From: Gammaproteobacteria bacterium
GTDB lineage: Bacteria > Pseudomonadota > Gammaproteobacteria > HK1
Direction of reading: 5' to 3'
Assembly (NCBI GenBank): GCA_022826505.1
Contig: JAJDUQ010000262.1
Location: 1-64,000 of the forward strand
Length of the DNA: 64,000 nt
The translations under genes were made by a program, and so were the position numbers. Of the stretch, positions 1 to 64,000 are shown piece by piece; within the stretch, counting starts at the first letter, position 1; the number at the start of each line of letters is the position of its first letter. The notes under the pieces are model-generated. The model worked only from the letters and a program-made list of their open reading frames with translations, did no database searches and had not been told where the DNA came from.

Positions 1-2
1 GC

Positions 3-116
3 GGCGGGATGCGCTGGACCGTCGCTGGCGCCAACGCCATCATCGCCCTGCGCTGCGCCGTGGAGAGCAACCGCTTCGACGACTTCTGGGAACGACGCGC
101 CTGCGTAGCAGCATGA
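3..116 (+). CDS. ISKra4-type transposase, C-terminal end (partial)
   Basis: The reading frame starting at base 3 is open from the window edge to TGA at 114-116. It contains GMRWTVAGANAIIALRC and then a DDFWERR tail. This combination is typical of the C-terminus of ISKra4-family transposases, where the conserved Trp and the FWERR end are family hallmarks. Only 37 residues are visible, so the length and integrity of the full gene are unknown. Confidence 0.65.
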   Translation, partial: GGMRWTVAGANAIIALRCAVESNRFDDFWERRACVAA

Positions 117-117
117 A

Positions 118-131
118 TCTCATAAATGAGA
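118..131. terminator. Perfect palindrome just after the transposase stop
   Basis: TCTCAT and ATGAGA form six-base arms around AA directly after the transposase stop codon. It could be a short terminator or part of the IS end structure. No T-run follows. Confidence 0.3.
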
Positions 132-189
132 CGTGCACCCGTGGCATCATCAATTTGACTCAATCCTTCCGGTCAGCGAGCATCACTGC

Positions 190-1360
190 ATGCTCGCACG
201 ACATCTGACACCCGCGTTGCGCAAGGCGGCTGCGACCTATCCAATCGTGACGCTGACCGGTCCCCGGCAGTCCGGAAAGACGACGCTGGTCCGCGCGGAG
301 TTCGGCGACCATCCTTACGTCTCCCTGGAAGCGCCCGATGTCCGGATGCAGGCTCTCGAGGATCCTCGCGGCCTGCTGGCGCAGTCGGACCGCATGGTCA
401 TCGACGAGATCCAGCGGGCTCCCGACCTGCTGTCGTACCTCCAGGTGCTGGTGGACGAGGACCGGCGCGCGGGACGCTTCATCGTCACTGGCTCGCACAA
501 CCTACTGCTGATGAAGTCGGTGGCCCAGACGCTGGCCGGCCGCACCGCGGTGCTGACCCTGCACCCGCTCTCGCTCGCGGAGCTGCGGGGCAGGGGAAAC
601 ATCGACGCCACGAACCTGGACCGGATCGACGCCACCGGCGAACGGTCTCTGGGAAACCCTCGTCACCGGCTTCTATCCGTACATCCACGACCGACAGGTC
701 GACGCCGGCGACTGGCTCGCCGACTACGTCCGGACCTACGTGGAACGCGACCTGCGCGAGGTGGAGCGGGTGTCGGACCTGCCCACATTCGAGAACTTCA
801 TCCGTCTGGCGGCCGCCCGTACCGGACAGGAGCTGAATCTCTCGGCGCTGGCCAACGACGTCGGTGTGACCCAGCAGACGGTGCGGCGCTGGCTCAATGC
901 CCTTCAGATAGGATTTCTCGTCACCACGCTTCCACCGCACTTCGCGAACTACCGCAAGCGCCCCCGGCTTCACTTCCTCGACACCGGTCTCGCCTGCTAC
1001 CTGCTCGGCATCCGCGATGCGGGGACCCTGGAGCGGCACCCCCTGCGCGGCAGCGTGTTCGAGTCGTTCGTGGTCGCGGAGCTCGTCAAGCACTTCACCG
1101 CCGTGCGGAGGGACGCACCGCTGTATCACTGGCGCGACGCCACCGGCCACGAGATCGACGTGCTGATCGACGCCGGCGATCGCCTGATCCCGGTGGAGGC
1201 GAAGTCCGGGAGCACGATTGCCGCCACGGCATGCGACACCATCAACTGGTGGACCTCGCTGCCCGAGAATCCCAACCGGGGCGGCGTCATCGTCCACGGC
1301 GGCGACCGGAGCTTCGACTTCAAGGGGGTTCGGGTCCTGCCCTGGTTCATCGGCGGATGA
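190..1360 (+). pseudogene. Frameshifted AAA ATPase with DUF4143 domain
   Basis: The N-terminal part starts at ATG 190 and carries a Walker A motif (TGPRQSGKTTL, residues about 22-32) and a Walker B-like VIDEIQ. It stays in frame 1 to about base 640. The expected continuation (LWETLVTGFYP, then DYVRTYVERDLREV, a DUF4143 hallmark) is found in frame 2 and runs to TGA at 1360. It ends with the restriction-like fold strand EIDVLI and EAKSGS. One indel near 630-645 therefore splits the gene. Intact relatives are about 390-residue ATP-binding proteins of unclear, possibly mobile-element or defence-linked, function. A sequencing error cannot be excluded. Confidence 0.8.
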
Positions 1361-1397
1361 AGGGGCGGTTGACCGGCGCGGGACAATACCTTCGACT

Positions 1398-1754
1398 TTA
1401 TTCTCCGTAGTGATGGCGTACTGCGAGAAAGTGAACGTGGTCGTCATCCACCATGTAGACGAGGCGATGTTCATGGTCGATCCGGCGCGACCAGCAGCCG
1501 GCCAGCTCTCCCCGGAGCCGCTCGGGCTTTCCCGGTCCGTCGAATGGATCCCGAATGGTCGCTTCGATGAGTCGGAGCACGCGGGGCGTCAGCCTGCGGT
1601 GGGTTTGCGTACAGTATTCGAGGTCCTCGAGGCAATGACGGTCGAGAACGATCTCGCGTCGCGTCGCCCCGCCCTTCCATTCACGTCTTGTCGAGCCCGA
1701 GACGTGCGCGGAGATCTCCGAGACCAGTCGGCTCTCCCCCTCCTTTTCGCGCAC
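1398..1754 (-). CDS. YoeB/Txe-type mRNA interferase toxin
   Basis: The C-terminal two thirds matches the YoeB family closely: IRDPFDGPGKPERLRGEL, then CWSRRIDHEHRLVYMV, and a final RHHY close to the usual CRYHY end. The catalytic-type Glu, Arg and His are therefore in place. YoeB toxins cleave mRNA at the ribosome. The gene follows a Phd/YefM antitoxin on the same strand. The only ATG in frame (1754) makes the toxin overlap the antitoxin by 74 bases and adds about 35 residues with no YoeB similarity. Homologous sequence begins near REIVLDRHC, where no ATG, GTG or TTG is available, so the true start is uncertain or the start codon is damaged. Confidence 0.8.
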   Translation of the reverse strand: MREKEGESRLVSEISAHVSGSTRREWKGGATRREIVLDRHCLEDLEYCTQTHRRLTPRVLRLIEATIRDPFDGPGKPERLRGELAGCWSRRIDHEHRLVYMVDDDHVHFLAVRHHYGE

Positions 1755-1965
1755 GCGCCGCCGCCTTGCGCAGCCGCCTCGCGTTCTTCGGTGAGCGCAA
1801 CAGGTAGGCGGTCTCGATCCATCCAGCGAGTTCCTCGGCTGCGACCAGAGCCACCGGCTCCTTGCCGCGTCGTCTGATGAGTACAGGTTCTCGCGTGTCG
1901 ATCACCTGATCCATCAGCGCGGCAAGCCGGCTGCGCGCGCCGGTGTAGGTCGTTTCCCGAATCAT
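1681..1965 (-). CDS. Phd/YefM-type antitoxin
   Basis: This is a 94-residue antitoxin. The start chosen is ATG at 1965, with GGGAGT eight bases upstream. The N-terminal half has the Phd/YefM DNA-binding pattern, an alternating helix-strand fold with ARSRLAALMDQVIDTREPV and then VALVAAEE. The C-terminal half is basic and would wrap the YoeB toxin encoded immediately downstream. By analogy with the family, the antitoxin and the complex repress their own promoter. A longer open frame upstream, to 2169, is not part of the gene: it reads through a fragment of a Fic gene. Confidence 0.85.
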   Translation of the reverse strand: MIRETTYTGARSRLAALMDQVIDTREPVLIRRRGKEPVALVAAEELAGWIETAYLLRSPKNARRLRKAAARARKGGGEPTGLGDLRARLGLDKT

Positions 1966-2039
1966 CGTCGAACTCCCGGTTTCATCTCCTGGACCGTACA
2001 GGAATACGTGAGTGCCGGCAGGCACGTCGAGTGCCGCAC

Positions 2040-2178
2040 TCAGAGGATTCAGTGGCCTGATTCGCGGGACCGTTCGACTCCAATCCGACGCTTCGGCCGG
2101 AGTCTGCCCGATGGCCGGATACTCCCGGGCCGATCGTTCGCAGGCCCGGAGTGACAGGTCGCGCAGCAACTCTCCGGG
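2040..2178 (-). pseudogene. Fragment of a Fic-family gene (two joined pieces)
   Basis: Bases about 2044-2093 repeat the 3' end of the intact fic gene (about 5019-5067). Bases about 2097-2178 repeat an internal part of it (about 5311-5391), at roughly 80% identity by eye. The intervening sequence is missing, so this is an internally deleted duplicate. Translated on the minus strand it gives LRDLSLRACERS, against LRDLYLWAYERS in the intact protein. It lies directly upstream of the Phd antitoxin and could have supplied its leader. Confidence 0.7.
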
Positions 2179-2224
2179 GCCGGCCGCTTACCCGGGGACA
2201 ATCGTTTGGTGCGACAATTCCGCG

Positions 2225-3814
2225 ATGCGCTTCTTCAACACCAGCGGCCCCGTCGTTGCAGCCAAGCACTACTGCATACCGCCCCTGGAACGTCTCGATC
2301 TGCACGGGGTGCTGCAGCTCGTCGGCCGCGAGCGGTACTTCGTGCTGCACGCGCCCCGTCAGACCGGCAAGACCTCCGTCCTCCTGGCGTTGAAGGACGA
2401 GTTGAACCGCAGCGGCGGTTACCGTTGCGTCTACATCAACGTGGAGGTCGGCCAGGCCGCGGGCGAGGACGTCGGCGCAGCCACGCGGTCGATCCTCAAC
2501 CACACCGCGCGGCGCGCCCAGTCCACTCTGAACAACGACTTCGTGGCGAACATCTGGCCGGAGGCGCTGTCACGTGCAGGGCCGTACAACGCCCTCGAGG
2601 AAGTCCTGGGCCGGTGGGCGGAAGCGGACCCACGACCGCTGGTGCTGCTGATCGACGAGATCGACTCGCTGATCGGCGACACCCTCCTGGCCGTGCTGCG
2701 GCAGTTGCGCGCCGGATACGATCAGCGTCCCACCGGATTTCCGCAGAGCGTCGTTCTGTGCGGTGTGAGGGACGTGCGGGACTACCGCATCCACTCCGCC
2801 ACCGAGAAGGCCCTCGTCACCGGCGGCAGCGCCTTCAACATCAAGTCCGAGTCCCTGCGGCTGGGGGATTTCTCCCGGCATGACGTGGAGACCCTGCTAG
2901 CACAACACACCGGGGAGACGGGACAAGTGTTCGACCCGGACGCCGGCGAGGCGATCTGGACGCTCACCCAAGGCCAGCCGTGGCTGGTGAACGCGCTCGC
3001 GTATCAAGCGTGCTTCAGGAGTGAAGACCTGGAACAGGACCGACCGGTGACGGCCGGCGTCATTCGCGACGCCGCCGAGGAACTTGTTCTCCGCCGCGAT
3101 ACCCACCTGGACCAGCTCGCGGACAAGTTGCGCGAGGAACGGGTGCGGCGCGTCGTGGAGCCGGTGCTGAGCGGCGAAACACCCGCCGGAGGCATGCCGG
3201 ACGACGACGTCGACTACGTTCGCGATCTGGGTCTGATCGCCAGAGACGGCCCGATTCGCATCGCCAACCCCATCTACCGGGAAATCGTCCCCCGACAACT
3301 GGTCTACGGCGACCAGGACTTCCTGAGCCAGGAAACCGCCTGGTACGTGGACCTGCGGAGCGGCCGGCTGCGGACCGACAAGTTGCTGGCCGCCTTCCAG
3401 ACCTTCTTCCGGGAGCATTCGGAGCACTGGCTCGAGCGCTACCAGTACAGGGAGGCCGGGCCACAGTTGTTGTTGCAGGCGTTCCTGCAGCGAATCGTCA
3501 ACAGCGGAGGACGGATCGAACGGGAGTACGGATTGGGGCGTATGCGTACCGACCTGCTGGTCGTCTGGCCTGGAGCCCCCACCGGTCCCGGGACAGACTC
3601 GCAGCGCATCGTCATCGAGTGCAAGGTCCGTCATGGCAGTCTGGAGGGCACCGTCGCCGCGGGGTTGAAACAGACTCGCGCCTACATGGACCGCTGCGCG
3701 GCGGAGGAAGGCCACCTGATCGTATTCGATCGATCTTCGAGACCGTGGCGCGACAAGGTGTTCCGATGCGAGGAGACCGAGGCTGGCGCGATGGTCACGA
3801 TCTGGGGAATGTAG
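2225..3814 (+). CDS. ATP-binding protein with C-terminal PD-(D/E)XK nuclease domain (DUF1703-like)
   Basis: The protein has 529 residues, starting at the ATG of MRFFNTSGPV. The N-terminal half is an AAA-type ATPase with Walker A APRQTGKTS (about residues 43-51) and Walker B VLLIDEID near residue 140. The central region resembles winged-helix segments of ATPases of this group. Near residues 440-470 it has RTDLLVVWP followed by IVIECKV, the D...ExK signature of the PD-(D/E)XK superfamily. This ATPase plus DUF1703-type nuclease layout is widespread in bacteria, with no firm function. A defence or mobile-element role is often suspected. A longer frame upstream overlaps the fic remnant and lacks family similarity. 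Confidence 0.75.
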   Translation: MRFFNTSGPVVAAKHYCIPPLERLDLHGVLQLVGRERYFVLHAPRQTGKTSVLLALKDELNRSGGYRCVYINVEVGQAAGEDVGAATRSILNHTARRAQSTLNNDFVANIWPEALSRAGPYNALEEVLGRWAEADPRPLVLLIDEIDSLIGDTLLAVLRQLRAGYDQRPTGFPQSVVLCGVRDVRDYRIHSATEKALVTGGSAFNIKSESLRLGDFSRHDVETLLAQHTGETGQVFDPDAGEAIWTLTQGQPWLVNALAYQACFRSEDLEQDRPVTAGVIRDAAEELVLRRDTHLDQLADKLREERVRRVVEPVLSGETPAGGMPDDDVDYVRDLGLIARDGPIRIANPIYREIVPRQLVYGDQDFLSQETAWYVDLRSGRLRTDKLLAAFQTFFREHSEHWLERYQYREAGPQLLLQAFLQRIVNSGGRIEREYGLGRMRTDLLVVWPGAPTGPGTDSQRIVIECKVRHGSLEGTVAAGLKQTRAYMDRCAAEEGHLIVFDRSSRPWRDKVFRCEETEAGAMVTIWGM

Positions 3815-4015
3815 GAGGAGCCGGGCTCCGGGAACCGGGCGTGGCAGCGGAAGCCGAAATCGTGCCGGGGCGACCTGCTGTCCAGGACGACGTCCATACG
3901 TTCGAGAGTTCATGTCGCCGTCCGACTCGACGGTTCAGCGATCCAATCGAGACGATCTTCGTCGGCACCGCTACCGCAAGCGAAAACGACGGCCGAGACT
4001 TGACGGAGCGATGAC

Positions 4016-4690
4016 ATGAAAGAGATCTACGGGTGGGTGCCCTGGTTCCAGGAACTCGCACAGAAAGTCGCGACGAGCGAAAGACACTTCCTGACCGAAC
4101 GGACGAAGAAAGTCGACTGGAATCCGGACGGCAAATCTCCCGCGCTACTCAAGCATGCCGCAGCCGGGCAACGTTGTGCTCGTTCGATACGGCCGACGGG
4201 AAGGACGGGGAATTGGAGTCGTCTACGAGAACGACTACCGCGACAAGCTCGCGGCTGACAGCAGGATGCATGTCCTGTGGTTGAACAAGTCGTCCGCCAC
4301 CTTGCCGGGGGACGCACCGATCATGGGCTTTTCGAAGGCTGAAGGCACCGAGAACGTCTTTCGGCAGGCCAAGGGGTACGTCTCGACGTTCGAACTTCTG
4401 GATCGGATGAGCGGCGAAGTGCCACCTCCGCCGCCGAACGGTGGGGCCTGTGATTTGGAGGTTCTCGCCAATGAACTGCTGATCGATTCCGATTTCCTGC
4501 ACACGGTCTGGGACCTTCTGATCGACAAACGTCAAGTCATCTTTCAGGGACCACCCGGCACCGGAAAGACGTATGCCGCGCGGAAGATCGCGGAGTGCCT
4601 CGCAGGCTCGGAGCGGCGCGTGCCGCTAGTTCAGTTTCATCCGTCCTACGCCTACGAGGACTTTGTCCAGGGCTTCCGTCCCGCGCTCCA
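4016..4690 (+). pseudogene. Decayed mcrB copy
   Basis: The start (MKEIYGWVPWFQEL) matches the N-terminus of the intact McrB at 54943 (RERDDWARWFREL). About 45 codons later the frame breaks and roughly 0.7 kb of the intact gene is absent. Homology resumes at about 4165 in another frame with YGRREGRGIGVVYENDY, continues through the Walker A motif (GPPGTGKT) and stops at YAYEDFVQGFRPAL near 4690. There the sequence changes to a PIN-toxin remnant. The gene is internally deleted, frameshifted and truncated, and cannot encode a working AAA GTPase. Confidence 0.8.
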
Positions 4691-4692
4691 TG

Positions 4693-4968
4693 ATGGACAG
4701 CATCGCGATCAAGCATGCAATCGGAAAGCTGCCGCTGCCCGAGCCTCCGGCGGTCTACGTCCCCGAGCGCATGCGGCTGAGCCGGTTCGAGGGTCTCGCG
4801 GTTTCGCACGTGCACGCCCTCGCGGTCGCGGACTTGCCGCCGCATCACCGGGACCCGTTCGATCGCATCCTGGTGGCACAAGCCCGGATCGAAGGGCTGA
4901 CGCTGGTGACCGCGGATTCGGCGATCGAGCCCTACGATGTGACCATGATCCGGTTGCGGCCGGCGTAA
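4693..4968 (+). pseudogene. VapC-type PIN toxin, N-terminus missing
   Basis: The frame ending at 4968 encodes SIAIKHAIGKLPLPEPP, then LPPHHRDPFDRILVAQA and TLVTADSAI. These are the middle and C-terminal parts of a PIN-domain toxin, including the DPFDR and the TAD acidic motif. The N-terminal D of the first PIN motif (LLDTH) and the following 40-50 residues are gone, replaced by the mcrB remnant. No antitoxin gene is attached. Confidence 0.75.
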
Positions 4969-5023
4969 TCGTCGCCGCGGGCGGCGAGGCTGCCCGCGGG
5001 TCGCGAAGCTGCGCTCGAGGGAT

Positions 5024-6430
5024 TCAGTGGCCTGCTTCGCGGGGCCGTTCGACTCCAATCTGACGCTCTCGCCACGACCGATACTCGGCCGGGCGCAGAC
5101 CGTAGCGCGCCAGCGCCCCTTCATGCAGCCGCCTCAGCTCCTCGACCACGAGGTCTTCCAGGTTCTTCCGGTCGGCCTCTGCGACCGTGTCCGCCCACCC
5201 CTCGACAGCCAGCCGGATCGCATCGAGCGCGTCCCGATCCGGACGCCTGACGACATCCCGGACGCTCTGCCTGATGACATCCCGGTACGCCAGCCGCAAC
5301 GGATCCGGCTCCGCCAGAGTCTGCTTGATGGCCAGGTACTCCTGGGTCGATCGTTCGTAGGCCCAGAGATACAGGTCGCGCAGCAGCTCGACACGCGTCA
5401 GCTCGTACACGCCGAGCATGGCACTGGTGTACGCCCGCTCCGGCACCTCGACAAAGGTCAGCGGACAAAGGTTGGCACGGATCAGGGGCAGGTTGGCGGC
5501 AAGTCGCGATGTGCGCTTGTTGACGTCCGCGAAGGGCTGCAGATAGGGCAGGTGCACCATCGCGAAGAAGGATTGCTCGAACGGATCGTCGATCCGGCTC
5601 GCCTTGTCCAGTACCTCTCCCAGCATCTCGTCGATTTGTGCGGGCACGGAGAGCGGCCGGTAAACGCTCTTGCCGATCTCGACGACATGCTGCCGGAGCC
5701 GCCCCTCGTCGGCGGGGTTGGGCAGCAGATTCTCGGACAGCACGCTATGGAGATTGAGGAGGGTATAGCGATCGAAGCCGACCGCCTCGGCGTTCTCCAC
5801 CAGCAATTCGATCGCCGCCTTGTGGTTCAGAATCATCTGCGTTTCGAGCAATGCTCTGCCCCGGGCCGCCTTGCCGTGCTCGATCAGATCGCGTGTATCG
5901 AGCCGGGTGTAGGTATTGCCCTCCAGATGGCTGGAAGCCCACGAGAGGTCGATCAGGAGGCGGGAAAGGATCGCTCGACCATGAGTCCCCGCGGCCGCTC
6001 CCGCCCGGCCGGTGTCGCCCATCCGCCGCAACTGGCGGCGCAACGGCTCGGAGAGGTACCAGGTCTCGTTGGGCTGGTAGGTGTCGAGAAATTCGCGCTG
6101 GTATCCCACCGGTCTGCGCGCCTCGATGGGCCGGTCCACATAGGCGAGAACGTCACGGCTGTCCGCGGCAAGCGGAATGTGGCTCGAGAAGGCGTCCTCG
6201 CCGGCCGTCGTGGATGGGACCGGCGGCGGTCCGGCAGCGAAATAGCGACGAGCGCGTCCCCTTCCTGCCGCGACGATGCGCTTCTCGTCGATCAATCGGG
6301 CGATTCGACGCTGGGCGGTCCTGCGCGCAAGCTCCGGATGCCTGGCCAACAGTTCGGCCAGCGTCAGTCCGCCGGGAGCGTGCCGCACACTGCAGAGCAA
6401 CGCTTCAGTTGGTGCGGTGGGAGGGGGCAT
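5024..6430 (-). CDS. Fic-family protein with N-terminal winged helix and degenerate Fic motif
   Basis: The protein has 468 residues. Residues about 15-65 form a helix-turn-helix/winged-helix segment (LTLAELLARHPELARRTAQ then IARLIDEKRI). The Fic core follows, with an inhibitory-helix motif S166xxxE170G in SSHLEGN. The active-site loop reads Q298-P-F-A-D-V-N-K-R306, so the catalytic His of HPFxxGN is Gln and the first Gly is Val. Canonical Fic enzymes transfer AMP to target hydroxyls using that His, so this protein is probably not a standard AMP transferase. Related QPF-type Fic proteins exist in many bacteria. The DNA-binding N-terminus and the palindromes just upstream suggest it acts at least partly as an autoregulator. 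Confidence 0.8.
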   Translation of the reverse strand: MPPPTAPTEALLCSVRHAPGGLTLAELLARHPELARRTAQRRIARLIDEKRIVAAGRGRARRYFAAGPPPVPSTTAGEDAFSSHIPLAADSRDVLAYVDRPIEARRPVGYQREFLDTYQPNETWYLSEPLRRQLRRMGDTGRAGAAAGTHGRAILSRLLIDLSWASSHLEGNTYTRLDTRDLIEHGKAARGRALLETQMILNHKAAIELLVENAEAVGFDRYTLLNLHSVLSENLLPNPADEGRLRQHVVEIGKSVYRPLSVPAQIDEMLGEVLDKASRIDDPFEQSFFAMVHLPYLQPFADVNKRTSRLAANLPLIRANLCPLTFVEVPERAYTSAMLGVYELTRVELLRDLYLWAYERSTQEYLAIKQTLAEPDPLRLAYRDVIRQSVRDVVRRPDRDALDAIRLAVEGWADTVAEADRKNLEDLVVEELRRLHEGALARYGLRPAEYRSWRERQIGVERPREAGH

Positions 6431-6440
6431 GACCTTGGAC

Positions 6441-6513
6441 TGGCGCAGTCAATCGGGATTGATGGCGCCATTGTGGCACAGTTCTCGAAACTGCGCCGTT
6501 ATCGTGGCGCAGT
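6441..6513 (-). promoter_or_regulatory. Palindromic operator cluster upstream of the Fic gene
   Basis: Three direct copies of TGGCGCAGT-like sequence start at 6441, 6474 (variant TGGCACAGT) and 6505, spaced 33 and 31 bases, about three helical turns. Two palindromes are built from them. At 6441-6470 14-base arms match at 12 positions around GG. At 6490-6513 a perfect ACTGCGCC / GGCGCAGT pair is separated by eight bases. The cluster sits within 85 bases of the Fic start codon, whose product has an N-terminal winged helix. Autoregulation is the natural inference. Confidence 0.5.
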
Positions 6514-6688
6514 ATGGACCGGGTGCCAACGCTGGACCCGCGACCTCTCCAGCAAGCACGGCAGGGATGTCCCGCCGATTGCCTCTTGTACTATCCAGCT
6601 CACGAACCCTGCCGTCAGTGGACTCGCGGTGCGGATGATGTACGCGCCGGCAGGCACGCCAAGCGCTACGCTCACGCGCGACGGGCGC

Positions 6689-8044
6689 CTATGGGACGGT
6701 GTCCGCAAGCCGCTCCTCGATCCAGCGGGTGTGGACCCGTCCTTCGACGAAGTCAGGATGATCGATCATCGCCCGCTGGAATCCGATGGTGGTGCTCACC
6801 CCCTCGACCTCGAACGCGTCGAGGGCGGCGGCCGAACGTTCCAGCGCCTCGGCGCGGGAACCGCCTCTCACGACGAGCTTGGCGAGCATCGAGTCGTAGT
6901 ACGGAGTCACGGTCTGACCCTCCCGCACGAAGGTGTCGACGCGCACATCCGGACCCTCGGATGGAGACGACCACCGAATGAGCCGGCCCGGGGTCGGCAG
7001 GAATCCGCGTTCGGGGTCCTCCGCGTTGATGCGCCACTCGATGGCATGACCGCGGTGCGCGACGGATTGCGCGGCGAACGACAGCGGCTCGCCCGCCGCG
7101 ATGCGAAGCTGCTCCCGCACCAGGTCGGTGCCGGTCACCATCTCCGTCACCGGATGTTCGACCTGGATGCGCGTATTCATCTCGATGAAGTAGCAGCGTT
7201 CGCCGGCGGGGTCGTAGATGAACTCGACAGTTCCGGCGTTCTCGTAGGCGACGCCGCGCGCGAGCCGGACCGCGGCCTCGCAGATCTCGTCGCGCAGCGC
7301 CGGGGCCAGCACCGGCGACGGTGACTCCTCCACGAGCTTCTGGTGACGGCGCTGGGCGCTGCAGTCGCGCTCGCCGAGGTGCACGTGGTTGCCGTGCCGG
7401 TCGCCGAAGACCTGGACCTCGACATGATGAACCTGCGGGAAGTAGCGCTCCATGTAGATGCGCGAGTCGGAGAACGCGGCCTCCGCCTCGGCCCCCGCGG
7501 CGGAGAGCCGCGACTCGAGCTCGGACGGCTCGTTCACCACCCGCATGCCCCGGCCGCCCCCGCCGGCGCTGGCCTTGAGCAGAAGCGGGTAGCCGATCTC
7601 CGCGGCCTGGCGCTTCGCGGCGTCCACGTCGTCGATGCTCGCGTCCGACCCGGGCACCACCGGAACGCCGTTCGCGATTGCTGCCGCGCGTCCGGCGATC
7701 TTGTCGCCCATCAGCTCCATGGCCTCGGGAGACGGGCCGATGAAGGTGAGACCGTGCTCGGCACAGCGCCGCGCGAAGCCCGCGTTCTCCGCCATGAACC
7801 CGTAGCCGGGGTGAACCGCGTCGCATCCGGTGCCGAGCGCGGCGGCGAGCAGCGCATCGGCCAGCAGGTAGCTCTGCGCGGCGGGCGGCGGGCCGATGCA
7901 CACCGCGCGGTCCGCCTGCGCGAGGTACGGCGAGTCGCGGTCTGCGGTCGAGTACACCGCGACCGCTTCCAGCCTCGCGGCTCGGCAGGCGCGAAGGATC
8001 CGCGCCGCAATCTCGCCGCGGTTTGCGATGAGCACACGCTTCAT
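6689..8044 (-). CDS. Biotin carboxylase (AccC-type subunit)
   Basis: The protein has 451 residues, close to the usual 450 for AccC. It opens with KRVLIANRGEIAARILRA, has the ATP-grasp glycine loop KASAGGGGRGMR around residues 155-170, and the catalytic segment EMNTRIQVEHPVTE near 285-300. It carboxylates biotin on a carrier protein using ATP and bicarbonate, feeding an acyl-CoA (or similar) carboxylase. No biotin carrier or carboxyltransferase gene lies beside it, so its partner must be elsewhere or it serves a degradative carboxylase. Start ATG is at 8044. The name accC would presume fatty-acid synthesis, which the context does not show. Confidence 0.9.
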   Translation of the reverse strand: MKRVLIANRGEIAARILRACRAARLEAVAVYSTADRDSPYLAQADRAVCIGPPPAAQSYLLADALLAAALGTGCDAVHPGYGFMAENAGFARRCAEHGLTFIGPSPEAMELMGDKIAGRAAAIANGVPVVPGSDASIDDVDAAKRQAAEIGYPLLLKASAGGGGRGMRVVNEPSELESRLSAAGAEAEAAFSDSRIYMERYFPQVHHVEVQVFGDRHGNHVHLGERDCSAQRRHQKLVEESPSPVLAPALRDEICEAAVRLARGVAYENAGTVEFIYDPAGERCYFIEMNTRIQVEHPVTEMVTGTDLVREQLRIAAGEPLSFAAQSVAHRGHAIEWRINAEDPERGFLPTPGRLIRWSSPSEGPDVRVDTFVREGQTVTPYYDSMLAKLVVRGGSRAEALERSAAALDAFEVEGVSTTIGFQRAMIDHPDFVEGRVHTRWIEERLADTVP

Positions 8045-8080
8045 GGGCTCGGCTTTAGCGTAGCTTGTGGAGTGGCCGCT

Positions 8081-8515
8081 TCATCCGCTGACCACCGGCA
8101 GATACCATCTGGAGTTCTTACCCATGCGTCTGAAGTCGATTCTTCTTTCTGACTTAATTCGCTGGTTTGGATCCAACACATGCGGATGGTTGTTTTCCCG
8201 TACAGGAACCACCCAATGCCAACTATCGGTCTTTTCCCTGTAGTTGATAGCTACAATCGATTTGTGCGGAATCTTCTTCCAGCCCTTGAACTTTCGCTTT
8301 CGCTCCGCGAGCGTCACGCCCAAGCAAGCGGCCGGTTTCCTCAAGTCGCCGGCATCTGTATGGAAGGTACCGTCTTTGCCGTATCCCTTCGTTAGCGCCA
8401 ATTTCTTGACTTTGGAATGACTGCAACCGGTCACCATCGCGATGCAAGCCAGTCCGCAACTTGCATCTTTATCGGTGTTTGCAGTGACCTGCCTCACAAT
8501 TCGCTTGTTGCTCAT
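8081..8515 (-). CDS. Stand-alone C39-like cysteine peptidase domain protein
   Basis: The protein has 144 residues with no signal peptide or membrane segment. The N-terminal pattern DKDASCGLACIAMV matches the catalytic-Cys box of C39 (bacteriocin-leader) peptidases, with C20 as nucleophile. SWHWVVPV supplies H100 and HVLDPN supplies D115, completing a papain-like triad in the right order. C39 domains normally sit at the N-terminus of ABC exporters. Here the domain is alone, between biotin carboxylase and a flavoenzyme, with no transporter or precursor peptide visible. It is Lys-rich and visibly AT-richer than its neighbours, suggesting recent acquisition. Protease activity is inferred from the triad only. 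Confidence 0.6.
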   Translation of the reverse strand: MSNKRIVRQVTANTDKDASCGLACIAMVTGCSHSKVKKLALTKGYGKDGTFHTDAGDLRKPAACLGVTLAERKRKFKGWKKIPHKSIVAINYREKTDSWHWVVPVRENNHPHVLDPNQRIKSERRIDFRRMGKNSRWYLPVVSG

Positions 8516-8563
8516 TGAGTCCGATCCGTCGTGGGAGCGCCAAGTTCCTGCCTGTTGCTCGGT

Positions 8564-10978
8564 TCAACTCCGCATCCGTGCCCCGGCGGGATCGAACGGC
8601 GGCTCGGGCAGGATGACCGCTTCGCGCATCTCGCCGAGGATCTCGACCTGGAAGCCGCCGGTTCGCTCGGCAAGCTCGCTGGCGACGTAGCCGAGCGCGA
8701 TGCTCGCATCCAGGTGGTGGCAGAATCCGCCGGAGGTCACCCAGCCCACCGTCTCCCCGTCGCACTGCACCGGCTCGTTGGCGAGCGCGTCCACGCCGTT
8801 CGCGTCGACCTTGAAGATCACCCGCTTGCGGGCCGGCCCGCTGCGCTGCTCTTCGATCAGCGCCTCGCGACCGATGAAGTCGTTCTTGCGCATGTCCACG
8901 AAGCGCTCCAGGCCCGCCTGGAACGGGGTGTAGTCCGGCGTGTATTCGCGCGTGAAGCTCCCGAATCCCTTCTCCAGGCGCAGGGAGTTGAGCGCCCTGC
9001 CGCCGAAGTGGCGCAACCCCAGGTCCTCGCCCGCCTCCAGCAGGGCGTCGTGGATCGCGAGCTGGTAGTCGGGCTTCATCCAGATCTCGTAACCGAGGTC
9101 GCCGGTGAAAGTGATGCGCCCGACCAGGGCGGGCGAGAGCCCGATCTCCATCGGCCGGATGGCCATGAACCGGAACGCCTGGTTGCTCACGTCCTCGGTG
9201 ACCACCCGAGAGAGCAACTCGCGCGCATTCGGCCCCGCGATGCTCAGGCCCATCAACTCGGTCCGCAGGCTGCGCAAGCTCACCCCGTCGTCGGGCATGT
9301 GCTGGCGGAACCAGCGCATGTGATAGGCCTCGGCCGGACCGGACCCGAGGATCAGGAACCGCTCCGGGCCGAGCTTCGCGAGAGTGAAGTCACCAATGAG
9401 AGTGCCGCGAGGATTGAGCATCGGTGACAGCACCATGCGTCCTTCGCGCGGAATTCGGTTGGCGAGCAGTCGACTGAGCCACAGCTCCGCTCCCGGGCCG
9501 GTCACCTCGTACTTGCCGAAGCCCGAGGTCTCGGTGATGCCGACACCCTCGCGGACCGCGCGACACTCCTCGCCGACCGGGCCGTGGGCGTTGGAGCGGC
9601 GAAAGGTGAGGGTCTCCACCGGCTCGGTGCCCTTGGGCGCATACCACAGCGCCTGCTCCAGTCCGAACGCGGCTCCGAAGACCGCCCCCTTCGCCTTCAG
9701 GCGATCGTGGATGGGAGTTCGGCGCAGTGGCCGTCCGGCGGGGCGCTCCTCGTTGGGAAACGGCACCAGGAACCGGGTGGCGTAGGTCTGTCGCGCCATC
9801 GCCCGCGAGTACGCGGGCCCCGCATAATCGCCGAACCGGGCGACGTCCATCGCCCAGGTGTCCATGCCCGGATCGCCGTCGATCATCCAGTTCGCGAGCG
9901 CAAGGCCGACGCCGCCGCCCTGGCTGAAGCCCGCGAGCACGCCGCACGCGGCCCAGTAGTTGCGCACCTCCGGCACCGGACCCACCAGCGGGTTGCCGTC
10001 CGGGGTGAAGGTGAACGGACCGTTGATGATCTGCTTGAGTCCCGCCTTCTCGAGCGCCGGGAAGCGCTCGAAGGCGCGCATGAGGTTGTCGCCGATGCGG
10101 TCGAGGTCGTCGGGCAGCAGCTCGTGGCCGAACTCCCACGGGGTCGTGTGCTCGGACCACGGCTGTCCGTGCTTCTCGTAGGTGCCGACGAGGACTCCCC
10201 GGCCCTCCTGGCGCATGTAGAGCTCGCCGCCGAAGTCGATGACGTGGAGCATTTCCTCCCCGGTATCGGCGATCTCGGGCACCTCGTCGGTGACGACGTA
10301 CTGGTGCTCCATCGGCGCGAAGGGATGCACGACGCCCGCCATCAGTCCCACCTCGCGCGCCCACAGGCCAGCCGCATTCACCACGTGTTCGGCGTGCACG
10401 GTGCCATTCTCCGTCACCACGTCCCAGGTGCCGTCGGCGTGCTGGGCAAGGTCGGTCACGCGGGTCTCGCGGTAGATCTCGGCGCCGCCCTTGCGAGCCG
10501 CCCCGGCGTAGGCGTGGGTCACTCCTGAAGGATCGACATGGCCCTCGTTGGGATCGTAGAGCACACCCACGTAGTGCCTGGGATCCATGATCGGCAGCCT
10601 GCGCGCCGCCTCCTGAAGATCGATGAACTCGGTGTCCAGACCCAGGTAGCGGCCGCGGCCCCGTGCGGTGTTGAGGTAGTCGAGCCGGTCCTGCGTGTCC
10701 GCCAGCATGAGGCCGCCGGTGAGGTGGATGCCGCAGGACTGCCCGGAGGCCTCCTCGATCTCCTTGTAGATCTTCAGGGTGTAGTCCTGGAGCTTGGCGA
10801 CGTTGGGGTCGGTGTTGAACGTGTGCATGCCGCCGGCCGCGTGCCACGTGGAGCCGGAAGTCAGCTCGGAGCGCTCCAGCAGGACCACGTCCTTCCATCC
10901 GTGCTTCACGAGGTGGTAGAGGACGCTGCAGCCCACGACGCCACCTCCGATGACGGCGACTCGGACATGGGATTTCAT
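8564..10978 (-). CDS. FAD-dependent oxidoreductase with GcvT domain (dimethylglycine/sarcosine dehydrogenase-like)
   Basis: The protein has 804 residues from the ATG at 10978 (GGAG ribosome site 10 bases upstream). Residues about 5-400 form a DAO-type FAD domain beginning VAVIGGGVVGCSVLYHL. The C-terminal half is a folate-binding aminomethyltransferase (GcvT) domain, with TGDLGYEIWMKP and an ending in GEMREAVI. This architecture belongs to dimethylglycine and sarcosine dehydrogenases, which oxidatively demethylate N-methyl glycines and pass the one-carbon unit to tetrahydrofolate. The exact substrate cannot be read from the sequence. It is divergent from the carbamoylase-type gene at 11250. 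Confidence 0.85.
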   Translation of the reverse strand: MKSHVRVAVIGGGVVGCSVLYHLVKHGWKDVVLLERSELTSGSTWHAAGGMHTFNTDPNVAKLQDYTLKIYKEIEEASGQSCGIHLTGGLMLADTQDRLDYLNTARGRGRYLGLDTEFIDLQEAARRLPIMDPRHYVGVLYDPNEGHVDPSGVTHAYAGAARKGGAEIYRETRVTDLAQHADGTWDVVTENGTVHAEHVVNAAGLWAREVGLMAGVVHPFAPMEHQYVVTDEVPEIADTGEEMLHVIDFGGELYMRQEGRGVLVGTYEKHGQPWSEHTTPWEFGHELLPDDLDRIGDNLMRAFERFPALEKAGLKQIINGPFTFTPDGNPLVGPVPEVRNYWAACGVLAGFSQGGGVGLALANWMIDGDPGMDTWAMDVARFGDYAGPAYSRAMARQTYATRFLVPFPNEERPAGRPLRRTPIHDRLKAKGAVFGAAFGLEQALWYAPKGTEPVETLTFRRSNAHGPVGEECRAVREGVGITETSGFGKYEVTGPGAELWLSRLLANRIPREGRMVLSPMLNPRGTLIGDFTLAKLGPERFLILGSGPAEAYHMRWFRQHMPDDGVSLRSLRTELMGLSIAGPNARELLSRVVTEDVSNQAFRFMAIRPMEIGLSPALVGRITFTGDLGYEIWMKPDYQLAIHDALLEAGEDLGLRHFGGRALNSLRLEKGFGSFTREYTPDYTPFQAGLERFVDMRKNDFIGREALIEEQRSGPARKRVIFKVDANGVDALANEPVQCDGETVGWVTSGGFCHHLDASIALGYVASELAERTGGFQVEILGEMREAVILPEPPFDPAGARMRS

Positions 10979-11249
10979 TCGGTGAATCTCCGTGTATGAG
11001 CCCGATTCGGGACGGCGGACCGGGGCGGGGCAAGCATACTGCACCATCCCCGCGGCATTCAGCCCCTCGGCACGCTTGGCGCCCGCGCCGGGGGCCGGTA
11101 TCTTCGCCTCCGCTCGACCGCGAGCATCGCGACGGGAGCGGCTTTCGGGCCGGCGAGCCCCACCTCCCGCGTCCGCGACCGACGGATGTGGCGTTCACTG
11201 CCCGGACCGGGCGGCGCTACGGAGTACGAGAGACGGGAGATCCGACGAA
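10979..11249. promoter_or_regulatory. Divergent intergenic region
   Basis: These 271 bases separate the divergent flavoenzyme and amidohydrolase genes and must hold both promoters. They are very GC-rich. I see only the two ribosome sites (GGAG before 10978 and GGGAGA before 11250) and no convincing -35/-10 pair or operator. Confidence 0.4.
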
Positions 11250-12518
11250 ATGGTGACCACGAGCAGCAACCTGCGCGTCGACGGCGCCCGGCTGTGGGCG
11301 AGCATCATGGAGATGGCGAAGATCGGCGCCCTTCCGGGCGGCGGTTGCGGCCGCCTCGCGCTCACCGACGACGACAAGCGCGGACGGGACCTCTTCGCAT
11401 CATGGTGCGAGCGGGCCGGGTGCACCGTCACCGTGGACGAATTGGGCAACATGTTCGCGCGGCGGCCGGGGCGCAACCCGGAGCTTCCTCCCGTGGCGGC
11501 CGGCAGTCACCTCGACACCCAGCCCCACGGCGGCAAGTTCGACGGCATCTTCGGCGTGCTGGCCGCGCTGGAGGCGGTGCGCACCCTCAACGATGCCGGG
11601 GTCGAGACCGAAGCGCCGCTCGAGGTCATCAACTGGACCAACGAGGAGGGCTCGCGCTTCGCCCCCGCGATGATCGCGTCGGGGGTGTTCGCGGGACTGT
11701 TCGAGCGGGATTTCGCCTACGGAGTCCGGAGCCCGGAAGGCGAGACCCTCGGCGACGAGCTCGAACGCATCGGCTACAGGGGAGCCGAGCCCTGCGGCGA
11801 GCACCCGCTCGGCGCGCTGTTCGAGGCCCACATCGAGCAGGGCCCGATCCTCGAGGCGGCCGCCGTCCCCATCGGCGTGGTGAGCGGAGCCCAGGGTCAG
11901 CGCTGGTACGACATCGAAGTCCGCGGGCGCGATTCGCACGCCGGCACCACGCCGATGCCCCGCCGCAAGGATGCGCTGGTGGCGGCGGCGCGAATGGCGG
12001 CGCGGATCGAGGACATCGCGCTCGGAAAGGCACCCGATGCGGTTGGCACCGTCGGTCAGTTCGACGTGAGCCCCAACTCGCGCAACACCATTCCCGGCGA
12101 GGTCCGTTTCTCCGTCGACATCCGCCACCCGGACGCGGGCGTGCTCGCCGAAATGGACGACGAGATCCGCACTTCGTTCGCCGCCATCGCTGAGCGGGGC
12201 GCTGTGGACGTGACCGTCGATCAGATCTGGGAGAAGCCTCCCATCGTGTTCGACTCCCGGTGCGTGGAAGCGGTGCGCGAGGCCGCGGCGGATTTGGGGT
12301 ATGACCACCAGGACATCGTCTCCGGGGCCGGACACGATGCCTGCCAAGTCTGCACCGTCGCGCCCACCGGCATGATTTTCGTACCCTGCGAAGACGGCAT
12401 CAGCCACAACGAGATCGAGAGCGCGGCACCGGAGGATCTGGAGATGGGATGCAACGTGCTGCTGCACGCCATGCTCGCGATGGCGGGCGGCGGGTCGGAG
12501 TCCGCGGCAACGTCCTGA
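11250..12518 (+). CDS. Zn-dependent amidase/hydantoinase-carbamoylase family hydrolase (M20)
   Basis: The protein has 422 residues, starting at ATG 11250 after GGGAGA. It shows the M20/carbamoylase metal-site motifs in order: GSHLDTQPHGGKFDG, then NWTNEEGSRF with the bridging EE, HIEQGP, and late in the protein GAGHDACQV. Relatives include N-carbamoyl-L-amino-acid hydrolase, allantoate amidohydrolase and beta-ureidopropionase. All remove a carbamoyl or ureido group from an amino acid-like substrate. With hydantoinase and racemase genes in the window, a carbamoyl amino acid is a plausible substrate. A dimerisation domain lies between the two catalytic halves (residues about 210-325). Confidence 0.85.
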   Translation: MVTTSSNLRVDGARLWASIMEMAKIGALPGGGCGRLALTDDDKRGRDLFASWCERAGCTVTVDELGNMFARRPGRNPELPPVAAGSHLDTQPHGGKFDGIFGVLAALEAVRTLNDAGVETEAPLEVINWTNEEGSRFAPAMIASGVFAGLFERDFAYGVRSPEGETLGDELERIGYRGAEPCGEHPLGALFEAHIEQGPILEAAAVPIGVVSGAQGQRWYDIEVRGRDSHAGTTPMPRRKDALVAAARMAARIEDIALGKAPDAVGTVGQFDVSPNSRNTIPGEVRFSVDIRHPDAGVLAEMDDEIRTSFAAIAERGAVDVTVDQIWEKPPIVFDSRCVEAVREAAADLGYDHQDIVSGAGHDACQVCTVAPTGMIFVPCEDGISHNEIESAAPEDLEMGCNVLLHAMLAMAGGGSESAATS

Positions 12519-12595
12519 TCCGGCACCGGGCATCCGGCCCCGGCGCGGCGCCATCCGCGCGCAAGCGGCGCCGCACGCTGACCAAGGAGCTCGCA

Positions 12596-13141
12596 ATGAA
12601 CTGGTTCGTGGCCGGTGTCGTAGCGATGGCGGTCGTTGTCGCGGTATCCAACTACCTCGTCCAATTTCAGATCAACGACTGGCTGACCTGGGCTTCGTTT
12701 ACGTATCCGGTCGCCTTTCTCGTCACCGACCTGATCAACCGCCGGCTCGGACCGGGTCCGGCCCGTCGGGTGGTCTACGTGGGGTTTGCGTGCGGCGTGG
12801 CACTGTCACTGGTTGCATCGACGCCGAGAATTGCGCTCGCATCCGGGACCGCGTTCCTGCTCGCACAACTCGCCGACGTGTGGCTCTACAATCGCTTGCG
12901 CCGCCTCGCCACGTGGTGGCAGACGCCGCTGATCTCCTCGGCCGTCGCCTCGGTGCTCGATACCGTCCTGTTCTTCAGCCTCGCCTTCGCGTTCACCGAG
13001 GTTCCGTGGGTGACCCTGGCCATCGGCGACTACGGAGCGAAGATCGCGGTCGCATGCGCGATGCTGATTCCGTTCCGATATTTGATGGGCGAACGCGATC
13101 TCGGGCGCCCCGGCATGCAGGCGCCGACCCGCACGGTCTGA
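12596..13141 (+). CDS. Queuosine precursor transporter (VUT family, YhhQ-like)
   Basis: The protein has 181 residues, starting at ATG 12596 with AAGGAG upstream. It is strongly hydrophobic with about five or six membrane spans. The family signature region FTYPVAFLVTDLINRRLGP follows the first span, as in YhhQ/DUF165 proteins that import 7-cyano- or 7-aminomethyl-7-deazaguanine for queuosine tRNA modification. The gene is close behind the amidohydrolase but separated by 77 bases, so co-transcription is possible without a shared pathway. It converges on fnr. Confidence 0.85.
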   Translation: MNWFVAGVVAMAVVVAVSNYLVQFQINDWLTWASFTYPVAFLVTDLINRRLGPGPARRVVYVGFACGVALSLVASTPRIALASGTAFLLAQLADVWLYNRLRRLATWWQTPLISSAVASVLDTVLFFSLAFAFTEVPWVTLAIGDYGAKIAVACAMLIPFRYLMGERDLGRPGMQAPTRTV

Positions 13142-13143
13142 CC

Positions 13144-13173
13144 GACCGGCGGCGCCGTCCCCGGACGCCGGTC
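13144..13173. terminator. Bidirectional hairpin between convergent genes
   Basis: GACCGGCG at 13144-13151 pairs perfectly with CGCCGGTC at 13166-13173 across a 14-base loop that is itself GC-rich. It fills the 33-base gap between the stops of the VUT transporter and the Fnr-type gene and is well placed to terminate both. Confidence 0.6.
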
Positions 13174-13174
13174 C

Positions 13175-13939
13175 TCACGGCACGATTCTCCGGCCCATCT
13201 CTCCCGCAAGCTCGCGCAACGCCGGCTCGTCGAGGATGCGTATCCGGTTGCGGCGCACGTCCACCACTTGCTCCCCGTGCAGGTGGGACAGTGTCCGACT
13301 GACGGTTTCGACAGCAAGGACAAGGTAGCTCGCGATGTCGGCTCTCGGCATCGGCAACACGAGCTCCCCCTTCTCCCGGCCACGGTGGCGGCAGTCGTCG
13401 AGGAGACCAATCAGGAACGAGGCCACTCGCGGGCCGGCGCCTCGCATGGCCAGGGTGTCGAGCCGGCGTCCGTCGTCGCGAATCCGCTGGCTCATCCTGG
13501 CGAGCAGGCGACGCTGCACCTGCGGCATGCGCGCGCTCAGCCGGCAAAGCGCTTCGTACGGCAGGCTGCAAACCGAGGCGGTTTCGAGGGCGACGGCGCT
13601 CGACACGTGTCGTCTCGAATGAATGGCATCCAGCCCGACGAGATGCCCCGGCGTGTAGAAGCCCGTCACCTGTTCCTCGCCGCAAGCACTGACGGTGCTG
13701 GTCTTCAACGTGCCCAGGCGGATCATGTACACGTTGTCGAACGGCGCGCCGTCGTCGAACAGCCGCTCGCCCCGGTGCAGGACATGGACGAGGATGTCGA
13801 TGTCTCGTTCACGCGCGGCACCGTCGAGGACGCACGCGGGACACTCCGGCGACAACAGATCACTCCCGCATCCGGAACGCACGGCATTCGGATTGGAAAG
13901 GGACGTCCTCGCACCATGCATGGTTCGCTTCCTCCCCAC
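13175..13939 (-). CDS. Crp/Fnr-family regulator, probable Fe-S oxygen sensor
   Basis: The protein has 254 residues: an N-terminal cysteine cluster (C24, C33, C36), a cAMP-binding-like beta barrel with a further cysteine at C124 (ASVCSLP), and a C-terminal HTH with the recognition-helix pattern ETVSR, as in Fnr. Four cysteines in these regions suggest an oxygen-labile [4Fe-4S] cluster, but the N-terminal spacing (C-x8-C-x2-C) differs from E. coli FNR (C-x2-C-x5-C). It lies downstream of fixJ on the same strand, in the position of fixK in FixL-FixJ-FixK cascades. It likely controls micro-oxic respiration genes elsewhere. I see no clear TTGAT-N4-ATCAA box near it. Confidence 0.8.
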   Translation of the reverse strand: MGRKRTMHGARTSLSNPNAVRSGCGSDLLSPECPACVLDGAARERDIDILVHVLHRGERLFDDGAPFDNVYMIRLGTLKTSTVSACGEEQVTGFYTPGHLVGLDAIHSRRHVSSAVALETASVCSLPYEALCRLSARMPQVQRRLLARMSQRIRDDGRRLDTLAMRGAGPRVASFLIGLLDDCRHRGREKGELVLPMPRADIASYLVLAVETVSRTLSHLHGEQVVDVRRNRIRILDEPALRELAGEMGRRIVP

Positions 13940-13959
13940 CTCCGAACTCGGGGAGAGAA

Positions 13960-14000
13960 AGTATTTGGTATGCCGAGGACTCGGCGGTATAAGAAATACT
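13960..14000 (-). promoter_or_regulatory. Extended inverted repeat between fixJ and the fnr-type gene
   Basis: A perfect core GCCGAG-GA-CTCGGC (13972-13985) is flanked by AGTATTT at 13960-13966 and AAATACT at 13994-14000. The outer arms are perfectly complementary. The 79-base gap therefore holds either a terminator-like hairpin after fixJ or an operator for the fnr-type gene. The local AT-richness favours a promoter/operator. Confidence 0.4.
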
Positions 14001-14018
14001 ACCTAGCCCTGCGCAGCA

Positions 14019-14594
14019 TCAGCGCATCAACCGCACCAACTCCGCGACCGACCGCACACCGAGCTTGCGCATCCCGCGTGCGCGGTGGAGTTCGACGGTG
14101 CGGACACTGATTCCCAGATTGGCCGCGATGACCTTGTTGGTATTCCCTTCCGCGACCTCTCCCAGGACCTCGCGTTCGCGGCGTGTCAGCGTGTCGAGCC
14201 TGTGAACGTCGGCACGCCTCGCCCGATCCCGGGCCAGCGCTTCACGCACCAGCGCCAGCAGCACCGCCGGATCGAACGGCTTTTCCAGAAAATCCATCGC
14301 GCCGGCCTTGAGCGCACGCACTGCCGCAGGCACGGTTCCGTAACCGGTGAGGAAGATGATCGGAGGGACATTGTCGTCGCCGGCGAGGTGTTCCTGGAGT
14401 TCGAGTCCGCTCAATCCGGGCAGCCGAAGGTCGACAATGAGGCAGCCCGGATTGCAATGCCCCAACTCGGCCAACAGGCTGCGGGGGGAGTCGAACGTCT
14501 TCACCTCGAGACCCTCCCCACGCACGAGCATCGCGATCGAATCGCGAACCGCCGGGTCGTCGTCGACCACGAATACGGCTGCTTCATCGCTCAC
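14019..14594 (-). CDS. fixJ: FixJ-type response regulator
   Basis: The protein has 191 residues. The receiver domain has acidic DDD at 11-13, the phospho-acceptor D55 in IVDLRLPG, a Thr switch in FLTGYGT and K105 in LEKPF. A LuxR-type HTH (LTRREREVLGEVAEGNTNK then GISVRTVELHRA) occupies about residues 125-185. FixJ, phosphorylated by FixL at low oxygen, activates fixK/fnr-type genes. The start codon overlaps the fixL stop by four bases, so the two are translationally coupled. Confidence 0.88.
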   Translation of the reverse strand: MSDEAAVFVVDDDPAVRDSIAMLVRGEGLEVKTFDSPRSLLAELGHCNPGCLIVDLRLPGLSGLELQEHLAGDDNVPPIIFLTGYGTVPAAVRALKAGAMDFLEKPFDPAVLLALVREALARDRARRADVHRLDTLTRREREVLGEVAEGNTNKVIAANLGISVRTVELHRARGMRKLGVRSVAELVRLMR

Positions 14595-15751
14595 GATTCA
14601 CGCTTCCCGTGTGACGGAGACCTCGGGTGCGAATCGCACGGTGGCCGAGGCAGCTCGAGTGCGAATCGAGCGCCACGGCCTCGCTGCGACTCCGCCCACA
14701 ATCGTCCGTTGTGGCTTTCGGCAATCGATCGGCTGATCGCCAGTCCGACTCCGAGTCCGTTCGGCTTGGTGGTGTAGAAAGTTTCGAAGACACGCTCGCA
14801 CTGCTCCGGCGTGAGTCCCGGTCCGCTGTCCTCCACCACCAGGCGCACGCGGTCGGTACCCGAACGGTCGGCCTGCATCCACACCCGAGGGCATTCCGTG
14901 TCCTCGACCGCATGGAAAGCATTGCGCAGCAGGTTCAGCAGGATCTGCTCGATTTGCACGCGATCCGCGTTGACCGCGGGCAGTCCGGTCTCGCAGCGGA
15001 CCGTGACCCCGATGCTGCGCCGCCGCCGCTCGTGGTCGACGAGCTGGAGCGTCTCCGCGATCACGTCACCGAGATCGATGACTTCTCGTCGGCTTTCTTC
15101 CTTGCGCACAAGGCCACGCAACCGCGAGACGATCTCCGCGGCATGGATTCCCTGCTCGGCGACCCGGCCAAGCGCGTCCTCGAGCAGCGCCGGCTCCGCC
15201 CCGCCGCCACGGACCGCGCGCAGGCACGCCTCGGCGAAGCTCACGATTGCGGTCAGGGGCTGGTTCACCTCGTGCACGATACCGGAGCACATCTCTCCCA
15301 GCTCGAGCAATCGTGCGGTGTGGGCCGCGCTTTCCAGGCGCAGCCGCGCCCGCACCTCCATCTCGCGACGTTCCGTGAGATCGCGGATGATGCCGGTGAA
15401 CAGCCGTCGTGCGGGCAGCCGCACCTCGCTCACCGCGATATCGGCGGGGAAAACGGTGCCATCCTTGCGTTGCGCCTCGACCTCGCGACCGATGCCGATG
15501 ATTCGCGCCTCGCCGGTGCTCAGGTAGCGCTGGATGTGGTGGTCGTGCTCCTCCCGCCAGGGCGACGGCATGAGCATCGACACGTTGCGTCCGACGAGCT
15601 CCTCGCGGGCATATCCGAACATCCGCTCCGCAGCCGGGTTGACGGACTCGATGACGCCGGATTCCTCGATGGTGACGATTGCGTCCACGGCGGTTTCGAG
15701 GATTGCCAGAAGCCGCGCCCGACTCTCGGAAATGCCGGCATCACCACCCAT
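14591..15751 (-). CDS. fixL: FixL-type haem oxygen-sensor histidine kinase
   Basis: The protein has 386 residues from ATG 15751. A longer start at 15775 is possible, and neither has a strong ribosome site. A single PAS domain (about 10-130) keeps the FixL haem pocket. REEHD gives the proximal His (H69), followed by QRY (R75), then ARIIGIGR with the distal Arg that contacts bound oxygen (R89). The kinase core has H160 in IVHEVNQPL, then N, G1 (DSGPGL) and G2 boxes. There are no membrane segments, so it is a soluble kinase like the Bradyrhizobium enzyme. No nitrogen-fixation genes are nearby, so it probably tunes micro-oxic metabolism. Confidence 0.87.
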   Translation of the reverse strand: MGGDAGISESRARLLAILETAVDAIVTIEESGVIESVNPAAERMFGYAREELVGRNVSMLMPSPWREEHDHHIQRYLSTGEARIIGIGREVEAQRKDGTVFPADIAVSEVRLPARRLFTGIIRDLTERREMEVRARLRLESAAHTARLLELGEMCSGIVHEVNQPLTAIVSFAEACLRAVRGGGAEPALLEDALGRVAEQGIHAAEIVSRLRGLVRKEESRREVIDLGDVIAETLQLVDHERRRRSIGVTVRCETGLPAVNADRVQIEQILLNLLRNAFHAVEDTECPRVWMQADRSGTDRVRLVVEDSGPGLTPEQCERVFETFYTTKPNGLGVGLAISRSIAESHNGRLWAESQRGRGARFALELPRPPCDSHPRSPSHGKRES

Positions 15752-15902
15752 TGGCGGTCCCGGGCGCCGGTGCATGCGACGGCGCGTCTCGACGCGGCCC
15801 GGCCCCCGATTGACGGCTTCGGCCGGGCTCGCTCACCCGAATTCTCGGAGCAGGAGCACCTCGTCGACCCATCTCGGGACTCCGCGCGGCATGCCGCCGG
15901 TG

Positions 15903-16565
15903 TCAACCGCCGGAACCGCGCGGCGACAACAGCGAGAGTGCCATGCCGGCGGCCGCCAGCGTCGGATCGACGACCGGAATCCCGAGCGAATTCTCGAGCC
16001 GATCCCGGTACCGGGCCATTCCCGCGCAGCCGAGCACCAGCACGTCGGCACCGTCCTCGTCGCGCAGCGCCCGGCCGGTGGTCGTCATCCGTTCGACGGT
16101 GTGGGATTCGTCGGCGAGTCCGGTGACCCCGATACCGACTGCACGGTCGCCGGCAAGCCTGGAGCCGATACCGAGCGAATCGTAGTAGCGCAGATGCCTC
16201 GGAATCGCATGATCGAGGATGGAGATCACCCCGAATCGATCCCCCAGGGCGGTCGCGGTGAGGATTCCGCACGCCGCCATCCCCAGCACCGGCCGTCGGG
16301 TCGCACGCCGGGCCTCGGCGAGTCCCGGATCGCTGAAGCAGGCAATGATGAACGCATCCGCGGCATCCTCTCGCGATGCCACGAATTCGGCGATCGGCTC
16401 GACAACGGCCCGTACATGGGCGTCGGTCTCGATGCCGGGCGGACCCTGCGCCAGCGTCGCGCACTCGATGTCGGGACCGCCGCCGAGTCGCAACGGGTCG
16501 AGGGCGTCGTCGATGCCCTCGGTCACCGCCTCGGTCGAATTCGGATTCAGGACGACGATGCGCAT
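15903..16565 (-). CDS. Asp/Glu/hydantoin racemase family protein
   Basis: The protein has 220 residues from the ATG of MRIVVLNPNST at 16565, preceded by GGGAGTGG. An ATG eight codons upstream lacks a ribosome site. The two catalytic cysteines of the family are visible in IIACFSDP (about residue 75) and VLGCAGM (about 176), each in its usual strand-turn context. Members interconvert enantiomers of hydantoins or acidic amino acids without a cofactor. Hydantoinase and carbamoylase-type genes elsewhere in the window suggest a 5-substituted hydantoin route, which is inference. Confidence 0.85.
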   Translation of the reverse strand: MRIVVLNPNSTEAVTEGIDDALDPLRLGGGPDIECATLAQGPPGIETDAHVRAVVEPIAEFVASREDAADAFIIACFSDPGLAEARRATRRPVLGMAACGILTATALGDRFGVISILDHAIPRHLRYYDSLGIGSRLAGDRAVGIGVTGLADESHTVERMTTTGRALRDEDGADVLVLGCAGMARYRDRLENSLGIPVVDPTLAAAGMALSLLSPRGSGG

Positions 16566-16781
16566 GGCCACTCCCGGGATTCCCGCCACGAAGATGCGTC
16601 GGTGACGCCCGGGAGATTATTCACCATACGTCTCCGGCGTGGAATGCGCTGCCTCGCCGCCACCTTCGTGTCGGACCCGCCGCCTCCGGCCGCGCTACAT
16701 GCGGACCATGCATCTTCGACCTCGGACGCCGGCGCGAATACGATACGGGCCAGCCCCGAACCCCAGGAGTTCATTCGCACG

Positions 16782-17693
16782 ATGACCCACGATTCAACCT
16801 CCGTGCCCGAGCCCCGTGGTCACGATGGCACCGCATCCGTGAACACGACGGAGCGAGGGAGCATTGGGGCAAGCGGTGCCGAGCCTGCGCAACGCGGACG
16901 CGGAATTCGAACGAAAGCGGCCGGCCCGGGTTCGATTCCAGGACTTGTCCGGTGCGGCGCACTGGCGGTGGCCGTTCTGGCCGGCGCCGCCCACGGGGAC
17001 GCATCTCTTCGGGACCGGCTCGCGGCCGCCTCGCCGGATCGCGGACAGAAGGCGTTCCGTGCGTGCAGTGCCTGTCATTCCATCGCCGCGGGGACCGCCC
17101 ACACCCTGGGACCCAATCTCCGGGCGGTGATCGGCCGTCCCGTGGCGACGGCGCAAGGGTACGACCGCTACTCGCCGGCCATGCGATCGTACGGAGGAAC
17201 CTGGACTCCCGAGCGCCTCGACCGCTACCTCCGCCAGCCGACGATGGAGGTCGAGGGCACGACCATGGTGTTTCCGGGAATCCCGAACGCCGACGATCGG
17301 GCCGACCTGATCGCGTGGCTCAACCTGAACTCGCCGTCGCCGGCGGACTTCTCGTCGAGCCTCGTCGCGCCGGAGGGTGCGGGAGTCACGGAACGCACGA
17401 ACGACGCGCAGGCCGACAGGGCACCCGCGACGCCTGGTCGCGCACGATCGCCGGTGCTCGGTGTCCTCGTGGCCGGGTCAGGCGCGGAGGAGACCCACGC
17501 CTACTGCACCGCCTGCCACTCCGAACGCATCGTCGCCCAGCAGGGGCTCACCCGCGAGGCCTGGGAGGAGCTGCTGGACGAGATGGTCGAGGAGCACGGC
17601 ATGAACCCGATCGAGGAGCCGGATCGCGACCGCGTGGTCTCCTACCTCTCGGCGAACTACGGTCCCGATCGCCCGAACCTCCCCAACCGCTAG
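16782..17693 (+). CDS. c-type cytochrome with two haem-binding sites
   Basis: The protein has 303 residues. A hydrophobic segment at about 55-71 (LAVAVLAGAAHGDAS) looks like the core of an export signal, but it is preceded by about 54 polar residues, unusually long, so the start may be wrong. Domain 1 has CSACHS (95-100), with TTMVFPG giving a likely axial Met, as in cytochrome c2/c550. A Pro/Ala linker leads to domain 2 with CTACHS (242-247) followed by a helix rich in Glu. That domain resembles the small haem subunit of sulfite dehydrogenases. It is likely a periplasmic electron carrier. The donor enzyme is not in the window. Confidence 0.8.
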   Translation: MTHDSTSVPEPRGHDGTASVNTTERGSIGASGAEPAQRGRGIRTKAAGPGSIPGLVRCGALAVAVLAGAAHGDASLRDRLAAASPDRGQKAFRACSACHSIAAGTAHTLGPNLRAVIGRPVATAQGYDRYSPAMRSYGGTWTPERLDRYLRQPTMEVEGTTMVFPGIPNADDRADLIAWLNLNSPSPADFSSSLVAPEGAGVTERTNDAQADRAPATPGRARSPVLGVLVAGSGAEETHAYCTACHSERIVAQQGLTREAWEELLDEMVEEHGMNPIEEPDRDRVVSYLSANYGPDRPNLPNR

Positions 17694-17715
17694 CACGAAT
17701 TCTTCACCGAACCGC

Positions 17716-17737
17716 GCCGGCCGCAACCGCAGCCGGC
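17716..17737. terminator. Bidirectional hairpin between convergent genes
   Basis: GCCGGC at 17716-17721 and again at 17732-17737 (self-complementary) flank a ten-base loop in the 45-base gap between the cytochrome c stop and the PhyH stop. It is suitably placed to terminate both transcripts. Confidence 0.45.
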
Positions 17738-17738
17738 A

Positions 17739-18527
17739 TCACCCTGCGCCGACGCTCGCGAGCAGGCAATCGTCGGCGAGGGGGACGACGGGGGTCAGGT
17801 CGCGATGATGCTGGTGGTCCGGTCGCCGATGACGGGTCAGCGCGTTGGAAACGGGATTCAGGATGAGCGAGAAGATCATGCGCGGCCACGGCGACATGTT
17901 GATCGACGAGCCGTGCACCAGGGTGTCGCCGAAGATGAGGGCGGTGCCGGGCGGACCCTTGGCGGCAACGAGGCCGCCGGCGTCGATGAGTCGGGTGACG
18001 TTGTCGTTGTCCACCACCCATAACGGATAGCTCGTCGTCTCGGTGTCGAGCGTCGCAGGGGCCGGGCCTCGGCGGTGCGAGCCGCGAATGAAGACCAGCG
18101 GCCCGTTGAACTCGTTCACCTCGTCGAGAAAGATGTGCAGGTTCAGCGCGAGCGGCTCCGGAACCCCGTCTTCGCCGTGGTGGGTGGCGAAGTCGTAGTG
18201 CCACTGCCACACGTCGCCGGAGAACGCTTCCTTCGCGTTCACCTTGACCTGCTGCACGTAGAGCGCGTCGCCGAGGATCTGCATCGCGGGCTCGACGAGA
18301 CGGGGGTGCCGGACCGCGCGGGAATAGACCTCGCTGCGCAGGTGCAAACCCATCGCGGTGCGTACCGCATCGCTCTCCTTCTCTCGGAAGTTCTCCGGGC
18401 GGCGCTCGGCAAACAGCCGAGGCAGCTCCGAGCGCAGCGTCCCGACCTCGGACTCGGAGAACAGCGAGGGAAGGATCAGGAACCCGTCCTCGCGGAATCG
18501 TTCGAGCTGCGTGTGTGTGAGTCTCAT
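17739..18527 (-). CDS. Phytanoyl-CoA dioxygenase (PhyH) family protein
   Basis: The protein has 262 residues. The Fe(II)-binding facial triad is visible as H110-x-D112 in WQWHYDF and H205 in LVHGSS. R216 (SPWPRM) would hold 2-oxoglutarate. The region WHYDFATHHGEDG resembles ectoine hydroxylase and related small-molecule hydroxylases more than human PhyH. The substrate is not predictable. The divergent partner across a short gap is a LysR-type gene on the same strand, so no regulatory pairing is obvious. Confidence 0.82.
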   Translation of the reverse strand: MRLTHTQLERFREDGFLILPSLFSESEVGTLRSELPRLFAERRPENFREKESDAVRTAMGLHLRSEVYSRAVRHPRLVEPAMQILGDALYVQQVKVNAKEAFSGDVWQWHYDFATHHGEDGVPEPLALNLHIFLDEVNEFNGPLVFIRGSHRRGPAPATLDTETTSYPLWVVDNDNVTRLIDAGGLVAAKGPPGTALIFGDTLVHGSSINMSPWPRMIFSLILNPVSNALTRHRRPDHQHHRDLTPVVPLADDCLLASVGAG

Positions 18528-18636
18528 CGCTTCGCGCGTCTCCCGCGCCTCCCGATTCGCCCGGTGCCGACCGAGCCAACGCCATTGGTGCCCGAAGTCC
18601 CGTCACCCCCAATGAGCCACTGTCCGACCGGCGTCG

Positions 18637-19545
18637 TCAACCCGCCGCTTCGCTGATGACCCACTCGCGGAACGCCGAGCTCATGGGTTCGTCCGCCGTT
18701 GCCTCCGGGCCCACGAGGTAGTAACGCAGGCTCTGGTGCATGGAGACGTCGAACGGCTTGACCAGACGTCCCGCCTCGATGTCGTCGGCCGAGAGCACGC
18801 TGCTGGCCAGCGCCACGCCCTGGCCGGCGAGCGCCGCGTCCATCATCAGTCCGTAACTGCCGGGCGCGAACTCGGGACCCTGCGTGGAATCGACATTCTC
18901 GACCCCTGCCGCCCGCAGCCACATCGCCCAGTCCGGCCACGTCGGCTGCCCCGCCGCCCAGTCCTGGCGCAGGAGGCGATGCCACTGCAGGTCTTCGGGA
19001 TGCGCGAGTGGATGCGGACCCTCGAGGAGCGCCGGGCTGCACACCGGAAAGACCTCGTCCTCGAACAGCACGTCGCACCGCAGCCCCGGGTAGTGCCCGT
19101 CGCCGTATCGAATGGCGAGATCGACGTCCTCACGCGTGAACTCGACCACCCTGGAGGTCGCGTCCAGCCTGATTTCAATCCCCGGATGCCGCTCCCTGAA
19201 TCGATCGAGGCGACGCACGAGCCATTTCGCCCCGAAGTTGGGTTCCACACTGACCGTCAGGGGACGCCGCACGGTACGCCGGTAGAACGCCTCCATGGTC
19301 CGCGCGAGCTGATCGAAGCCGTCGCTCACCCCCGGCAACAGCGCCTGGCCGGCGACGGTGAGTTCCACGGATCGGTTCAGGCGCACGAAGAGCGTCTCGC
19401 CCAGATAGGACTCCAGTGTGCGCACCTGCTGGCCGACCGCGGCGGGGGTGACGTGAAGCTCTTCCGCCGCGCGGCTGAAGCTCATGTGCCGGCCTGCCGC
19501 CTCGAAGGCCCGGAGCGAATTGAGGGAAGGAAGGCGCCGTTTCAC
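18637..19545 (-). CDS. LysR-type regulator, GcvA-like
   Basis: The protein has 302 residues. The N-terminus PSLNSLRAFEAAGRHMSFSR with an HTH (AAEELHVTPAAVGQQVRTLE) is characteristic of the GcvA subgroup. The effector domain begins near residue 95. The start is GTG at 19545. A strong GGAGGTGAG sequence lies about 20 bases further upstream, too far for that GTG, and no better in-frame start exists. It is divergent from the DUF1127 gene, so the shared 131-base region is a plausible target. Confidence 0.85.
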   Translation of the reverse strand: MKRRLPSLNSLRAFEAAGRHMSFSRAAEELHVTPAAVGQQVRTLESYLGETLFVRLNRSVELTVAGQALLPGVSDGFDQLARTMEAFYRRTVRRPLTVSVEPNFGAKWLVRRLDRFRERHPGIEIRLDATSRVVEFTREDVDLAIRYGDGHYPGLRCDVLFEDEVFPVCSPALLEGPHPLAHPEDLQWHRLLRQDWAAGQPTWPDWAMWLRAAGVENVDSTQGPEFAPGSYGLMMDAALAGQGVALASSVLSADDIEAGRLVKPFDVSMHQSLRYYLVGPEATADEPMSSAFREWVISEAAG

Positions 19546-19586
19546 AAGGGCAAGGAATTCTATATCTCACCTCCAGCGATCATACG

Positions 19587-19615
19587 TTGTGAATGACCGG
19601 ATTGGAACATATATT
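19587..19615 (+). promoter_or_regulatory. Sigma-70-type promoter for the DUF1127 gene
   Basis: TTGTGA at 19587-19592 and TATATT at 19610-19615 are separated by exactly 17 bases, 61 bases ahead of the DUF1127 start. The region is markedly AT-richer than its surroundings and faces away from the LysR-type gene. Confidence 0.55.
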
Positions 19616-19676
19616 CTGTGGTCAATACACCGGCCGGATGATCGTCCGATTCGAATACAAGGTGAGGAAAACTATC

Positions 19677-20156
19677 ATGAAGGCAACCGCATCGAACGAG
19701 AATGGAACCGGCCGCCCGGTCACCGCATTCGCGATGCAGGAGACCGCAATCGCGCCCGCCCGGAACATCGTGCCCGACCGCCGTGCAGCGAATGCCGACG
19801 ACTTTCATCCGAAGTTCCCGCAGGTCGTCGAGGCCGCGGCCGCCCGGGTCGGGCGGGCAATTGCCGGTTTCGTGCAAGGACTGCGTGACCATGCGGAGCG
19901 TCGCCGCACCGTGCGCGAGCTGCGTCGGCTCGGGCGCTCCCGTCTTGCCGATATCGGTATCGAGCCGAACGACATCGAGCGAGTGGTGGCTGGCATGGTC
20001 GCCGCACGACGGAGCCGCAGCACGAACTCGGGACGCCGCCGGCCGGCGCCAGGTTCCGCCGCACCTTCGGGAACGTCCGCACGCGACGCCCGGGGGACCT
20101 CGCCCATGTCACGAACCGGCGTCGCACCCGATCCGGGCGGTCGGGCGGAGAGGTAG
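19677..20156 (+). CDS. DUF1127 domain protein
   Basis: The protein has 159 residues from ATG 19677 with an AGGTGAGG site. Residues about 75-110 form the DUF1127 motif (TVRELRRLGRSRLADIGI then IERVVAGM), an Arg-rich helical element found in small alpha- and gammaproteobacterial proteins. Some of these bind RNA and affect phosphate and carbon stress responses. The C-terminal 45 residues are low-complexity, rich in Arg, Gly, Ser and Pro, and longer than in the usual 45-80 residue members. The start could therefore be internal, or the tail may be a lineage-specific extension. Confidence 0.7.
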   Translation: MKATASNENGTGRPVTAFAMQETAIAPARNIVPDRRAANADDFHPKFPQVVEAAAARVGRAIAGFVQGLRDHAERRRTVRELRRLGRSRLADIGIEPNDIERVVAGMVAARRSRSTNSGRRRPAPGSAAPSGTSARDARGTSPMSRTGVAPDPGGRAER

Positions 20157-20191
20157 TGTACGGCCGGGACGAGGAACGTCCGATTCCACGC

Positions 20192-20213
20192 ACGGGCGCC
20201 GGCCGGCGCCCGT
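20192..20213. terminator. Perfect 22-base palindrome between DUF1127 and the SelW-like gene
   Basis: Arms ACGGGCGCCGG (20192-20202) and CCGGCGCCCGT (20203-20213) are perfectly complementary. The element sits in the 72-base gap between two convergent stops, 36 bases from the first and 16 from the second, and would fold into a very stable hairpin in either transcript. Confidence 0.6.
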
Positions 20214-20228
20214 CTCGAACCTGCCGTT

Positions 20229-20450
20229 TCAGGCGCGCGCCGCAATCGCCTCCACTTCCTTCCACTTCGGGAAGCGGCCTGTCGCCTTCTTCGAGTAGAC
20301 GAGATCACCATTGAGGGTGATTTCGAACACGCCGCCCGAACTCTTCACCAGCTCGATGTCGGCGTCGTCAATCCGGGACAACCTGTCGCTCACACGGAGC
20401 GCTTCGGGTTCATACCCTCAAGCACCGCAATATTCGATCCTGAACTTCAT
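20229..20450 (-). CDS. SelW-like selenoprotein (Rdx family) with in-frame UGA
   Basis: Reading the minus strand from ATG 20450 (GGGAGAGG ribosome site seven bases upstream) gives MKFRIEYCGAU, with codon 11 TGA at 20418-20420. The frame then continues for 62 more codons to a second TGA at 20229-20231. The sequence after the first UGA is typical of SelT/SelW/SelH proteins: GYEPEALRVSDRL, then SSGGVFEITLNGDLVYSKK and ATGRFPKW. The C8-G-A-U11 motif matches the CxxU redox centre of selenoprotein W. A hairpin follows at the correct distance for a bacterial SECIS element. The product is a 73-residue thioredoxin-fold redox protein. Ordinary gene callers stop at codon 11 and miss it. No selA/B/C/D genes are visible in this window. 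Confidence 0.8.
20387..20401 (-). promoter_or_regulatory. Candidate bacterial SECIS hairpin
   Basis: On the minus strand, CGCTC and GAGCG form a five-base-pair stem around loop CGTGT. It starts 17 bases after the in-frame UGA, and the loop contains G and U. A smaller GGGT-ATGA-ACCC hairpin (20406-20417) directly follows the UGA. Stem length, loop size and distance fit the general bacterial SECIS pattern recognised by SelB. Confidence 0.5.
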
Positions 20451-20840
20451 CGTTGCCTCTCCCGCAAGTGCTCACTTTCCCGGCGCAAGGATACATTCCG
20501 AGCCTTCCGTGTACCACGCGCACACGCACGCGCGGCCCAAGCGATTTCCGGTAGCGTTCGCCGTCGACATGGAAAGCGGTGAGTCAGCCGGCGAGTTCCT
20601 TCTCCCCGACGATGTCGGCCACCCGGGCGGCCTTGCCAACGACCGCCGGGGCACGCTCTTCGTCGCCGACCGAAGCAGCTCGGCAGCCGCCATTGTCGAA
20701 CCCCCTTCCCGGCACCGGCCCCGCATCCTCGCGGCGGCCGAACCGCCTCGGCCATTGATTGAGGAAGGCAGTGGTGGCCGCGAAGCGACCTGCGGCCAAC
20801 CCTTCGCGGCAGGAATCCGCATCGCTCCCGACTCATCGGG
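20451..20840. other. Non-coding stretch with a possible gene remnant
   Basis: There are 390 bases between the SelW-like start and the UspA stop. On the plus strand, 20565-20670 reads DMESGESAGEFLLPDD then GHPGGLANDRRGTLFVADR. This resembles an NHL/SMP-30 repeat (HPGGLAVDxxGTLYVAD), without a recognisable rest. It may be a decayed six-bladed propeller gene. Otherwise it must contain the promoter for the SelW-like gene, which I cannot define. Confidence 0.35.
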
Positions 20841-21665
20841 TCAGTGGGTCAGCAAGGTCGGGGCGGTCATGTGGCGCAGGATGTGGCGGGTTGCACCACC
20901 GAACACGAACTCGCGAAAACGGGTGTGCCCATACGCTCCCATGACCAGCAAGTCGGCGGCGTGGTCGGACACGGCGTTGAGAATGGCGTCGCCGACCTCG
21001 ATGTCGCCGGCGATGGTGTGGCCGACATCCGTCTTGACGCCGTGGCGCGCGAGATGGCCCGCGATTTCGGCGCCGGGCAGATGATCGTGGTCGGGATTGA
21101 CGCTGAATACCGTCACCTCGTCGGCGGCCCTGAGGATCGGCATGGCGTCACGTACGGCCCGGCTGCTTTCGCGGCTCCCGTTCCAGGCGATCACGACCTT
21201 CCCGACAGCCTTGTCGAACGTACCGGCGTAGGGGACGACGATGGTCGGCGACCCAGAAGCCACCACCACCTCCTCGGCCAGGTCGTAGCCGCGCCCGCTC
21301 GCGGACGAGCCGTGCACGGCCTGACTGACGACGACGAAGTCGGCATAGCGGGCCTGAGTCGCCAGGATCGGGGGAGATCTGTCCTCCTCCATGCGCCACT
21401 CGTGGGACAGCCCGGCACTGCCCGCCCGACGCTCGAACTCGGTGCGGAGCTTGCCGGCGGTCCCTTGCGTCGCGTCTTCATAGCGCCGCAGCACCTCCTG
21501 GGCAAGAGGACCCTCGGCATACGGGTAGGTCCCCGGCAGCCCGGCGTAGGCAAACAGACCAACGAGGTGCGCTCCATGCCTTTCAGCCAGATTGACCGCC
21601 AGCGCGATCCGCACCGAATTGCGCGCGTCGCGGTCGACCTGTACCAGAATGTTCCTGATTGTCAC
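20841..21665 (-). CDS. Tandem universal stress protein (UspA family)
   Basis: The protein has 274 residues, starting at GTG 21665 with GGAGG nine bases upstream. Two Usp domains are joined: residues about 1-145 (TIRNILVQVDRD) and about 150-274 (KVVIAWNGSRES). The second has the ATP-binding G-2x-G-9x-G(S/T)-like end in VMGAYGHTRFREFVFGGATR. Such tandem proteins act in general stress survival. Upstream open frame to 22067 has no Usp similarity and is not included. Confidence 0.85.
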   Translation of the reverse strand: MTIRNILVQVDRDARNSVRIALAVNLAERHGAHLVGLFAYAGLPGTYPYAEGPLAQEVLRRYEDATQGTAGKLRTEFERRAGSAGLSHEWRMEEDRSPPILATQARYADFVVVSQAVHGSSASGRGYDLAEEVVVASGSPTIVVPYAGTFDKAVGKVVIAWNGSRESSRAVRDAMPILRAADEVTVFSVNPDHDHLPGAEIAGHLARHGVKTDVGHTIAGDIEVGDAILNAVSDHAADLLVMGAYGHTRFREFVFGGATRHILRHMTAPTLLTH

Positions 21666-22039
21666 GTTCAACGTCCTCCGTATTGCCCCCGGGGAGCCGA
21701 AGCAAGCATTCGAATCGGCTCCCGGCGAAGTGCGCGGACCCTCCCTTCGGCCTGCCCGATGGCAATCCGCCTCGGCGCCGCCATGGCAGCCTTGTCTGCG
21801 GCGATCACGACTCGGAGCACACCCCGATCGAAACCGGCTGAAGCGTTGTTGCCGCACGCCTCGAGCGGCGACAATGGTTCGACTCTCTTCGGCTTCGTCT
21901 CGAGCCGTGCATCGGCGCGATGCGTCGACATTGTTCTCGGAGACGACCCGATTGCAATTCCGGGCGAGCACGTAAGTAGGTGCTCGTAACTCCGGGGCGA
22001 GGCTCGTCGTGGTCGGCTCGCCGCAATCCGACGGCGCGT
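21666..22039. other. Non-coding stretch
   Basis: These 374 bases hold the 5' region of the usp gene and the decayed downstream part of the adjacent symporter remnant. I see no intact gene and no convincing promoter hexamers. Confidence 0.4.
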
Positions 22040-22245
22040 GCACCGCCTTCATCGGCGAAGCCGTCAAGGGAGGCGCCCACGCCCGGGCGGACCAGGTTGA
22101 GGGCGATCAGGCCGATGGTTGCGGCAAGGAAGCTCGTCAGGACGTAGTGGCCGAGCGTCTTGCCGAACAGCCGTCCGATGGCTCGTCCGCTGCCCGGGGA
22201 GGCGATCCCGGAGACGATGGAGGCCATGACCAGGGGACGATGATC
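22040..22245 (-). pseudogene. Remnant of a sodium:dicarboxylate symporter (SDF/GltP family)
   Basis: The minus strand encodes PLVMASIVSGIASPGSGRA, then GKTLGHYVLTSFLAATIGL and NLVRPGVG. These are the first membrane spans of a GltP/DctA-type Na+/dicarboxylate symporter. Upstream, MIIVP is displaced by one base (MIIVPW versus PLVM), and downstream the homology vanishes within about 70 codons. Only a frameshifted fragment of a roughly 420-residue gene remains. Confidence 0.7.
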
Positions 22246-22349
22246 ATGCGCGGCAGACGCATGTTCCTTTCTCACCGAGTCACGGCTGCGGACCCGGATC
22301 CGGCTGCGTTCGCTGCGTTGAACATGACCCTCCGACACGGCATCCCGGC

Positions 22350-23174
22350 ATGACCCGAAGCCCCGCTCGACAAGGGCGCAAGGAGACGCTCGCCTCGAAG
22401 GCGGACGTCCACGCGCTGTATCAGCAGGCAGTGCAATGCGTGGAGGCGGAGATCGACTTCGTCGACGAGACCTTCGCGGCGCTGCGAGGACGCAAGGCGA
22501 GGCACCTGCGCGAAGACTTCTGCGGTACCGCGCACGCCGCGTGCGAGTGGGTCCGGCGCCGGCGCACGAACCGGGCGGTGGCCATCGACATCGACGCCGA
22601 CGTCCTGGAATGGGGCCGCCGCCACAACGTCGAACCGCTGGGGCGCTCGTCCCGGCGTATCGAGCTGGTCCACGCCGACGTGCTCGAAGCCGACCGCACC
22701 GGCATGGACGCGGTGCTCGCGATGAACTTCAGCTACTGGGTACTGCATGACCGCGCCGGGCTGCGCGCCTACTTCGAGAAGGTACTCGATGCGCTGGTCG
22801 AGGACGGCGTGTTCTTCCTCGACGCCTACGGCGGATACGATGCCTTCCGGGAGATGAAGGAAACGACCGAGAACGACGGGTTCACCTACATCTGGGACCA
22901 GGCGTGGTACGACCCGATCACCGGTCGCAATCGCTGCCGCATCCACTTCCGGTTCCCCGACGGCTCTCGTATCCGGGATGCGTTCGTCTACGAGTGGCGG
23001 CTGTGGACCCTGCCGGAGATCCGCGAGGTCCTCCAGGAGGCGGGATTCTGCGACGTCACCGTGTACTGGCAGGGCACCGACGAGAAGACCGGCGAAGGCA
23101 ACGGGGAATTCGCGCCGGCCGAGCACGGAGAGGCGGACGCCGGCTGGATTACCTACATCACCGCCTTGAAGTAG
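22350..23174 (+). CDS. Class I SAM-dependent methyltransferase
   Basis: The protein has 274 residues. A Rossmann-type methyltransferase core is visible: LREDFCGTAHAACEW (motif I region, near residue 55), the acidic VAIDIDADVLEWG, VHADVLE, and AMNFSYWVLHD as motif IV. The C-terminal part (FHFRFPDGSRIRDAF onward) is typical of a conserved group of small-molecule methyltransferases of unknown substrate. The gene lies 50 bases ahead of acs on the same strand and may share its transcript. Confidence 0.8.
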   Translation: MTRSPARQGRKETLASKADVHALYQQAVQCVEAEIDFVDETFAALRGRKARHLREDFCGTAHAACEWVRRRRTNRAVAIDIDADVLEWGRRHNVEPLGRSSRRIELVHADVLEADRTGMDAVLAMNFSYWVLHDRAGLRAYFEKVLDALVEDGVFFLDAYGGYDAFREMKETTENDGFTYIWDQAWYDPITGRNRCRIHFRFPDGSRIRDAFVYEWRLWTLPEIREVLQEAGFCDVTVYWQGTDEKTGEGNGEFAPAEHGEADAGWITYITALK

Positions 23175-23224
23175 GATTGACTCGATACCGACAGTGAGCA
23201 AGAGCAAGGGCTCGAGGAGGAGAC

Positions 23225-25165
<1,941 letters not shown>

Positions 25166-25200
25166 GCCGATCGCCTGACGGGTTCGCGAACGCGAATTCG

Positions 25201-26679
25201 GTGAACGCGTCGAACGGCAACCCTGGCGACGGGTCATCCACCGGCGAGGCGGCGCCTGTCCAGGCGCTTCTCGCCGCATTCGACGAAACCGTCCGTGAAT
25301 CGCACGTGCAGGAGCGATTCGGGGATGCCGGCCGCGCGTTCTCGAACGTGCTCGGAACGTGGACCGAGCCGTTCGCGGCGGCAATGCGGGAGTTCGAGCC
25401 GTCGGCCCATTCGCGGGCCGCCGCGCACGCGATGGCCGATCTTGCCCGCCTCACGGGCACATTCGCACGCGACACGGCGCAGCAGCTCGCAAGCGCCGCG
25501 TCGGACAGCCCGGACCCTGCATCCGGCGAATGTCAGTCCGTTCTCGCCGCGCGCATCGACGATGCGTTTCGGGCGTTCTCGTCGAGTCCCGAGTTCGACA
25601 GCGCACGGCGCCACGCCGCCGCCACCGTCATGGACTGGCTGGAGCGTGATCCCGCGTCCGCACGTGCCCTCGCCCGTGCCCTTGAAACGCCGCCGGCGAA
25701 GGCCGGGCCGCTTGCCCGACCATGGGCGGACGAACCCCGGGCGGCCATGCTGGACGCCAATGCGACGCTGATTCGATATGCGGGCGAGCGAACGGCCCGC
25801 GCCTCCCTGCTGCTGGTCCCGGGCTTCATGGTCGACCCGGACATCTTCGACATCGATCCGCAACGATCGGTCGTGCGCACCCTCGTTGCGCATGGGGTCG
25901 ATACCTGGCGGCTCGACTGGGGCCGGCCGGACGAGACGGGCGATCGGCCCACCGTCGCGGACCGGATCGACCGGATCGACCGCGCCGTCGACACGGTTCG
26001 GGACGTGACCGACGGACGGCGCCCTGCGCTCGCCGGGCACTTCCACGGAGGCCTGCTCGCCTTGCTCTACTGCATCCGCCGTCCTGACAAGGTCGGTGGG
26101 CTCGTCACCCTGTCGACCCCGGTCGAGTTCGCGTCCGGATCCGATACCCTGGCCGACTGGCTCCGCGCGTGCAACGCAGAACGGCTGGCCGACCTGTTCG
26201 GCGACGTTCCGGGAGCGGTGAGCGCTTTCCTGATGGCGGCCGCGTCGCCGATGCAATCGTGCGGGGCGGGGCTGTTCACCCTGCTCGAAGGCATTGACAC
26301 CACGTCCGGGGCCGCCCGCGCGGCCCGGGTCGAGCGGGCCCGCCGATTCCCGCCCGCATTCCCGGGAGAGACGTTTCGCGGGCTCTACCGAACGTTCTAC
26401 CGCGACAACGCATTCGTGGCCGAAGGCGGCGCGGTATTCGACGGCCACCGCTACGAACCGGCAAGCCTCGCCACGCCGCTCCTGAACGTATTCGGAATCC
26501 ACGATCGCATCGTCCCGCCCGGCGCCTCGGCTCCACTCGCGGAGCTTGCGCAGGTCGCATTCGCCACCACCCGGGAGCACCGTGGCGGGCACTTCGACCT
26601 CATCACCGGCCACCGCACGCACACCGAACTCCTGCCCGACGTCGCCGCGTGGCTGATCGAGCACAACTCTCGGAGCTGA
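25201..26679 (+). CDS. PHA synthase-like alpha/beta hydrolase with Phe at the nucleophile position
   Basis: The protein has 492 residues from GTG 25201, 35 bases after acs. The C-terminal 290 residues match PhaC (class III-like): VPGFMVDPDIFDIDP, WRLDWGRP, then the lipase-box region AGHFHGG, and PDKVGGLVTLSTPVEF. D435 (FGIHDRI) and H464 (RGGHFD) fit the catalytic Asp and His. The expected G-x-C-x-G reads G279-H-F281-H-G283: codon TTC at 26041-26043, where TGC would give Cys. As read, it lacks the nucleophile needed for polymerisation. It may be an inactive accessory or carrier-type paralogue, or a one-base error. The N-terminal 180 residues are Ala-rich helix without a recognised domain. Confidence 0.75.
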   Translation: MNASNGNPGDGSSTGEAAPVQALLAAFDETVRESHVQERFGDAGRAFSNVLGTWTEPFAAAMREFEPSAHSRAAAHAMADLARLTGTFARDTAQQLASAASDSPDPASGECQSVLAARIDDAFRAFSSSPEFDSARRHAAATVMDWLERDPASARALARALETPPAKAGPLARPWADEPRAAMLDANATLIRYAGERTARASLLLVPGFMVDPDIFDIDPQRSVVRTLVAHGVDTWRLDWGRPDETGDRPTVADRIDRIDRAVDTVRDVTDGRRPALAGHFHGGLLALLYCIRRPDKVGGLVTLSTPVEFASGSDTLADWLRACNAERLADLFGDVPGAVSAFLMAAASPMQSCGAGLFTLLEGIDTTSGAARAARVERARRFPPAFPGETFRGLYRTFYRDNAFVAEGGAVFDGHRYEPASLATPLLNVFGIHDRIVPPGASAPLAELAQVAFATTREHRGGHFDLITGHRTHTELLPDVAAWLIEHNSRS

Positions 26680-27028
26680 AGCCCGGGGCAGCGGCAGCCG
26701 CGAAATTTCACCGAACCGACGAGGCGTTCAGGCGCCACGCCGTGACGGGAGGGATCGGGCAAGGCCGCCCGCATCCTTCTCGGACACGACGTTGCGAACA
26801 TCGGGAACCCGATCGAGGTCGTCTGGATGGCGGCGGAATACCTGCCCGTCGCCTCGGACGGCGCACATGAGCCCGCCGCGCGCCGCAGACCACGATGCGA
26901 TCGTCGAGGGCGGCGGCATGGCGAGAACCGCGGCCGCCGTCACGCGGGAGCCGGTCCACCAACACCTTGCGGGATCGTTCGAGATCGGCATGCGGTTCCA
27001 CTCCCGCACCGGTTGGCGGCCGATCGGG
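26680..27028. other. Non-coding stretch between convergent PHA genes
   Basis: These 349 bases separate the PhaC-like stop and the DUF6489 stop. I find short overlapping frames without family similarity, no clear hairpin with a T-run and no repeats. Confidence 0.4.
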
Positions 27029-27292
27029 TCAGTCTTCCCGTTTCCGATCTCCGGCCGCACCCGCCACCGCCGAAATCCCGTTCCAGAACGCGCGCTGCAT
27101 CGACTCCATGCTCTGGAGGTTGGGGGCGATGAACGGACGCATCATGCTGAGCGGGTCGAACCCCTCCACGCCCGCCTGCATCTGTTCGCGGATCTTCTCG
27201 ATCATCTCCGCCTGCAGCGGCTGAACTTCGGGCAGGCCGAGGAATTCCCGGAACTCGGCCGGCGTCGTTTCCATCGAGATGTTGATTTTCAT
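27029..27292 (-). CDS. DUF6489-like small protein of the PHA cluster
   Basis: The protein has 87 residues from ATG 27292 (GGAG eight bases upstream). It begins MKINISMETTPAEFREFLGL and continues PEVQPLQAEMIEKIREQMQ, an amphipathic helical pattern seen in small DUF6489 proteins. A Met-rich tail follows (FDPLSMMRPFIAP, QSMESMQRAFW). The FDPLSMM segment echoes the DPLSMM segment of PhaR in the same cluster, so the two may share a granule- or partner-binding element. It lies 137 bases after phaB on the same strand. Confidence 0.65.
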   Translation of the reverse strand: MKINISMETTPAEFREFLGLPEVQPLQAEMIEKIREQMQAGVEGFDPLSMMRPFIAPNLQSMESMQRAFWNGISAVAGAAGDRKRED

Positions 27293-27429
27293 GCGCTGAC
27301 TCCGAATTGCCATCGCCCGCGCGACGATCACCGTCGCCGTGCCGGCCGATCCGGACGCGCCCGCGCCCGTGACGGCCCCGAACCGCGCGCCGGAGCCTCT
27401 CGCCCCGGCGCTCGCGCCGGCGCCACCCG

Positions 27430-28179
27430 TCAATGCATGTGGTGGCCGCCGTTGATACTGTAGTTCGCGCCGGTGATGAACGCGGCATCGTCCGAGCACA
27501 GGAAACCGACGAGCGCCGCAATTTCGCGGGTTTCGCCGAGGCGTCCCATCGGAATTTCCTCCACGATGCGCTCGAGGATTTCCCGCGGCACCGCCCCGAC
27601 CATCTTCGTGTTCATGTATCCCGGCGACACCGTGTTCACGGTCACGCCCTTGCGGGCCACCTCGCGCGCAAGGGCCATCGTGAACCCGTGCATCCCGGCC
27701 TTGGCGGCGGAGTAGTTGGTCTGGCCGAACTGACCCTTGACGCCGTTGAGGGAGGAGATGTTGACGATCCGGCCGAAACCTCGCTGCGTCATCCCGTCGA
27801 TGACGTGCTTGGTCACGTTGAAGACGCTGTCGAGGTTGGTGGAGAGGACTGCATCCCACTCGTTCTTGTCGAGCTTTCGAAGGGATGCGTCGCGGGTGAT
27901 TCCCGCGCAGTTGACGAGGATGTCTACCGGGCCGAGTCTGGATTCCGTGTGGGCCACCGCCTGCGTACACGAGCCGAAATCGGTGACGTCGGCGGCGATG
28001 AGCAGGATGTCGAGCCCGTCCCTCGCGAGCCTCGCCTGCCAGCTCCGTCCGTCGTCCCCGTTCGTGGTCAGCGCAATGTCGAGCGCTGCCACCCTGCATC
28101 CCTGTCGTGTCAGTCGTTCGCAGATCGACCGGCCCAGTTCACCGATCCCGCCAGTCACCAGCGCGACCCTTTCCGACAT
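27430..28179 (-). CDS. phaB: Acetoacetyl-CoA reductase
   Basis: The protein has 249 residues. The start is ATG 28179, seven bases after GGAGG. A GTG two codons earlier overlaps the ribosome site. It has the SDR cofactor motif VTGGIGELGRSI, NAG-equivalent NCAGITRD, the catalytic S-Y-K (NISSLNG, then NYSAAKAGMHGF), and the PhaB-type NTVSPGY. It reduces acetoacetyl-CoA to (R)-3-hydroxybutyryl-CoA with NADPH. A promoter and operator-like palindrome lie at 28271-28323, between it and phaR. Confidence 0.9.
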   Translation of the reverse strand: MSERVALVTGGIGELGRSICERLTRQGCRVAALDIALTTNGDDGRSWQARLARDGLDILLIAADVTDFGSCTQAVAHTESRLGPVDILVNCAGITRDASLRKLDKNEWDAVLSTNLDSVFNVTKHVIDGMTQRGFGRIVNISSLNGVKGQFGQTNYSAAKAGMHGFTMALAREVARKGVTVNTVSPGYMNTKMVGAVPREILERIVEEIPMGRLGETREIAALVGFLCSDDAAFITGANYSINGGHHMH

Positions 28180-28270
28180 TCGCACCCCTCCGTGAAACGC
28201 TCGCGCCGCACCCTGGCGAAGCCGCCCCGTCTCCTCTCCATCGCCGCCGCGAGACCGGCTCCGGTTGTGG

Positions 28271-28285
28271 TGTTGCGCTGCAACA
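28271..28285 (-). promoter_or_regulatory. Candidate PhaR operator at the phaB start site
   Basis: TGTTGC and GCAACA form six-base perfect arms around GCT, just downstream of the predicted -10 box, where a bound repressor would block initiation. TGC/GCA dyads of this kind are described for PhaR binding in other proteobacteria. phaR is the next gene upstream. Confidence 0.5.
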
Positions 28286-28293
28286 AGGCTGGG

Positions 28294-28323
28294 ATACTAG
28301 GAAGCGCGCGCAACGAATGTCAA
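28294..28323 (-). promoter_or_regulatory. Sigma-70 promoter for phaB
   Basis: On the minus strand a consensus TTGACA (28318-28323) is followed after 18 bases by TAGTAT (28294-28299). Transcription would begin near 28287 and run into phaB, giving a leader of about 108 bases. Confidence 0.6.
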
Positions 28324-28418
28324 CGGGCATCCCACTGAGCATTCCCACCTCGATTCGATTCGACCACTCCCGCACCCGGGCATCGTGGGAGATCCACGCC
28401 GGCGGATCGGATTCGTAC

Positions 28419-28446
28419 GCAGGTGGCAGGTGGCAGGTGGCAGGTG
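28419..28446. repeat. Four tandem copies of a heptamer
   Basis: GCAGGTG is repeated four times without mismatch, about 50 bases beyond the phaR stop. A similar four-copy heptamer array lies at 31098. Confidence 0.9.
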
Positions 28447-28493
28447 CGAGGATATGGGCGGCGCGGCACGCTGCATGCCGCGGAGAAGCGCAC

Positions 28494-29000
28494 TCAGTCC
28501 TCGTCGCCGGAGGGAGCGTGCTTGCGGCCGGATTCGCCGGACCGGCCGGAAGGCGGAGGCGTTGCGGCACGGAGGAGCCCGTCCTGCATCTCCTGCCAGA
28601 TCGACAGGTTCCGTTCGGTGATCTCGCGCATCATCGACAGTGGGTCGCTGCCCATCATCGTCTTCATCTGATCCTGAACCCTCGCCTGCTGCTCGACGAA
28701 CAGGTTCAGGCTGCGCTCGAGGTAGCTCGCCATCATCCCCTGCAGCGAATCGCCGTAGGAGCGGATGATCTTGGTGAGCACCTGCTCGCTGAACATGGGC
28801 TCGCCGTCCGCCTCCTGCTCCATGATGATCTGCAGCAGGATGCTGCGGGTAAGGTCCTCGTTGCTGCGCGCGTCGCGAACCTGGAAGGGAGTCTCCTGCA
28901 GCACGAGACCGCGCACGTCCTCGAGAGTGACGTAGCGACTGACCTCGGTGTCGTACAGCCGTCGGTTCGGATACTTCTTGATGATTCGCGGTTCACTCAC
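28494..29000 (-). CDS. phaR: PHA synthesis repressor PhaR
   Basis: The protein has 168 residues. It opens with IIKKYPNRRLYDTEVSRYVT, the PhaR/PhbF N-terminal DNA-binding hallmark. The accumulation-regulator domain follows (FSEQVLTKIIRSYGDSLQGM), then a helical, Met-rich tail. PhaR binds both DNA and nascent PHA granules and releases phasin and PHA genes when polymer is made. Here its likely target is the dyad at 28271. The tail after residue 145 is Pro/Ser/Gly-rich and variable. Confidence 0.9.
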   Translation of the reverse strand: MSEPRIIKKYPNRRLYDTEVSRYVTLEDVRGLVLQETPFQVRDARSNEDLTRSILLQIIMEQEADGEPMFSEQVLTKIIRSYGDSLQGMMASYLERSLNLFVEQQARVQDQMKTMMGSDPLSMMREITERNLSIWQEMQDGLLRAATPPPSGRSGESGRKHAPSGDED

Positions 29001-29156
29001 CCCGGTGCACCCGATTGGCCGGACCCGACGGTCGCGCGTGCGGCGATAGTACCCCGCGCCGTACCCGGGTTCCTACGGCACTGCGAGAGCATCGCCTGCA
29101 TCGCCCGCGACTCGAGGCTCATGATACCTCGCGCGAGGTCCGGCTACGCTGGCCCG

Positions 29157-29327
29157 ATGCACTTGGCAAGCACACAGATATCCGACATCCGTCCACTCGC
29201 GAGGCTGACCACGCTTGAATGGCTCGACTTGATGGACACACAAGTATCCGATATCGGCCCGCTCGCGAAGCTGACCGCACTTGAACGTCTCAACTTGGCT
29301 TTCACGCAGGTATCGGACATCGCTCCG
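29157..29327 (+). pseudogene. Leucine-rich-repeat fragment
   Basis: The frame from ATG 29157 encodes two and a half 22-residue repeats of internalin type: ISDIRPLARLTTLEWLDLMD, then VSDIGPLAKLTALERLNLAF, then VSDIAP. The repeat then ends abruptly in unrelated sequence. It has no signal peptide or cap. It looks like a broken piece of a larger LRR gene, left of a second unrelated fragment. Confidence 0.65.
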
Positions 29328-29330
29328 AGC

Positions 29331-29454
29331 CATCGGTGCGCTGTGGGAGCGCGAGAGCGGTGGCGAGGGCCTGTTCCTCATGGCGGAGAAAATGGTCGAC
29401 GGAATGGACGTGCGCCGCCAGTTGATGGAGAAGATCGGGCTGCGACCGAAATGA
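29331..29454 (+). pseudogene. C-terminal fragment of an unidentified gene
   Basis: After the LRR fragment, a different frame gives IGALWERESGGEGLFLMAE then MVDGMDVRRQLMEKIGLRPK and a stop at 29452-29454. It has the composition of real coding sequence but no start codon. I do not recognise the family. It is probably the tail of a gene whose front was lost at the junction near 29330. Confidence 0.4.
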
Positions 29455-29510
29455 CGGTTCCCGACCCGAATCGCCGAAAGGCACACGGTGCCGGATGTGC
29501 AACGGGACGC

Positions 29511-29801
29511 TCACCAGCGCCGGGGCAGACGGCGCGAGGCGTGGAAGACGCGGAGTATTTCCATGCGGTTCAACTGGGGCCGGACACGATACGGGATCAC
29601 GTAGCGTGTGCCGGGAATGACCAGCTCACGGGTGCCGTGGATCCGGCCGGGGCGACCAAGGCCGGGGTTCTCCCTCAGAAGATCGACGGCCTGCGAAATG
29701 CGCTGCACGAGAGCTCGGGCCGCAGCGGGGTTCTCTCGGGCAATGTACTCGGCTTCGTCGTCCAGATTCCTCAACGCCGTCTCCAGCCACCTAACCTGCA
29801 T
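29511..29801 (-). CDS. ParE/RelE-type toxin
   Basis: The protein has 96 residues from ATG 29801. The ParE fold pattern is clear: VRWLETALRNLDDEAEYIA, ENPGLGRPGRIHGTRELVI, and a final MEILRVFHASRRLP, with the C-terminal Arg typical of the family. Its start overlaps the end of the ribbon-helix-helix antitoxin gene by 11 bases. ParE toxins poison DNA gyrase and RelE members cleave mRNA. The sequence cannot decide between them. Confidence 0.85.
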   Translation of the reverse strand: MQVRWLETALRNLDDEAEYIARENPAAARALVQRISQAVDLLRENPGLGRPGRIHGTRELVIPGTRYVIPYRVRPQLNRMEILRVFHASRRLPRRW

Positions 29802-30033
29802 CGACGCCCCACTTGCCCAGCACGTCCTTGACACGATCGTCGCTTGCAAAGTCGTCGCTGTCGGCTTCGGCAAGTGCGTTTCGAACCTCCTGTATCTGCC
29901 ACTCGTTCAGATCGACGAAATCACGTATGGCCTGGGCGGCAAGAAAGGATTTCGATCGCTGCGTCGCTTCGGCCAGATGATCGAGTCGCTGCTTCAGCTC
30001 GGACTCCAGGCGGATTGTCATCGTCGCGGACAT
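29791..30033 (-). CDS. Ribbon-helix-helix (CopG/ParD-like) antitoxin
   Basis: The protein has 80 residues. It starts MSATMTIRLESELKQRLDHL with the short beta strand and two helices of CopG/RHH repressors (FLAAQAIRDFVDLNEWQIQE). The acidic C-terminus (ADSDDFASDD) should bind the toxin encoded immediately downstream. By analogy the pair is autoregulated through the RHH domain. A longer upstream frame lies over aroE and is not real. Confidence 0.85.
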   Translation of the reverse strand: MSATMTIRLESELKQRLDHLAEATQRSKSFLAAQAIRDFVDLNEWQIQEVRNALAEADSDDFASDDRVKDVLGKWGVDAG

Positions 30034-30107
30034 GGTCAAGCTCGGTTGTGTGCGGTTGTATGCGGGTGTGTACAGTCTATCACGTCTGGCCGGCGTGCCG
30101 TCTCGAA

Positions 30108-30956
30108 TCAGCCGGTGGGCGCTCGACCCGGCTCGCCCAACGCCTCTCGGAGACGGACCCGATCGACCGACTCGCCGAAGAAGGTCTCGAGGCCGTCCGC
30201 TCCCTGGTGGAAGAAGAGCTCGAAGCCGCTCAGGGTGTCGAGTCCGGCTGCCGCCGCATCGGTCAGGAACCGCGTATCGACCGGGGTGTAGACCGCGTCG
30301 AACGCCCATGCCGCATCCTGCATGAACCGGCGCGGGATCGGTGTGCCGCCGTGCCCGATCATGCCGGCCGGAGAGCAGTTGACGAGCCCCTGCGCATGCC
30401 CGGTCGCTTCTTCCACGCTCGCGGCGTCCGTCGCGTCCAGCGCCGGATATGACGTCCGGAGCGACGCCGCGAGCACCCGCGCCCGGGAACGGTCGATGTC
30501 CACGAGTCGAATCGCCTCCGCTCCGAGCGCCGCGAGCGCGAACGCCACGGCCTTGCCCGCCCCGCCCGCGCCTGTCTGGCATACGACCCCCGGCGCACCG
30601 GTTCCGAACTTCTCACGCCAGGCGGAGAGAAAGCCCGTGTAGTCGGTGTTGAAGCCCCGCTGCCTGTCCGAATCGAAGCGCACCAGGTTCACCGCCCCCA
30701 CCGCGCGAATCAGCGGGCTCTCGATCTCGACCCGCGCCGCCGCCCGCTCCTTGTACGGATGGGTGACGTTGATTCCGCGGTAGCCTCCGCTCGCGCACAG
30801 ATCGAAGAGCGCATCGAACCCGAGGCCGGCCTCCGCCGGGACCAGCAGATCGTAGCGAACCGCGATTCCGCGCAGCGCGCCCGCGAGCCGGTGCAGCCGC
30901 GGCGCCCGCGAGTCGGCGATGTGGTCGCCGATGAGACCGAGACGGACCTCCGTCAT
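30108..30956 (-). CDS. Shikimate/quinate dehydrogenase family protein
   Basis: The protein has 282 residues. It shows the AroE catalytic motif INVTHPYKE with K69, FNTDYTGF with D105, a Rossmann loop QTGAGGAGKAVAFAL and the C-terminal FFHQGADGLETFFG. In the substrate site the usual SxS is S-R-A (ADSRAPRLH), so one shikimate-contacting Ser is Ala. It may prefer quinate or another polyol acid and be catabolic rather than the biosynthetic AroE. Confidence 0.85.
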   Translation of the reverse strand: MTEVRLGLIGDHIADSRAPRLHRLAGALRGIAVRYDLLVPAEAGLGFDALFDLCASGGYRGINVTHPYKERAAARVEIESPLIRAVGAVNLVRFDSDRQRGFNTDYTGFLSAWREKFGTGAPGVVCQTGAGGAGKAVAFALAALGAEAIRLVDIDRSRARVLAASLRTSYPALDATDAASVEEATGHAQGLVNCSPAGMIGHGGTPIPRRFMQDAAWAFDAVYTPVDTRFLTDAAAAGLDTLSGFELFFHQGADGLETFFGESVDRVRLREALGEPGRAPTG

Positions 30957-31097
30957 GCGCCCTCTCCTCCTGACGCCGGGGGTGCGGCCGAAGACTGACG
31001 CCGGAACCGTCCACGGCGAGCGACATCAGGGGCCGGATGGAGCATTCACGTGAACCAGGTGCCGGCAACATACATGGATTCCCGATTCCCGTACCAT

Positions 31098-31125
31098 CCG
31101 GTTCCCGGTTCCCGGTTCCCGGTTC
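31098..31125. repeat. Four tandem copies of a heptamer
   Basis: CCGGTTC repeats four times, preceded by two GATTCCC-type heptamers at about 31078-31091. The array lies between the divergent shikimate dehydrogenase and GFA genes. Confidence 0.9.
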
Positions 31126-31193
31126 CGGGAGCGGCGAGGGAGCACGGCCCGCGCACACCGGGACGACTCGTCCGAAACGATGGAGGCCACACC

Positions 31194-31682
31194 ATGCCGG
31201 TCGCATCGGGTCAGGAAGGCGGCTGCCAGTGCGGGGCGATTCGCTACCGGCTGCTGCGCGCACCCGCAGCGCTCTACGCCTGCCACTGCCGCGACTGCCA
31301 GAAGCAGTCTTCGAGCGCATTCGGGCTGTCGATGTGGGTCGAGCGCGACGCGATCGAGTTCACCGGCACCGAGCCGCGCATCTTCCGCACGCGCGGCGGT
31401 TCGGGCGCGGAGAAGCTCTGTGCGTTCTGCGGCGAGTGCGGCACCCGGCTTTACCACGCCGGCGGCGGAACACGCGCCGAAGGAAGCACGACGCTCAGCA
31501 TGAAGGCCGGCACCCTCGACGACACCTCGGTCATCGAGCCCACCTGCCACCTGTGGACGAGTCGCGCGCAACCGTGGTTGGCGCCGGTGCTGGAGCGCGA
31601 CTTCTGCTTCGAACGCGAGCCGGACAGCGAGGAGACGCTTCGCGCCCAGTGGCGCGACGCGGGCGGAGCGGGAACGAGATGA
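31194..31682 (+). CDS. GFA family protein (glutathione-dependent formaldehyde-activating enzyme fold)
   Basis: The protein has 162 residues from ATG 31194, seven bases after GGAGG. It has the zinc-binding cysteines of the GFA (Mss4-like) fold: GGCQCGAIRYRL, YACHCRDCQKQSSSAFG, and FCGECGTRLY. It also has the typical LDDTS near the end. Family members are linked to S-hydroxymethylglutathione formation, but many have other or unknown roles. A decayed copy of the 3' part is at 63403-63552. Confidence 0.85.
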   Translation: MPVASGQEGGCQCGAIRYRLLRAPAALYACHCRDCQKQSSSAFGLSMWVERDAIEFTGTEPRIFRTRGGSGAEKLCAFCGECGTRLYHAGGGTRAEGSTTLSMKAGTLDDTSVIEPTCHLWTSRAQPWLAPVLERDFCFEREPDSEETLRAQWRDAGGAGTR

Positions 31683-31828
31683 GTCGCGTCGCTCCCATGT
31701 TCCGGAATGTCGTTCGACCGATTCATGCGCCGCGTCATGCCCGGCGACGAATGACGGGAGTAGAGAAACGGCCCGGCCGGTCCACTCCGGCCATCGAGAC
31801 AAGCGCACCCATCGCGGGAGACGACACC

Positions 31829-33142
31829 ATGTCGAGCACGCATCACCAGTACGACGCCCTCATCATCGGAGCCGGCATCATCGGCGCCGCCACCGCGTTC
31901 GAGCTCGCCAAGCTCGGCTACCGGACGCTGAACGTGGACAAGCTCCCAGCCGCCGGCTACGGGCCGACCTCCAGCTCGTGCGCGATCATCCGGGTGCACT
32001 ACTCGACCTTCGACGGCATCGCGCTCGCGTGGGAGGGGTACCACTACTGGCACGAGTGGCGGAAGTACCTGGAGGCGGACGACGAGCGCGGCCTCGCGAA
32101 GTTCGTCGAGTGCGGATGCCTGGTGATGCAGACCGAGCACAACGACCACCTTGCCAAGCACATCCGCCTGTCGAAGGAACTCGGCATCCCGCACGAGGAG
32201 TGGGATGCCGCGACAATTCGCGAGAAGCTTCCCATCTACGACACCCGCCGCTACGGCCCTCCGCGCCTCATGAGCGACGAGGGGTTCGGGGAGCCGAGCG
32301 GCGGGGAACTCCCGGGCGGCGTGTTCTGGCCGACCGCCGGCTACATCTCCGACCCACAGCTCTCGACCCACAACCTGCAGCGCGCGGCGGAAGCGAAGGG
32401 CTCGAAGTTCCGGTTCGGGCGCGAGGTCGTCGAAATCCGGGCAGACGACGGCCGCATCCGCGGCGTGACGCTGGACGACGGGACGGAGATCGCGTCTCCC
32501 GTGGTGGTCAACGTGGCCGGCCCCCACTCCGCCGCCGTCAACGCGATGGCCGGCGCCCTCGACGACATGACCATCGAGACCAAGCCGCTGCGCCAGGAAG
32601 TCGTCCACGTCCCGGCGCCCGCGGGTTTCGACTTCGAGTCGCTCGGCACCGTCGTCTCCGACAGCGACATCGGCTGCTACATCCGCCCCGAGTCGGGCAA
32701 CCACATCCTCATCGGCAGCGAGGATCCGGAGTGCGACCCGCGCGAGTTCGTCGACCCGGACGACTACTCGCGCGACTTCACCGACCAGGGCACGACGCAG
32801 GCGCATCGCTACGGGCAGCGGGTGCCGACCCTCGGAATCCCCTCCAGCCTGCGCGGGGTGGTGGACCTCTACGACGCCTCCGACGACTGGATCCCCATCT
32901 ACGACAAGAGCCGGGTGCCGGGCTTCTACATGGCAATCGGCACCTCGGGGAACCAGTTCAAGAACGCGCCGGTGGCGGGAAAGATGATGGCCGCGCTCAT
33001 CGACTACTGCGAGCGGGGCAACGACCATGACACCCATCCGCTCTCCTTCCCCCTCGAGCACATCGACCGCGAGGTGAACGTCGGCTTCTACTCCCGAAAG
33101 CGCGAGATCAACAAGGAGAGCAGCTTCTCGGTGCTCGGATGA
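31829..33142 (+). CDS. FAD-dependent oxidoreductase (DAO family)
   Basis: The protein has 437 residues from ATG 31829 after GGGAG. The FAD motif IIGAGIIGAATAFELAKLGY is at residues about 11-30. The central DAO domain follows, with a C-terminal GTSGNQFKNAPVAGKMMA that closes the flavin site. It resembles sarcosine oxidase beta and other amine or amino-acid oxidases. It is 53 bases ahead of hyuA on the same strand, so it probably belongs to the same catabolic operon as hyuAB and the amidotransferase gene. Confidence 0.82.
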   Translation: MSSTHHQYDALIIGAGIIGAATAFELAKLGYRTLNVDKLPAAGYGPTSSSCAIIRVHYSTFDGIALAWEGYHYWHEWRKYLEADDERGLAKFVECGCLVMQTEHNDHLAKHIRLSKELGIPHEEWDAATIREKLPIYDTRRYGPPRLMSDEGFGEPSGGELPGGVFWPTAGYISDPQLSTHNLQRAAEAKGSKFRFGREVVEIRADDGRIRGVTLDDGTEIASPVVVNVAGPHSAAVNAMAGALDDMTIETKPLRQEVVHVPAPAGFDFESLGTVVSDSDIGCYIRPESGNHILIGSEDPECDPREFVDPDDYSRDFTDQGTTQAHRYGQRVPTLGIPSSLRGVVDLYDASDDWIPIYDKSRVPGFYMAIGTSGNQFKNAPVAGKMMAALIDYCERGNDHDTHPLSFPLEHIDREVNVGFYSRKREINKESSFSVLG

Positions 33143-33195
33143 CGCGCGCGCCGGCCGCGCTCGGCTGCCCGTCTCCCCGCAGAGGTTGAACGTCC

Positions 33196-35304
33196 GTGAG
33201 TGAAGCGCGAACCGGAGCGCGGATCGGGATCGACGTCGGAGGCACCTTCACCGACGTCGCCCTCGAGGTCGGCGGCCGGCGGTTCACCTCCAAGGTCCTG
33301 ACCACCACCGACGACCCGGCCGTCGCCTGCATGCAGGCGCTGGAAGAGGGGCTGTCCCGCGCGGGCGTCGGACCCCGCGACGTCGGCGTCATCATCCACG
33401 GCACGACGCTGGCGACCAACGCGATCCTGGAGCGCAAGGGGGCGACGACCTCGCTCGTCACCACCGAGGGGTTCCGGGACACCATCGAGATGGGCACCGA
33501 GGGGCGGCCCGAACAGTACGAGATCAATATCGTCAAGCCCCGACCACTGGTGCCCCGGCGGCGCCGGTTCACGGTCCCGGAAAGGCTGAACAGTCGTGGC
33601 GAAGTGCTGATTCCGCTGGACGAGGCGAAGCTCGACGCCCTGCTTCCATCCCTGGATGCGGCCGGTACCGAGTCGCTGACCGTCGGCTTTCTCCACAGCT
33701 ATGCCAACCCGGCCCACGAGCACCTTGCCCGCGACTGGTTCGCGAGGCACCGGCCCGCGTGGTCGATCACCGTCTCCTCGGACGTGTCGCCCGAGTTCCG
33801 CGAGTTCGAACGCTTCTCGACCGCCTGCGCCAACGCCTACGTGCGGCCACTGATCGAGCGCTATCTCGACCGCTTCGACGCGGCGCTGCGCGAACGCGGG
33901 TTCCGCTGCCCGCTCCTGCTGATGCTGTCGAGCGGGGGGCTGACCACGGTCGAGACCGCGAAGCGCTTCCCGGTCCGGCTGATGGAATCGGGCCCCGCCG
34001 GAGGCGCCATCTTCGCCGGCGCGATTGCGAGGTCGAACCGCCTGGACAAGGCGATGTCGTTCGACATGGGCGGCACCACGGCGAAGATCTGCCTGGTCGA
34101 CGGCGGCTCGGCCCAGACCAGCCGCCGATTCGAGGTGGCCCGCGTCTATCGCTTCCGCAAGGACAGCGGGATACCGCTGCGCATCCCGGTGATCGACATG
34201 GTGGAGATCGGCGCGGGCGGCGGCTCCATCGCCTGGATCGACGCGCTGGGCCGGCTCTCGGTGGGACCGGAAAGCGCCGGGGCGCAGCCGGGCCCGGCGT
34301 GCTACGGATTCGGCGGTCGCGAGGCGACCGTGACCGACGCCAACGTGGTCATGGGCCGAATCGCCCCGGAGCACTTCGCGGGCGGCAAGGTGGCGCTGGA
34401 TCCGGCCAGGGCCGAGGACGCGCTCCTGGAAGGTATCGGCGATGCCATGTCGCTTTCCCTCGATGCCGCGGCCTTCGGCGTGACCGAGGTGGTGTGCGAG
34501 AACATGGCGAGCGCGGCCCGGGTCCACGCCATCGAGAGCGGGAAGAACGCGGACGATCGGACGCTGATCGCCTTCGGCGGCGCGGCGCCGCTGCACGCCT
34601 GCCAGCTCGCCGACAAGCTGGGGATCCGGCGCATCGTCATCCCGCGCGACGCCGGCGTCGGATCCGCGGTCGGCTTTCTGCGGGCGCCCATCGCCTACGA
34701 GGTGGTGCGAACCCTGTACCAGTGCACGAACGATTTCGATCCGGGCGTCGTCAACCGGGTCTACGAAGAGATGGAGGACGAAGCGACGCGGTACGTGCGG
34801 TTCGGTGCGGGCAACGAGGCTCGAATCGAAGTCCGCCGTCAGGCTTACATGCGCTACCAGGGCCAGGGCCACGAAATCGTCGTCGACATCCCCCCGGGCC
34901 GGTTCGCCCGAGACAGTGCCGGCATCCTGCAGGATCTGCTGAATCGGGCGTACCGTCGTGCATTCGGCCGGGACATCGGGGCCATCGCGGACGCCGAGAT
35001 TGTCGCGTGGAGCACCACGGTGCGGGCCGATCCTCACCCCGAACTGCCCGCTGGGGCTTCCGGCGCCGGAGAGAGTCCGGAGCCCGCGCCGGAGGAACGC
35101 TCGATCTTCGATCCGGCCTCGAGGTCGGCGCTGTCGTTCCGGATCCATCGTCGCGACTCCCTGAGTCCCGGCCACCGGGTCGACGGACCGGCGGTCATCA
35201 CCGAGGACGAGACCGCGACGGTGGTCGCCTCGCAGTTCGATGCGCTCATTCTGGCCGGCGGAGAGATCGAGCTGACGTCGCGGTCCCGCCGGCCGCGGGA
35301 TTGA
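33196..35304 (+). CDS. Hydantoinase/oxoprolinase subunit A (HyuA), set 1
   Basis: The protein has 702 residues from GTG 33196. It has an acetate-kinase-like ATPase fold with the nucleotide loop GIDVGGTFTDVALE at the N-terminus, HGTTLATNAILERKGA, and the second nucleotide motif FDMGGTTAKICLVDGG near residue 290. HyuA with HyuB forms ATP-dependent ring-opening enzymes for hydantoins, 5-oxoproline or acetone/acetophenone-type carboxylation. The substrate is not readable. The gene ends 12 bases before hyuB. Confidence 0.88.
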   Translation: MSEARTGARIGIDVGGTFTDVALEVGGRRFTSKVLTTTDDPAVACMQALEEGLSRAGVGPRDVGVIIHGTTLATNAILERKGATTSLVTTEGFRDTIEMGTEGRPEQYEINIVKPRPLVPRRRRFTVPERLNSRGEVLIPLDEAKLDALLPSLDAAGTESLTVGFLHSYANPAHEHLARDWFARHRPAWSITVSSDVSPEFREFERFSTACANAYVRPLIERYLDRFDAALRERGFRCPLLLMLSSGGLTTVETAKRFPVRLMESGPAGGAIFAGAIARSNRLDKAMSFDMGGTTAKICLVDGGSAQTSRRFEVARVYRFRKDSGIPLRIPVIDMVEIGAGGGSIAWIDALGRLSVGPESAGAQPGPACYGFGGREATVTDANVVMGRIAPEHFAGGKVALDPARAEDALLEGIGDAMSLSLDAAAFGVTEVVCENMASAARVHAIESGKNADDRTLIAFGGAAPLHACQLADKLGIRRIVIPRDAGVGSAVGFLRAPIAYEVVRTLYQCTNDFDPGVVNRVYEEMEDEATRYVRFGAGNEARIEVRRQAYMRYQGQGHEIVVDIPPGRFARDSAGILQDLLNRAYRRAFGRDIGAIADAEIVAWSTTVRADPHPELPAGASGAGESPEPAPEERSIFDPASRSALSFRIHRRDSLSPGHRVDGPAVITEDETATVVASQFDALILAGGEIELTSRSRRPRD

Positions 35305-35316
35305 GGAGGTACGCTC

Positions 35317-37074
35317 ATGCGCGACATGGAGGAGATTCGCAAGCAGCTCATCTGGAGCCGCCTGATCTCGGCCATCGAAGAGCAGGCCCAGACCGTCATA
35401 CACACCGCCTTCAGCCAGTCCGTGCGCGAGTGCGGCGATCTGTCGGCCGGCGTGTTCAACCGCCGGGGACAGATGGTCGCGCAGGCGGTGACCGGGACGC
35501 CCGGTCACGTCAACTCCATGGCCATCTGCGTGGAACACTTCATCGACAAGTTCCCGATCGACACCATGAAGCCCGGCGACGTCTTCGTCACCAACGATCC
35601 CTGGCTGTCGGTCGGGCACTACCACGACGTGACGGTGGTGACGCCGGCCTTCCACCGGGGCCGGGCGGTCGGACTGCTCGCCAACACCTGCCATATCGTG
35701 GACATGGGCGGTCGCGGATTCGGACCCGACGCCCGGCAGTGCTACGAGGAAGGCATCAACATCCCGATCATGCATCTCGCGCGCGAGGGCACCGTCAACG
35801 AAGAGCTGATGGAGCTGCTGCGCACCAACGTGCGCAACGCCGCCGACATGGAAGGCGACTTCCACGCGATGATGACCTGCAACGACCAGGGCGCCCGCCG
35901 CCTGGTGGCCATGCTCAAGGAGTTCGAGCTCGACGACATCGAGGCGACCGGCGACTACATCATCGGGCAGTCCCGCCGCAGCATCGTCGACGCCATCCGC
36001 GCGCTGCCCGAGGGGAGCTACCGGCACGAGACCGAGCTGGACGGCTTCGACGAACCGATCCGGATCCGCGCCGAGCTCACCGTCGGCGACGGCCGCATCC
36101 ACGTCGACTACGCGGGCTCGTCGCCCGCCAGCCCCTTCGGGATCAACGTCGTCCACAACTTCACCCTGGCCTACACCGCCTTCGGCGTGAACTGCGTCAT
36201 CGGGCCGAACGTCCCCTGCAACGCCGGCACCCTGGAGCCGGTCACTGTCTCCGCACCGCAGGGCTCGATCCTGAACGCGGTCCGCCCGATGCCGGTATCG
36301 GCCCGTCACGTGGTGGGACAGATGCTGCCGGACGTGGTGTTCGGGTGCCTCGCGCAGGTGGTGCCCGAGCGAGTCCCGGCCGAAGGCGCCGGAGCCATGT
36401 GGAACCCCATGCTCCGGGGCGGACCCACCGGCGTCGACCCGGCCGTCGCGGCACGATCGCCGAAGCTCTCCCGCGACTACGACGTCATCATGTTCAATTG
36501 CGGCGGCACCGGAGGCGGCCCGACCATGGACGGACTCTCCACCACCGCCTTTCCGAGCGGGGTGCGAACGCCGCCGGTCGAGGCGGTGGAGACCAGCTTC
36601 CCGCTCATCGTCTGGCGCAAGGAGTATCGAGAACGCTCGGCCGGGCCGGGAAGGTGGCGCGGCGGCTACGGCCAGGTGATCGAGATCGGCGGCGAGGACG
36701 GCACCCCGTTCAACGTCGCGGCCATGTTCGACCGGACATGGCGTGCCCCCGAAGGGCGGTTCGACGGCCGCGACGGCCGAGCCGGCCGGGTCTCGCTCTC
36801 CTCGGGGGAGGCGTTGAAGAGCAAGGGGCGCCAGCCGGTCCCCTTCGGCGAACGCCTGGTGCTGGAGCTGCCCGGCGGCGGGGGCTACGGCGACCCGGCC
36901 GAACGCGACCCGGCGGCGGTCGCCGCGGATGTTCTGGACGGTCTGATCACGGCGCAGGACGCCCGGCGCGACTACGGGGTCGTCCTGCGCGGAGACGGCT
37001 CTCCCGACGAGGAGGCGACCGATGCCCTTCGATGCCGCCGACGCACCGCGGGACCGGACCGGGCCGCGGGGTGA
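35317..37074 (+). CDS. Hydantoinase/oxoprolinase subunit B (HyuB), set 1
   Basis: The protein has 585 residues. Family landmarks are RECGDLSAGVFNRRGQMVAQ, GTPGHVNSMA, VTNDPW with the GHYHDVTVV metal-site His, and the C-terminal GGGGYGDPAERDPAAV. It is the partner of the HyuA immediately upstream, and together they form the ATP-dependent amidohydrolase or carboxylase complex. It overlaps an alternative early start of the amidotransferase gene. Confidence 0.88.
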   Translation: MRDMEEIRKQLIWSRLISAIEEQAQTVIHTAFSQSVRECGDLSAGVFNRRGQMVAQAVTGTPGHVNSMAICVEHFIDKFPIDTMKPGDVFVTNDPWLSVGHYHDVTVVTPAFHRGRAVGLLANTCHIVDMGGRGFGPDARQCYEEGINIPIMHLAREGTVNEELMELLRTNVRNAADMEGDFHAMMTCNDQGARRLVAMLKEFELDDIEATGDYIIGQSRRSIVDAIRALPEGSYRHETELDGFDEPIRIRAELTVGDGRIHVDYAGSSPASPFGINVVHNFTLAYTAFGVNCVIGPNVPCNAGTLEPVTVSAPQGSILNAVRPMPVSARHVVGQMLPDVVFGCLAQVVPERVPAEGAGAMWNPMLRGGPTGVDPAVAARSPKLSRDYDVIMFNCGGTGGGPTMDGLSTTAFPSGVRTPPVEAVETSFPLIVWRKEYRERSAGPGRWRGGYGQVIEIGGEDGTPFNVAAMFDRTWRAPEGRFDGRDGRAGRVSLSSGEALKSKGRQPVPFGERLVLELPGGGGYGDPAERDPAAVAADVLDGLITAQDARRDYGVVLRGDGSPDEEATDALRCRRRTAGPDRAAG

Positions 37075-37111
37075 CGCGTCGCCCTCCTGCCGAAACGAAC
37101 GGGAACGCCCG

Positions 37112-37831
37112 ATGAAACCCTTTCTCCACCTGGACAACTGGCACGCCCCGCAGCCGGCGACGCGCATCGACGAGATGCTGGAAGAGGCGGGCTTCGAGGT
37201 CGAGCGCCTGCGCACCAACGACGGAGAGCTTCCAGCCGGCACCGACTACTGCGGCGTCTACGTGAGCCCCAGCTTCAACGGCGCCTACGACGACGAAGCC
37301 TGGATCCATCGCGAGCACGATGTTCTTCGCGGTCTCGCCGGCGCCGGCATCCCGATGATGGGCCTGTGCTTCGGCACTCAGATCCTGGCCTCGGCCCTGT
37401 GCGGGCGCGACCAGGTGACGATCCGGGCCGAACGGGAGAAGGGCTTCGGCGCCATCCACCTGACCGCGGCGGCACGGGCCGGCGATCCGCTGACCGAGAG
37501 CCTCCCGGCCCGGATGCCGGTCTTTCACTGGCACGGGGACGAAGTGCGGCGCGGACACCCGGACATCGTCGTCCTCGCGGACAGTGCGGACTGCGAGAAC
37601 CAGATCTGGCGCTGGCGCCATGGTCCCGTATGGGGAGTCCAGCCGCATGTGGAGCTCGACCGGGCCCAGCTCCTGGCATGGTACGAGAGCAATCGGGACG
37701 CGTTCGAGGCGGGCGGACTCGGCTACGACGAGCTGGCAGGCCAGGCCCGCGACCGTCCCGAGGCAGGCCGTCTGATCGAGAACTTCGTGGACTACGTGAA
37801 ATATGCGCGCTCCGTGGAGGGCGACGCCTGA
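37112..37831 (+). CDS. Class I glutamine amidotransferase-like protein
   Basis: The protein has 239 residues from ATG 37112. An ATG at 37022 inside hyuB is possible but adds 30 polar residues. The triad is visible: Cys in MGLCFGTQIL, and His-x-Glu in GVQPHVEL. The family hydrolyses glutamine for transfer, or gamma-glutamyl compounds as in PuuD-type enzymes. Directly behind hyuAB, a role in releasing an amide or glutamyl group during catabolism is plausible but unproven. Confidence 0.8.
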   Translation: MKPFLHLDNWHAPQPATRIDEMLEEAGFEVERLRTNDGELPAGTDYCGVYVSPSFNGAYDDEAWIHREHDVLRGLAGAGIPMMGLCFGTQILASALCGRDQVTIRAEREKGFGAIHLTAAARAGDPLTESLPARMPVFHWHGDEVRRGHPDIVVLADSADCENQIWRWRHGPVWGVQPHVELDRAQLLAWYESNRDAFEAGGLGYDELAGQARDRPEAGRLIENFVDYVKYARSVEGDA

Positions 37832-37901
37832 CCGGTGGGCGGATGAACGAAGAACACGATTGCGGTGGCACGATCGCACGCGGCGAGGAAGCCGAAACCG
37901 T

Positions 37902-38330
37902 CTACTTCAACGGATTGTTCCACTCCAGACCGTCGAACCGAGCGAAATCTCCGTCGGTCGAGCAAAGGACCAGTCCGTGCTCGATCGCGAGTGCGGCCAT
38001 GTGGGCATCCGGGACGAGGTTGGCTCGACCTTCCGCACTCTTCATGAGTGGTGCGAGCACTTCGCGGTGGCGCTCGGTCGGCAGGGGAATCCAGGCGGAA
38101 TCCGTCGCGAGCCACGACTCCACCTGCCGCCATGCCGCCGCCACCGAGGAAGGGCGTTCGAAGATGCGTGGATTGCTGACGATTCGGACGAAGCCGAGGA
38201 GACTGGGCCACGGCAGGCCGACCGGCGCGGTCCCGTTGATGTTTCCGTCCAGCCAGTCACGCGACGCGGCGTGCTGGGGGAACGATTCGACATGCGCATA
38301 GATCAGGAGGTTGGCGTCGACGAGTATCAC
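37902..38330 (-). CDS. VapC-type PIN-domain toxin
   Basis: The protein has 142 residues. The acidic PIN residues are D5 in ILVDANLLIYA, the second-motif acid near residue 45, D in LVPDAHMAALAI and D in STDGDFARF. PIN toxins are metal-dependent RNases, often of tRNA or rRNA. The start overlaps the antitoxin stop by four bases (ATGA). Confidence 0.87.
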   Translation of the reverse strand: MILVDANLLIYAHVESFPQHAASRDWLDGNINGTAPVGLPWPSLLGFVRIVSNPRIFERPSSVAAAWRQVESWLATDSAWIPLPTERHREVLAPLMKSAEGRANLVPDAHMAALAIEHGLVLCSTDGDFARFDGLEWNNPLK

Positions 38331-38578
38331 CGGAACCGTTCACCCTCGGCGACCGCCAGTACCTCGGCGACATCGTCGACGCTGGCGTGCAGACACTTTC
38401 CGAGGTCGGCAGTGGGAGTCCGGTAGTACGTCGAACGATCGGGTGAGGGAGCGGACATCCGGCGCAATCCCTGTCGAAGCGCCTCGTTGACGAGCGCCTT
38501 GAAGCTGCCCCCGCGGCTCCCGTGCGTGCGCCGAAGCAGCGCAGCGACGTCGGGGTCGAGGGTCAGTGTGGTTCGCAT
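38327..38578 (-). CDS. VapB-type antitoxin
   Basis: The protein has 83 residues from ATG 38578. The N-terminus MRTTLTLDPDVAALLRR is a ribbon-helix-helix strand and helix, followed by FKALVNEALRQGL. The C-terminal tail would bind the PIN toxin. A Met four codons upstream is possible. Pairing and overlap with vapC mark it as a functional-looking TA module inserted between two catabolic blocks. Confidence 0.83.
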   Translation of the reverse strand: MRTTLTLDPDVAALLRRTHGSRGGSFKALVNEALRQGLRRMSAPSPDRSTYYRTPTADLGKCLHASVDDVAEVLAVAEGERFR

Positions 38579-38643
38579 GCATCGAAGCATAGGAATTCTG
38601 ATGTGTTGATGTCAATTCACGGACTACGGCTCCTCCACCGGCG

Positions 38644-38940
38644 ATGCGCCTTCCTGGACCCGAATTCATCGGATGCAGGCAAGGGAACACAGCAATTCTG
38701 CTCCCTGCCGAGGGCTTCCCGAGCGACTTGGTGAAGCGCACGCGCGCCATGCTCTCGGCAATGAACGCGGCCATGGTGCTCGAGAACCTGCGGTTTCCTC
38801 CCGGGAACCACCTCGAGGCGCTGAAGGGTGGCAGGGCCGGCCAGCACTCGGTACGGATCAACGACCAGTGGCGGATCTGCTTCGTGTGGACCGAACAGGG
38901 ACCGGCGGACGTGGAGATTGTCGACTACGCTCTTCTGTGA
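38644..38940 (+). pseudogene. HigB-like toxin with damaged N-terminus, no antitoxin
   Basis: From about residue 25 the frame matches HigB toxins: KRTRAMLSAMNAAMVLENLR, then PPGNHLEALKGGRAGQHSV, RINDQWRICFVW, and VEIVDY. The first 25 residues (MRLPGPEFIGCRQGN) are unrelated to the usual MIxSFR start. A Pro/Cys-rich composition suggests a frameshift or replacement there. HigB is normally followed by an HTH antitoxin HigA, but the next gene here is ubiD on the other strand. It is probably a decaying orphan, though the RNase core residues look intact. Confidence 0.6.
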
Positions 38941-39017
38941 AGGTTGCCGGGGGAAATCTCACCCGACGAAGGAACGCGCCCATCCTTGGCGCCCCGAGAC
39001 ACGCGGGCCGGAGAGGT

Positions 39018-40385
39018 TCATGGCAGGTAATCCTTCGGATCGATGCCCCGCCATAGCGCGGACGGCGGTTCGGCGACCTCGGGGAAATCGGGATCCAGCG
39101 GTCTGGTGGCGTCGATGCCGAGGCGGGTGCTGAGCAGCGGCGGGCCGCCGGGGTAGGCGGGGTAGCCGGTGGGGTCGACGCGCGAGATGTAGGAGCCGGG
39201 GGCGGTGAAGAAGGACCGATCCGCCTGGGTGCGGGTCATGATGGCCCACAGGACGCTCGCGTCGTCGTAGATGTCGACGTCCTCGTCGACCACGACGGCG
39301 CACTTGAACCGGTACGCGCCCAGCGCGGCGAGTGCGGTGTTGACGCCGAGCCCTTCGAAATCCTTTCGAATCTGGACGTATACCAGATTGCCCGCACCGC
39401 TGACGGGAACGTTGATCGCCACCACCTGAGGCACCAGCGCCTTGAGCTGCGAGAACACCACGCCTTCCATCCCGAGCGAGAACAGCACCAGGTGCTCGGG
39501 GCCCACCGGGAAGATGTCGTGGTACAGGGGGTCGCTGCGGTGGGTGATCGCGGTGACCTCGAACACCCGGGCCGGCTTGGGCGGCGCGTAGTACAGCCAG
39601 TAGTCGCCGAAGGGGCCGTCGTCTTCCCAGGCGTCGGTCCTGATGCGTCCCTCGATGACGATCTCGGCGTCGGCGGGCACCGGCACGTCCACCGTCTCGG
39701 CCTGCACGACGTCGACCGGCTCGCCCAACAGCCCGCCCATGGTCTCGAGCTCGTACTCGGCGCTTCGCTGCTGGGACGCCATGCCCAGGGCGGGGTGGTG
39801 GCCGATCACGATGGCGGCATCCACGTGCCTGCCCTTCTCCTCCGCCCGCCTGGCGATCTCCGAGGCGTGGCAGAGCGGCGCCATGTTCATCGTCAGCGTC
39901 TTCGAGGACAAGACCAGGTGGCGGTAGATGCCCGCGTTAAGCGCGCCGGAGTCGGGATCGCGCGCGATGGTCATCCCCGCCGTGAGGTACGGCCCGGCAT
40001 CCTTCTCGCAATGGGTCAGCACCGGCAGGATGCCGAGGCCGGCGCGGTCTCCGGTCAGGACCACGTCCTTCACCGGACCGGACGCGACTTCCCTCGGCGC
40101 GATGCGGTTGGCCTGAGCCTCGCCGAAGCGCTCGACGACACGTTCGGGGGTGGTGCCGAGCGCGAGGGCCAGGTGCTGCTTGGTCGAGAACAGGTTCGTC
40201 ACCACGGGCATCGCGTGGTCCGCCACGCGATCGAACACGAGCACCGGGAGGTCCCCGTCGGCCTGGAGCCGCCTTTGCACCGAGGAAAGCTCCCACCGAG
40301 GGTCGACTTCGCGATCCACGCGCACCAGCAGCTCGGGCGCATTCCTCTCGAGCGTGTCGAGAAACGATCTGAGGTCCGCGGTCAT
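39018..40385 (-). CDS. UbiD-family (prenylated-FMN) decarboxylase
   Basis: The protein has 455 residues from ATG 40385. The sequence follows UbiD: TNLFSTKQHLALALGTTPER, MNMAPLCHAS, GRIRTDAWEDDGPFGDYWLY with the conserved acidic pair, and PYAVVVDEDVDIYD-like VVVDEDVDIYDDASVLW. UbiD enzymes (de)carboxylate aromatic or alpha,beta-unsaturated acids using prenyl-FMN made by UbiX. No ubiX is in the window. Being between two hyuAB sets suggests catabolism of a heteroaromatic acid rather than ubiquinone synthesis. Confidence 0.88.
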   Translation of the reverse strand: MTADLRSFLDTLERNAPELLVRVDREVDPRWELSSVQRRLQADGDLPVLVFDRVADHAMPVVTNLFSTKQHLALALGTTPERVVERFGEAQANRIAPREVASGPVKDVVLTGDRAGLGILPVLTHCEKDAGPYLTAGMTIARDPDSGALNAGIYRHLVLSSKTLTMNMAPLCHASEIARRAEEKGRHVDAAIVIGHHPALGMASQQRSAEYELETMGGLLGEPVDVVQAETVDVPVPADAEIVIEGRIRTDAWEDDGPFGDYWLYYAPPKPARVFEVTAITHRSDPLYHDIFPVGPEHLVLFSLGMEGVVFSQLKALVPQVVAINVPVSGAGNLVYVQIRKDFEGLGVNTALAALGAYRFKCAVVVDEDVDIYDDASVLWAIMTRTQADRSFFTAPGSYISRVDPTGYPAYPGGPPLLSTRLGIDATRPLDPDFPEVAEPPSALWRGIDPKDYLP

Positions 40386-40561
40386 GACCGGGACGGTATT
40401 CGATCGACACATCAAGGGAAAGGTTGGAGGCCGGCCGAGGGACAAGCACCCTCGACTGCCGGACATCCAAGCGGGCATCAAGTGGTCCTGCGGTCCGCGA
40501 GGATGCCGTGCGTCGGCGCGTGTCCAGTATGATTGGGATTCCTGTCGATTCGTGTGGATTC

Positions 40562-40798
40562 GTGAAGAGCACGGTCTATTTCGACGCGATGTCCAAGAGA
40601 CCGGATCGCGCCGAGATCAAGCGCGAGTGGATTCAACGCGCCATTGCGGCGCCTCTTCGTGAACATGTACAGACCGACGGCCGAATACGTCGCTGGGCAG
40701 CCGTACCGGAAGCGGGAGGACGTTTCCTGAGAGTGGTGCTCCTGCCCGACGGCGAAACCGTACACAACGCCTTCTTCGACAGAGGGTTCAAGCCATGA
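40562..40798 (+). CDS. DUF4258-like small protein, possible toxin
   Basis: The protein has 78 residues from GTG 40562 (MKSTVYFDAMSKRPDRAEIK). An ATG at 40589 is the alternative. The pattern WIQRAIAAPLREHVQTDGRI followed by RWAAVPEAGGRFLRVVLLPD and AFFDRGFKP is typical of DUF4258 proteins, which have a RelE/ParE-like fold and often pair with DUF2283. It overlaps the DUF2283 start by four bases, so the two are translationally coupled. Confidence 0.65.
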   Translation: MKSTVYFDAMSKRPDRAEIKREWIQRAIAAPLREHVQTDGRIRRWAAVPEAGGRFLRVVLLPDGETVHNAFFDRGFKP

Positions 40799-40992
40799 AT
40801 ATCCGCTACTACACCGAAACGGACACGCTCTACATCGAGTTTCGCGACGTCGCAGTCGCCGAGACTCGCGATCTCGACGAAAACACGCAGCTCGACGTGG
40901 ACCATGATGGAGGCATTTGCGCCATCACCGTGGAGCACGCGTCCACACGAGCGGGGATTCCCCGATTTTCCTACGAGCAGGTCGCCGCCTGA
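40795..40992 (+). CDS. DUF2283 family protein, probable partner of DUF4258
   Basis: The protein has 65 residues. It starts MNIRYYTETDTLYIEFRDV and has the DUF2283 core RDLDENTQLDVDHDGGICAI, ending ASTRAGIP. These small beta-rich proteins commonly follow DUF4258 genes. An antitoxin role is suspected from the pairing but not established. Confidence 0.75.
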   Translation: MNIRYYTETDTLYIEFRDVAVAETRDLDENTQLDVDHDGGICAITVEHASTRAGIPRFSYEQVAA

Positions 40993-41078
40993 AGGACACT
41001 GTATCGGCACGCGTGAGCCGACGCCGGACAGATATCCGAGCGGCTGCAAGCGAGGGCGTCGAGATCGTGCCGATGCCT

Positions 41079-42812
41079 TTACGGCAGCGGAACGATTCGC
41101 GCAAGCTCCGACCTCCGGCGCCGGGTGGCCGGCAGGTCGACCTCGCCCGTCGCGGTGATCACCACGCCGTAGACGCGGGCCGCCGCGTCGACGGTCACGA
41201 TCTCCTCCAGCACATCGGCCAGCACCGCGTCCGGATCGCGTTCGAGCGGGCATCCGAAGCCGCCCCCGCCGGGCGTCATCACCCGCAGGCGCGCCCCGCC
41301 GTCGATGTCCTGGATCCCCTTGCCGGCGAGCGCTTCCCCCGACGCCAGGCCGACCGCGCCGGCCGCGCCTTCGGCCCCGCCGGCGCGTCCGCGGGGCGGA
41401 TGCTCGATCCGGTCGAACGCGGCCAGCAGCTCGAAGGGCTGGCCGTCGAGGCTCTCGATCTCGACCACCTGTCCGTGACCGCCTCGGAACCGGCCGGCCC
41501 CGCCCGAGTCCGGCCGAAGCTCCTTGCGCCAGTAGACCAGAGGTGCCGTCGACTCGGTGATCTCCACCGGAGTGGCGCGAATGCCGCTCGGGTAGGCGGT
41601 GGCGGAGAGCCCGTCCTTCATCGGACGCGCGCCGGTGCCGCCGTTGGTGTTGGCGGTGATGGTGAAGCCGTCGTCGCCGGCGTTGCGACGGGCGGCCAGC
41701 CCGCGCAGCATCACCGACCACACCAGCGAGGCTCCCTCGGCCGGAATGCGCTCCGGGACCGCCTGGCACAGGCCGCCGAACACCACGTCGGGGAGAAGCT
41801 GCCCGATGACGTGGCGCGTCGCGACCGGGCTCGGGAACTGGGCGTTGAGAATGCAGCCGGCCGGCGCGGACACCGTGTACGGCGCGAGCGAGCCCGCGTT
41901 GTTGGGGATGCGCGGCGCGACCACGCAGCTCACCCCGAAGCAGGTGTAGGCGATGGTGTACACGAGCGGCACGTTGATCCCGTACGGCGTGACCGGCGAC
42001 GTGCCGTCGAAGTCGACGTGCACGCCGCTGGCGGAGATGGTGGTGGCGGCTGCCAGCTCGATCGGCCGGTCGTAGCCGTCCACCGTCATCGAGCTGCGCC
42101 AGGTACCTCGCGGCAGCGTCGCGATCTGCGCCATCACCGCTTCGCGCGAACGCTCGATGATGTAGTGCGCGAGATCGACGACGTCGTCCTGCTCGAACTC
42201 GTCCAGCATCTCGCGCAGCCGTTGGCAGCCGATGTCGTTGCAGGCGGCGAGAGAGTACACGTCGCCCTCGGTCTCCATCGGCTGGCGGGTGTTCGCCCGA
42301 ATCACGTCGAGCAGGGTCCGGTTCATGTTTCCGCGATCGGCGAGCTTCACGAACGGGAGATAGATTCCCTCGGCGTGAACGTCCTTCGCGTCCGGGCCGT
42401 AGCCGATGCCGCCGATGTCGATGATGTGGCTGGTGCACGAGAAGATGGCCACGAGACGGCCGCGATGAAAGCACGGTGTGGTCACCACGAAGTCGTTGAG
42501 GTGGCCGGTGCCCTTCCACGGATCGTTGGTGAGGTAGATGTCGCCGTCGGCCATCGATTCGAGGGGAAAGGCGGCGATGAAGTGGTTCACCGACTCCGCC
42601 ATGGAATTGACGTGTCCGGGGGTTCCGGTGACCGCCTGAGCGAGCATTCGCCCCTTCAGGTCGAAGACCCCCGCCGAGAGATCGCCGCACTCGCGCACCA
42701 TCGAGGAGAAGGCCGCGCGCAACAGGGTCTGCGCCTGCTCCTCCACCACCGAGAGCAGGCGATCCCACATGATCTGCATGTGGATTCGGTCGATCGGCCG
42801 ATGCTCGCTCAT
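41079..42812 (-). CDS. Hydantoinase/oxoprolinase subunit B (HyuB), set 2
   Basis: The protein has 577 residues from ATG 42812, overlapping the stop of its HyuA by four bases. Landmarks are RECGDLSAGVFDLKGRMLAQ, GTPGHVNSMAES, LTNDPWKGTGHLNDFVVTT and GGGGFGCPLERDPDAV. It is paralogous to set 1, but diverged well beyond a recent duplication and inverted relative to it. The different substrate-site region suggests a second substrate. Confidence 0.87.
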   Translation of the reverse strand: MSEHRPIDRIHMQIMWDRLLSVVEEQAQTLLRAAFSSMVRECGDLSAGVFDLKGRMLAQAVTGTPGHVNSMAESVNHFIAAFPLESMADGDIYLTNDPWKGTGHLNDFVVTTPCFHRGRLVAIFSCTSHIIDIGGIGYGPDAKDVHAEGIYLPFVKLADRGNMNRTLLDVIRANTRQPMETEGDVYSLAACNDIGCQRLREMLDEFEQDDVVDLAHYIIERSREAVMAQIATLPRGTWRSSMTVDGYDRPIELAAATTISASGVHVDFDGTSPVTPYGINVPLVYTIAYTCFGVSCVVAPRIPNNAGSLAPYTVSAPAGCILNAQFPSPVATRHVIGQLLPDVVFGGLCQAVPERIPAEGASLVWSVMLRGLAARRNAGDDGFTITANTNGGTGARPMKDGLSATAYPSGIRATPVEITESTAPLVYWRKELRPDSGGAGRFRGGHGQVVEIESLDGQPFELLAAFDRIEHPPRGRAGGAEGAAGAVGLASGEALAGKGIQDIDGGARLRVMTPGGGGFGCPLERDPDAVLADVLEEIVTVDAAARVYGVVITATGEVDLPATRRRRSELARIVPLP

Positions 42813-44911
42813 GGGGTGCCTCCGTCGCGTCGCGGCGCAGCGCTGCGTTCGAGCACCAGATAGCCGCGGGCATCCACGTGAACGTCGAAATTCGCCGAGA
42901 CGACGGTGGCGGTCTGATCCTCCACGACGAGGCACGGGCCAGGGAGACGGTCGCCGGGTGCGAGGCCCTCCCGGCCGTGAACGGGGACCGGCGTTTCCGC
43001 TCCGGTGACGGGATCGTGGACCACCCTGGTCGAGGCTGCGCCATCCACCAACCGGTGTTCGACCGGTGCGGCGCGAGCCGTCGGTTCGGATTCGGTGCTC
43101 ACCGTGACCAGCCAGCTCAGGATCTCGATGTCGGCACGAGGGATGGTTCGGGCGAACACCCTGCGGTACTCGGCGTCGAAGGCCGATCGAAGCGTTCCGG
43201 CATCCTCCTCGGTCAGCCGGTGTCCCGGCAGCGGCACGACGATCTCGTGCCCCTGGCCGGCGTAGCGCATGTGGGCGCTGCGCCGCTCGCACAGCGGCTG
43301 CCCCGGCGCTCCGACGGACACCACACCCCGGGCCTCCTCGCCGAGGTCGGCGAGCACCCGGTTCGCACCGGCGCAGTCGAATCGCTTCAGTCGCATGTAG
43401 TGACTCCGCACGACCTCGTAGGCCACCGGTGCGCGGAGAAATCCGATCGCCGATCCGACGCCCGCGTGGGTCGGCACCACGACGCGGTCGATCCCGAGCT
43501 TCTCCGCCAGCCGTGCCGCATGCAACGGGGCGGCGCCGCCGAACGCGATCAGGGTGTGATCGCCGATGTTGCGCCCGCGCTCGATCGCATGCACCCGGGC
43601 GGCATTGGCCATGCGTTCGTCTACCACCTCGCTGACGCCGCAAGCCGCCGTCTGCGCCGTGAGATCGAGCGGGCCGGCGACGGCCCGCGCAAGCGCAAGG
43701 TTCGCCGCCTCCGGCTCGAGCGCCATGGTTCCGCCGGCGAACCGGTCGGTGTCGATGCGTCCGAGCACCAGGTCGGCGTCGGTCACGGTCGCCTCCACGC
43801 CTCCCCGGCCGTAGCAGGCCGGTCCCGGATCCGCCCCCGCGCTCCGCGGTCCCACCGCAATCCGGCCAATCTCGTCGACCCGAGCCACGGAGCCGCCGCC
43901 CGCCCCGATCTCGATCATCTCGATGGCCGGAATCCTCAGCGGCAGCCCGCTGCCCCTGAGTAACCGGGCGGCGCGGTCGACCTCGAAACCCTGCACCGTA
44001 TCCGGGACGAAGCCGTCGATCAGGCAGATCTTTGCGGTGGTGCCGCCCATGTCGAATGCGACGACCCGCTCGTGAGCGCACTCGGCGGCGATCCGGCCGG
44101 CCAGCACCGCACCCCCCGCCGGGCCCGATTCGACCAGCCGGATCGGAAAGCGCGCTCCGGTTTCGAGCGTCATCAGCCCGCCGCCCGACGACATCAGGAA
44201 GATCGGGCAGTCGAGTCCCCGCTCGCGCAGCACCGCCTCCAGACGGCGCAGGTACCGGGTCATCAGGGGTTGCACGTACGCGTTGGCGCAAGCGGTCGAC
44301 AGGCGGTCGTACTCGCGGATCTCCGGGCACACCTCCGAGGACAGCGTGACGTCGAGGTCGGGCAGGGACTCGGTCAGAATCTCGCGGACGCGCTGCTCGT
44401 GGGCCGGATTCGCATAGCCGTGCAGAAATCCGACCGCCACGCTGCGGACCTGCTGCCGTTCGAGGACGGGGACCAGCGCCCGCACCGCGTCCTCGTCCAT
44501 ATCCCGCAGCACCTTGCCGGCGGCGGAGATCCGCTCCGGCACCCCGAAGCGACGGCGGCGAGGGATCAGCGGCGGGCGCTTGTCCAGGTAGAGGTCGTAC
44601 TGATCGTAGCGACTCTCGTACCCCGTCTCGAGGATGTCGCGAAATCCCGCCGTGGTGACCAGGGCGCTGACCGCGCCCTTGCGCTCGATGATCGCGTTGG
44701 TGGCAAGCGTGGTGCCGTGGACCAGCAGATCGACATCACCGGCGCGGAGGCCGGCATCCTCGAGCGCGATCGCGATGCCGTCGACGACGCCCTCTTCCGG
44801 CGCCCGCGGCGTGGTCAGGCACTTGGCGGTGGTCAGTCCGTTCGGCCCTTCGAGCGCGATGTCGGTGAACGTGCCGCCGACGTCGACCCCAACCCGGTAC
44901 TTGGCCGCCAT
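42809..44911 (-). CDS. Hydantoinase/oxoprolinase subunit A (HyuA), set 2
   Basis: The protein has 700 residues from ATG 44911. N-terminal nucleotide loop VGVDVGGTFTDIALEGP, HGTTLATNAIIERKGA, and FDMGGTTAKICLIDGF near residue 290, then GAGGGSVARVDEIGR. It is coupled to hyuB set 2. Together with the Zn amidohydrolase and TRAP transporter downstream in the window, it could form a second N-heterocycle degradation branch. Confidence 0.87.
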   Translation of the reverse strand: MAAKYRVGVDVGGTFTDIALEGPNGLTTAKCLTTPRAPEEGVVDGIAIALEDAGLRAGDVDLLVHGTTLATNAIIERKGAVSALVTTAGFRDILETGYESRYDQYDLYLDKRPPLIPRRRRFGVPERISAAGKVLRDMDEDAVRALVPVLERQQVRSVAVGFLHGYANPAHEQRVREILTESLPDLDVTLSSEVCPEIREYDRLSTACANAYVQPLMTRYLRRLEAVLRERGLDCPIFLMSSGGGLMTLETGARFPIRLVESGPAGGAVLAGRIAAECAHERVVAFDMGGTTAKICLIDGFVPDTVQGFEVDRAARLLRGSGLPLRIPAIEMIEIGAGGGSVARVDEIGRIAVGPRSAGADPGPACYGRGGVEATVTDADLVLGRIDTDRFAGGTMALEPEAANLALARAVAGPLDLTAQTAACGVSEVVDERMANAARVHAIERGRNIGDHTLIAFGGAAPLHAARLAEKLGIDRVVVPTHAGVGSAIGFLRAPVAYEVVRSHYMRLKRFDCAGANRVLADLGEEARGVVSVGAPGQPLCERRSAHMRYAGQGHEIVVPLPGHRLTEEDAGTLRSAFDAEYRRVFARTIPRADIEILSWLVTVSTESEPTARAAPVEHRLVDGAASTRVVHDPVTGAETPVPVHGREGLAPGDRLPGPCLVVEDQTATVVSANFDVHVDARGYLVLERSAAPRRDGGTP

Positions 44912-45189
44912 GTCTCACCGATTCACGGCGGCGGACGCGGGACTGCCGGCATCGGCCGCGTTGAGCGCGGCCAGGGTGCTCGATCCGCGGTTGCGGGACA
45001 TCGGGGCGAGTCCGCCTGCGCTCCCTGACTCGCGCCCGCCTTGCCGCTGCCGACAGATCCGGGCCTTCGCTTCGCGCGCCGGTGAGATATGGCGGCTGGC
45101 CGGCGATTCAGTCATGACGCGTGGATGTCCTCGTGTCGTTGCGGCGAGACCGCGCACTCGTCCAACGCTTGATTGCAGCTTCGGAGGCC

Positions 45190-45579
45190 TCACCACCGAC
45201 AGCTCACCGGATAGCGATGGACGGCATCGTCGGGGGTGAGGATGATCGCGTTCGCCCTGAGCGCCGCAGCCACGAGCAATCGGTCGAACGGGTCCCGGTG
45301 GTGCTGCGGCAGCTCGCTGGCGCGATAGATGTCCTCTCTCCCGAGTGCACGGCATTCCAGTGACCAGGCGGCCACCTGCGACTCGACCCAGCGCCGGGGG
45401 GGCTCCGGGAGCCCGAGCTTGCCCGCGCTCCACTTCAGAGAAATCTCCAGGACCGAGACCTCGCTCAGAAGCAGCCGGGTGTCCGGTGCATCGATGAATT
45501 CCGTTGCCGTCGCCGAGAGCTTGTCGGGAGATGCGCAAAGCCAGACGAACGTGCAGGTATCGAGCATGCAGTCCGTCAC
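45190..45579 (-). CDS. VapC-type PIN-domain toxin
   Basis: The protein has 129 residues. The PIN acids are visible in CMLDTCTFVWL (D7), VSVLEISLKWSAGKL (E near 46), HHRDPFDRLLVAAA and ILTPDDAVHRY. The start codon overlaps the antitoxin stop by four bases. It shares DPFDR and the EISLKW/IAIKH motif with the broken PIN gene at 4693, so they belong to the same VapC subgroup. Confidence 0.87.
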   Translation of the reverse strand: MTDCMLDTCTFVWLCASPDKLSATATEFIDAPDTRLLLSEVSVLEISLKWSAGKLGLPEPPRRWVESQVAAWSLECRALGREDIYRASELPQHHRDPFDRLLVAAALRANAIILTPDDAVHRYPVSCRW

Positions 45580-45815
45580 AGTCCCCAGACCTTCATCTCG
45601 TCGTCGGTGAGGGGCCGGAAGGCATCGTCGGCATGTCGCACCTCCGATGAAGTCAGGGTTCCGACCGGCGGTCGAGACGCCTCCTCCGGCCGCACCGCGA
45701 CCAGTCGGGCCATCGGTGTGCTGCCGTTGAGGATGAGGACGGTCTCCCCCGCCCGTACTTCCCTCAGCAGGCGCGAAAGGTGCGTCTTGGCCTGATGTGT
45801 GGTGACCGTCTTCAC
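45576..45815 (-). CDS. Phd/YefM-type antitoxin
   Basis: The protein has 79 residues starting MKTVTTHQAKTHLSRLLREV, the Phd DNA-binding N-terminus, then GETVLILNGSTPMARLVAV. The acidic C-terminus (PLTDDEMKVWGL) should bind the PIN toxin downstream. A TATAGT sequence on the minus strand about 60 bases upstream could be its -10 box, but no good -35 pairs with it. Confidence 0.85.
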   Translation of the reverse strand: MKTVTTHQAKTHLSRLLREVRAGETVLILNGSTPMARLVAVRPEEASRPPVGTLTSSEVRHADDAFRPLTDDEMKVWGL

Positions 45816-46185
45816 CGGTTTCTCCGAAAACGGAATGCTCCGGGGCGAAGCGGCAACACTATATGGTCCAGTCTTGACTTAGTCCATTCGAAGAGCAAGT
45901 CCGCAGCACTTCCCGCCAGCGTCTCGAGGTACTGCTCCACCGCGCGAATTCGACCCGATTCCAGCCGTCCGGGCGCCTGACCCGGCCGGTTTGGCGAGCG
46001 ATTTCGGGCCCGGCGGAAACTGCTCACAAGTCCGCGAAATGGTTCCGCCCGGCGGATGACAATCGTCTCCAGGAAGACAACGGAGCAGCAAGCCGTTGCG
46101 ATGAAGGGCCATTCTCCCGCTCACCGCAGCGATCATGCCTCGAAATCCGACCCGGCCGCCAACGGCACGGAACGTCGGGGACCGG
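45816..46185. other. Non-coding stretch
   Basis: These 370 bases lie between the Phd gene and the amidohydrolase stop. Part of it (about 45840-45900) is AT-richer and must hold the TA promoter. I find no further gene, repeat or RNA. Confidence 0.4.
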
Positions 46186-47550
46186 TTACTGAAGCGTCAC
46201 TGGCTGCGTCCCATGACGCGCCCACAGTTTCTCGGCCACCACCTGCGCCTCGGCGACGATCCCATCGCCGTCGAAGGCGGTCGCCCGGCCACCTTCGATC
46301 AGGACCCGGCCGTCCACGATCACGGTATCCACGTTGCTGCCGCGGCCGCTGTGCACCACGATGCCGACCCCGTCGATCACCGGCGACAGGTTCGGATGAT
46401 TGCGGTCGAGCAGGATCAGGTCGGCCTTGCGGCCGGGCTCGATGCAACCGATTCGGTCACCGAGTCGAAGGACCGACGCCCCGCCGGTCGTGGCCCAGCG
46501 CAGGACATCGAGCGCCTTTGGCTCGTACTCGGCGCCACGGACCCGGGCGGTGGCGATGGCGGCGCGCATCGCCTCGAACATGTCTCCGGACTTGGTATCG
46601 GTGCAGAGCGAGATGCGTGCGCCCGACGCGGCCAGATCGAGAATCGGCGCGGTCCGCCCCGACGCGAGGTTGCCGACCGGCGCGTGCGCGACCGCGATTG
46701 CGGCCGCGCCCGCTTCGCGGACGTCCGCGGCGGTCATGTGGATGCAGTGCGCGGCGATCAGCCTGTCGTGCAGCAGCCCCGCCGCGGCCAGCGTCTCCAC
46801 CGGGCTTCGTCCGTCGCGCTCGCGGACGTGATCGACTTCGCGCCGGCTCTGGCACAGGTGCGTGTGCACGAGGCAGCCGAGCCGATCCGCCTCCGCGGCG
46901 ACGCGCGCGAGCGTCTCGGGTCCGCAGGTATCGGGCGCGTGCGGCGCCAGATCGCATCGCAGCCGGCCATCGGCCCTGCCGCTCCATCGCGTGATCAGAT
47001 CGAGGCTTTCCGCCAGCATCGCCGCGCCGACGGCCGGGTCGTGTCTCGTGTGGCCGGCGGCGAGACGGGCCGACGTCGTGTCCATGATGCGTCCGCACAA
47101 CACCGCGCGCACGCCGATCTCGGCCGCCGCCTCGGCCAGCGCGCCGGGATGGAGATAGTAGTCGACGATGGTCGTCGCACCGGAGGCCACGGCCTCGTAG
47201 ACACCGAGGCGGGCAAGGGCGAGCGCCTCTTCGTAGCCGAGCGCATCTCCCTGGGGCACACCCTGAAGATAGGCGGGGGCGAACCCCCGGTCCTCGACCA
47301 TGCCGCGCACGATCATCAGCGGCGAATGATTGTGCGTGTTGACGAGTCCCGGCATCAGGATGTTGCCTCGGGCGTCGAGCGTCCGCCCGGGCAACCAGCG
47401 AACCCGGGAATCATCCGGGGGACCGACGCTCACGATCCGATCGCCGGACACGGCGACCGTACCGTTCGCAACGATGCGATCGCCGGCGTCCAGCGTCAGT
47501 ACCAGCGCATTCCGGATCAGCAGATCGCAGGTCTTCTCGGTAGTGGCCAT
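46186..47550 (-). CDS. Amidohydrolase-superfamily deaminase-like enzyme
   Basis: The protein has 454 residues. The metal ligands of the cytosine/guanine deaminase type are present in order: H-x-H in VNTHNHSPL, His in LVHTHLCQS, His in LIAAHCIHM and Asp in LCTDTKSG. This subtype includes S-adenosylhomocysteine, guanine, 8-oxoguanine and triazine hydrolases. The substrate is unclear. Located ahead of a TRAP transporter operon and behind hyuAB, it likely works on an imported N-heterocycle. Confidence 0.85.
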   Translation of the reverse strand: MATTEKTCDLLIRNALVLTLDAGDRIVANGTVAVSGDRIVSVGPPDDSRVRWLPGRTLDARGNILMPGLVNTHNHSPLMIVRGMVEDRGFAPAYLQGVPQGDALGYEEALALARLGVYEAVASGATTIVDYYLHPGALAEAAAEIGVRAVLCGRIMDTTSARLAAGHTRHDPAVGAAMLAESLDLITRWSGRADGRLRCDLAPHAPDTCGPETLARVAAEADRLGCLVHTHLCQSRREVDHVRERDGRSPVETLAAAGLLHDRLIAAHCIHMTAADVREAGAAAIAVAHAPVGNLASGRTAPILDLAASGARISLCTDTKSGDMFEAMRAAIATARVRGAEYEPKALDVLRWATTGGASVLRLGDRIGCIEPGRKADLILLDRNHPNLSPVIDGVGIVVHSGRGSNVDTVIVDGRVLIEGGRATAFDGDGIVAEAQVVAEKLWARHGTQPVTLQ

Positions 47551-47820
47551 CGAACGACGTCCGCCCGGGCTGCGGAGAACGGCCGCAGTATAGTGGCTGC
47601 GTTCGCGCGCTCCGGCGGCAACCGAGTCATCCGGGTGGTGGCCGCACGATTCCGGCGAGTGTGAATGGTCTGCAGATCGCCCGGCTGGATCGGACCGTGG
47701 AGCCGGAGCGCCCTATCCGGCCTGCGAGGACGACGGGAGCCACCGGAACAGCCCGCCGGCTGGATATCGCTCACCGTTGGCGCAGCCCGATGGGACTGCC
47801 CGAGCGGAAGCCGAACGACC

Positions 47821-49314
47821 CTACCGGCTGATCATCAGCTTGGGGAGGAAGGTCACGATCTCGGGAAACGCGGTGATGATCACGATCCCCAGCACCATCA
47901 GGAAGAAGAACGGGATCGCGGCCTTCGTGACCTCCATGATGTCCCGCCCGGTCATGGACTGCAGCACGAACAGGTTGAACCCGACCGGCGGAGTGATTTG
48001 CGCCATCTCGACCACGATCACCACGTAGATGCCGAACCAGAGGAGATCGATATTCGCGTCGGTGACCATCGGCAGCACCACCGCGGCGCTGACCACCATC
48101 ATCGACACGCCGTCGAGGAAGCAACCGAGGAGGATGTAGAAGATGGTGAGCGCGAAGATGAGCATGTACGGCGACAGTTCCAGGCCGCCGACCCAGCTCG
48201 CCAGGTGGCGCGGGATGCCGGTGAAGCCCATGGCGATCGACAGGAAGGCGGCACCCACCAGGATGAAGCCGATCATGCACGACGTGCGCATCGCACCCAT
48301 CAGGCTGGTCATGAAGGTGTAGCGGTTCAGGGTGCCGGAGGCGGCGGCCAGCACCAGCGCGCCCAGCACCCCGATGGTCGCGGCCTCGGTCGGCGTCGCC
48401 ATCCCGCCGTAGATCGAGCCCAGCACCGCGACGATCAGGCACAGTACCGGGACCAGCAGCCTGGTGCGCGGCGAGATCTGGGCGATCGCGATGGTTCCGG
48501 CCAGCCCGAGACCGAAGATCAGCATGCCGCCGGTCACGACGTCGTCGTCGAATTCCGGGTTGGCGGCGGCCAGGCCGGCCGACATCCAGACCGCCAGCTC
48601 CTGGAGTGACCCGGACAACGCCCACAACGCCGCGACCAGCACCACCTCGAGACCGAGGAAGGTGAAGTCGGCGCGGGTCAGGCTGATGTCGCTCCTCGGC
48701 GTGCGTCCGGGATGGATGAGCGTCCACAGCATCACGTAGCCCATGAAGATGCCGATCAGCAGCGCGCCGGGCAGCACGCCCGCGATGAACAGCCGCGAGA
48801 TCGACTGCTGGGCGATGACGCCGTAGACAATCAGCATGATGGAGGGCGGGATCAGCAGCCCCAGCGTGCCGGACCCGGCCAGGGTGCCGATGCTCAGGCC
48901 CTCGTCGTAGCCACGCTTGCGCAGCTCCGGCACGCTCATTCGCGCCACCGTCGCGCACGTCACCGAGGACGAGCCCGCCACCGCGGCCATGACCCCGCAC
49001 CCCACGATGTTGACGTGCAGCAGGCGACCCGGCAGCCAGGACAGCCACGGCGCCAGCCCGTTGAACATGTCGGCCGACAACCGGGTGCGGAACAGGATCT
49101 CGCCCATCCAGATGAACAGCGGCAGAGCGGTCAGCGCCCAGTTCCAGCTCGCGTCCCACACGGTGGTGGCGAGCAACGAGCCGGCCGGCGCCGGCGAGAA
49201 CACCTCCAGGGCCAGGAAGCCGACCGCAAGCAGCGACATCGCCACCCAGATCCCGGACGCGAGCAGCGCCAGCATGAAGCCGAACAGGATGATGGTGACG
49301 AGCGCCGGATCCAT
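47821..49314 (-). CDS. TRAP transporter large permease (DctM)
   Basis: The protein has 497 residues with about 12-14 membrane spans and the typical DctM segments GSSSVTCATVARMSVPELRK, GTLAGSGTLGLLIPPSIMLI and ATPTEAATIGVLGALVLA. It moves an organic acid or similar solute using an ion gradient. It is the last gene of the DctP-Q-M operon, 66 bases after DctQ. Confidence 0.93.
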   Translation of the reverse strand: MDPALVTIILFGFMLALLASGIWVAMSLLAVGFLALEVFSPAPAGSLLATTVWDASWNWALTALPLFIWMGEILFRTRLSADMFNGLAPWLSWLPGRLLHVNIVGCGVMAAVAGSSSVTCATVARMSVPELRKRGYDEGLSIGTLAGSGTLGLLIPPSIMLIVYGVIAQQSISRLFIAGVLPGALLIGIFMGYVMLWTLIHPGRTPRSDISLTRADFTFLGLEVVLVAALWALSGSLQELAVWMSAGLAAANPEFDDDVVTGGMLIFGLGLAGTIAIAQISPRTRLLVPVLCLIVAVLGSIYGGMATPTEAATIGVLGALVLAAASGTLNRYTFMTSLMGAMRTSCMIGFILVGAAFLSIAMGFTGIPRHLASWVGGLELSPYMLIFALTIFYILLGCFLDGVSMMVVSAAVVLPMVTDANIDLLWFGIYVVIVVEMAQITPPVGFNLFVLQSMTGRDIMEVTKAAIPFFFLMVLGIVIITAFPEIVTFLPKLMISR

Positions 49315-49380
49315 CAGGCCGGTCTCCGCGTCCGGGCTCGACGAACGTCCGGCATGGCGATGCGGGCGGGGGCCACCGGG

Positions 49381-49998
49381 CTACGTCTTCTCTTCGGCGT
49401 AGGACATCGGTCCGCCGGACTCGTAGGACGGCTCGGCGCCCCGCAGCGCGGCCACGAACTCGTCGGCCAGCGCAACGGCGAGCACGGCGATGCCGGCCGT
49501 CATCGCCGCCTGCGGGATCCAGAGATTCATGATGATCAGGCCCTTGGTCACCTCGCCGAAACGGAAGGTGTCCCACACCATCAGCACCGCCTGCGTGGTG
49601 GCGTAGCTCATCGCGACGGCCCCCGCGCCGGTGCACCACAGCTCGGCCCCGCGCTTGCCCCAGCCGCGCAGCCGTCGAAGCACCAGGTTGACCCGGATAT
49701 GGGTGCCGTGCTTGAGGGTTGCGGCCAGTCCGAAGAAGGTGGACGCGGCCATGCAGAAGCCGGACACCTCGATGGCATCGATGGCGACGGCGAAGAACCG
49801 GCCGACGATCTGGGCGACGATCAAGCCGGCGATCGCGGCCAGGAAGAAGGCCGCGACGTAGCCGCTGACGTTGAACAGGCCGTCCAGCCACTTGCGTCGG
49901 GCGATGACGACAACCAGGAAAACAAGGCCGGTGACCACCAGGAACGAGGTTTCCGAATGGTCGCCGGCGAGCGACATCAGTGCCGCCAGGGGATTCAT
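49381..49998 (-). CDS. TRAP transporter small permease (DctQ)
   Basis: The protein has 205 residues from ATG 49998 with four membrane spans. Between spans 2 and 3 is the DctQ hallmark LKHGTHIRVNLVLRRL. It couples the periplasmic binding protein to DctM. An upstream in-frame Met at 50049 adds charged residues and is less likely. Confidence 0.88.
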   Translation of the reverse strand: MNPLAALMSLAGDHSETSFLVVTGLVFLVVVIARRKWLDGLFNVSGYVAAFFLAAIAGLIVAQIVGRFFAVAIDAIEVSGFCMAASTFFGLAATLKHGTHIRVNLVLRRLRGWGKRGAELWCTGAGAVAMSYATTQAVLMVWDTFRFGEVTKGLIIMNLWIPQAAMTAGIAVLAVALADEFVAALRGAEPSYESGGPMSYAEEKT

Positions 49999-50103
49999 CG
50001 TGGAACTCTCCAGCGCCCGGTTCTCGAGACTCCTGCCGGGACCGCACACGCCGTCCGGCGCGACCCCACCCGGGCGGGGCCGCGCCGGAAGCGTTCAGTC
50101 GAG

Positions 50104-51087
50104 CTATTCGACCAGCGCAAGATAGCGATCGAGCACTGCGACCGCTTCAGGGCTCGCCTGCGTTCGCCAGTCCTCCACCATCGCCTTGCCGATCGCCTGC
50201 ATGTCCTCGATGACGGCCGCCGGCGCGTTGGCCGCGGTCATGCCGTTGTCCACCAGGGTCTTGATCTGCGCCTTGGTGGTGGCGGCCGACATCTCCCAGC
50301 CGCGCATCTCGGCCCGTTCGGCGGCCTGCAGCACCGCGTCCTGAACGTCGGCGTCGAGACGGTTCCAGGCCTTGAGGTTCACGACCACGCAGTTCTTCGA
50401 GTAGATGGCGCCGGCGTAGGTGAAGTGGCTCGTGTTGTCCCACGCCTGGATGTCGATTCCGGTCTGCGGGCTCGTGAACAGCGCCTCGATGAGCCCCGTG
50501 GAGAAGGCCTGGGGAATCTCGGCAAACGGCAGGATGGTCGCGTTGAAGCCCAGCATCTCGCCCATCTTCTGGGTGGCGGTGGAGTAGATGCGCAGCTTCT
50601 TGCCCTTGAAGTCGCCGGTCTCGTTGACCGGGAACTGGGTATAGAAGCCCTGCCCGGGCCACGGCGTGTAGTACAGGATCTTCATGCCGTTCTTCTCGAA
50701 GAGCTGGTCGAAGTAAGGCTTCTGCACGTCCTTCAGGAGCCAGGACGTCGAGTAGTTCGGCGCGATGAAGGGAAGGCCGGCGAGGATGTACATCGGATCC
50801 TCGTTGCCGTAGACGCCGAGGCGGACCTCGCCGATCGGAATCTGGCCGGCCTGCAGGGCGCGCTTGATGGCGTCGAGCTTGATCAGCGTGTCGTTCGAGT
50901 TGAGCGTGATCTTGAGCTTGCCGCCGGTGCCCTTGTCCACGTCGTCGATGAACGCGCGGATGTTCTTGGTGTGGAAGTTGGCGTCCGCATAGCCGCTCGC
51001 CATGATCCATTCTTCGGCCTGAGCCGGGACCGCCATCGCCGCGGCGACGGCGCCCGCCGCCAGGACCGTGGTCATTCGCCTGAACAT
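50104..51087 (-). CDS. TRAP transporter substrate-binding protein (DctP)
   Basis: The protein has 327 residues from ATG 51087 with an excellent AAGGAGAT site. The signal peptide is MFRRMTTVLAAGAVAAAMAV, cut near AQA-EEW. The mature part is a DctP fold with FTSPQTGIDIQAWDN and MGEMLGFNATILPF; the substrate-clamping Arg is probably in KLRIYST. It captures the solute for DctQM in the periplasm. The ligand cannot be told from the sequence, but neighbouring genes favour a nitrogenous carboxylate. Confidence 0.9.
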   Translation of the reverse strand: MFRRMTTVLAAGAVAAAMAVPAQAEEWIMASGYADANFHTKNIRAFIDDVDKGTGGKLKITLNSNDTLIKLDAIKRALQAGQIPIGEVRLGVYGNEDPMYILAGLPFIAPNYSTSWLLKDVQKPYFDQLFEKNGMKILYYTPWPGQGFYTQFPVNETGDFKGKKLRIYSTATQKMGEMLGFNATILPFAEIPQAFSTGLIEALFTSPQTGIDIQAWDNTSHFTYAGAIYSKNCVVVNLKAWNRLDADVQDAVLQAAERAEMRGWEMSAATTKAQIKTLVDNGMTAANAPAAVIEDMQAIGKAMVEDWRTQASPEAVAVLDRYLALVE

Positions 51088-51317
51088 GTTCGATCTCCTT
51101 CGGTTGGGTCGCTTGTGGAATTCGCAGACTGCCCGGATATCTCCGCCTCCGATGATGTCGCCGCGCGACTCCGGCGCCATCGCATTGCGGACAGGGAGTG
51201 TCGGGGTCTGTGACGGGTTTGTCCAGCGACGGGAGGAGCCGTCGCGGCACCCGGTGCGAAGGGACGGACGAGCGGGGGAGCGACAGCGAAATCGCGGCGA
51301 TCCGGATGGCATGCCCG

Positions 51318-52037
51318 TCAGAGAGGATTCGCGTTGCCCGGCCCGGGAAACGAATGAAGCCGGCAATGCCGGTCGCGGCGCTCCGTGAGGTCCTCGATCA
51401 CCGCCCCCTTGAACCCCTCCGGCCCATGACGGTCCCGCAGCTCGCGCCGGTATGCCGGGATGTCGAGCACTTCCGCGCCGAACCGGACCCGCCGGAACAG
51501 GCGCGGGAACCGGTCCCCCGGTGCGTGGACATGATGCAGGCCCCCGCTGTAGCCGATGAACAGACGACCGTCGGGGACCGACTCGAGGATGTCGGCGATG
51601 CCGCCACGGATGGTCATCGGGTTGCCGTCGAGATCGAGTCCGGTGCGGCGCTTCATGCGGCCCTCGGGCAGGATGACGATCAGGGCCTCCTCGTCGTGCA
51701 GCCGCTCCAGCACCTCCGCCCACGTCTCGTCTCGCTGGCGCGTCACCTGCACCACGTGCCGCGCGATGAACCGGAAGAATCGGCCGACGATCGGCCGTGC
51801 CAGCGTCTTGTCGGCCACCGGAAGCACGCCGTGCGCCGCGATCCGCCAGAGAAGGCGATTGGGCGCGATGGCCGTCACCACCGGCTCGAACAGGCTGGTG
51901 TGATTGAGGAGCGCCACGACCCGCAGGCCGGTCCACGGGTCATCGACTTCGCGAACGAATTCGAGACGCACCCGAAACAGGAGTCGGCTCGCGGTCTTGA
52001 TGGCGAGCAGCAGGAGAAAGACGGCACAACTCCGCAT
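51318..52037 (-). CDS. 1-acyl-glycerol-3-phosphate acyltransferase-like protein (PlsC family)
   Basis: The protein has 239 residues from ATG 52037. A hydrophobic N-terminal anchor (CAVFLLLLAIKTASRLLF) precedes the acyltransferase motifs. The catalytic box is NHTSLFEP, where the canonical NHxxxxD acid is Glu. Motif III is LPEGRMKRR (PEGTR-like). The enzyme would acylate a lysophospholipid or related acceptor at the membrane. The frame upstream to 52253 overlaps a TA gene and is not used. Confidence 0.75.
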   Translation of the reverse strand: MRSCAVFLLLLAIKTASRLLFRVRLEFVREVDDPWTGLRVVALLNHTSLFEPVVTAIAPNRLLWRIAAHGVLPVADKTLARPIVGRFFRFIARHVVQVTRQRDETWAEVLERLHDEEALIVILPEGRMKRRTGLDLDGNPMTIRGGIADILESVPDGRLFIGYSGGLHHVHAPGDRFPRLFRRVRFGAEVLDIPAYRRELRDRHGPEGFKGAVIEDLTERRDRHCRLHSFPGPGNANPL

Positions 52038-52164
52038 CGAAGGTCTGTGTGTCGGCGCACCGGTGCGCCGGTCAAGGGCGAGCTTCCGGCGCGAGGCCGG
52101 CGCCGTGATGGCAGCGTACGTCGGTTTCCACTCCTGCGGCGCGTGCTCGTGCAGATCGAACTCT

Positions 52165-52512
52165 TCACGCTTCGAGGAGCCGGACCAGCATGTGACGAAC
52201 ATGATCCTGTCCGCCGACGAACACTGCGAGGACACGCACCGTCTGCCGATCATCGTCGACGTCGAACCAGTAAATCGCCCGTCCGATGGCGAGATGCCGC
52301 AGGCCGGGCAGGAGGTCGTCGTGGCGTTCGCCTCGATGAGGGGCGGTCAGGATGCGCTCCGCGCCGGCCCGGATCTCGCGAACCCGCGCCTCGGCTCGAT
52401 CGAGGGCGCTCTCGAGGCTCTCGCCGAAGTCGAGGCAACTCCGCAGGAGATGATCGAATATCAGCCCGAAGTCGCGTTCGGCATCGGCCGAGAACTCAAG
52501 GCGGAAGGCCAT
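52165..52512 (-). CDS. RelE/ParE-type toxin
   Basis: The protein has 115 residues from ATG 52512. It has the RelE/ParE layout: FRLEFSADAERDFGLIFDHL, a Lys/Arg-poor middle, LLPGLRHLAIGRAIYWFDV, and VRVLAVFVGGQDHVRHML. It overlaps the end of its RHH-like antitoxin by 17 bases. Confidence 0.83.
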   Translation of the reverse strand: MAFRLEFSADAERDFGLIFDHLLRSCLDFGESLESALDRAEARVREIRAGAERILTAPHRGERHDDLLPGLRHLAIGRAIYWFDVDDDRQTVRVLAVFVGGQDHVRHMLVRLLEA

Positions 52513-52771
52513 GCGCGCGGCGCTTGTCGGCAACCATTCCGGCCAGCCGCTTGTCCATTGCCTCCACACCGACGAACGCGCCCTTGCGGCGCCGTGACAG
52601 CAACTCGCGCAACGCCGCGGTTTCCAGCTCCCCGGCGTCCATTCGCTGACGCAGCAGGTCGACGCCTTGCTGCAGCACCGCGCTCAAGCTCGAGTAGCGC
52701 CCCGCGTCGACCAGCGCCCTGGCGAAGGCGTGCTGCTCGTCGGTGAGCGAGATTGACGACTTGACCGTCAC
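52496..52771 (-). CDS. ParD/RHH-type antitoxin
   Basis: The protein has 91 residues from GTG 52771, closely preceded by GAGGAGGG. TVKSSISLTDEQHAFARALV and SSLSAVLQQGVDLLRQRM are the ParD RHH strand and helices. The C-terminus KRLAGMVADKRRAHG binds the partner toxin by analogy. The upstream ATG at 52825 lacks a ribosome site. Confidence 0.82.
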   Translation of the reverse strand: MTVKSSISLTDEQHAFARALVDAGRYSSLSAVLQQGVDLLRQRMDAGELETAALRELLSRRRKGAFVGVEAMDKRLAGMVADKRRAHGLPP

Positions 52772-53132
52772 GGGACCCTCCTCGGCGTCAAGGTAATACT
52801 CCGTGGCACCAGCGGTCAACATCACCTTGGCGACGCACCCGACACGAACCCCGACCCCGCGGCAACCTCGGCTCTCTGTGGCCGTGAATCATCGCCTCGG
52901 CGAGCGTCGCGCATGATCTCCCGCATCACCACTATGCCTACGGGTACGGATGGGCAGTGGCGCATGGGATGGTGCGATGCACCCTATGAACGCAGCCATC
53001 GACGACGCCCGGACGCAGAACCGCGGCTGCCCGCGCAGAGGATGGGATCGGAGTCGCTCAGGACCTGAGTAATCTCGGGAGTCGGGCAGCTCATGATCGA
53101 GTCATGGCGTATGGCCACTGCGTGGTCGCTCA
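52772..53132. other. Non-coding stretch
   Basis: These 361 bases lie between two TA modules. I find no reading frame with family similarity and no repeat. It must contain the promoter of the ParD-like gene. Confidence 0.4.
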
Positions 53133-53684
53133 TCAGAGACTCGGCCCCCTGCGAGCATGCGCCGGTCCTTGCCGCCGGGCTGCCGGTTTGTCCGACGGAG
53201 GCGCATCGACTGAAGTCTGCGCCCTCAGTTGCCGCAAGATCAGCGGCGAGATCCGATAGCCGCATTCAGCCATGCGTTGAATCGCGGCCTCCGCGTCGTC
53301 GACGATCGATCGCCGCTCGGCCAAGTGCAGCATGCGAACGGTTCCGATGTAATCCAGCCCGCGGCGCATTGCCTCGCGCCGTGCCAGCCGATCGTCCATG
53401 ATCAGCAACGCCTTCTCCGTCTCCAGTGCCAGTTGAATCGCCTCGATTTCTCCGATGCCAAGGCTCGGTGGATGGCTTCGCCTCGTGGCCACGGACACCA
53501 CGTTCAGCCATCCCTCGCTCGCGGCCTGTTCGATCCGCCGGCTGTCCGTTCCCGCCTTCTTCACGCACTCGAGCCACACCGCCTCCGGGATCCGGATGCG
53601 GGTGAACAGGTCTCTTGGAACGAACAGCGAGTCGACTTTGGCGAGGGCGATCAAGGGCCCGGCATCGCTTATGACGCGAGCCAT
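53133..53684 (-). CDS. DUF3368 PIN-like toxin
   Basis: The protein has 183 residues. VISDAGPLIALAKVDSL gives the first PIN acid (D7). GIGEIEAIQLALE and LLIMDDRLARREAMRRG give the central Glu and double Asp, all hallmarks of DUF3368 PIN-like proteins. YIGTVRMLHLAERRSI is the family end. About 25 extra residues at the C-terminus are basic and unrelated. It overlaps its UPF0175-type partner gene by 16 bases. Confidence 0.85.
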   Translation of the reverse strand: MARVISDAGPLIALAKVDSLFVPRDLFTRIRIPEAVWLECVKKAGTDSRRIEQAASEGWLNVVSVATRRSHPPSLGIGEIEAIQLALETEKALLIMDDRLARREAMRRGLDYIGTVRMLHLAERRSIVDDAEAAIQRMAECGYRISPLILRQLRAQTSVDAPPSDKPAARRQGPAHARRGPSL

Positions 53685-54007
53685 GCGGAAACGTCACCGG
53701 CTTCGTTGTCCGTGGCCTCGTCCCGCCGGACGATCTCGATGCCCAGGTTGCCCAGATGGTCCACGAACTCGCTCAGGGAAAGCCCGCTGATCTTCGCGGC
53801 CTTGCCCAGCGATACCCCGCCGCCGCCGTACAGGCTGGCCGCCAGCGCCGGACGCACGCCGGATTCGGTTTCGGTCAACGACTTGTCCAGATGAATCAAC
53901 AAGGCGTCCGGCTCGTTGCCCTTCAGAATCAGAACCGGTCCTTCCTTCGCCAGCCGCAGCGCACGCGACGGGTTCTTCTTCAACTCTCGGACGTTGGTGG
54001 TGTGCAT
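53669..54007 (-). CDS. Fused Phd-like/UPF0175 antitoxin
   Basis: The protein has 112 residues from ATG 54007. The first half (TTNVRELKKNPSRALRLAKE then VLILKGNEPDALLIHLD) is Phd-like. The second half (LAASLYGGGGVSLGKAAKIS then FVDHLGNLGIEIVR) is the UPF0175 HTH that usually pairs with DUF3368 toxins. The two DNA-binding units in one chain fit antitoxins of this pair. An earlier ATG at 54025 lacks a ribosome site. Confidence 0.78.
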   Translation of the reverse strand: MHTTNVRELKKNPSRALRLAKEGPVLILKGNEPDALLIHLDKSLTETESGVRPALAASLYGGGGVSLGKAAKISGLSLSEFVDHLGNLGIEIVRRDEATDNEAGDVSAWLAS

Positions 54008-54211
54008 CGAACCGTCCCGGCGCATCGAATTGCTTCCAGTGTAGTCCACGTGCGGTGGGAACGGAATGCAGTGTCCGGGCCGCAATTGTCGTCGCGGACG
54101 CGGCCAGCGTCGAAATAACGATGGACCGCAAAAGGAGTAGCCGGTCGGAGCACTTCGGGAAGCATGGGTGAACGCTTTGGTGCATACAGTGTCACGCCGT
54201 GGGCTTGATCG

Positions 54212-54523
54212 ATGGCGCGCTGGTACCGATACGTCGAAGAGGCTGAATGGGCGGACGTTGTCGAGTGCGGTGGGTTGCGGCCGGGTTCCAACAGTTGCGG
54301 CTCCGGCAAGTGGCTCGCCGCAACGGAAACAGCCGCGTGGCATTGGGGAGAGGCGCTGGACGCCCGGTTTCCGGCGCGGGTGGTTGTCCTGGAACTGGAT
54401 GCCGGAATTGTCGAGCGAGCGTCTCACGTGGACAATCTCGATGGCATCGGGCGTGCAGCCTATGTCGAAGGAGAAGACTTGACACGGATTCGCATCGTCG
54501 AAGTGGTGGAGTACACGTCATGA
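54212..54523 (+). CDS. Small unrecognised protein, ADP-ribosyltransferase-like features
   Basis: The protein has 103 residues starting MARWYRYVEEAEWADVVECG. I do not recognise the family with certainty. A central GKWLAATETAAWHWGEAL, an early WYRY and a late YVEGEDLTRIRIVEV recall small ADP-ribosyltransferase-fold toxins (an early R/Y, a middle aromatic-Ser/Thr block, a late Glu). Its stop overlaps the next start by four bases (ATGA), as in toxin-antitoxin pairs. It opens the defence island. Function is inference only. Confidence 0.45.
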   Translation: MARWYRYVEEAEWADVVECGGLRPGSNSCGSGKWLAATETAAWHWGEALDARFPARVVVLELDAGIVERASHVDNLDGIGRAAYVEGEDLTRIRIVEVVEYTS

Positions 54524-54942
54524 GACGTACCGGACGACACGCGGTGACGGCGACCTTCGAACCTGCCGATGATCGAGTGCGCGCCGTGTTGGCGCAAGGC
54601 ACGCCACTGAGCAGTGCTGCTCGCCTGGTTGGTCGCGACGATCCAGGTCCTGTCAGTCTGTTGCTCGAAGCCTGCGGCTCGGGCGGCTACGACGGTCTCG
54701 TCCGGGCCGAGCTCCTGGTCCACCCTGAACGGACCGGCGCGTTGCTCGCAGGTGTCGAATTCGAGCTGTTGGCAGGCCGCAGGCTCTTGGGTTGCGGCAA
54801 GATCGTCCGAGAAACCGAGCGGATCGATTCGTCGATGCAGCTTGATCGTGAACGAGGGGATCAATCAACGTGCGGCGCGATTCCCGATCAGTGGACCGAC
54901 GATGCGGCATCGAGTTCCAAGGTGGAATCCGGAGGAGAAGCA
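54520..54942 (+). CDS. EF-Tu domain III-like upstream domain, open in frame into mcrB
   Basis: From ATG 54520 a frame runs for 141 codons and continues without a stop into mcrB. Residues about 65-100 (GLVRAELLVHPERTG then GVEFELLAGRRLLGCGKIV) follow the pattern of the last strands of EF-Tu domain III (VELI, then GLRFAIREGGRTVGAGVV). The preceding part is not similar to McrB. It may be a separate antitoxin or immunity protein whose stop was lost, or a true fusion giving an 873-residue McrB. The strong ribosome site before 54943 argues that McrB is also made separately. Confidence 0.4.
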
Positions 54943-57141
54943 GTGCGTGAAAGAGACGACTGGGCGCGATGGTTCCGGGAGCTTGCACGGAAGACCGCCA
55001 AAGGCGGCGAACAGTACCTGATCGACAAGGCCAAATTGGTGGCGTGGCAGAACGACGACCGGGAATCGTCAAAGACTTTCAGGTTGCTCAGCTATGGTGA
55101 CAAGAACATCGATCCCCTGTCGTTCTTCTACACTCTGGCGAGCGAAGGCGATATTTCGAAGAACCCGGAGGAGCGGATATCCCGGATGTACCGGAGCGTC
55201 GCCGAAGCCTTCGGTATGGCAAGAGAGCCTGCCTTTGACCACAGGTTCATATTTCCTACACCGCCACGGGTGAATTCTCTCTTCCACGAGCGCGGCGAAG
55301 GCAATCCCCGTTTGATCTGGAAGCTGTTCCGGGAGGCCGTGCAAGGAATCGAGTCGGTCGATCCCGATCACTTTGAAGGTGCGCTCGAAGTGGGCAATGT
55401 CGCGACCCGAAAGCTCACTCAAGCTCTCTTTCTCGTCAATCCCGAGGATTTCCTGCCCTTCGATGAGCGGGCGAAGCCTCTCAAGCTCTTTGATTCGGAT
55501 GCTCTGCCAAAGGCTTGGAAGAAAGCCATCAGTTGGAAGCACTACCGGAAATGGCTCGGCAAGGTAAGGGCTTCGTTTCCCGGATGCTGGCTCTGCGAAG
55601 CCAACCTGCTCGCCTGGTGGTTGAGTTCGGAACAGCTCTCCGTTCAAGCGAGCCGCTTCTATCAGATCAGCACGAACGTCTTCGATGACGACACGGATCG
55701 CTGGGACGAGTTCGACTCGAACAATTGTGTCTACACCGGAGGAACCGGCCAGAAAAACGCATATCCCCTTGCTGACCCGAAAGCCGGGGACGTCATCCTC
55801 ACAAGATTCGGCCGGAGGGAAGGCCGTGGTATCGGGGTAGTCCATCGGAACGACTACCAGAACGGGTTCCACGAGGATCGTCGGCTGCATGTGGTGTGGC
55901 TGAACAAGACGCCCGCGGCGCTGTCGGGGGACACCCCTATCATGGGTTTCTCTCACGCAGGAGAGCCGACGGTCACCGCATTTCGCCAAGCCCCGGAGTA
56001 CGCTCCGACCTTCGCGCTGGTCGAGCGGTTGAGAGATCGCGCGGCCCCACACAAGGGTCCGTCTCCCGACGTCAACCCGGCAGACACCGAGCGTTCGTCC
56101 GTCAGCACGGAAGAGACCGTGTCTCCGACGAGTCTCAAGGCGGAGCCGATGCCTCCATTCAATCGAATCCTCTTCGGTCCGCCGGGAACCGGCAAGACAT
56201 GGAGAGCAACAGCCCTCGCCGTCTCGATCGTCGACGGGAAGGCCGAGCGCGAGGACGTCGACCGGGACAGGTTCAGCCAGCTCCGATTCAATCCACGCTC
56301 CGGTGACGGGCAGGTCGCGATGGTGACCTTTCACCAGAACATCGCGTACGAGGACTTCATCGAAGGCATCCGGCCGGTGCTCAGGAAAGGCCGTCTCGCC
56401 TACAAGCTGCGCGCCGGGATGTTCAAGCGCATCGCGAAGGCCGCGAAGAAGAGCCCGGACAAGCGGTTCGTCCTCATCATCGACGAGATCAACCGGGGCA
56501 ACATCGCGAAGATCTTCGGCGAGCTGATCACGCTCATCGAGGACTCCCGGCGTCTGGGCCAACCCGACGCGACCCAGGTCACGCTGCCGTATTCGCGCAA
56601 GGAGTTCGGCGTCCCGGACAATCTCTACATCGTGGGCACGATGAATACCGCGGACCGCTCCATCCAGTTGCTCGACACCGCGCTCCGGCGGCGCTTCACG
56701 TTCATCGAGGTCATGCCGGACCCGAGGCACCGCCTCGTCAGCGGGGACGCCGGCGGCGTCGATTGCCGGGAGATGCTCGCGGTCATGAACGAGCGCATCG
56801 CGGCTCTGCTCGACCGGGAGCACCAGATCGGACACACCTATCTTCTGGAGGTGGACGACATCCGGAAGCTCTCGGACACGTTCCGGAACCGGATCTTTCC
56901 GCTGCTCCAGGAGTACTTCTTCGACGACTGGGCAAATATGCGAGCGGTCTTGGGCAACAACGCCTTCGTCACGGGGAAGAAGGTCGATATCCGGTCCGAG
57001 GAGCGCGAGCGGGTGGACGAAGATCGAGCCATCTACGAGCGGCTGCCTGACGACGATCGACGGTGGGAGGATCCCGGAGAGTACCGCAGGATCTACGAGG
57101 ACGAGACCGGCGGGGGGCCGGAGACACCGGAAGACACCTGA
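54943..57141 (+). CDS. mcrB: McrB-type AAA+ GTPase of a type IV restriction system
   Basis: The protein has 732 residues from GTG 54943 with GGAGGAG five bases upstream. Residues 1-280 form a helical N-terminal domain. About 285-360 is a small beta-rich domain (FGRREGRGIGVVHRNDYQN then LHVVWLNKTP) that probably reads DNA. The AAA+ core follows: Walker A FGPPGTGKTW near 411, Walker B IIDEINRGNIAKIFGEL near 510, and the McrB signature GTMNTADRS with the DTALRRRF arginine region. McrB translocates on modified DNA and drives McrC cleavage. The stop overlaps mcrC by one base. A decayed copy lies at 4016-4690. Confidence 0.88.
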   Translation: MRERDDWARWFRELARKTAKGGEQYLIDKAKLVAWQNDDRESSKTFRLLSYGDKNIDPLSFFYTLASEGDISKNPEERISRMYRSVAEAFGMAREPAFDHRFIFPTPPRVNSLFHERGEGNPRLIWKLFREAVQGIESVDPDHFEGALEVGNVATRKLTQALFLVNPEDFLPFDERAKPLKLFDSDALPKAWKKAISWKHYRKWLGKVRASFPGCWLCEANLLAWWLSSEQLSVQASRFYQISTNVFDDDTDRWDEFDSNNCVYTGGTGQKNAYPLADPKAGDVILTRFGRREGRGIGVVHRNDYQNGFHEDRRLHVVWLNKTPAALSGDTPIMGFSHAGEPTVTAFRQAPEYAPTFALVERLRDRAAPHKGPSPDVNPADTERSSVSTEETVSPTSLKAEPMPPFNRILFGPPGTGKTWRATALAVSIVDGKAEREDVDRDRFSQLRFNPRSGDGQVAMVTFHQNIAYEDFIEGIRPVLRKGRLAYKLRAGMFKRIAKAAKKSPDKRFVLIIDEINRGNIAKIFGELITLIEDSRRLGQPDATQVTLPYSRKEFGVPDNLYIVGTMNTADRSIQLLDTALRRRFTFIEVMPDPRHRLVSGDAGGVDCREMLAVMNERIAALLDREHQIGHTYLLEVDDIRKLSDTFRNRIFPLLQEYFFDDWANMRAVLGNNAFVTGKKVDIRSEERERVDEDRAIYERLPDDDRRWEDPGEYRRIYEDETGGGPETPEDT

Positions 57142-58415
57142 TGCGCGGCGTCGTCACGGTCCGGGAGCACGAGAAGCTCGCGGTCCGTCCGGAGCTGACC
57201 AAGGAGGATGCGGCCGATCTCGAGGAGGCGGTCGCAAGAGGCGCGCTCAAGCACCGGGCCGGCGACCTCGCCGCGAGCAAGTATGTCGGCGTCGTCACCA
57301 CGAGGCGCGGCGTGGTGGTGGAGATCCTCCCCAAGATTGACCTCGGCGGCGAATCCGACCCCGAGCACGAGCGGACCCGGCAGGTGTTCCTGCGAATGCT
57401 GCGCTGCTCCCGTCGGCTGCCGGTGGAATTGCCCGAAAGCGGAATTCGCGCCATGCGCCGGTTCCCGATGCTCGAGATCTTCGTCCGCCAGTTTCTCCTC
57501 GACCTGGGGACCCTCGCTCGCGCCGGTCTCGCCCGGCGCTACGTCCCGGTGGAGGAGAGCCTTCCGTTCCTGCGGGGACGAATCCTCTTTCACGAACAGT
57601 TGCGCCGGAATGTGGCTGACCAAGCTCGGTTCCACGTCGCGCACGACGAGCTGAGCGTCAACCGGCCCGCCAATCGGCTGATCCACAGCGCGCTCGCGAG
57701 GCTCGCACCCGGGGTGCGGAGCGGCGAGAACCGGCAGCTTCTCCGTGAGCTCAAGGCGGCGTTCGTGGGTGCGGGTGTTCCTCAAGCGGCGGATCTGCAC
57801 GCCGACTGGCGAAAGCACCACGTCGACCGTTCCATGCGGCACTACCAGCCGGTGCTGCAATGGGTTGGCCTGTTCCTGTTCGACCGGGGGCTGGCCACGT
57901 TCTCCGGGCGACACGTGAACCTGTCGCTGCTCTTCAACATGGAGCAGGTGTTCCAAGATTTCGTGACCTGGAGCTTCCGCCGGTTTCAGAACCGATACGA
58001 AGTGGCCGCCGAGAGTCCGCGGAGATATCTCACAACAAAGAACGGCGAAGACGGAAGGAACGACGAATACGCATTCATGATGGAGCCCGACGTCTCGCTC
58101 AAGGAAGGCGAGCGGGTCGTGTTCGTCCTGGACGCAAAATGGAAGGAAATCAGTGCACGCAGCGGTGCACCGAAGCACGGCATCGATCAGCGGGACATGT
58201 ATCAGCTCTACGCCTACGGCAAACGCTACGGTTGCCGTGCGGTGGCGCTGGTCTACCCGCAAACCGGCGCTTTCGAGACCGAGCTGCGCTACCGCTTCTT
58301 CGACGGCCTGCCCCTGATCTGCCTCCCCTTCGACGTATCGAACCCTGACGGCCCCAAGGACAGCGTGCAACGGTCGATTCGGGCGCTCTCGAGGATCTGC
58401 CGGCCGCGCGAATGA
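57141..58415 (+). CDS. mcrC: McrC-type nuclease subunit
   Basis: The protein has 424 residues from ATG 57141. The N-terminal McrB-contacting half (KYVGVVTTRRGVVVEILPKI) leads to a C-terminal PD-(D/E)XK nuclease with D in MMEPDVSL (about residue 316) and DAKWK (about 330), then MYQLYAYGKRYGC. With McrB it forms the McrBC complex that cleaves DNA carrying modified cytosines. Translation is coupled to mcrB. Confidence 0.9.
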   Translation: MRGVVTVREHEKLAVRPELTKEDAADLEEAVARGALKHRAGDLAASKYVGVVTTRRGVVVEILPKIDLGGESDPEHERTRQVFLRMLRCSRRLPVELPESGIRAMRRFPMLEIFVRQFLLDLGTLARAGLARRYVPVEESLPFLRGRILFHEQLRRNVADQARFHVAHDELSVNRPANRLIHSALARLAPGVRSGENRQLLRELKAAFVGAGVPQAADLHADWRKHHVDRSMRHYQPVLQWVGLFLFDRGLATFSGRHVNLSLLFNMEQVFQDFVTWSFRRFQNRYEVAAESPRRYLTTKNGEDGRNDEYAFMMEPDVSLKEGERVVFVLDAKWKEISARSGAPKHGIDQRDMYQLYAYGKRYGCRAVALVYPQTGAFETELRYRFFDGLPLICLPFDVSNPDGPKDSVQRSIRALSRICRPRE

Positions 58416-58716
58416 ACCAGAGCGGAGACGCCTTCGTTCAACCGTGCTCGGATGCCGAGTCGCTCGTATTGCGGTGAATGCTCGCTCCGGCCCTATCGCA
58501 TGACTGGCCGTGGCGCAAGGTGAGTCGATGGACCGACACAAGCCATCCATCGGCATCCGAATCTTCGGTAGGAAAGGACAGGCGAATCCATATCAGCGGG
58601 ACGTTTGGTATCAACGGCGAACAAAGGGAACTCGATGACGGGTTGACTCCGAGCCCGACCATCCACCGGAGCCCGATCTCCGAGTGGCGCTCGCGAGAAG
58701 CTCGCGACGAGGGCCG
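58416..58716. other. Non-coding stretch between convergent defence genes
   Basis: These 301 bases separate the McrC stop and the stop of the 612-residue gene. There is no credible frame. GAGATC-containing short dyads (e.g. GCTCGCGAGAAGCTCGCGA near 58687) may terminate either transcript, but no T-run is present. Confidence 0.35.
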
Positions 58717-60555
58717 CTATCGGATTCCGGGATGGAGGAAGGACGATCCGTCTGGATCCGGTGGCACCAATCTGTTCCCGATCTTTCGCCAGCCAGGGAA
58801 CTCTCGAGCGGCACGGAGAGCTTCGGCGGCCGTAGCGTACTCCTTGCCGGTGCAATCAAATCCCGCACAAGCGCGGCACCCGTCGCACACCAGCCGGACG
58901 CTCTCACAGGGGCAGCTCTTGCAGGCGCCGTCTTCGGCCGGTTGTTCGCTGTCACCTTCGCTGACCTCACCAAGGAAAATCGGCCATTTGCCACAGTTTC
59001 CGCAGTAAGCGAGGACCGTGCGCCACCGTCCCTCAACCAGCGCCTGCAATACGCCGGCGCCTCTGAGTCGGTATTCGGAAACCGTCGCCAGGAGACGACG
59101 ATTCGATTGGATCATCTGGCTCAGCGTATGGATCAAGTGCCAGATGTACATGCGAGGGTCGAACAGGGCGAGCGGAAACCCCTTCTCCTTCGACGAGCGC
59201 GCCGACGAGCGAGCCGTCGTTGCCCGATCAGGGAATATCTGCTCGATCAGATCGTCCCGAGCCCGCGGTTCTTCCATGTGAGAGAGCAAGTAGGTCAAAA
59301 CGAACCAGAACAGAGTGCGCCGAGAGACGCCAAAGTGCTGGAAGAAGCGATGCACGGGCCCGGTGATCCGCGTGTCCAATGGACGGTTCGGGAGGGATCG
59401 TATCCTTGAGGCCGCAAGGGCCAGAATCCATGGCGCGACCTCGATGTTGAGGCCATCGCAAATCTTCAGCCAACGCCGAAGGACATCATCCCAATCAGGC
59501 ATTGAGGCATAGTGGCGCTTCGGGTATTCGAACAGCCAGCCGGGCACAAACGTTGACCAGTCGCCGAACTCCACCGAGATATTCTGGTCGCATGAGTAGC
59601 TGGAGACTTGGTCTCTGAAGCAAGCCAAATCCGAGTGTTCAAGCTCGCCGGTGATCGTTGAGACACCCGGATCCCCATCCTCCATGGAAACGACACCGAC
59701 GATCGGCACCTCCCTGGTCCGGTGTTGCTTGTGTTCCTTCCAATGATGCTCGCCGAATCGGTCGGGCCGCGAGCATCGAACGTTCTTGACGTCAAGGGGC
59801 CGATCATCAGCTCTGATGTCATGCGTCTTCCAGTCCTCCAGGGCGCCTTCCCGCAGTTGCTGGATCGAGACATCTTCAACTTGGTATCCCAAGCTGCTGT
59901 AGTACGCGAGCGAAGCCTTTTCGGCGCGCCGCGCCGACTCGAGCCTGTTTGTCTCTTCATCCAGCTTGCGTTTCGGATCACGCCGCCAATCCGACACCAG
60001 TCGCTGATCCGCAGCGTCCAGTTCGCAACCGAAACACACTCGGGGAGTAGCTGCGCGAAGTCTGGCAACAACCTTGTCGGGCATGGAACGCCATGCGACG
60101 GCCATGCGAAGCTCAAGCCCCTTCAGATGAGATCGGCGACGCTGGATGCTCGCAAGCGCTGTCGAGTGGTTGCGACGTGCCAGTCCCCTGAGCTGCGTGC
60201 GGGCCGACCCCATCGCTGCTTCGGCGGCAAGCCGAAGCTTCCGCGCCTGGATGGCCAAGCGATGCTTCCGGAACAGAACCAGCCTCTTTGAAAGCAAACG
60301 GCGTACCACGTCCGGTTGGACTCCGTTTCGGTGCGCAGCGTCGAGGAGGTGTTGCTCGATTCGCTCCACTTCAACACCGGGGTTCCCAATGAGGGTGTCG
60401 ATTTCCGTCACGAGCGGCTCCAGTTCACCCGACCGCAAGGACACCCAGTTGGGGCGGAAGCCCAGTCTGCGTAACAGCAGCTTCTCGACGATCGCCGGTG
60501 CGGCGTGCACGGTGCCCCGAGGTCGACGCCGCCCTACTCTTGGACGATGGGCCAT
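58717..60555 (-). CDS. Unrecognised 612-residue protein: PD-(D/E)XK-like motif plus Cys-rich C-terminus
   Basis: I do not recognise a named family. Residues 1-200 are helical and Arg-rich. At 212-257, EKASLAYYSSLGYQVEDVS leads into DWKTHDIRADDRPLDVKNVR, with D246 and D255-V-K257 spaced like a D...DxK active site of the PD-(D/E)XK superfamily. Residues about 340-500 are helical with many aromatics. The C-terminus has nine Cys at 518-568 (YCGNCG, CKSCPC, CDGCRAC, DC), consistent with two zinc ribbons for nucleic-acid contact. It converges on mcrBC and precedes a Septu-like pair. A restriction-type defence nuclease is the best guess. Confidence 0.55.
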   Translation of the reverse strand: MAHRPRVGRRRPRGTVHAAPAIVEKLLLRRLGFRPNWVSLRSGELEPLVTEIDTLIGNPGVEVERIEQHLLDAAHRNGVQPDVVRRLLSKRLVLFRKHRLAIQARKLRLAAEAAMGSARTQLRGLARRNHSTALASIQRRRSHLKGLELRMAVAWRSMPDKVVARLRAATPRVCFGCELDAADQRLVSDWRRDPKRKLDEETNRLESARRAEKASLAYYSSLGYQVEDVSIQQLREGALEDWKTHDIRADDRPLDVKNVRCSRPDRFGEHHWKEHKQHRTREVPIVGVVSMEDGDPGVSTITGELEHSDLACFRDQVSSYSCDQNISVEFGDWSTFVPGWLFEYPKRHYASMPDWDDVLRRWLKICDGLNIEVAPWILALAASRIRSLPNRPLDTRITGPVHRFFQHFGVSRRTLFWFVLTYLLSHMEEPRARDDLIEQIFPDRATTARSSARSSKEKGFPLALFDPRMYIWHLIHTLSQMIQSNRRLLATVSEYRLRGAGVLQALVEGRWRTVLAYCGNCGKWPIFLGEVSEGDSEQPAEDGACKSCPCESVRLVCDGCRACAGFDCTGKEYATAAEALRAAREFPGWRKIGNRLVPPDPDGSSFLHPGIR

Positions 60556-60755
60556 TGGGACATTCTACGAGACGAGACGAGCTCGACCTGGATGGCGCCA
60601 CCCGCACGCTGCCTGCCGAGCGCATGAAGGCGAGCCACGAGCACCGGGCGCCGCTTTCCGACGGGGCGCGTCCTCGCGAAGCGGCCCGCACGCCTACGCA
60701 GAATCGACAGGTTACGCGGGTTGAACAAAATCATGCCAACGGGAGCCATGCCGGC
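60556..60755. other. 5' region of the 612-residue gene
   Basis: These 200 bases are upstream of the minus-strand gene. They contain a short GACGAGACGAG repeat near 60566-60577 and no clear promoter. Confidence 0.35.
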
Positions 60756-60935
60756 ATGCAGGATCGATACATATGGGGACATCGACGACTTCGCCAAGTA
60801 TGTCCTGCTGAGGGAGGTGTCGGCCGGGAAGAGGCTCGGTGTCGCCTGATACCCGCACCCAGACCAAGTCTCCTCGGCGGCGGTCGTAACACGAGATATC
60901 TCAACCAACCTGTCGAGTGGTTCAGCCTCTCGTCT
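60756..60935 (+). pseudogene. Remnant of a conserved hypothetical protein (MQNRYVGDIGD family)
   Basis: MQDRY at 60756 is followed, after a one-base frameshift, by GDIDDFAKYVLLREV and GKRLGVA. Next comes TGA where relatives have the Trp of VxWYLxPD, and then YPHPD. This is the N-terminus of a widespread protein family starting MQNRYVGDxGDFxKYGLLR, often found near mobile and defence genes. A frameshift, a stop and loss of the rest mark it as dead. Confidence 0.65.
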
Positions 60936-60939
60936 TCCC

Positions 60940-61200
60940 CTACTCCATCGTTAACGGCGGCGCCCGCGAAACCAGGCCCCTCGCCTTCAACCTCGTCGCG
61001 ATCAACGCGTAGATCCCCGCGCGGAAAAACTTCGTCACGACGATGGCCAGCGTCGCGAACAGCAGCATGTGGGCGTAGGGACTCACGTCGCGCATGACCT
61101 CCCACATCACCACCAGCAGGATGGCACCGATGATAGGGCCGGGCAGGGTGCCGAGACCACCGACGATGGTTATGGCGAGGATGAGGCTCATCTCGATGAG
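60940..61200 (-). pseudogene. C-terminal remnant of a branched-chain amino acid ABC permease (LivM-like)
   Basis: The minus frame contains SLILAITIVGGLGTLPGPII, then WEVMRDVSPYAHMLLFATLA and FRAGIYALIATRLKARG. These match the last 85 residues of LivM-type permeases, including the GGxGTxxGP motif. The upstream 200 or more residues are replaced by the 3' end of the HNH gene. It appears to be an integration scar of the defence pair. Confidence 0.75.
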
Positions 61201-61865
61201 GAGCCGGTTCTGCGGGGCGAATCGGCCCGATGGCCTCGCTCGGCCAGCCATCCACGCGTGATGCTCGAGAAAGGGATCGTGCGCGAGCAATAGTGTGCGC
61301 GCAACTCCTCCGATTCAGCCGTCATCTCGGCGGGGTCGTCGGGAATGATCTCGGAGATGAGCCGAAGCCAGACAAGCCTCTTCCGCAGGTGATGCCACTC
61401 GTTGAGTCGGAGGTCGTCGATTGTCTGTCGCGCTTTGCGGTACCGGCCCGGGCTCAGGTCTCCCTTCGGGAGTATCTCCCCGGTCAGGGTGTCGTAGGTG
61501 AAGAACCGTTCCGGGTGGGCGGTTCGGGACCTCGCGCACGGATCGACATAGCCCGCAGTAGGCCACTTGTCGAGCTTTGCATGGTTGCAGTCGTGGCAGG
61601 CAAACAACCAGTTCGACCAGGAATAGACGAGTTCCGGGTACCGGCTCTTGGGACGGAAGTGGTCCACCTCTCCCCGGCAAAGCTCCTCGCAATAGGCGCA
61701 AAGGTCGTGAAACGCATCGGCAAGGTCTCCCGAAAACTCGCGCCACCTGGTATCGCTGGGCTTCTTGCCGGTTCCGGAACCGTAGAACCGGACCCAGCGT
61801 GGGGTATACCGAGCATGGATACGGGCCAGTTGCTCCGGCTCGGGGCCGCGATCTACCCAATGCAT
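61188..61865 (-). CDS. ptuB: HNH endonuclease, PtuB-like (Septu defence)
   Basis: The protein has 225 residues. The HNH core is clear: CAYCEE (C56, C59), GEVDHFRPKSRYPEL with H69, then WSNWLFACHDCNHAK with N85, C90, C93 and H95. Length and the position 55 bases after an AAA ATPase gene match PtuB of Septu, where the HNH protein is the effector nuclease. The C-terminal 15 residues (Arg/Ser-rich) run into the livM remnant and may be a fortuitous extension after the junction. Confidence 0.8.
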   Translation of the reverse strand: MHWVDRGPEPEQLARIHARYTPRWVRFYGSGTGKKPSDTRWREFSGDLADAFHDLCAYCEELCRGEVDHFRPKSRYPELVYSWSNWLFACHDCNHAKLDKWPTAGYVDPCARSRTAHPERFFTYDTLTGEILPKGDLSPGRYRKARQTIDDLRLNEWHHLRKRLVWLRLISEIIPDDPAEMTAESEELRAHYCSRTIPFSSITRGWLAERGHRADSPRRTGSSSR

Positions 61866-61920
61866 GCCACGCGACTCCGCATCGACATTCCCGGTTTCCG
61901 GAGCCGGACGAGTCAGAACA

Positions 61921-63234
61921 TTACCCGGCAGAACGCCTGCCTCTCGCGCGCCTCAGCTCGTCGGCGAACTGCTCCACCTGAGCGGACGTGGAACCTCGAA
62001 GAAGCTCGCTCCCGACCACGTGGCGAAGCACTTCGAGCTCATCGGATTCGTCAGTCGTCAACTTTTCCTTGTGACGCAGCTCCTCGAGGCGGGAGACGTG
62101 CGCCGCGGTAGCCATGTCGGTGGGGGTGGGCACCTCCAGGAAGTTCCGCAGGATCTCGTCCGCGCTCCACCCCGCGATGTCCGATTCGTTCGTGGACACG
62201 GAAACCTTGCCGTCCTCCCCCCGTCTCAGCAACTGCACCTGCCCCGCCTTCAGACCCGCGAGCATCAGGGGAGAGTGGGTCGAGCAGAAGATTTGCAGCT
62301 TGGGGAAATGCCGGATCAGAGTCGGAATGATGCGCCGCTGCCAGGATGGATGCAGATGAGCATCGATCTCGTCGATCACGAGAACTCCGGGCCTGTCCTC
62401 GAGGTTTGCCGGAAACCGGTAGTACTCGGCGTACCCGATCGTCAGGTGGGCGAAACACTGGATGACCGATTGAGTCCCCTGGCTCAATACGTCGAGGGGC
62501 ACGACGCCGGAGGGGGTGGCAACCTGGGGGAAGAGCCCTCGCTCGTCTTCTCCCACTCCCGCAAAACGCACCGGAAATCCTTCGGTCACCTCGGAGACCA
62601 TTGAAATGATCTTGTGAATCACGTTCCTGATCTCGGGCCGATCCTGCCGATAGGCGGCGTAGTCGAGGTCGACGATCTTCTGCACGATTTCCTTGTCGTC
62701 GACCCACGACGAATCGCTCACGGCCAAATCCCTGCGTCGCTTCAATTCCGGATGTTGCGAGTTCATCATCCGCCGAACACCGTCGCGCACGCCTTCGAAA
62801 CCAAGTCTTCGCAACTCCGCGGGATGTGCCCGGGCCACCCTCTTCGCAATTTCCTCGGTACGCGATTCGAGGTCCTGATTCGAAGAGGGTCCGGATGCTC
62901 GGAAGTCCGTCACGGCTCGTTGTGCAGGCAGGAAGCAGGTATGCCCTATGGCTTCGTAAGTCGCCACCATCGCTCTGAGATCAGACGGCAGGTCTCCGCC
63001 AATCGATTCCACCTTTGTTCCGGAAGAGTAGTGGAGCTTCCATTTCGGGCGCTTTGATCGATACAGCTTGTCCGGAACCGTGAAGGGATAGACCAACAGT
63101 TCCCCGAGCATCAACAGCACCGCCGTCTTCCCGGCGTTGTTGGGCCCGGTGAAGACGTTCACCTGACGGTCGAACTCGAACTCGATCTCGTCGAACGGGC
63201 CGATATCGGTGAAGTACAGGCTGGCTATCGGCAT
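61921..63234 (-). CDS. ptuA: AAA/SMC-like ATPase, PtuA-like (Septu defence)
   Basis: The protein has 437 residues. Walker A is TGPNNAGKTAV at 29-39. A coiled helical insert follows, then the ABC-type signature LSQGTQSVIQCFAHL near 250, and Walker B GVLVIDEIDAHLHPSWQRR with STHSPLML. These AAA15/AAA21 (RecF/SMC-like) ATPases serve as PtuA in Septu and as sensors in several other systems. The following HNH gene on the same strand supports a PtuAB pair. No reverse transcriptase or ncRNA of a retron version is visible. Confidence 0.82.
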   Translation of the reverse strand: MPIASLYFTDIGPFDEIEFEFDRQVNVFTGPNNAGKTAVLLMLGELLVYPFTVPDKLYRSKRPKWKLHYSSGTKVESIGGDLPSDLRAMVATYEAIGHTCFLPAQRAVTDFRASGPSSNQDLESRTEEIAKRVARAHPAELRRLGFEGVRDGVRRMMNSQHPELKRRRDLAVSDSSWVDDKEIVQKIVDLDYAAYRQDRPEIRNVIHKIISMVSEVTEGFPVRFAGVGEDERGLFPQVATPSGVVPLDVLSQGTQSVIQCFAHLTIGYAEYYRFPANLEDRPGVLVIDEIDAHLHPSWQRRIIPTLIRHFPKLQIFCSTHSPLMLAGLKAGQVQLLRRGEDGKVSVSTNESDIAGWSADEILRNFLEVPTPTDMATAAHVSRLEELRHKEKLTTDESDELEVLRHVVGSELLRGSTSAQVEQFADELRRARGRRSAG

Positions 63235-63402
63235 CGAACACCTCCGGGCAGGCGCAAGCGTCGGCCACGCCTGATCGTCCGGCAGGATTATATGCGGGGG
63301 GAGAAACTCGTTGGTAGAACGACGGCAACCGCCCCGGCAACGTGCTCCGGCCCCGTCCGTGACTTCGGGCTCGACGCACCGATCTGCGTTGCTGGTGTAG
63401 TG
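63235..63402. promoter_or_regulatory. Upstream region of the PtuA-like gene
   Basis: These 168 bases upstream of the minus-strand ATPase gene must hold its promoter. A GGAGGTGT ribosome site precedes the start. I cannot define the -35/-10 boxes. Confidence 0.35.
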
Positions 63403-63552
63403 GAAGCCTCAGCCACCCTCGACGACACCTCGCGCATCGTGCCCACCCGCCGCCTGTGGACGAAGCGCGCCCCGTTCTCGCTGACGTCCGTGCTTGAGCG
63501 CGAAGGCCGCTTCGACTCCGGGCCGCACGGCGAGAGGACGCTGGGCGCCTGA
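63403..63552 (+). pseudogene. 3' fragment of a GFA family gene
   Basis: The frame reads ATLDDTSRIVPTRRLWTKRA then SVLEREGRF, against GTLDDTSVIEPTCHLWTSRA and PVLERDFCF in the intact GFA protein at 31194. Only the last third is present, with no zinc-binding cysteines. It is a duplicate or relic between the Septu pair and the terminal ATPase gene. Confidence 0.7.
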
Positions 63553-63674
63553 TGGAAAGACGCGGCGGGAGCGCGAACGGGACGAATTGAGTACGCCCCA
63601 TATTCCAGGATTATGCCGAAGTTAGTCTATTTTTCAGTTCTCGATAATTCCTGTAATTCTGATATAAAGAGCGG

Positions 63675-64000
63675 ATGAGCCCCCTGGACAATCCGTTCGC
63701 CCCCGGCGCCGGCACCCCGCCCCCGGAGCTCGCGGGACGCGACGAGCTGCTCGACGCCATACGCATCGCGACCGAGCGGACGCGCCGTCGCAATTCGGCC
63801 AGAAGCATGCTGCTGCTCGGGCTGCGCGGTGTCGGCAAGACCGTCCTCCTCGACCGCGTGCATGACGAGGTGCAGGGGGCGAGGCTTGCCACGGTGATGC
63901 TCGAGGCCGCGGAGCGGAACCCCCTGCCGGCGCTGCTCGCGGCGGAGCTGCACCCGATGCTGCTGCGCCTGTCCCGCCAGCAGCGGGTTCATGACCTGGC
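63675..64000 (+). CDS. AAA-family ATP-binding protein (partial, runs off the window)
   Basis: The start is ATG 63675. It reads MSPLDNPFAPGAGTPPPELA then GRDELLDAIRIATERTRRR and the Walker A motif LLGLRGVGKTVLL (residues about 50-62). This opening is typical of about 390-residue stand-alone P-loop ATPases with an NPFxPGxGxxPPxLAGR N-terminus, found widely and often near mobile genes. The upstream 60 bases are strikingly AT-rich, consistent with a promoter. The 3' part is outside the window. Confidence 0.75.
   Translation, partial: MSPLDNPFAPGAGTPPPELAGRDELLDAIRIATERTRRRNSARSMLLLGLRGVGKTVLLDRVHDEVQGARLATVMLEAAERNPLPALLAAELHPMLLRLSRQQRVHDL

Follow-up and report, generated by a model that had tools for sequence, protein, structure and literature searches.

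In the window (the whole 64,000-nucleotide stretch of DNA analyzed here), a minus-strand frame opens with an ATG at 20450 and runs to 20229, encoding a small protein of the Rdx family (Table 1). The gene, selW, has a universal stress protein gene (Usp) as its neighbor on one side and genes for DUF1127, LysR, and PhyH proteins on the other. A preliminary description of this DNA had proposed an ATG-started frame behind a ribosome-binding site, with TGA as codon 11 in a C-G-A-U motif and a second TGA at codon 74, and all of these elements are present in the sequence. Written with U for the first TGA, the 73-residue product reads MKFRIEYCGAUGYEPEALRVSDRLSRIDDADIELVKSSGGVFEITLNGDLVYSKKATGRFPKWKEVEAIAARA. 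Upstream of the start, a GGAG-, GAGG-, AGGA-, or GGGA-type tetramer is found within positions -17 to -4 in 24 of the 32 distinct TGA-containing sequences, and the stops of the relatives near codon 74 are TGA, TAG, or TAA.

Table 1. Features of the selW locus, with positions given in the window.
Feature	Position	Strand	Basis
DUF1127 protein gene, adjoining selW	19593-20156	+	Kept with LysR in L033 and L035
selW-like (Rdx family) selenoprotein gene (predicted), 73 codons plus stop	20229-20450	-	Pfam, TIGR02174, selection, AlphaFold model
TGA codon 74, true stop	20229-20231	-	Next in-frame stop after codon 11; identity collapses beyond it
Bacterial SECIS-like hairpin	20380-20410	-	Core 5-bp stem 20387-20401, loop CGUGU 20392-20396, lower stem AACC/GGUU
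TGA codon 11, predicted to be read as selenocysteine in C-G-A-U	20418-20420	-	32 distinct rows with TGA (window counted), 4 with TGC
TGC codon 8, partner Cys of CxxU	20427-20429	-	Cys 8 in 36 of 36 aligned rows
Ribosome-binding site GGGAGAGG	20456-20463	-	Sequence; ends 5 nt upstream of the ATG

Translated through codon 11, the product is recognized by existing models of both Pfam and NCBIfam. The Pfam Rdx profile (PF10262) matches residues 4–67, spanning the TGA (E 1.7e-17; 63.8 bits, cut-off 22.6), in agreement with the earlier assignment of the sequence past the UGA to Rdx/SelW, and NCBIfam TIGR02174 (CXXU_selWTH) scores 56.7 bits, over its cut-off of 34.2. The model NF041051 (SelTWH_Campy) returns a better E-value than TIGR02174 (2.7e-23), but its 82 bits lie under the curated cut-off of 88, so that by the model's own rule the product is no member of this equivalog. 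A phmmer search against PDB sequences (E ≤1) gave eight distinct matches, namely C17orf37 (MIEN1), 2fa8, mouse SelW, and five other bacterial proteins. The AlphaFold model, for which 36 aligned window and relative sequences served as input, has a mean pLDDT of 97 and places the C8-x-x-U11 pair between strand 2–8 and helix 14–24. At E ≤0.001 there were 23 PDB matches, comprising bacterial Rdx-family chains (2fa8, 2oka, 2obk, 2ojl, 2p0g, 3dex), mouse SelW, and MIEN1, while the weaker rows among the matches listed are mostly thioredoxin-fold chains. The model has its fold in common with these six Rdx structures and with mouse SelW (2npb) (TMq 0.71–0.89), at an identity of 24–32% over the structural alignment. 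The model and the PDB matches together point to the thioredoxin-like fold of the Rdx family.

To assess conservation of the frame, pN/pS was pooled across the 45 pairs formed by 10 ungapped sequences. The values, 0.207 for codons 2–10 and 0.317 for codons 12–73, show that selection is purifying ahead of the TGA as well as past it. Compared with the three nearest relatives, nucleotide identity is 0.87–0.90 within the gene, 0.35–0.60 over the 20 nt preceding it, and 0.24–0.29 in the 78 nt past the stop. Purifying selection on both sides, together with the drop in identity past the stop, indicates that the reading frame is maintained through codon 11 and terminates at codon 74, in keeping with the earlier proposal that selection holds it open across the UGA; with the Rdx profile running across the TGA as well, chance is an unlikely source of the frame. 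A shorter gene, starting at the GTG of codon 20 and encoding a 54-residue protein that lacks the active site, is the result given by the standard code. The plain list of open reading frames holds just this 54-codon fragment at 20229-20393 (GTG at 20393), and its product still matches Rdx (2.6e-11). However, codons 2–10, which contain strand 1 and Cys8, are conserved as protein (pN/pS 0.21), and the 54-mer would have neither strand 1 nor the active site; we reject the downstream start as very improbable. The locus is a clean case in which a standard list of open reading frames gives the wrong gene, of 54 rather than 73 codons and without the active site.

A search of the genome collection, which reaches close relatives only, found 28 relative loci, with codon 11 being TGA in 25 and TGC in three (L057, L059, and L060) and codon 8 being TGC or TGT in all 28. 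This search carries no bias to TGA, because its patterns skip codon 11 and the query had Cys there. Searching the 17 genomes of the family gave 11 matches, of which 10 have one internal TGA and one (L031) is stop-free with TGC. After removal of three duplicates, L033, L034, and L035, which are identical to L025, L023, and L024, respectively, there are 36 distinct rows, 32 with TGA (the window included) and four with TGC, and all 36 have Cys8. A separate stop-free Rdx protein (L077), placed in neither alignment, also has Cys at position 11; alignment A1 excludes the four Cys rows. The CxxU motif with alternation of Cys and Sec codons at position 11, as the preliminary description had anticipated among homologs, is thus observed. 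The record titles of the TGA rows, which are unchecked and nearly all those of metagenome bins, name Gammaproteobacteria, Rhodospirillaceae, Desulfobulbaceae, Acidobacteriota, and Actinomycetota, and further ones name Planctomycetota, Chloroflexi, Marinimicrobia, and Bacillota. At the sensitivity used, nothing similar was detected in the plasmid collection.

In the assembly from which the window comes (G000), the tRNA-Sec gene selC scores 73.6 bits at C70:14428 and is called tRNA-SeC with anticodon TCA by ARAGORN. On the same contig are selB, at C70:15489-16640 (369.7 bits; 418.6 with a second stretch at 14565-15344), and selA, at C70:16813-18162 (571.5 bits), all three genes lying within 4 kb, and selD is at C338:68481-69395 (301.7 bits). 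The domains of SelA, SelB, and SelD are detected in the assembly's products, and the sel set on which the earlier reading of the gene depended is therefore complete. The selD frame (L019:1387-3738, minus strand) spans 783 codons, has no in-frame TGA, and also encodes a pyridine-nucleotide oxidoreductase domain at the N terminus, an arrangement similar to the Ndh-SelD fusions that a Global Ocean Sampling (GOS) study mentions (PMC2398784). The bin has a completeness of 94.5% and an estimated contamination of 7.36%, with selW, selABC, and selD on three separate contigs. The resulting worry about contamination is largely answered by G004 and G005, single-contig chromosomes of the same genus, where selC, selB, and TGA-selW are on one contig.

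Among the 17 family genomes, selB occurs in nine (G000, G002–G005, and G010–G013). TGA-selW is found in all nine of these and in none of the eight genomes without selB (Fisher p 4.1e-5, kinship ignored), and the same nine have tRNA-Sec scores of at least 71.6 bits. If tRNA-Sec is judged solely by the 47-bit Rfam cut-off, 12 of the 17 genomes pass; the marginal matches in G006, G007, and G009 (47.1–47.8 bits), all without selB, may be other long-armed tRNAs. In the eight genomes without selB, stop-free distant Rdx proteins were seen in G001 and G009 and none in the other six. The motif is C-T-Q-C in G009 and R-I-G-C in G001 (L077, G001:C18:49288-49503, minus strand), the latter with Arg at position 8 and Cys at 11. 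The same SelW protein with Sec changed to Cys is absent from the selB-negative genomes among the 17 examined. Searches at the order level drew on the same 17 genomes, so that the survey is no wider there. It is conceivable, though we consider it rather doubtful, that in this order SelW is one client keeping the selenocysteine system alive, with Sec required for function and not exchangeable with Cys.

By sequence alone, more than one inserted residue would be compatible with the UGA, which could in principle be decoded as Trp or Cys, for example, through suppression or an altered genetic code. However, UGA also terminates the window gene itself and its near relatives L023–L025 and L036–L041, and the full Sec system is present, with TGA-selW following selB across the family; a reassigned UGA is hardly credible on these grounds and is rejected. 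Least probable of all, to the point of being negligible, is a SelW inactivated by a nonsense mutation or a sequencing error at a former Cys codon: TGA is one change from the TGC seen in four of 36 rows, but the same TGA is found in 31 other distinct loci with titles of several phyla, which are not independent and yet are not one error, purifying selection continues past it, and in the family the TGA form occurs only with selB. The comparative data make recoding very likely here, and the gene is almost certainly a bacterial selenoprotein W with its UGA codon 11 decoded as selenocysteine. The presence of selABCD, the alternation of TGA and TGC at codon 11, and the co-occurrence with selB all argue for this decoding, which the preliminary description had also favored.

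Shortly after the UGA, the transcript can form a SECIS-like hairpin of -6.7 kcal/mol for the core and -9.8 kcal/mol with the lower stem (Table 1). Set against the bacterial SECIS rule, the window hairpin has the loop CGUGU, 5 bp, and a spacing of 21 nt, while the distance from the UGA to the start of the loop is 17 nt, not 21, in L027–L030, L032, L049, L055, and L056. Covariation was tested in a gap-free alignment of the 32 TGA rows with 500 shuffles. The core stem has standard pairs in 81.9% of cells, 30 cells changed on both sides, and a covariation score of 0.443; none of the 500 shuffles reached either of the latter two values, and slid versions of the stem scored at most 0.139. Two of the five measures were not clearly over the shuffles, namely pairs with a double change (3 vs. 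3.0) and further pair types (8 vs. 6.4, equaled in 40 of 500), and the rows are related, so that counts are not independent events. Under the strict loop rule (a stem of at least 5 bp at the SECIS distance, with G[G/U] heading the loop), 29 of 32 rows qualify, where synonymous shuffles would give 9.2. The other variants likewise gave 29 of 32 rows, against 17.3 for G[G/U] with 4 bp, 16.6 for G within the first two positions of the loop with 5 bp, and 26.2 for the published rule at its loosest (the latter G with at least 4 bp), which therefore says little. Cys rows also obey the rules (four, three, four, and two of the four rows for first-two G with 4 and 5 bp and G[G/U] with 4 and 5 bp, respectively), so that the hairpin fails to separate Sec from Cys genes. 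Support for the hairpin comes from the covariation and the strictest loop-rule count.

Hairpin stability was also considered as proof of a SECIS and was rejected. Relative to synonymous shuffles, the energy z-score is 0.16 for the window, whose hairpin is no more stable than they are, and averages -0.60 over the 32 rows, which are only slightly more stable. A stem-strength test reached p 0.05 in four of 32 rows (mean z 1.34), and in both tests such stems were also seen in Cys rows. An Rfam search returned three matches only, far under their gathering scores. When 55 nt around the UGA are folded, another pairing is preferred, while folding of 45 nt starting at the UGA prefers the hairpin.

By analogy with the known bacterial pathway, SelA and the selenophosphate made by SelD would generate Sec-tRNA-Sec, to be carried by SelB. 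SelB would recognize the hairpin right after the UGA, and selenocysteine would be put in at position 11 in place of a stop, giving a predicted 73-residue thioredoxin-like protein. Without selenium, translation from the ATG would presumably yield just a 10-residue peptide. The CxxU motif and the thioredoxin-like fold suggest thiol/selenol redox chemistry, as in the family, with C8-x-x-U11 most likely the redox center. The selenolate would attack an oxidized substrate and Cys8 would resolve the intermediate; the reductant would probably be glutathione or thioredoxin.

In eukaryotic SelW, as in mouse, the SECIS is located in the 3′ UTR. Bacterial and eukaryotic SECIS elements are contrasted in a Sargasso Sea study, which also describes bacterial SECIS elements in SelW-like genes and names SelW-like as the most abundant selenoprotein family there, with 48 genes (PMC1088965). 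According to later reports, the GOS data contain 427 SelW-like sequences (PMC2398784), and very few or no Cys homologs of SelW-like proteins exist in Sec-using organisms (PMC1794560). The family identifier cited in these sources is Pfam05169 (PMC1088965; PMC2398784) or PF10262 (Rdx) in a 2026 review, where SelW-like is listed as predicted with high confidence (PMC13188914). Bacterial SelW-like CxxU selenoproteins were described in 2005–2008 (PMC1088965, PMC1794560, and PMC2398784), in a literature that terms their function unclear, and the window gene therefore falls in an already known group. It shares with the marine genes (PMC1088965; PMC2398784) a short Rdx product carrying CxxU, a UGA within the frame, and, immediately past that UGA, a SECIS-like hairpin. 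No difference of kind from that set was found; the window gene differs in coming from another lineage, the genus of G003–G005. Among literature titles on bacterial SelW and sponge-symbiont selenoproteins, none names this lineage, which as a matter of titles is weak evidence. What is added is a well-supported Sec-form SelW, along with a full Sec system, from a genus that has received little study.

In the same genome, four GrdB/PrdB-like genes (PF07355) were observed at L073 (C66), L074 (C338), L075 (C292), and L076 (C19). In each, the frame meets a TGA within a U-P-x-C motif just past the Pfam match, and the 45 residues past the TGA are 71–73% alike among L074–L076 and 33–36% alike to L073. 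From this pattern, the four are probable further selenoproteins. The 26 formate-dehydrogenase-alpha matches in the assembly are without an internal stop. When the window was screened by GC3 for further genes containing TGA, 34 candidates were returned but the SelW gene itself was missed, and the screen is therefore no evidence either way.

The surroundings of selW were compared by searching for 10 window neighbors in 31 loci. LysR and DUF1127 are kept together in two close relatives (L033 and L035), and part of PhyH is found in L035. A neighbor that we take to be racemase-like is found in L033 and L034, a presumably cytochrome-c-like one in L034, and one assumed here to be acetyl-CoA synthetase-like in L035 and, as a weak match, L036. 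The other window neighbors, including Usp, were found in none of the 31 loci searched, although absence from the loci of the G-numbered genomes says little because their flanks are at most 1.5 kb. No clue to an operon partner or a substrate came from the 10 neighbors in these 31 loci.

A second selW copy with an internal TGA occurs in G004, a genome of the same genus (L032, G004:C1:1348366-1348575). This copy is 78–86% identical to selW of genera g6 and g7 and 55% identical to the first copy of its own genome, perhaps through transfer or an old duplication. In L027 and L032, the frames run past codon 70 into non-matching tails with clustered cysteines (ECCTPEAVCREEC and CRIACC), which are possibly extra redox or metal ligands.
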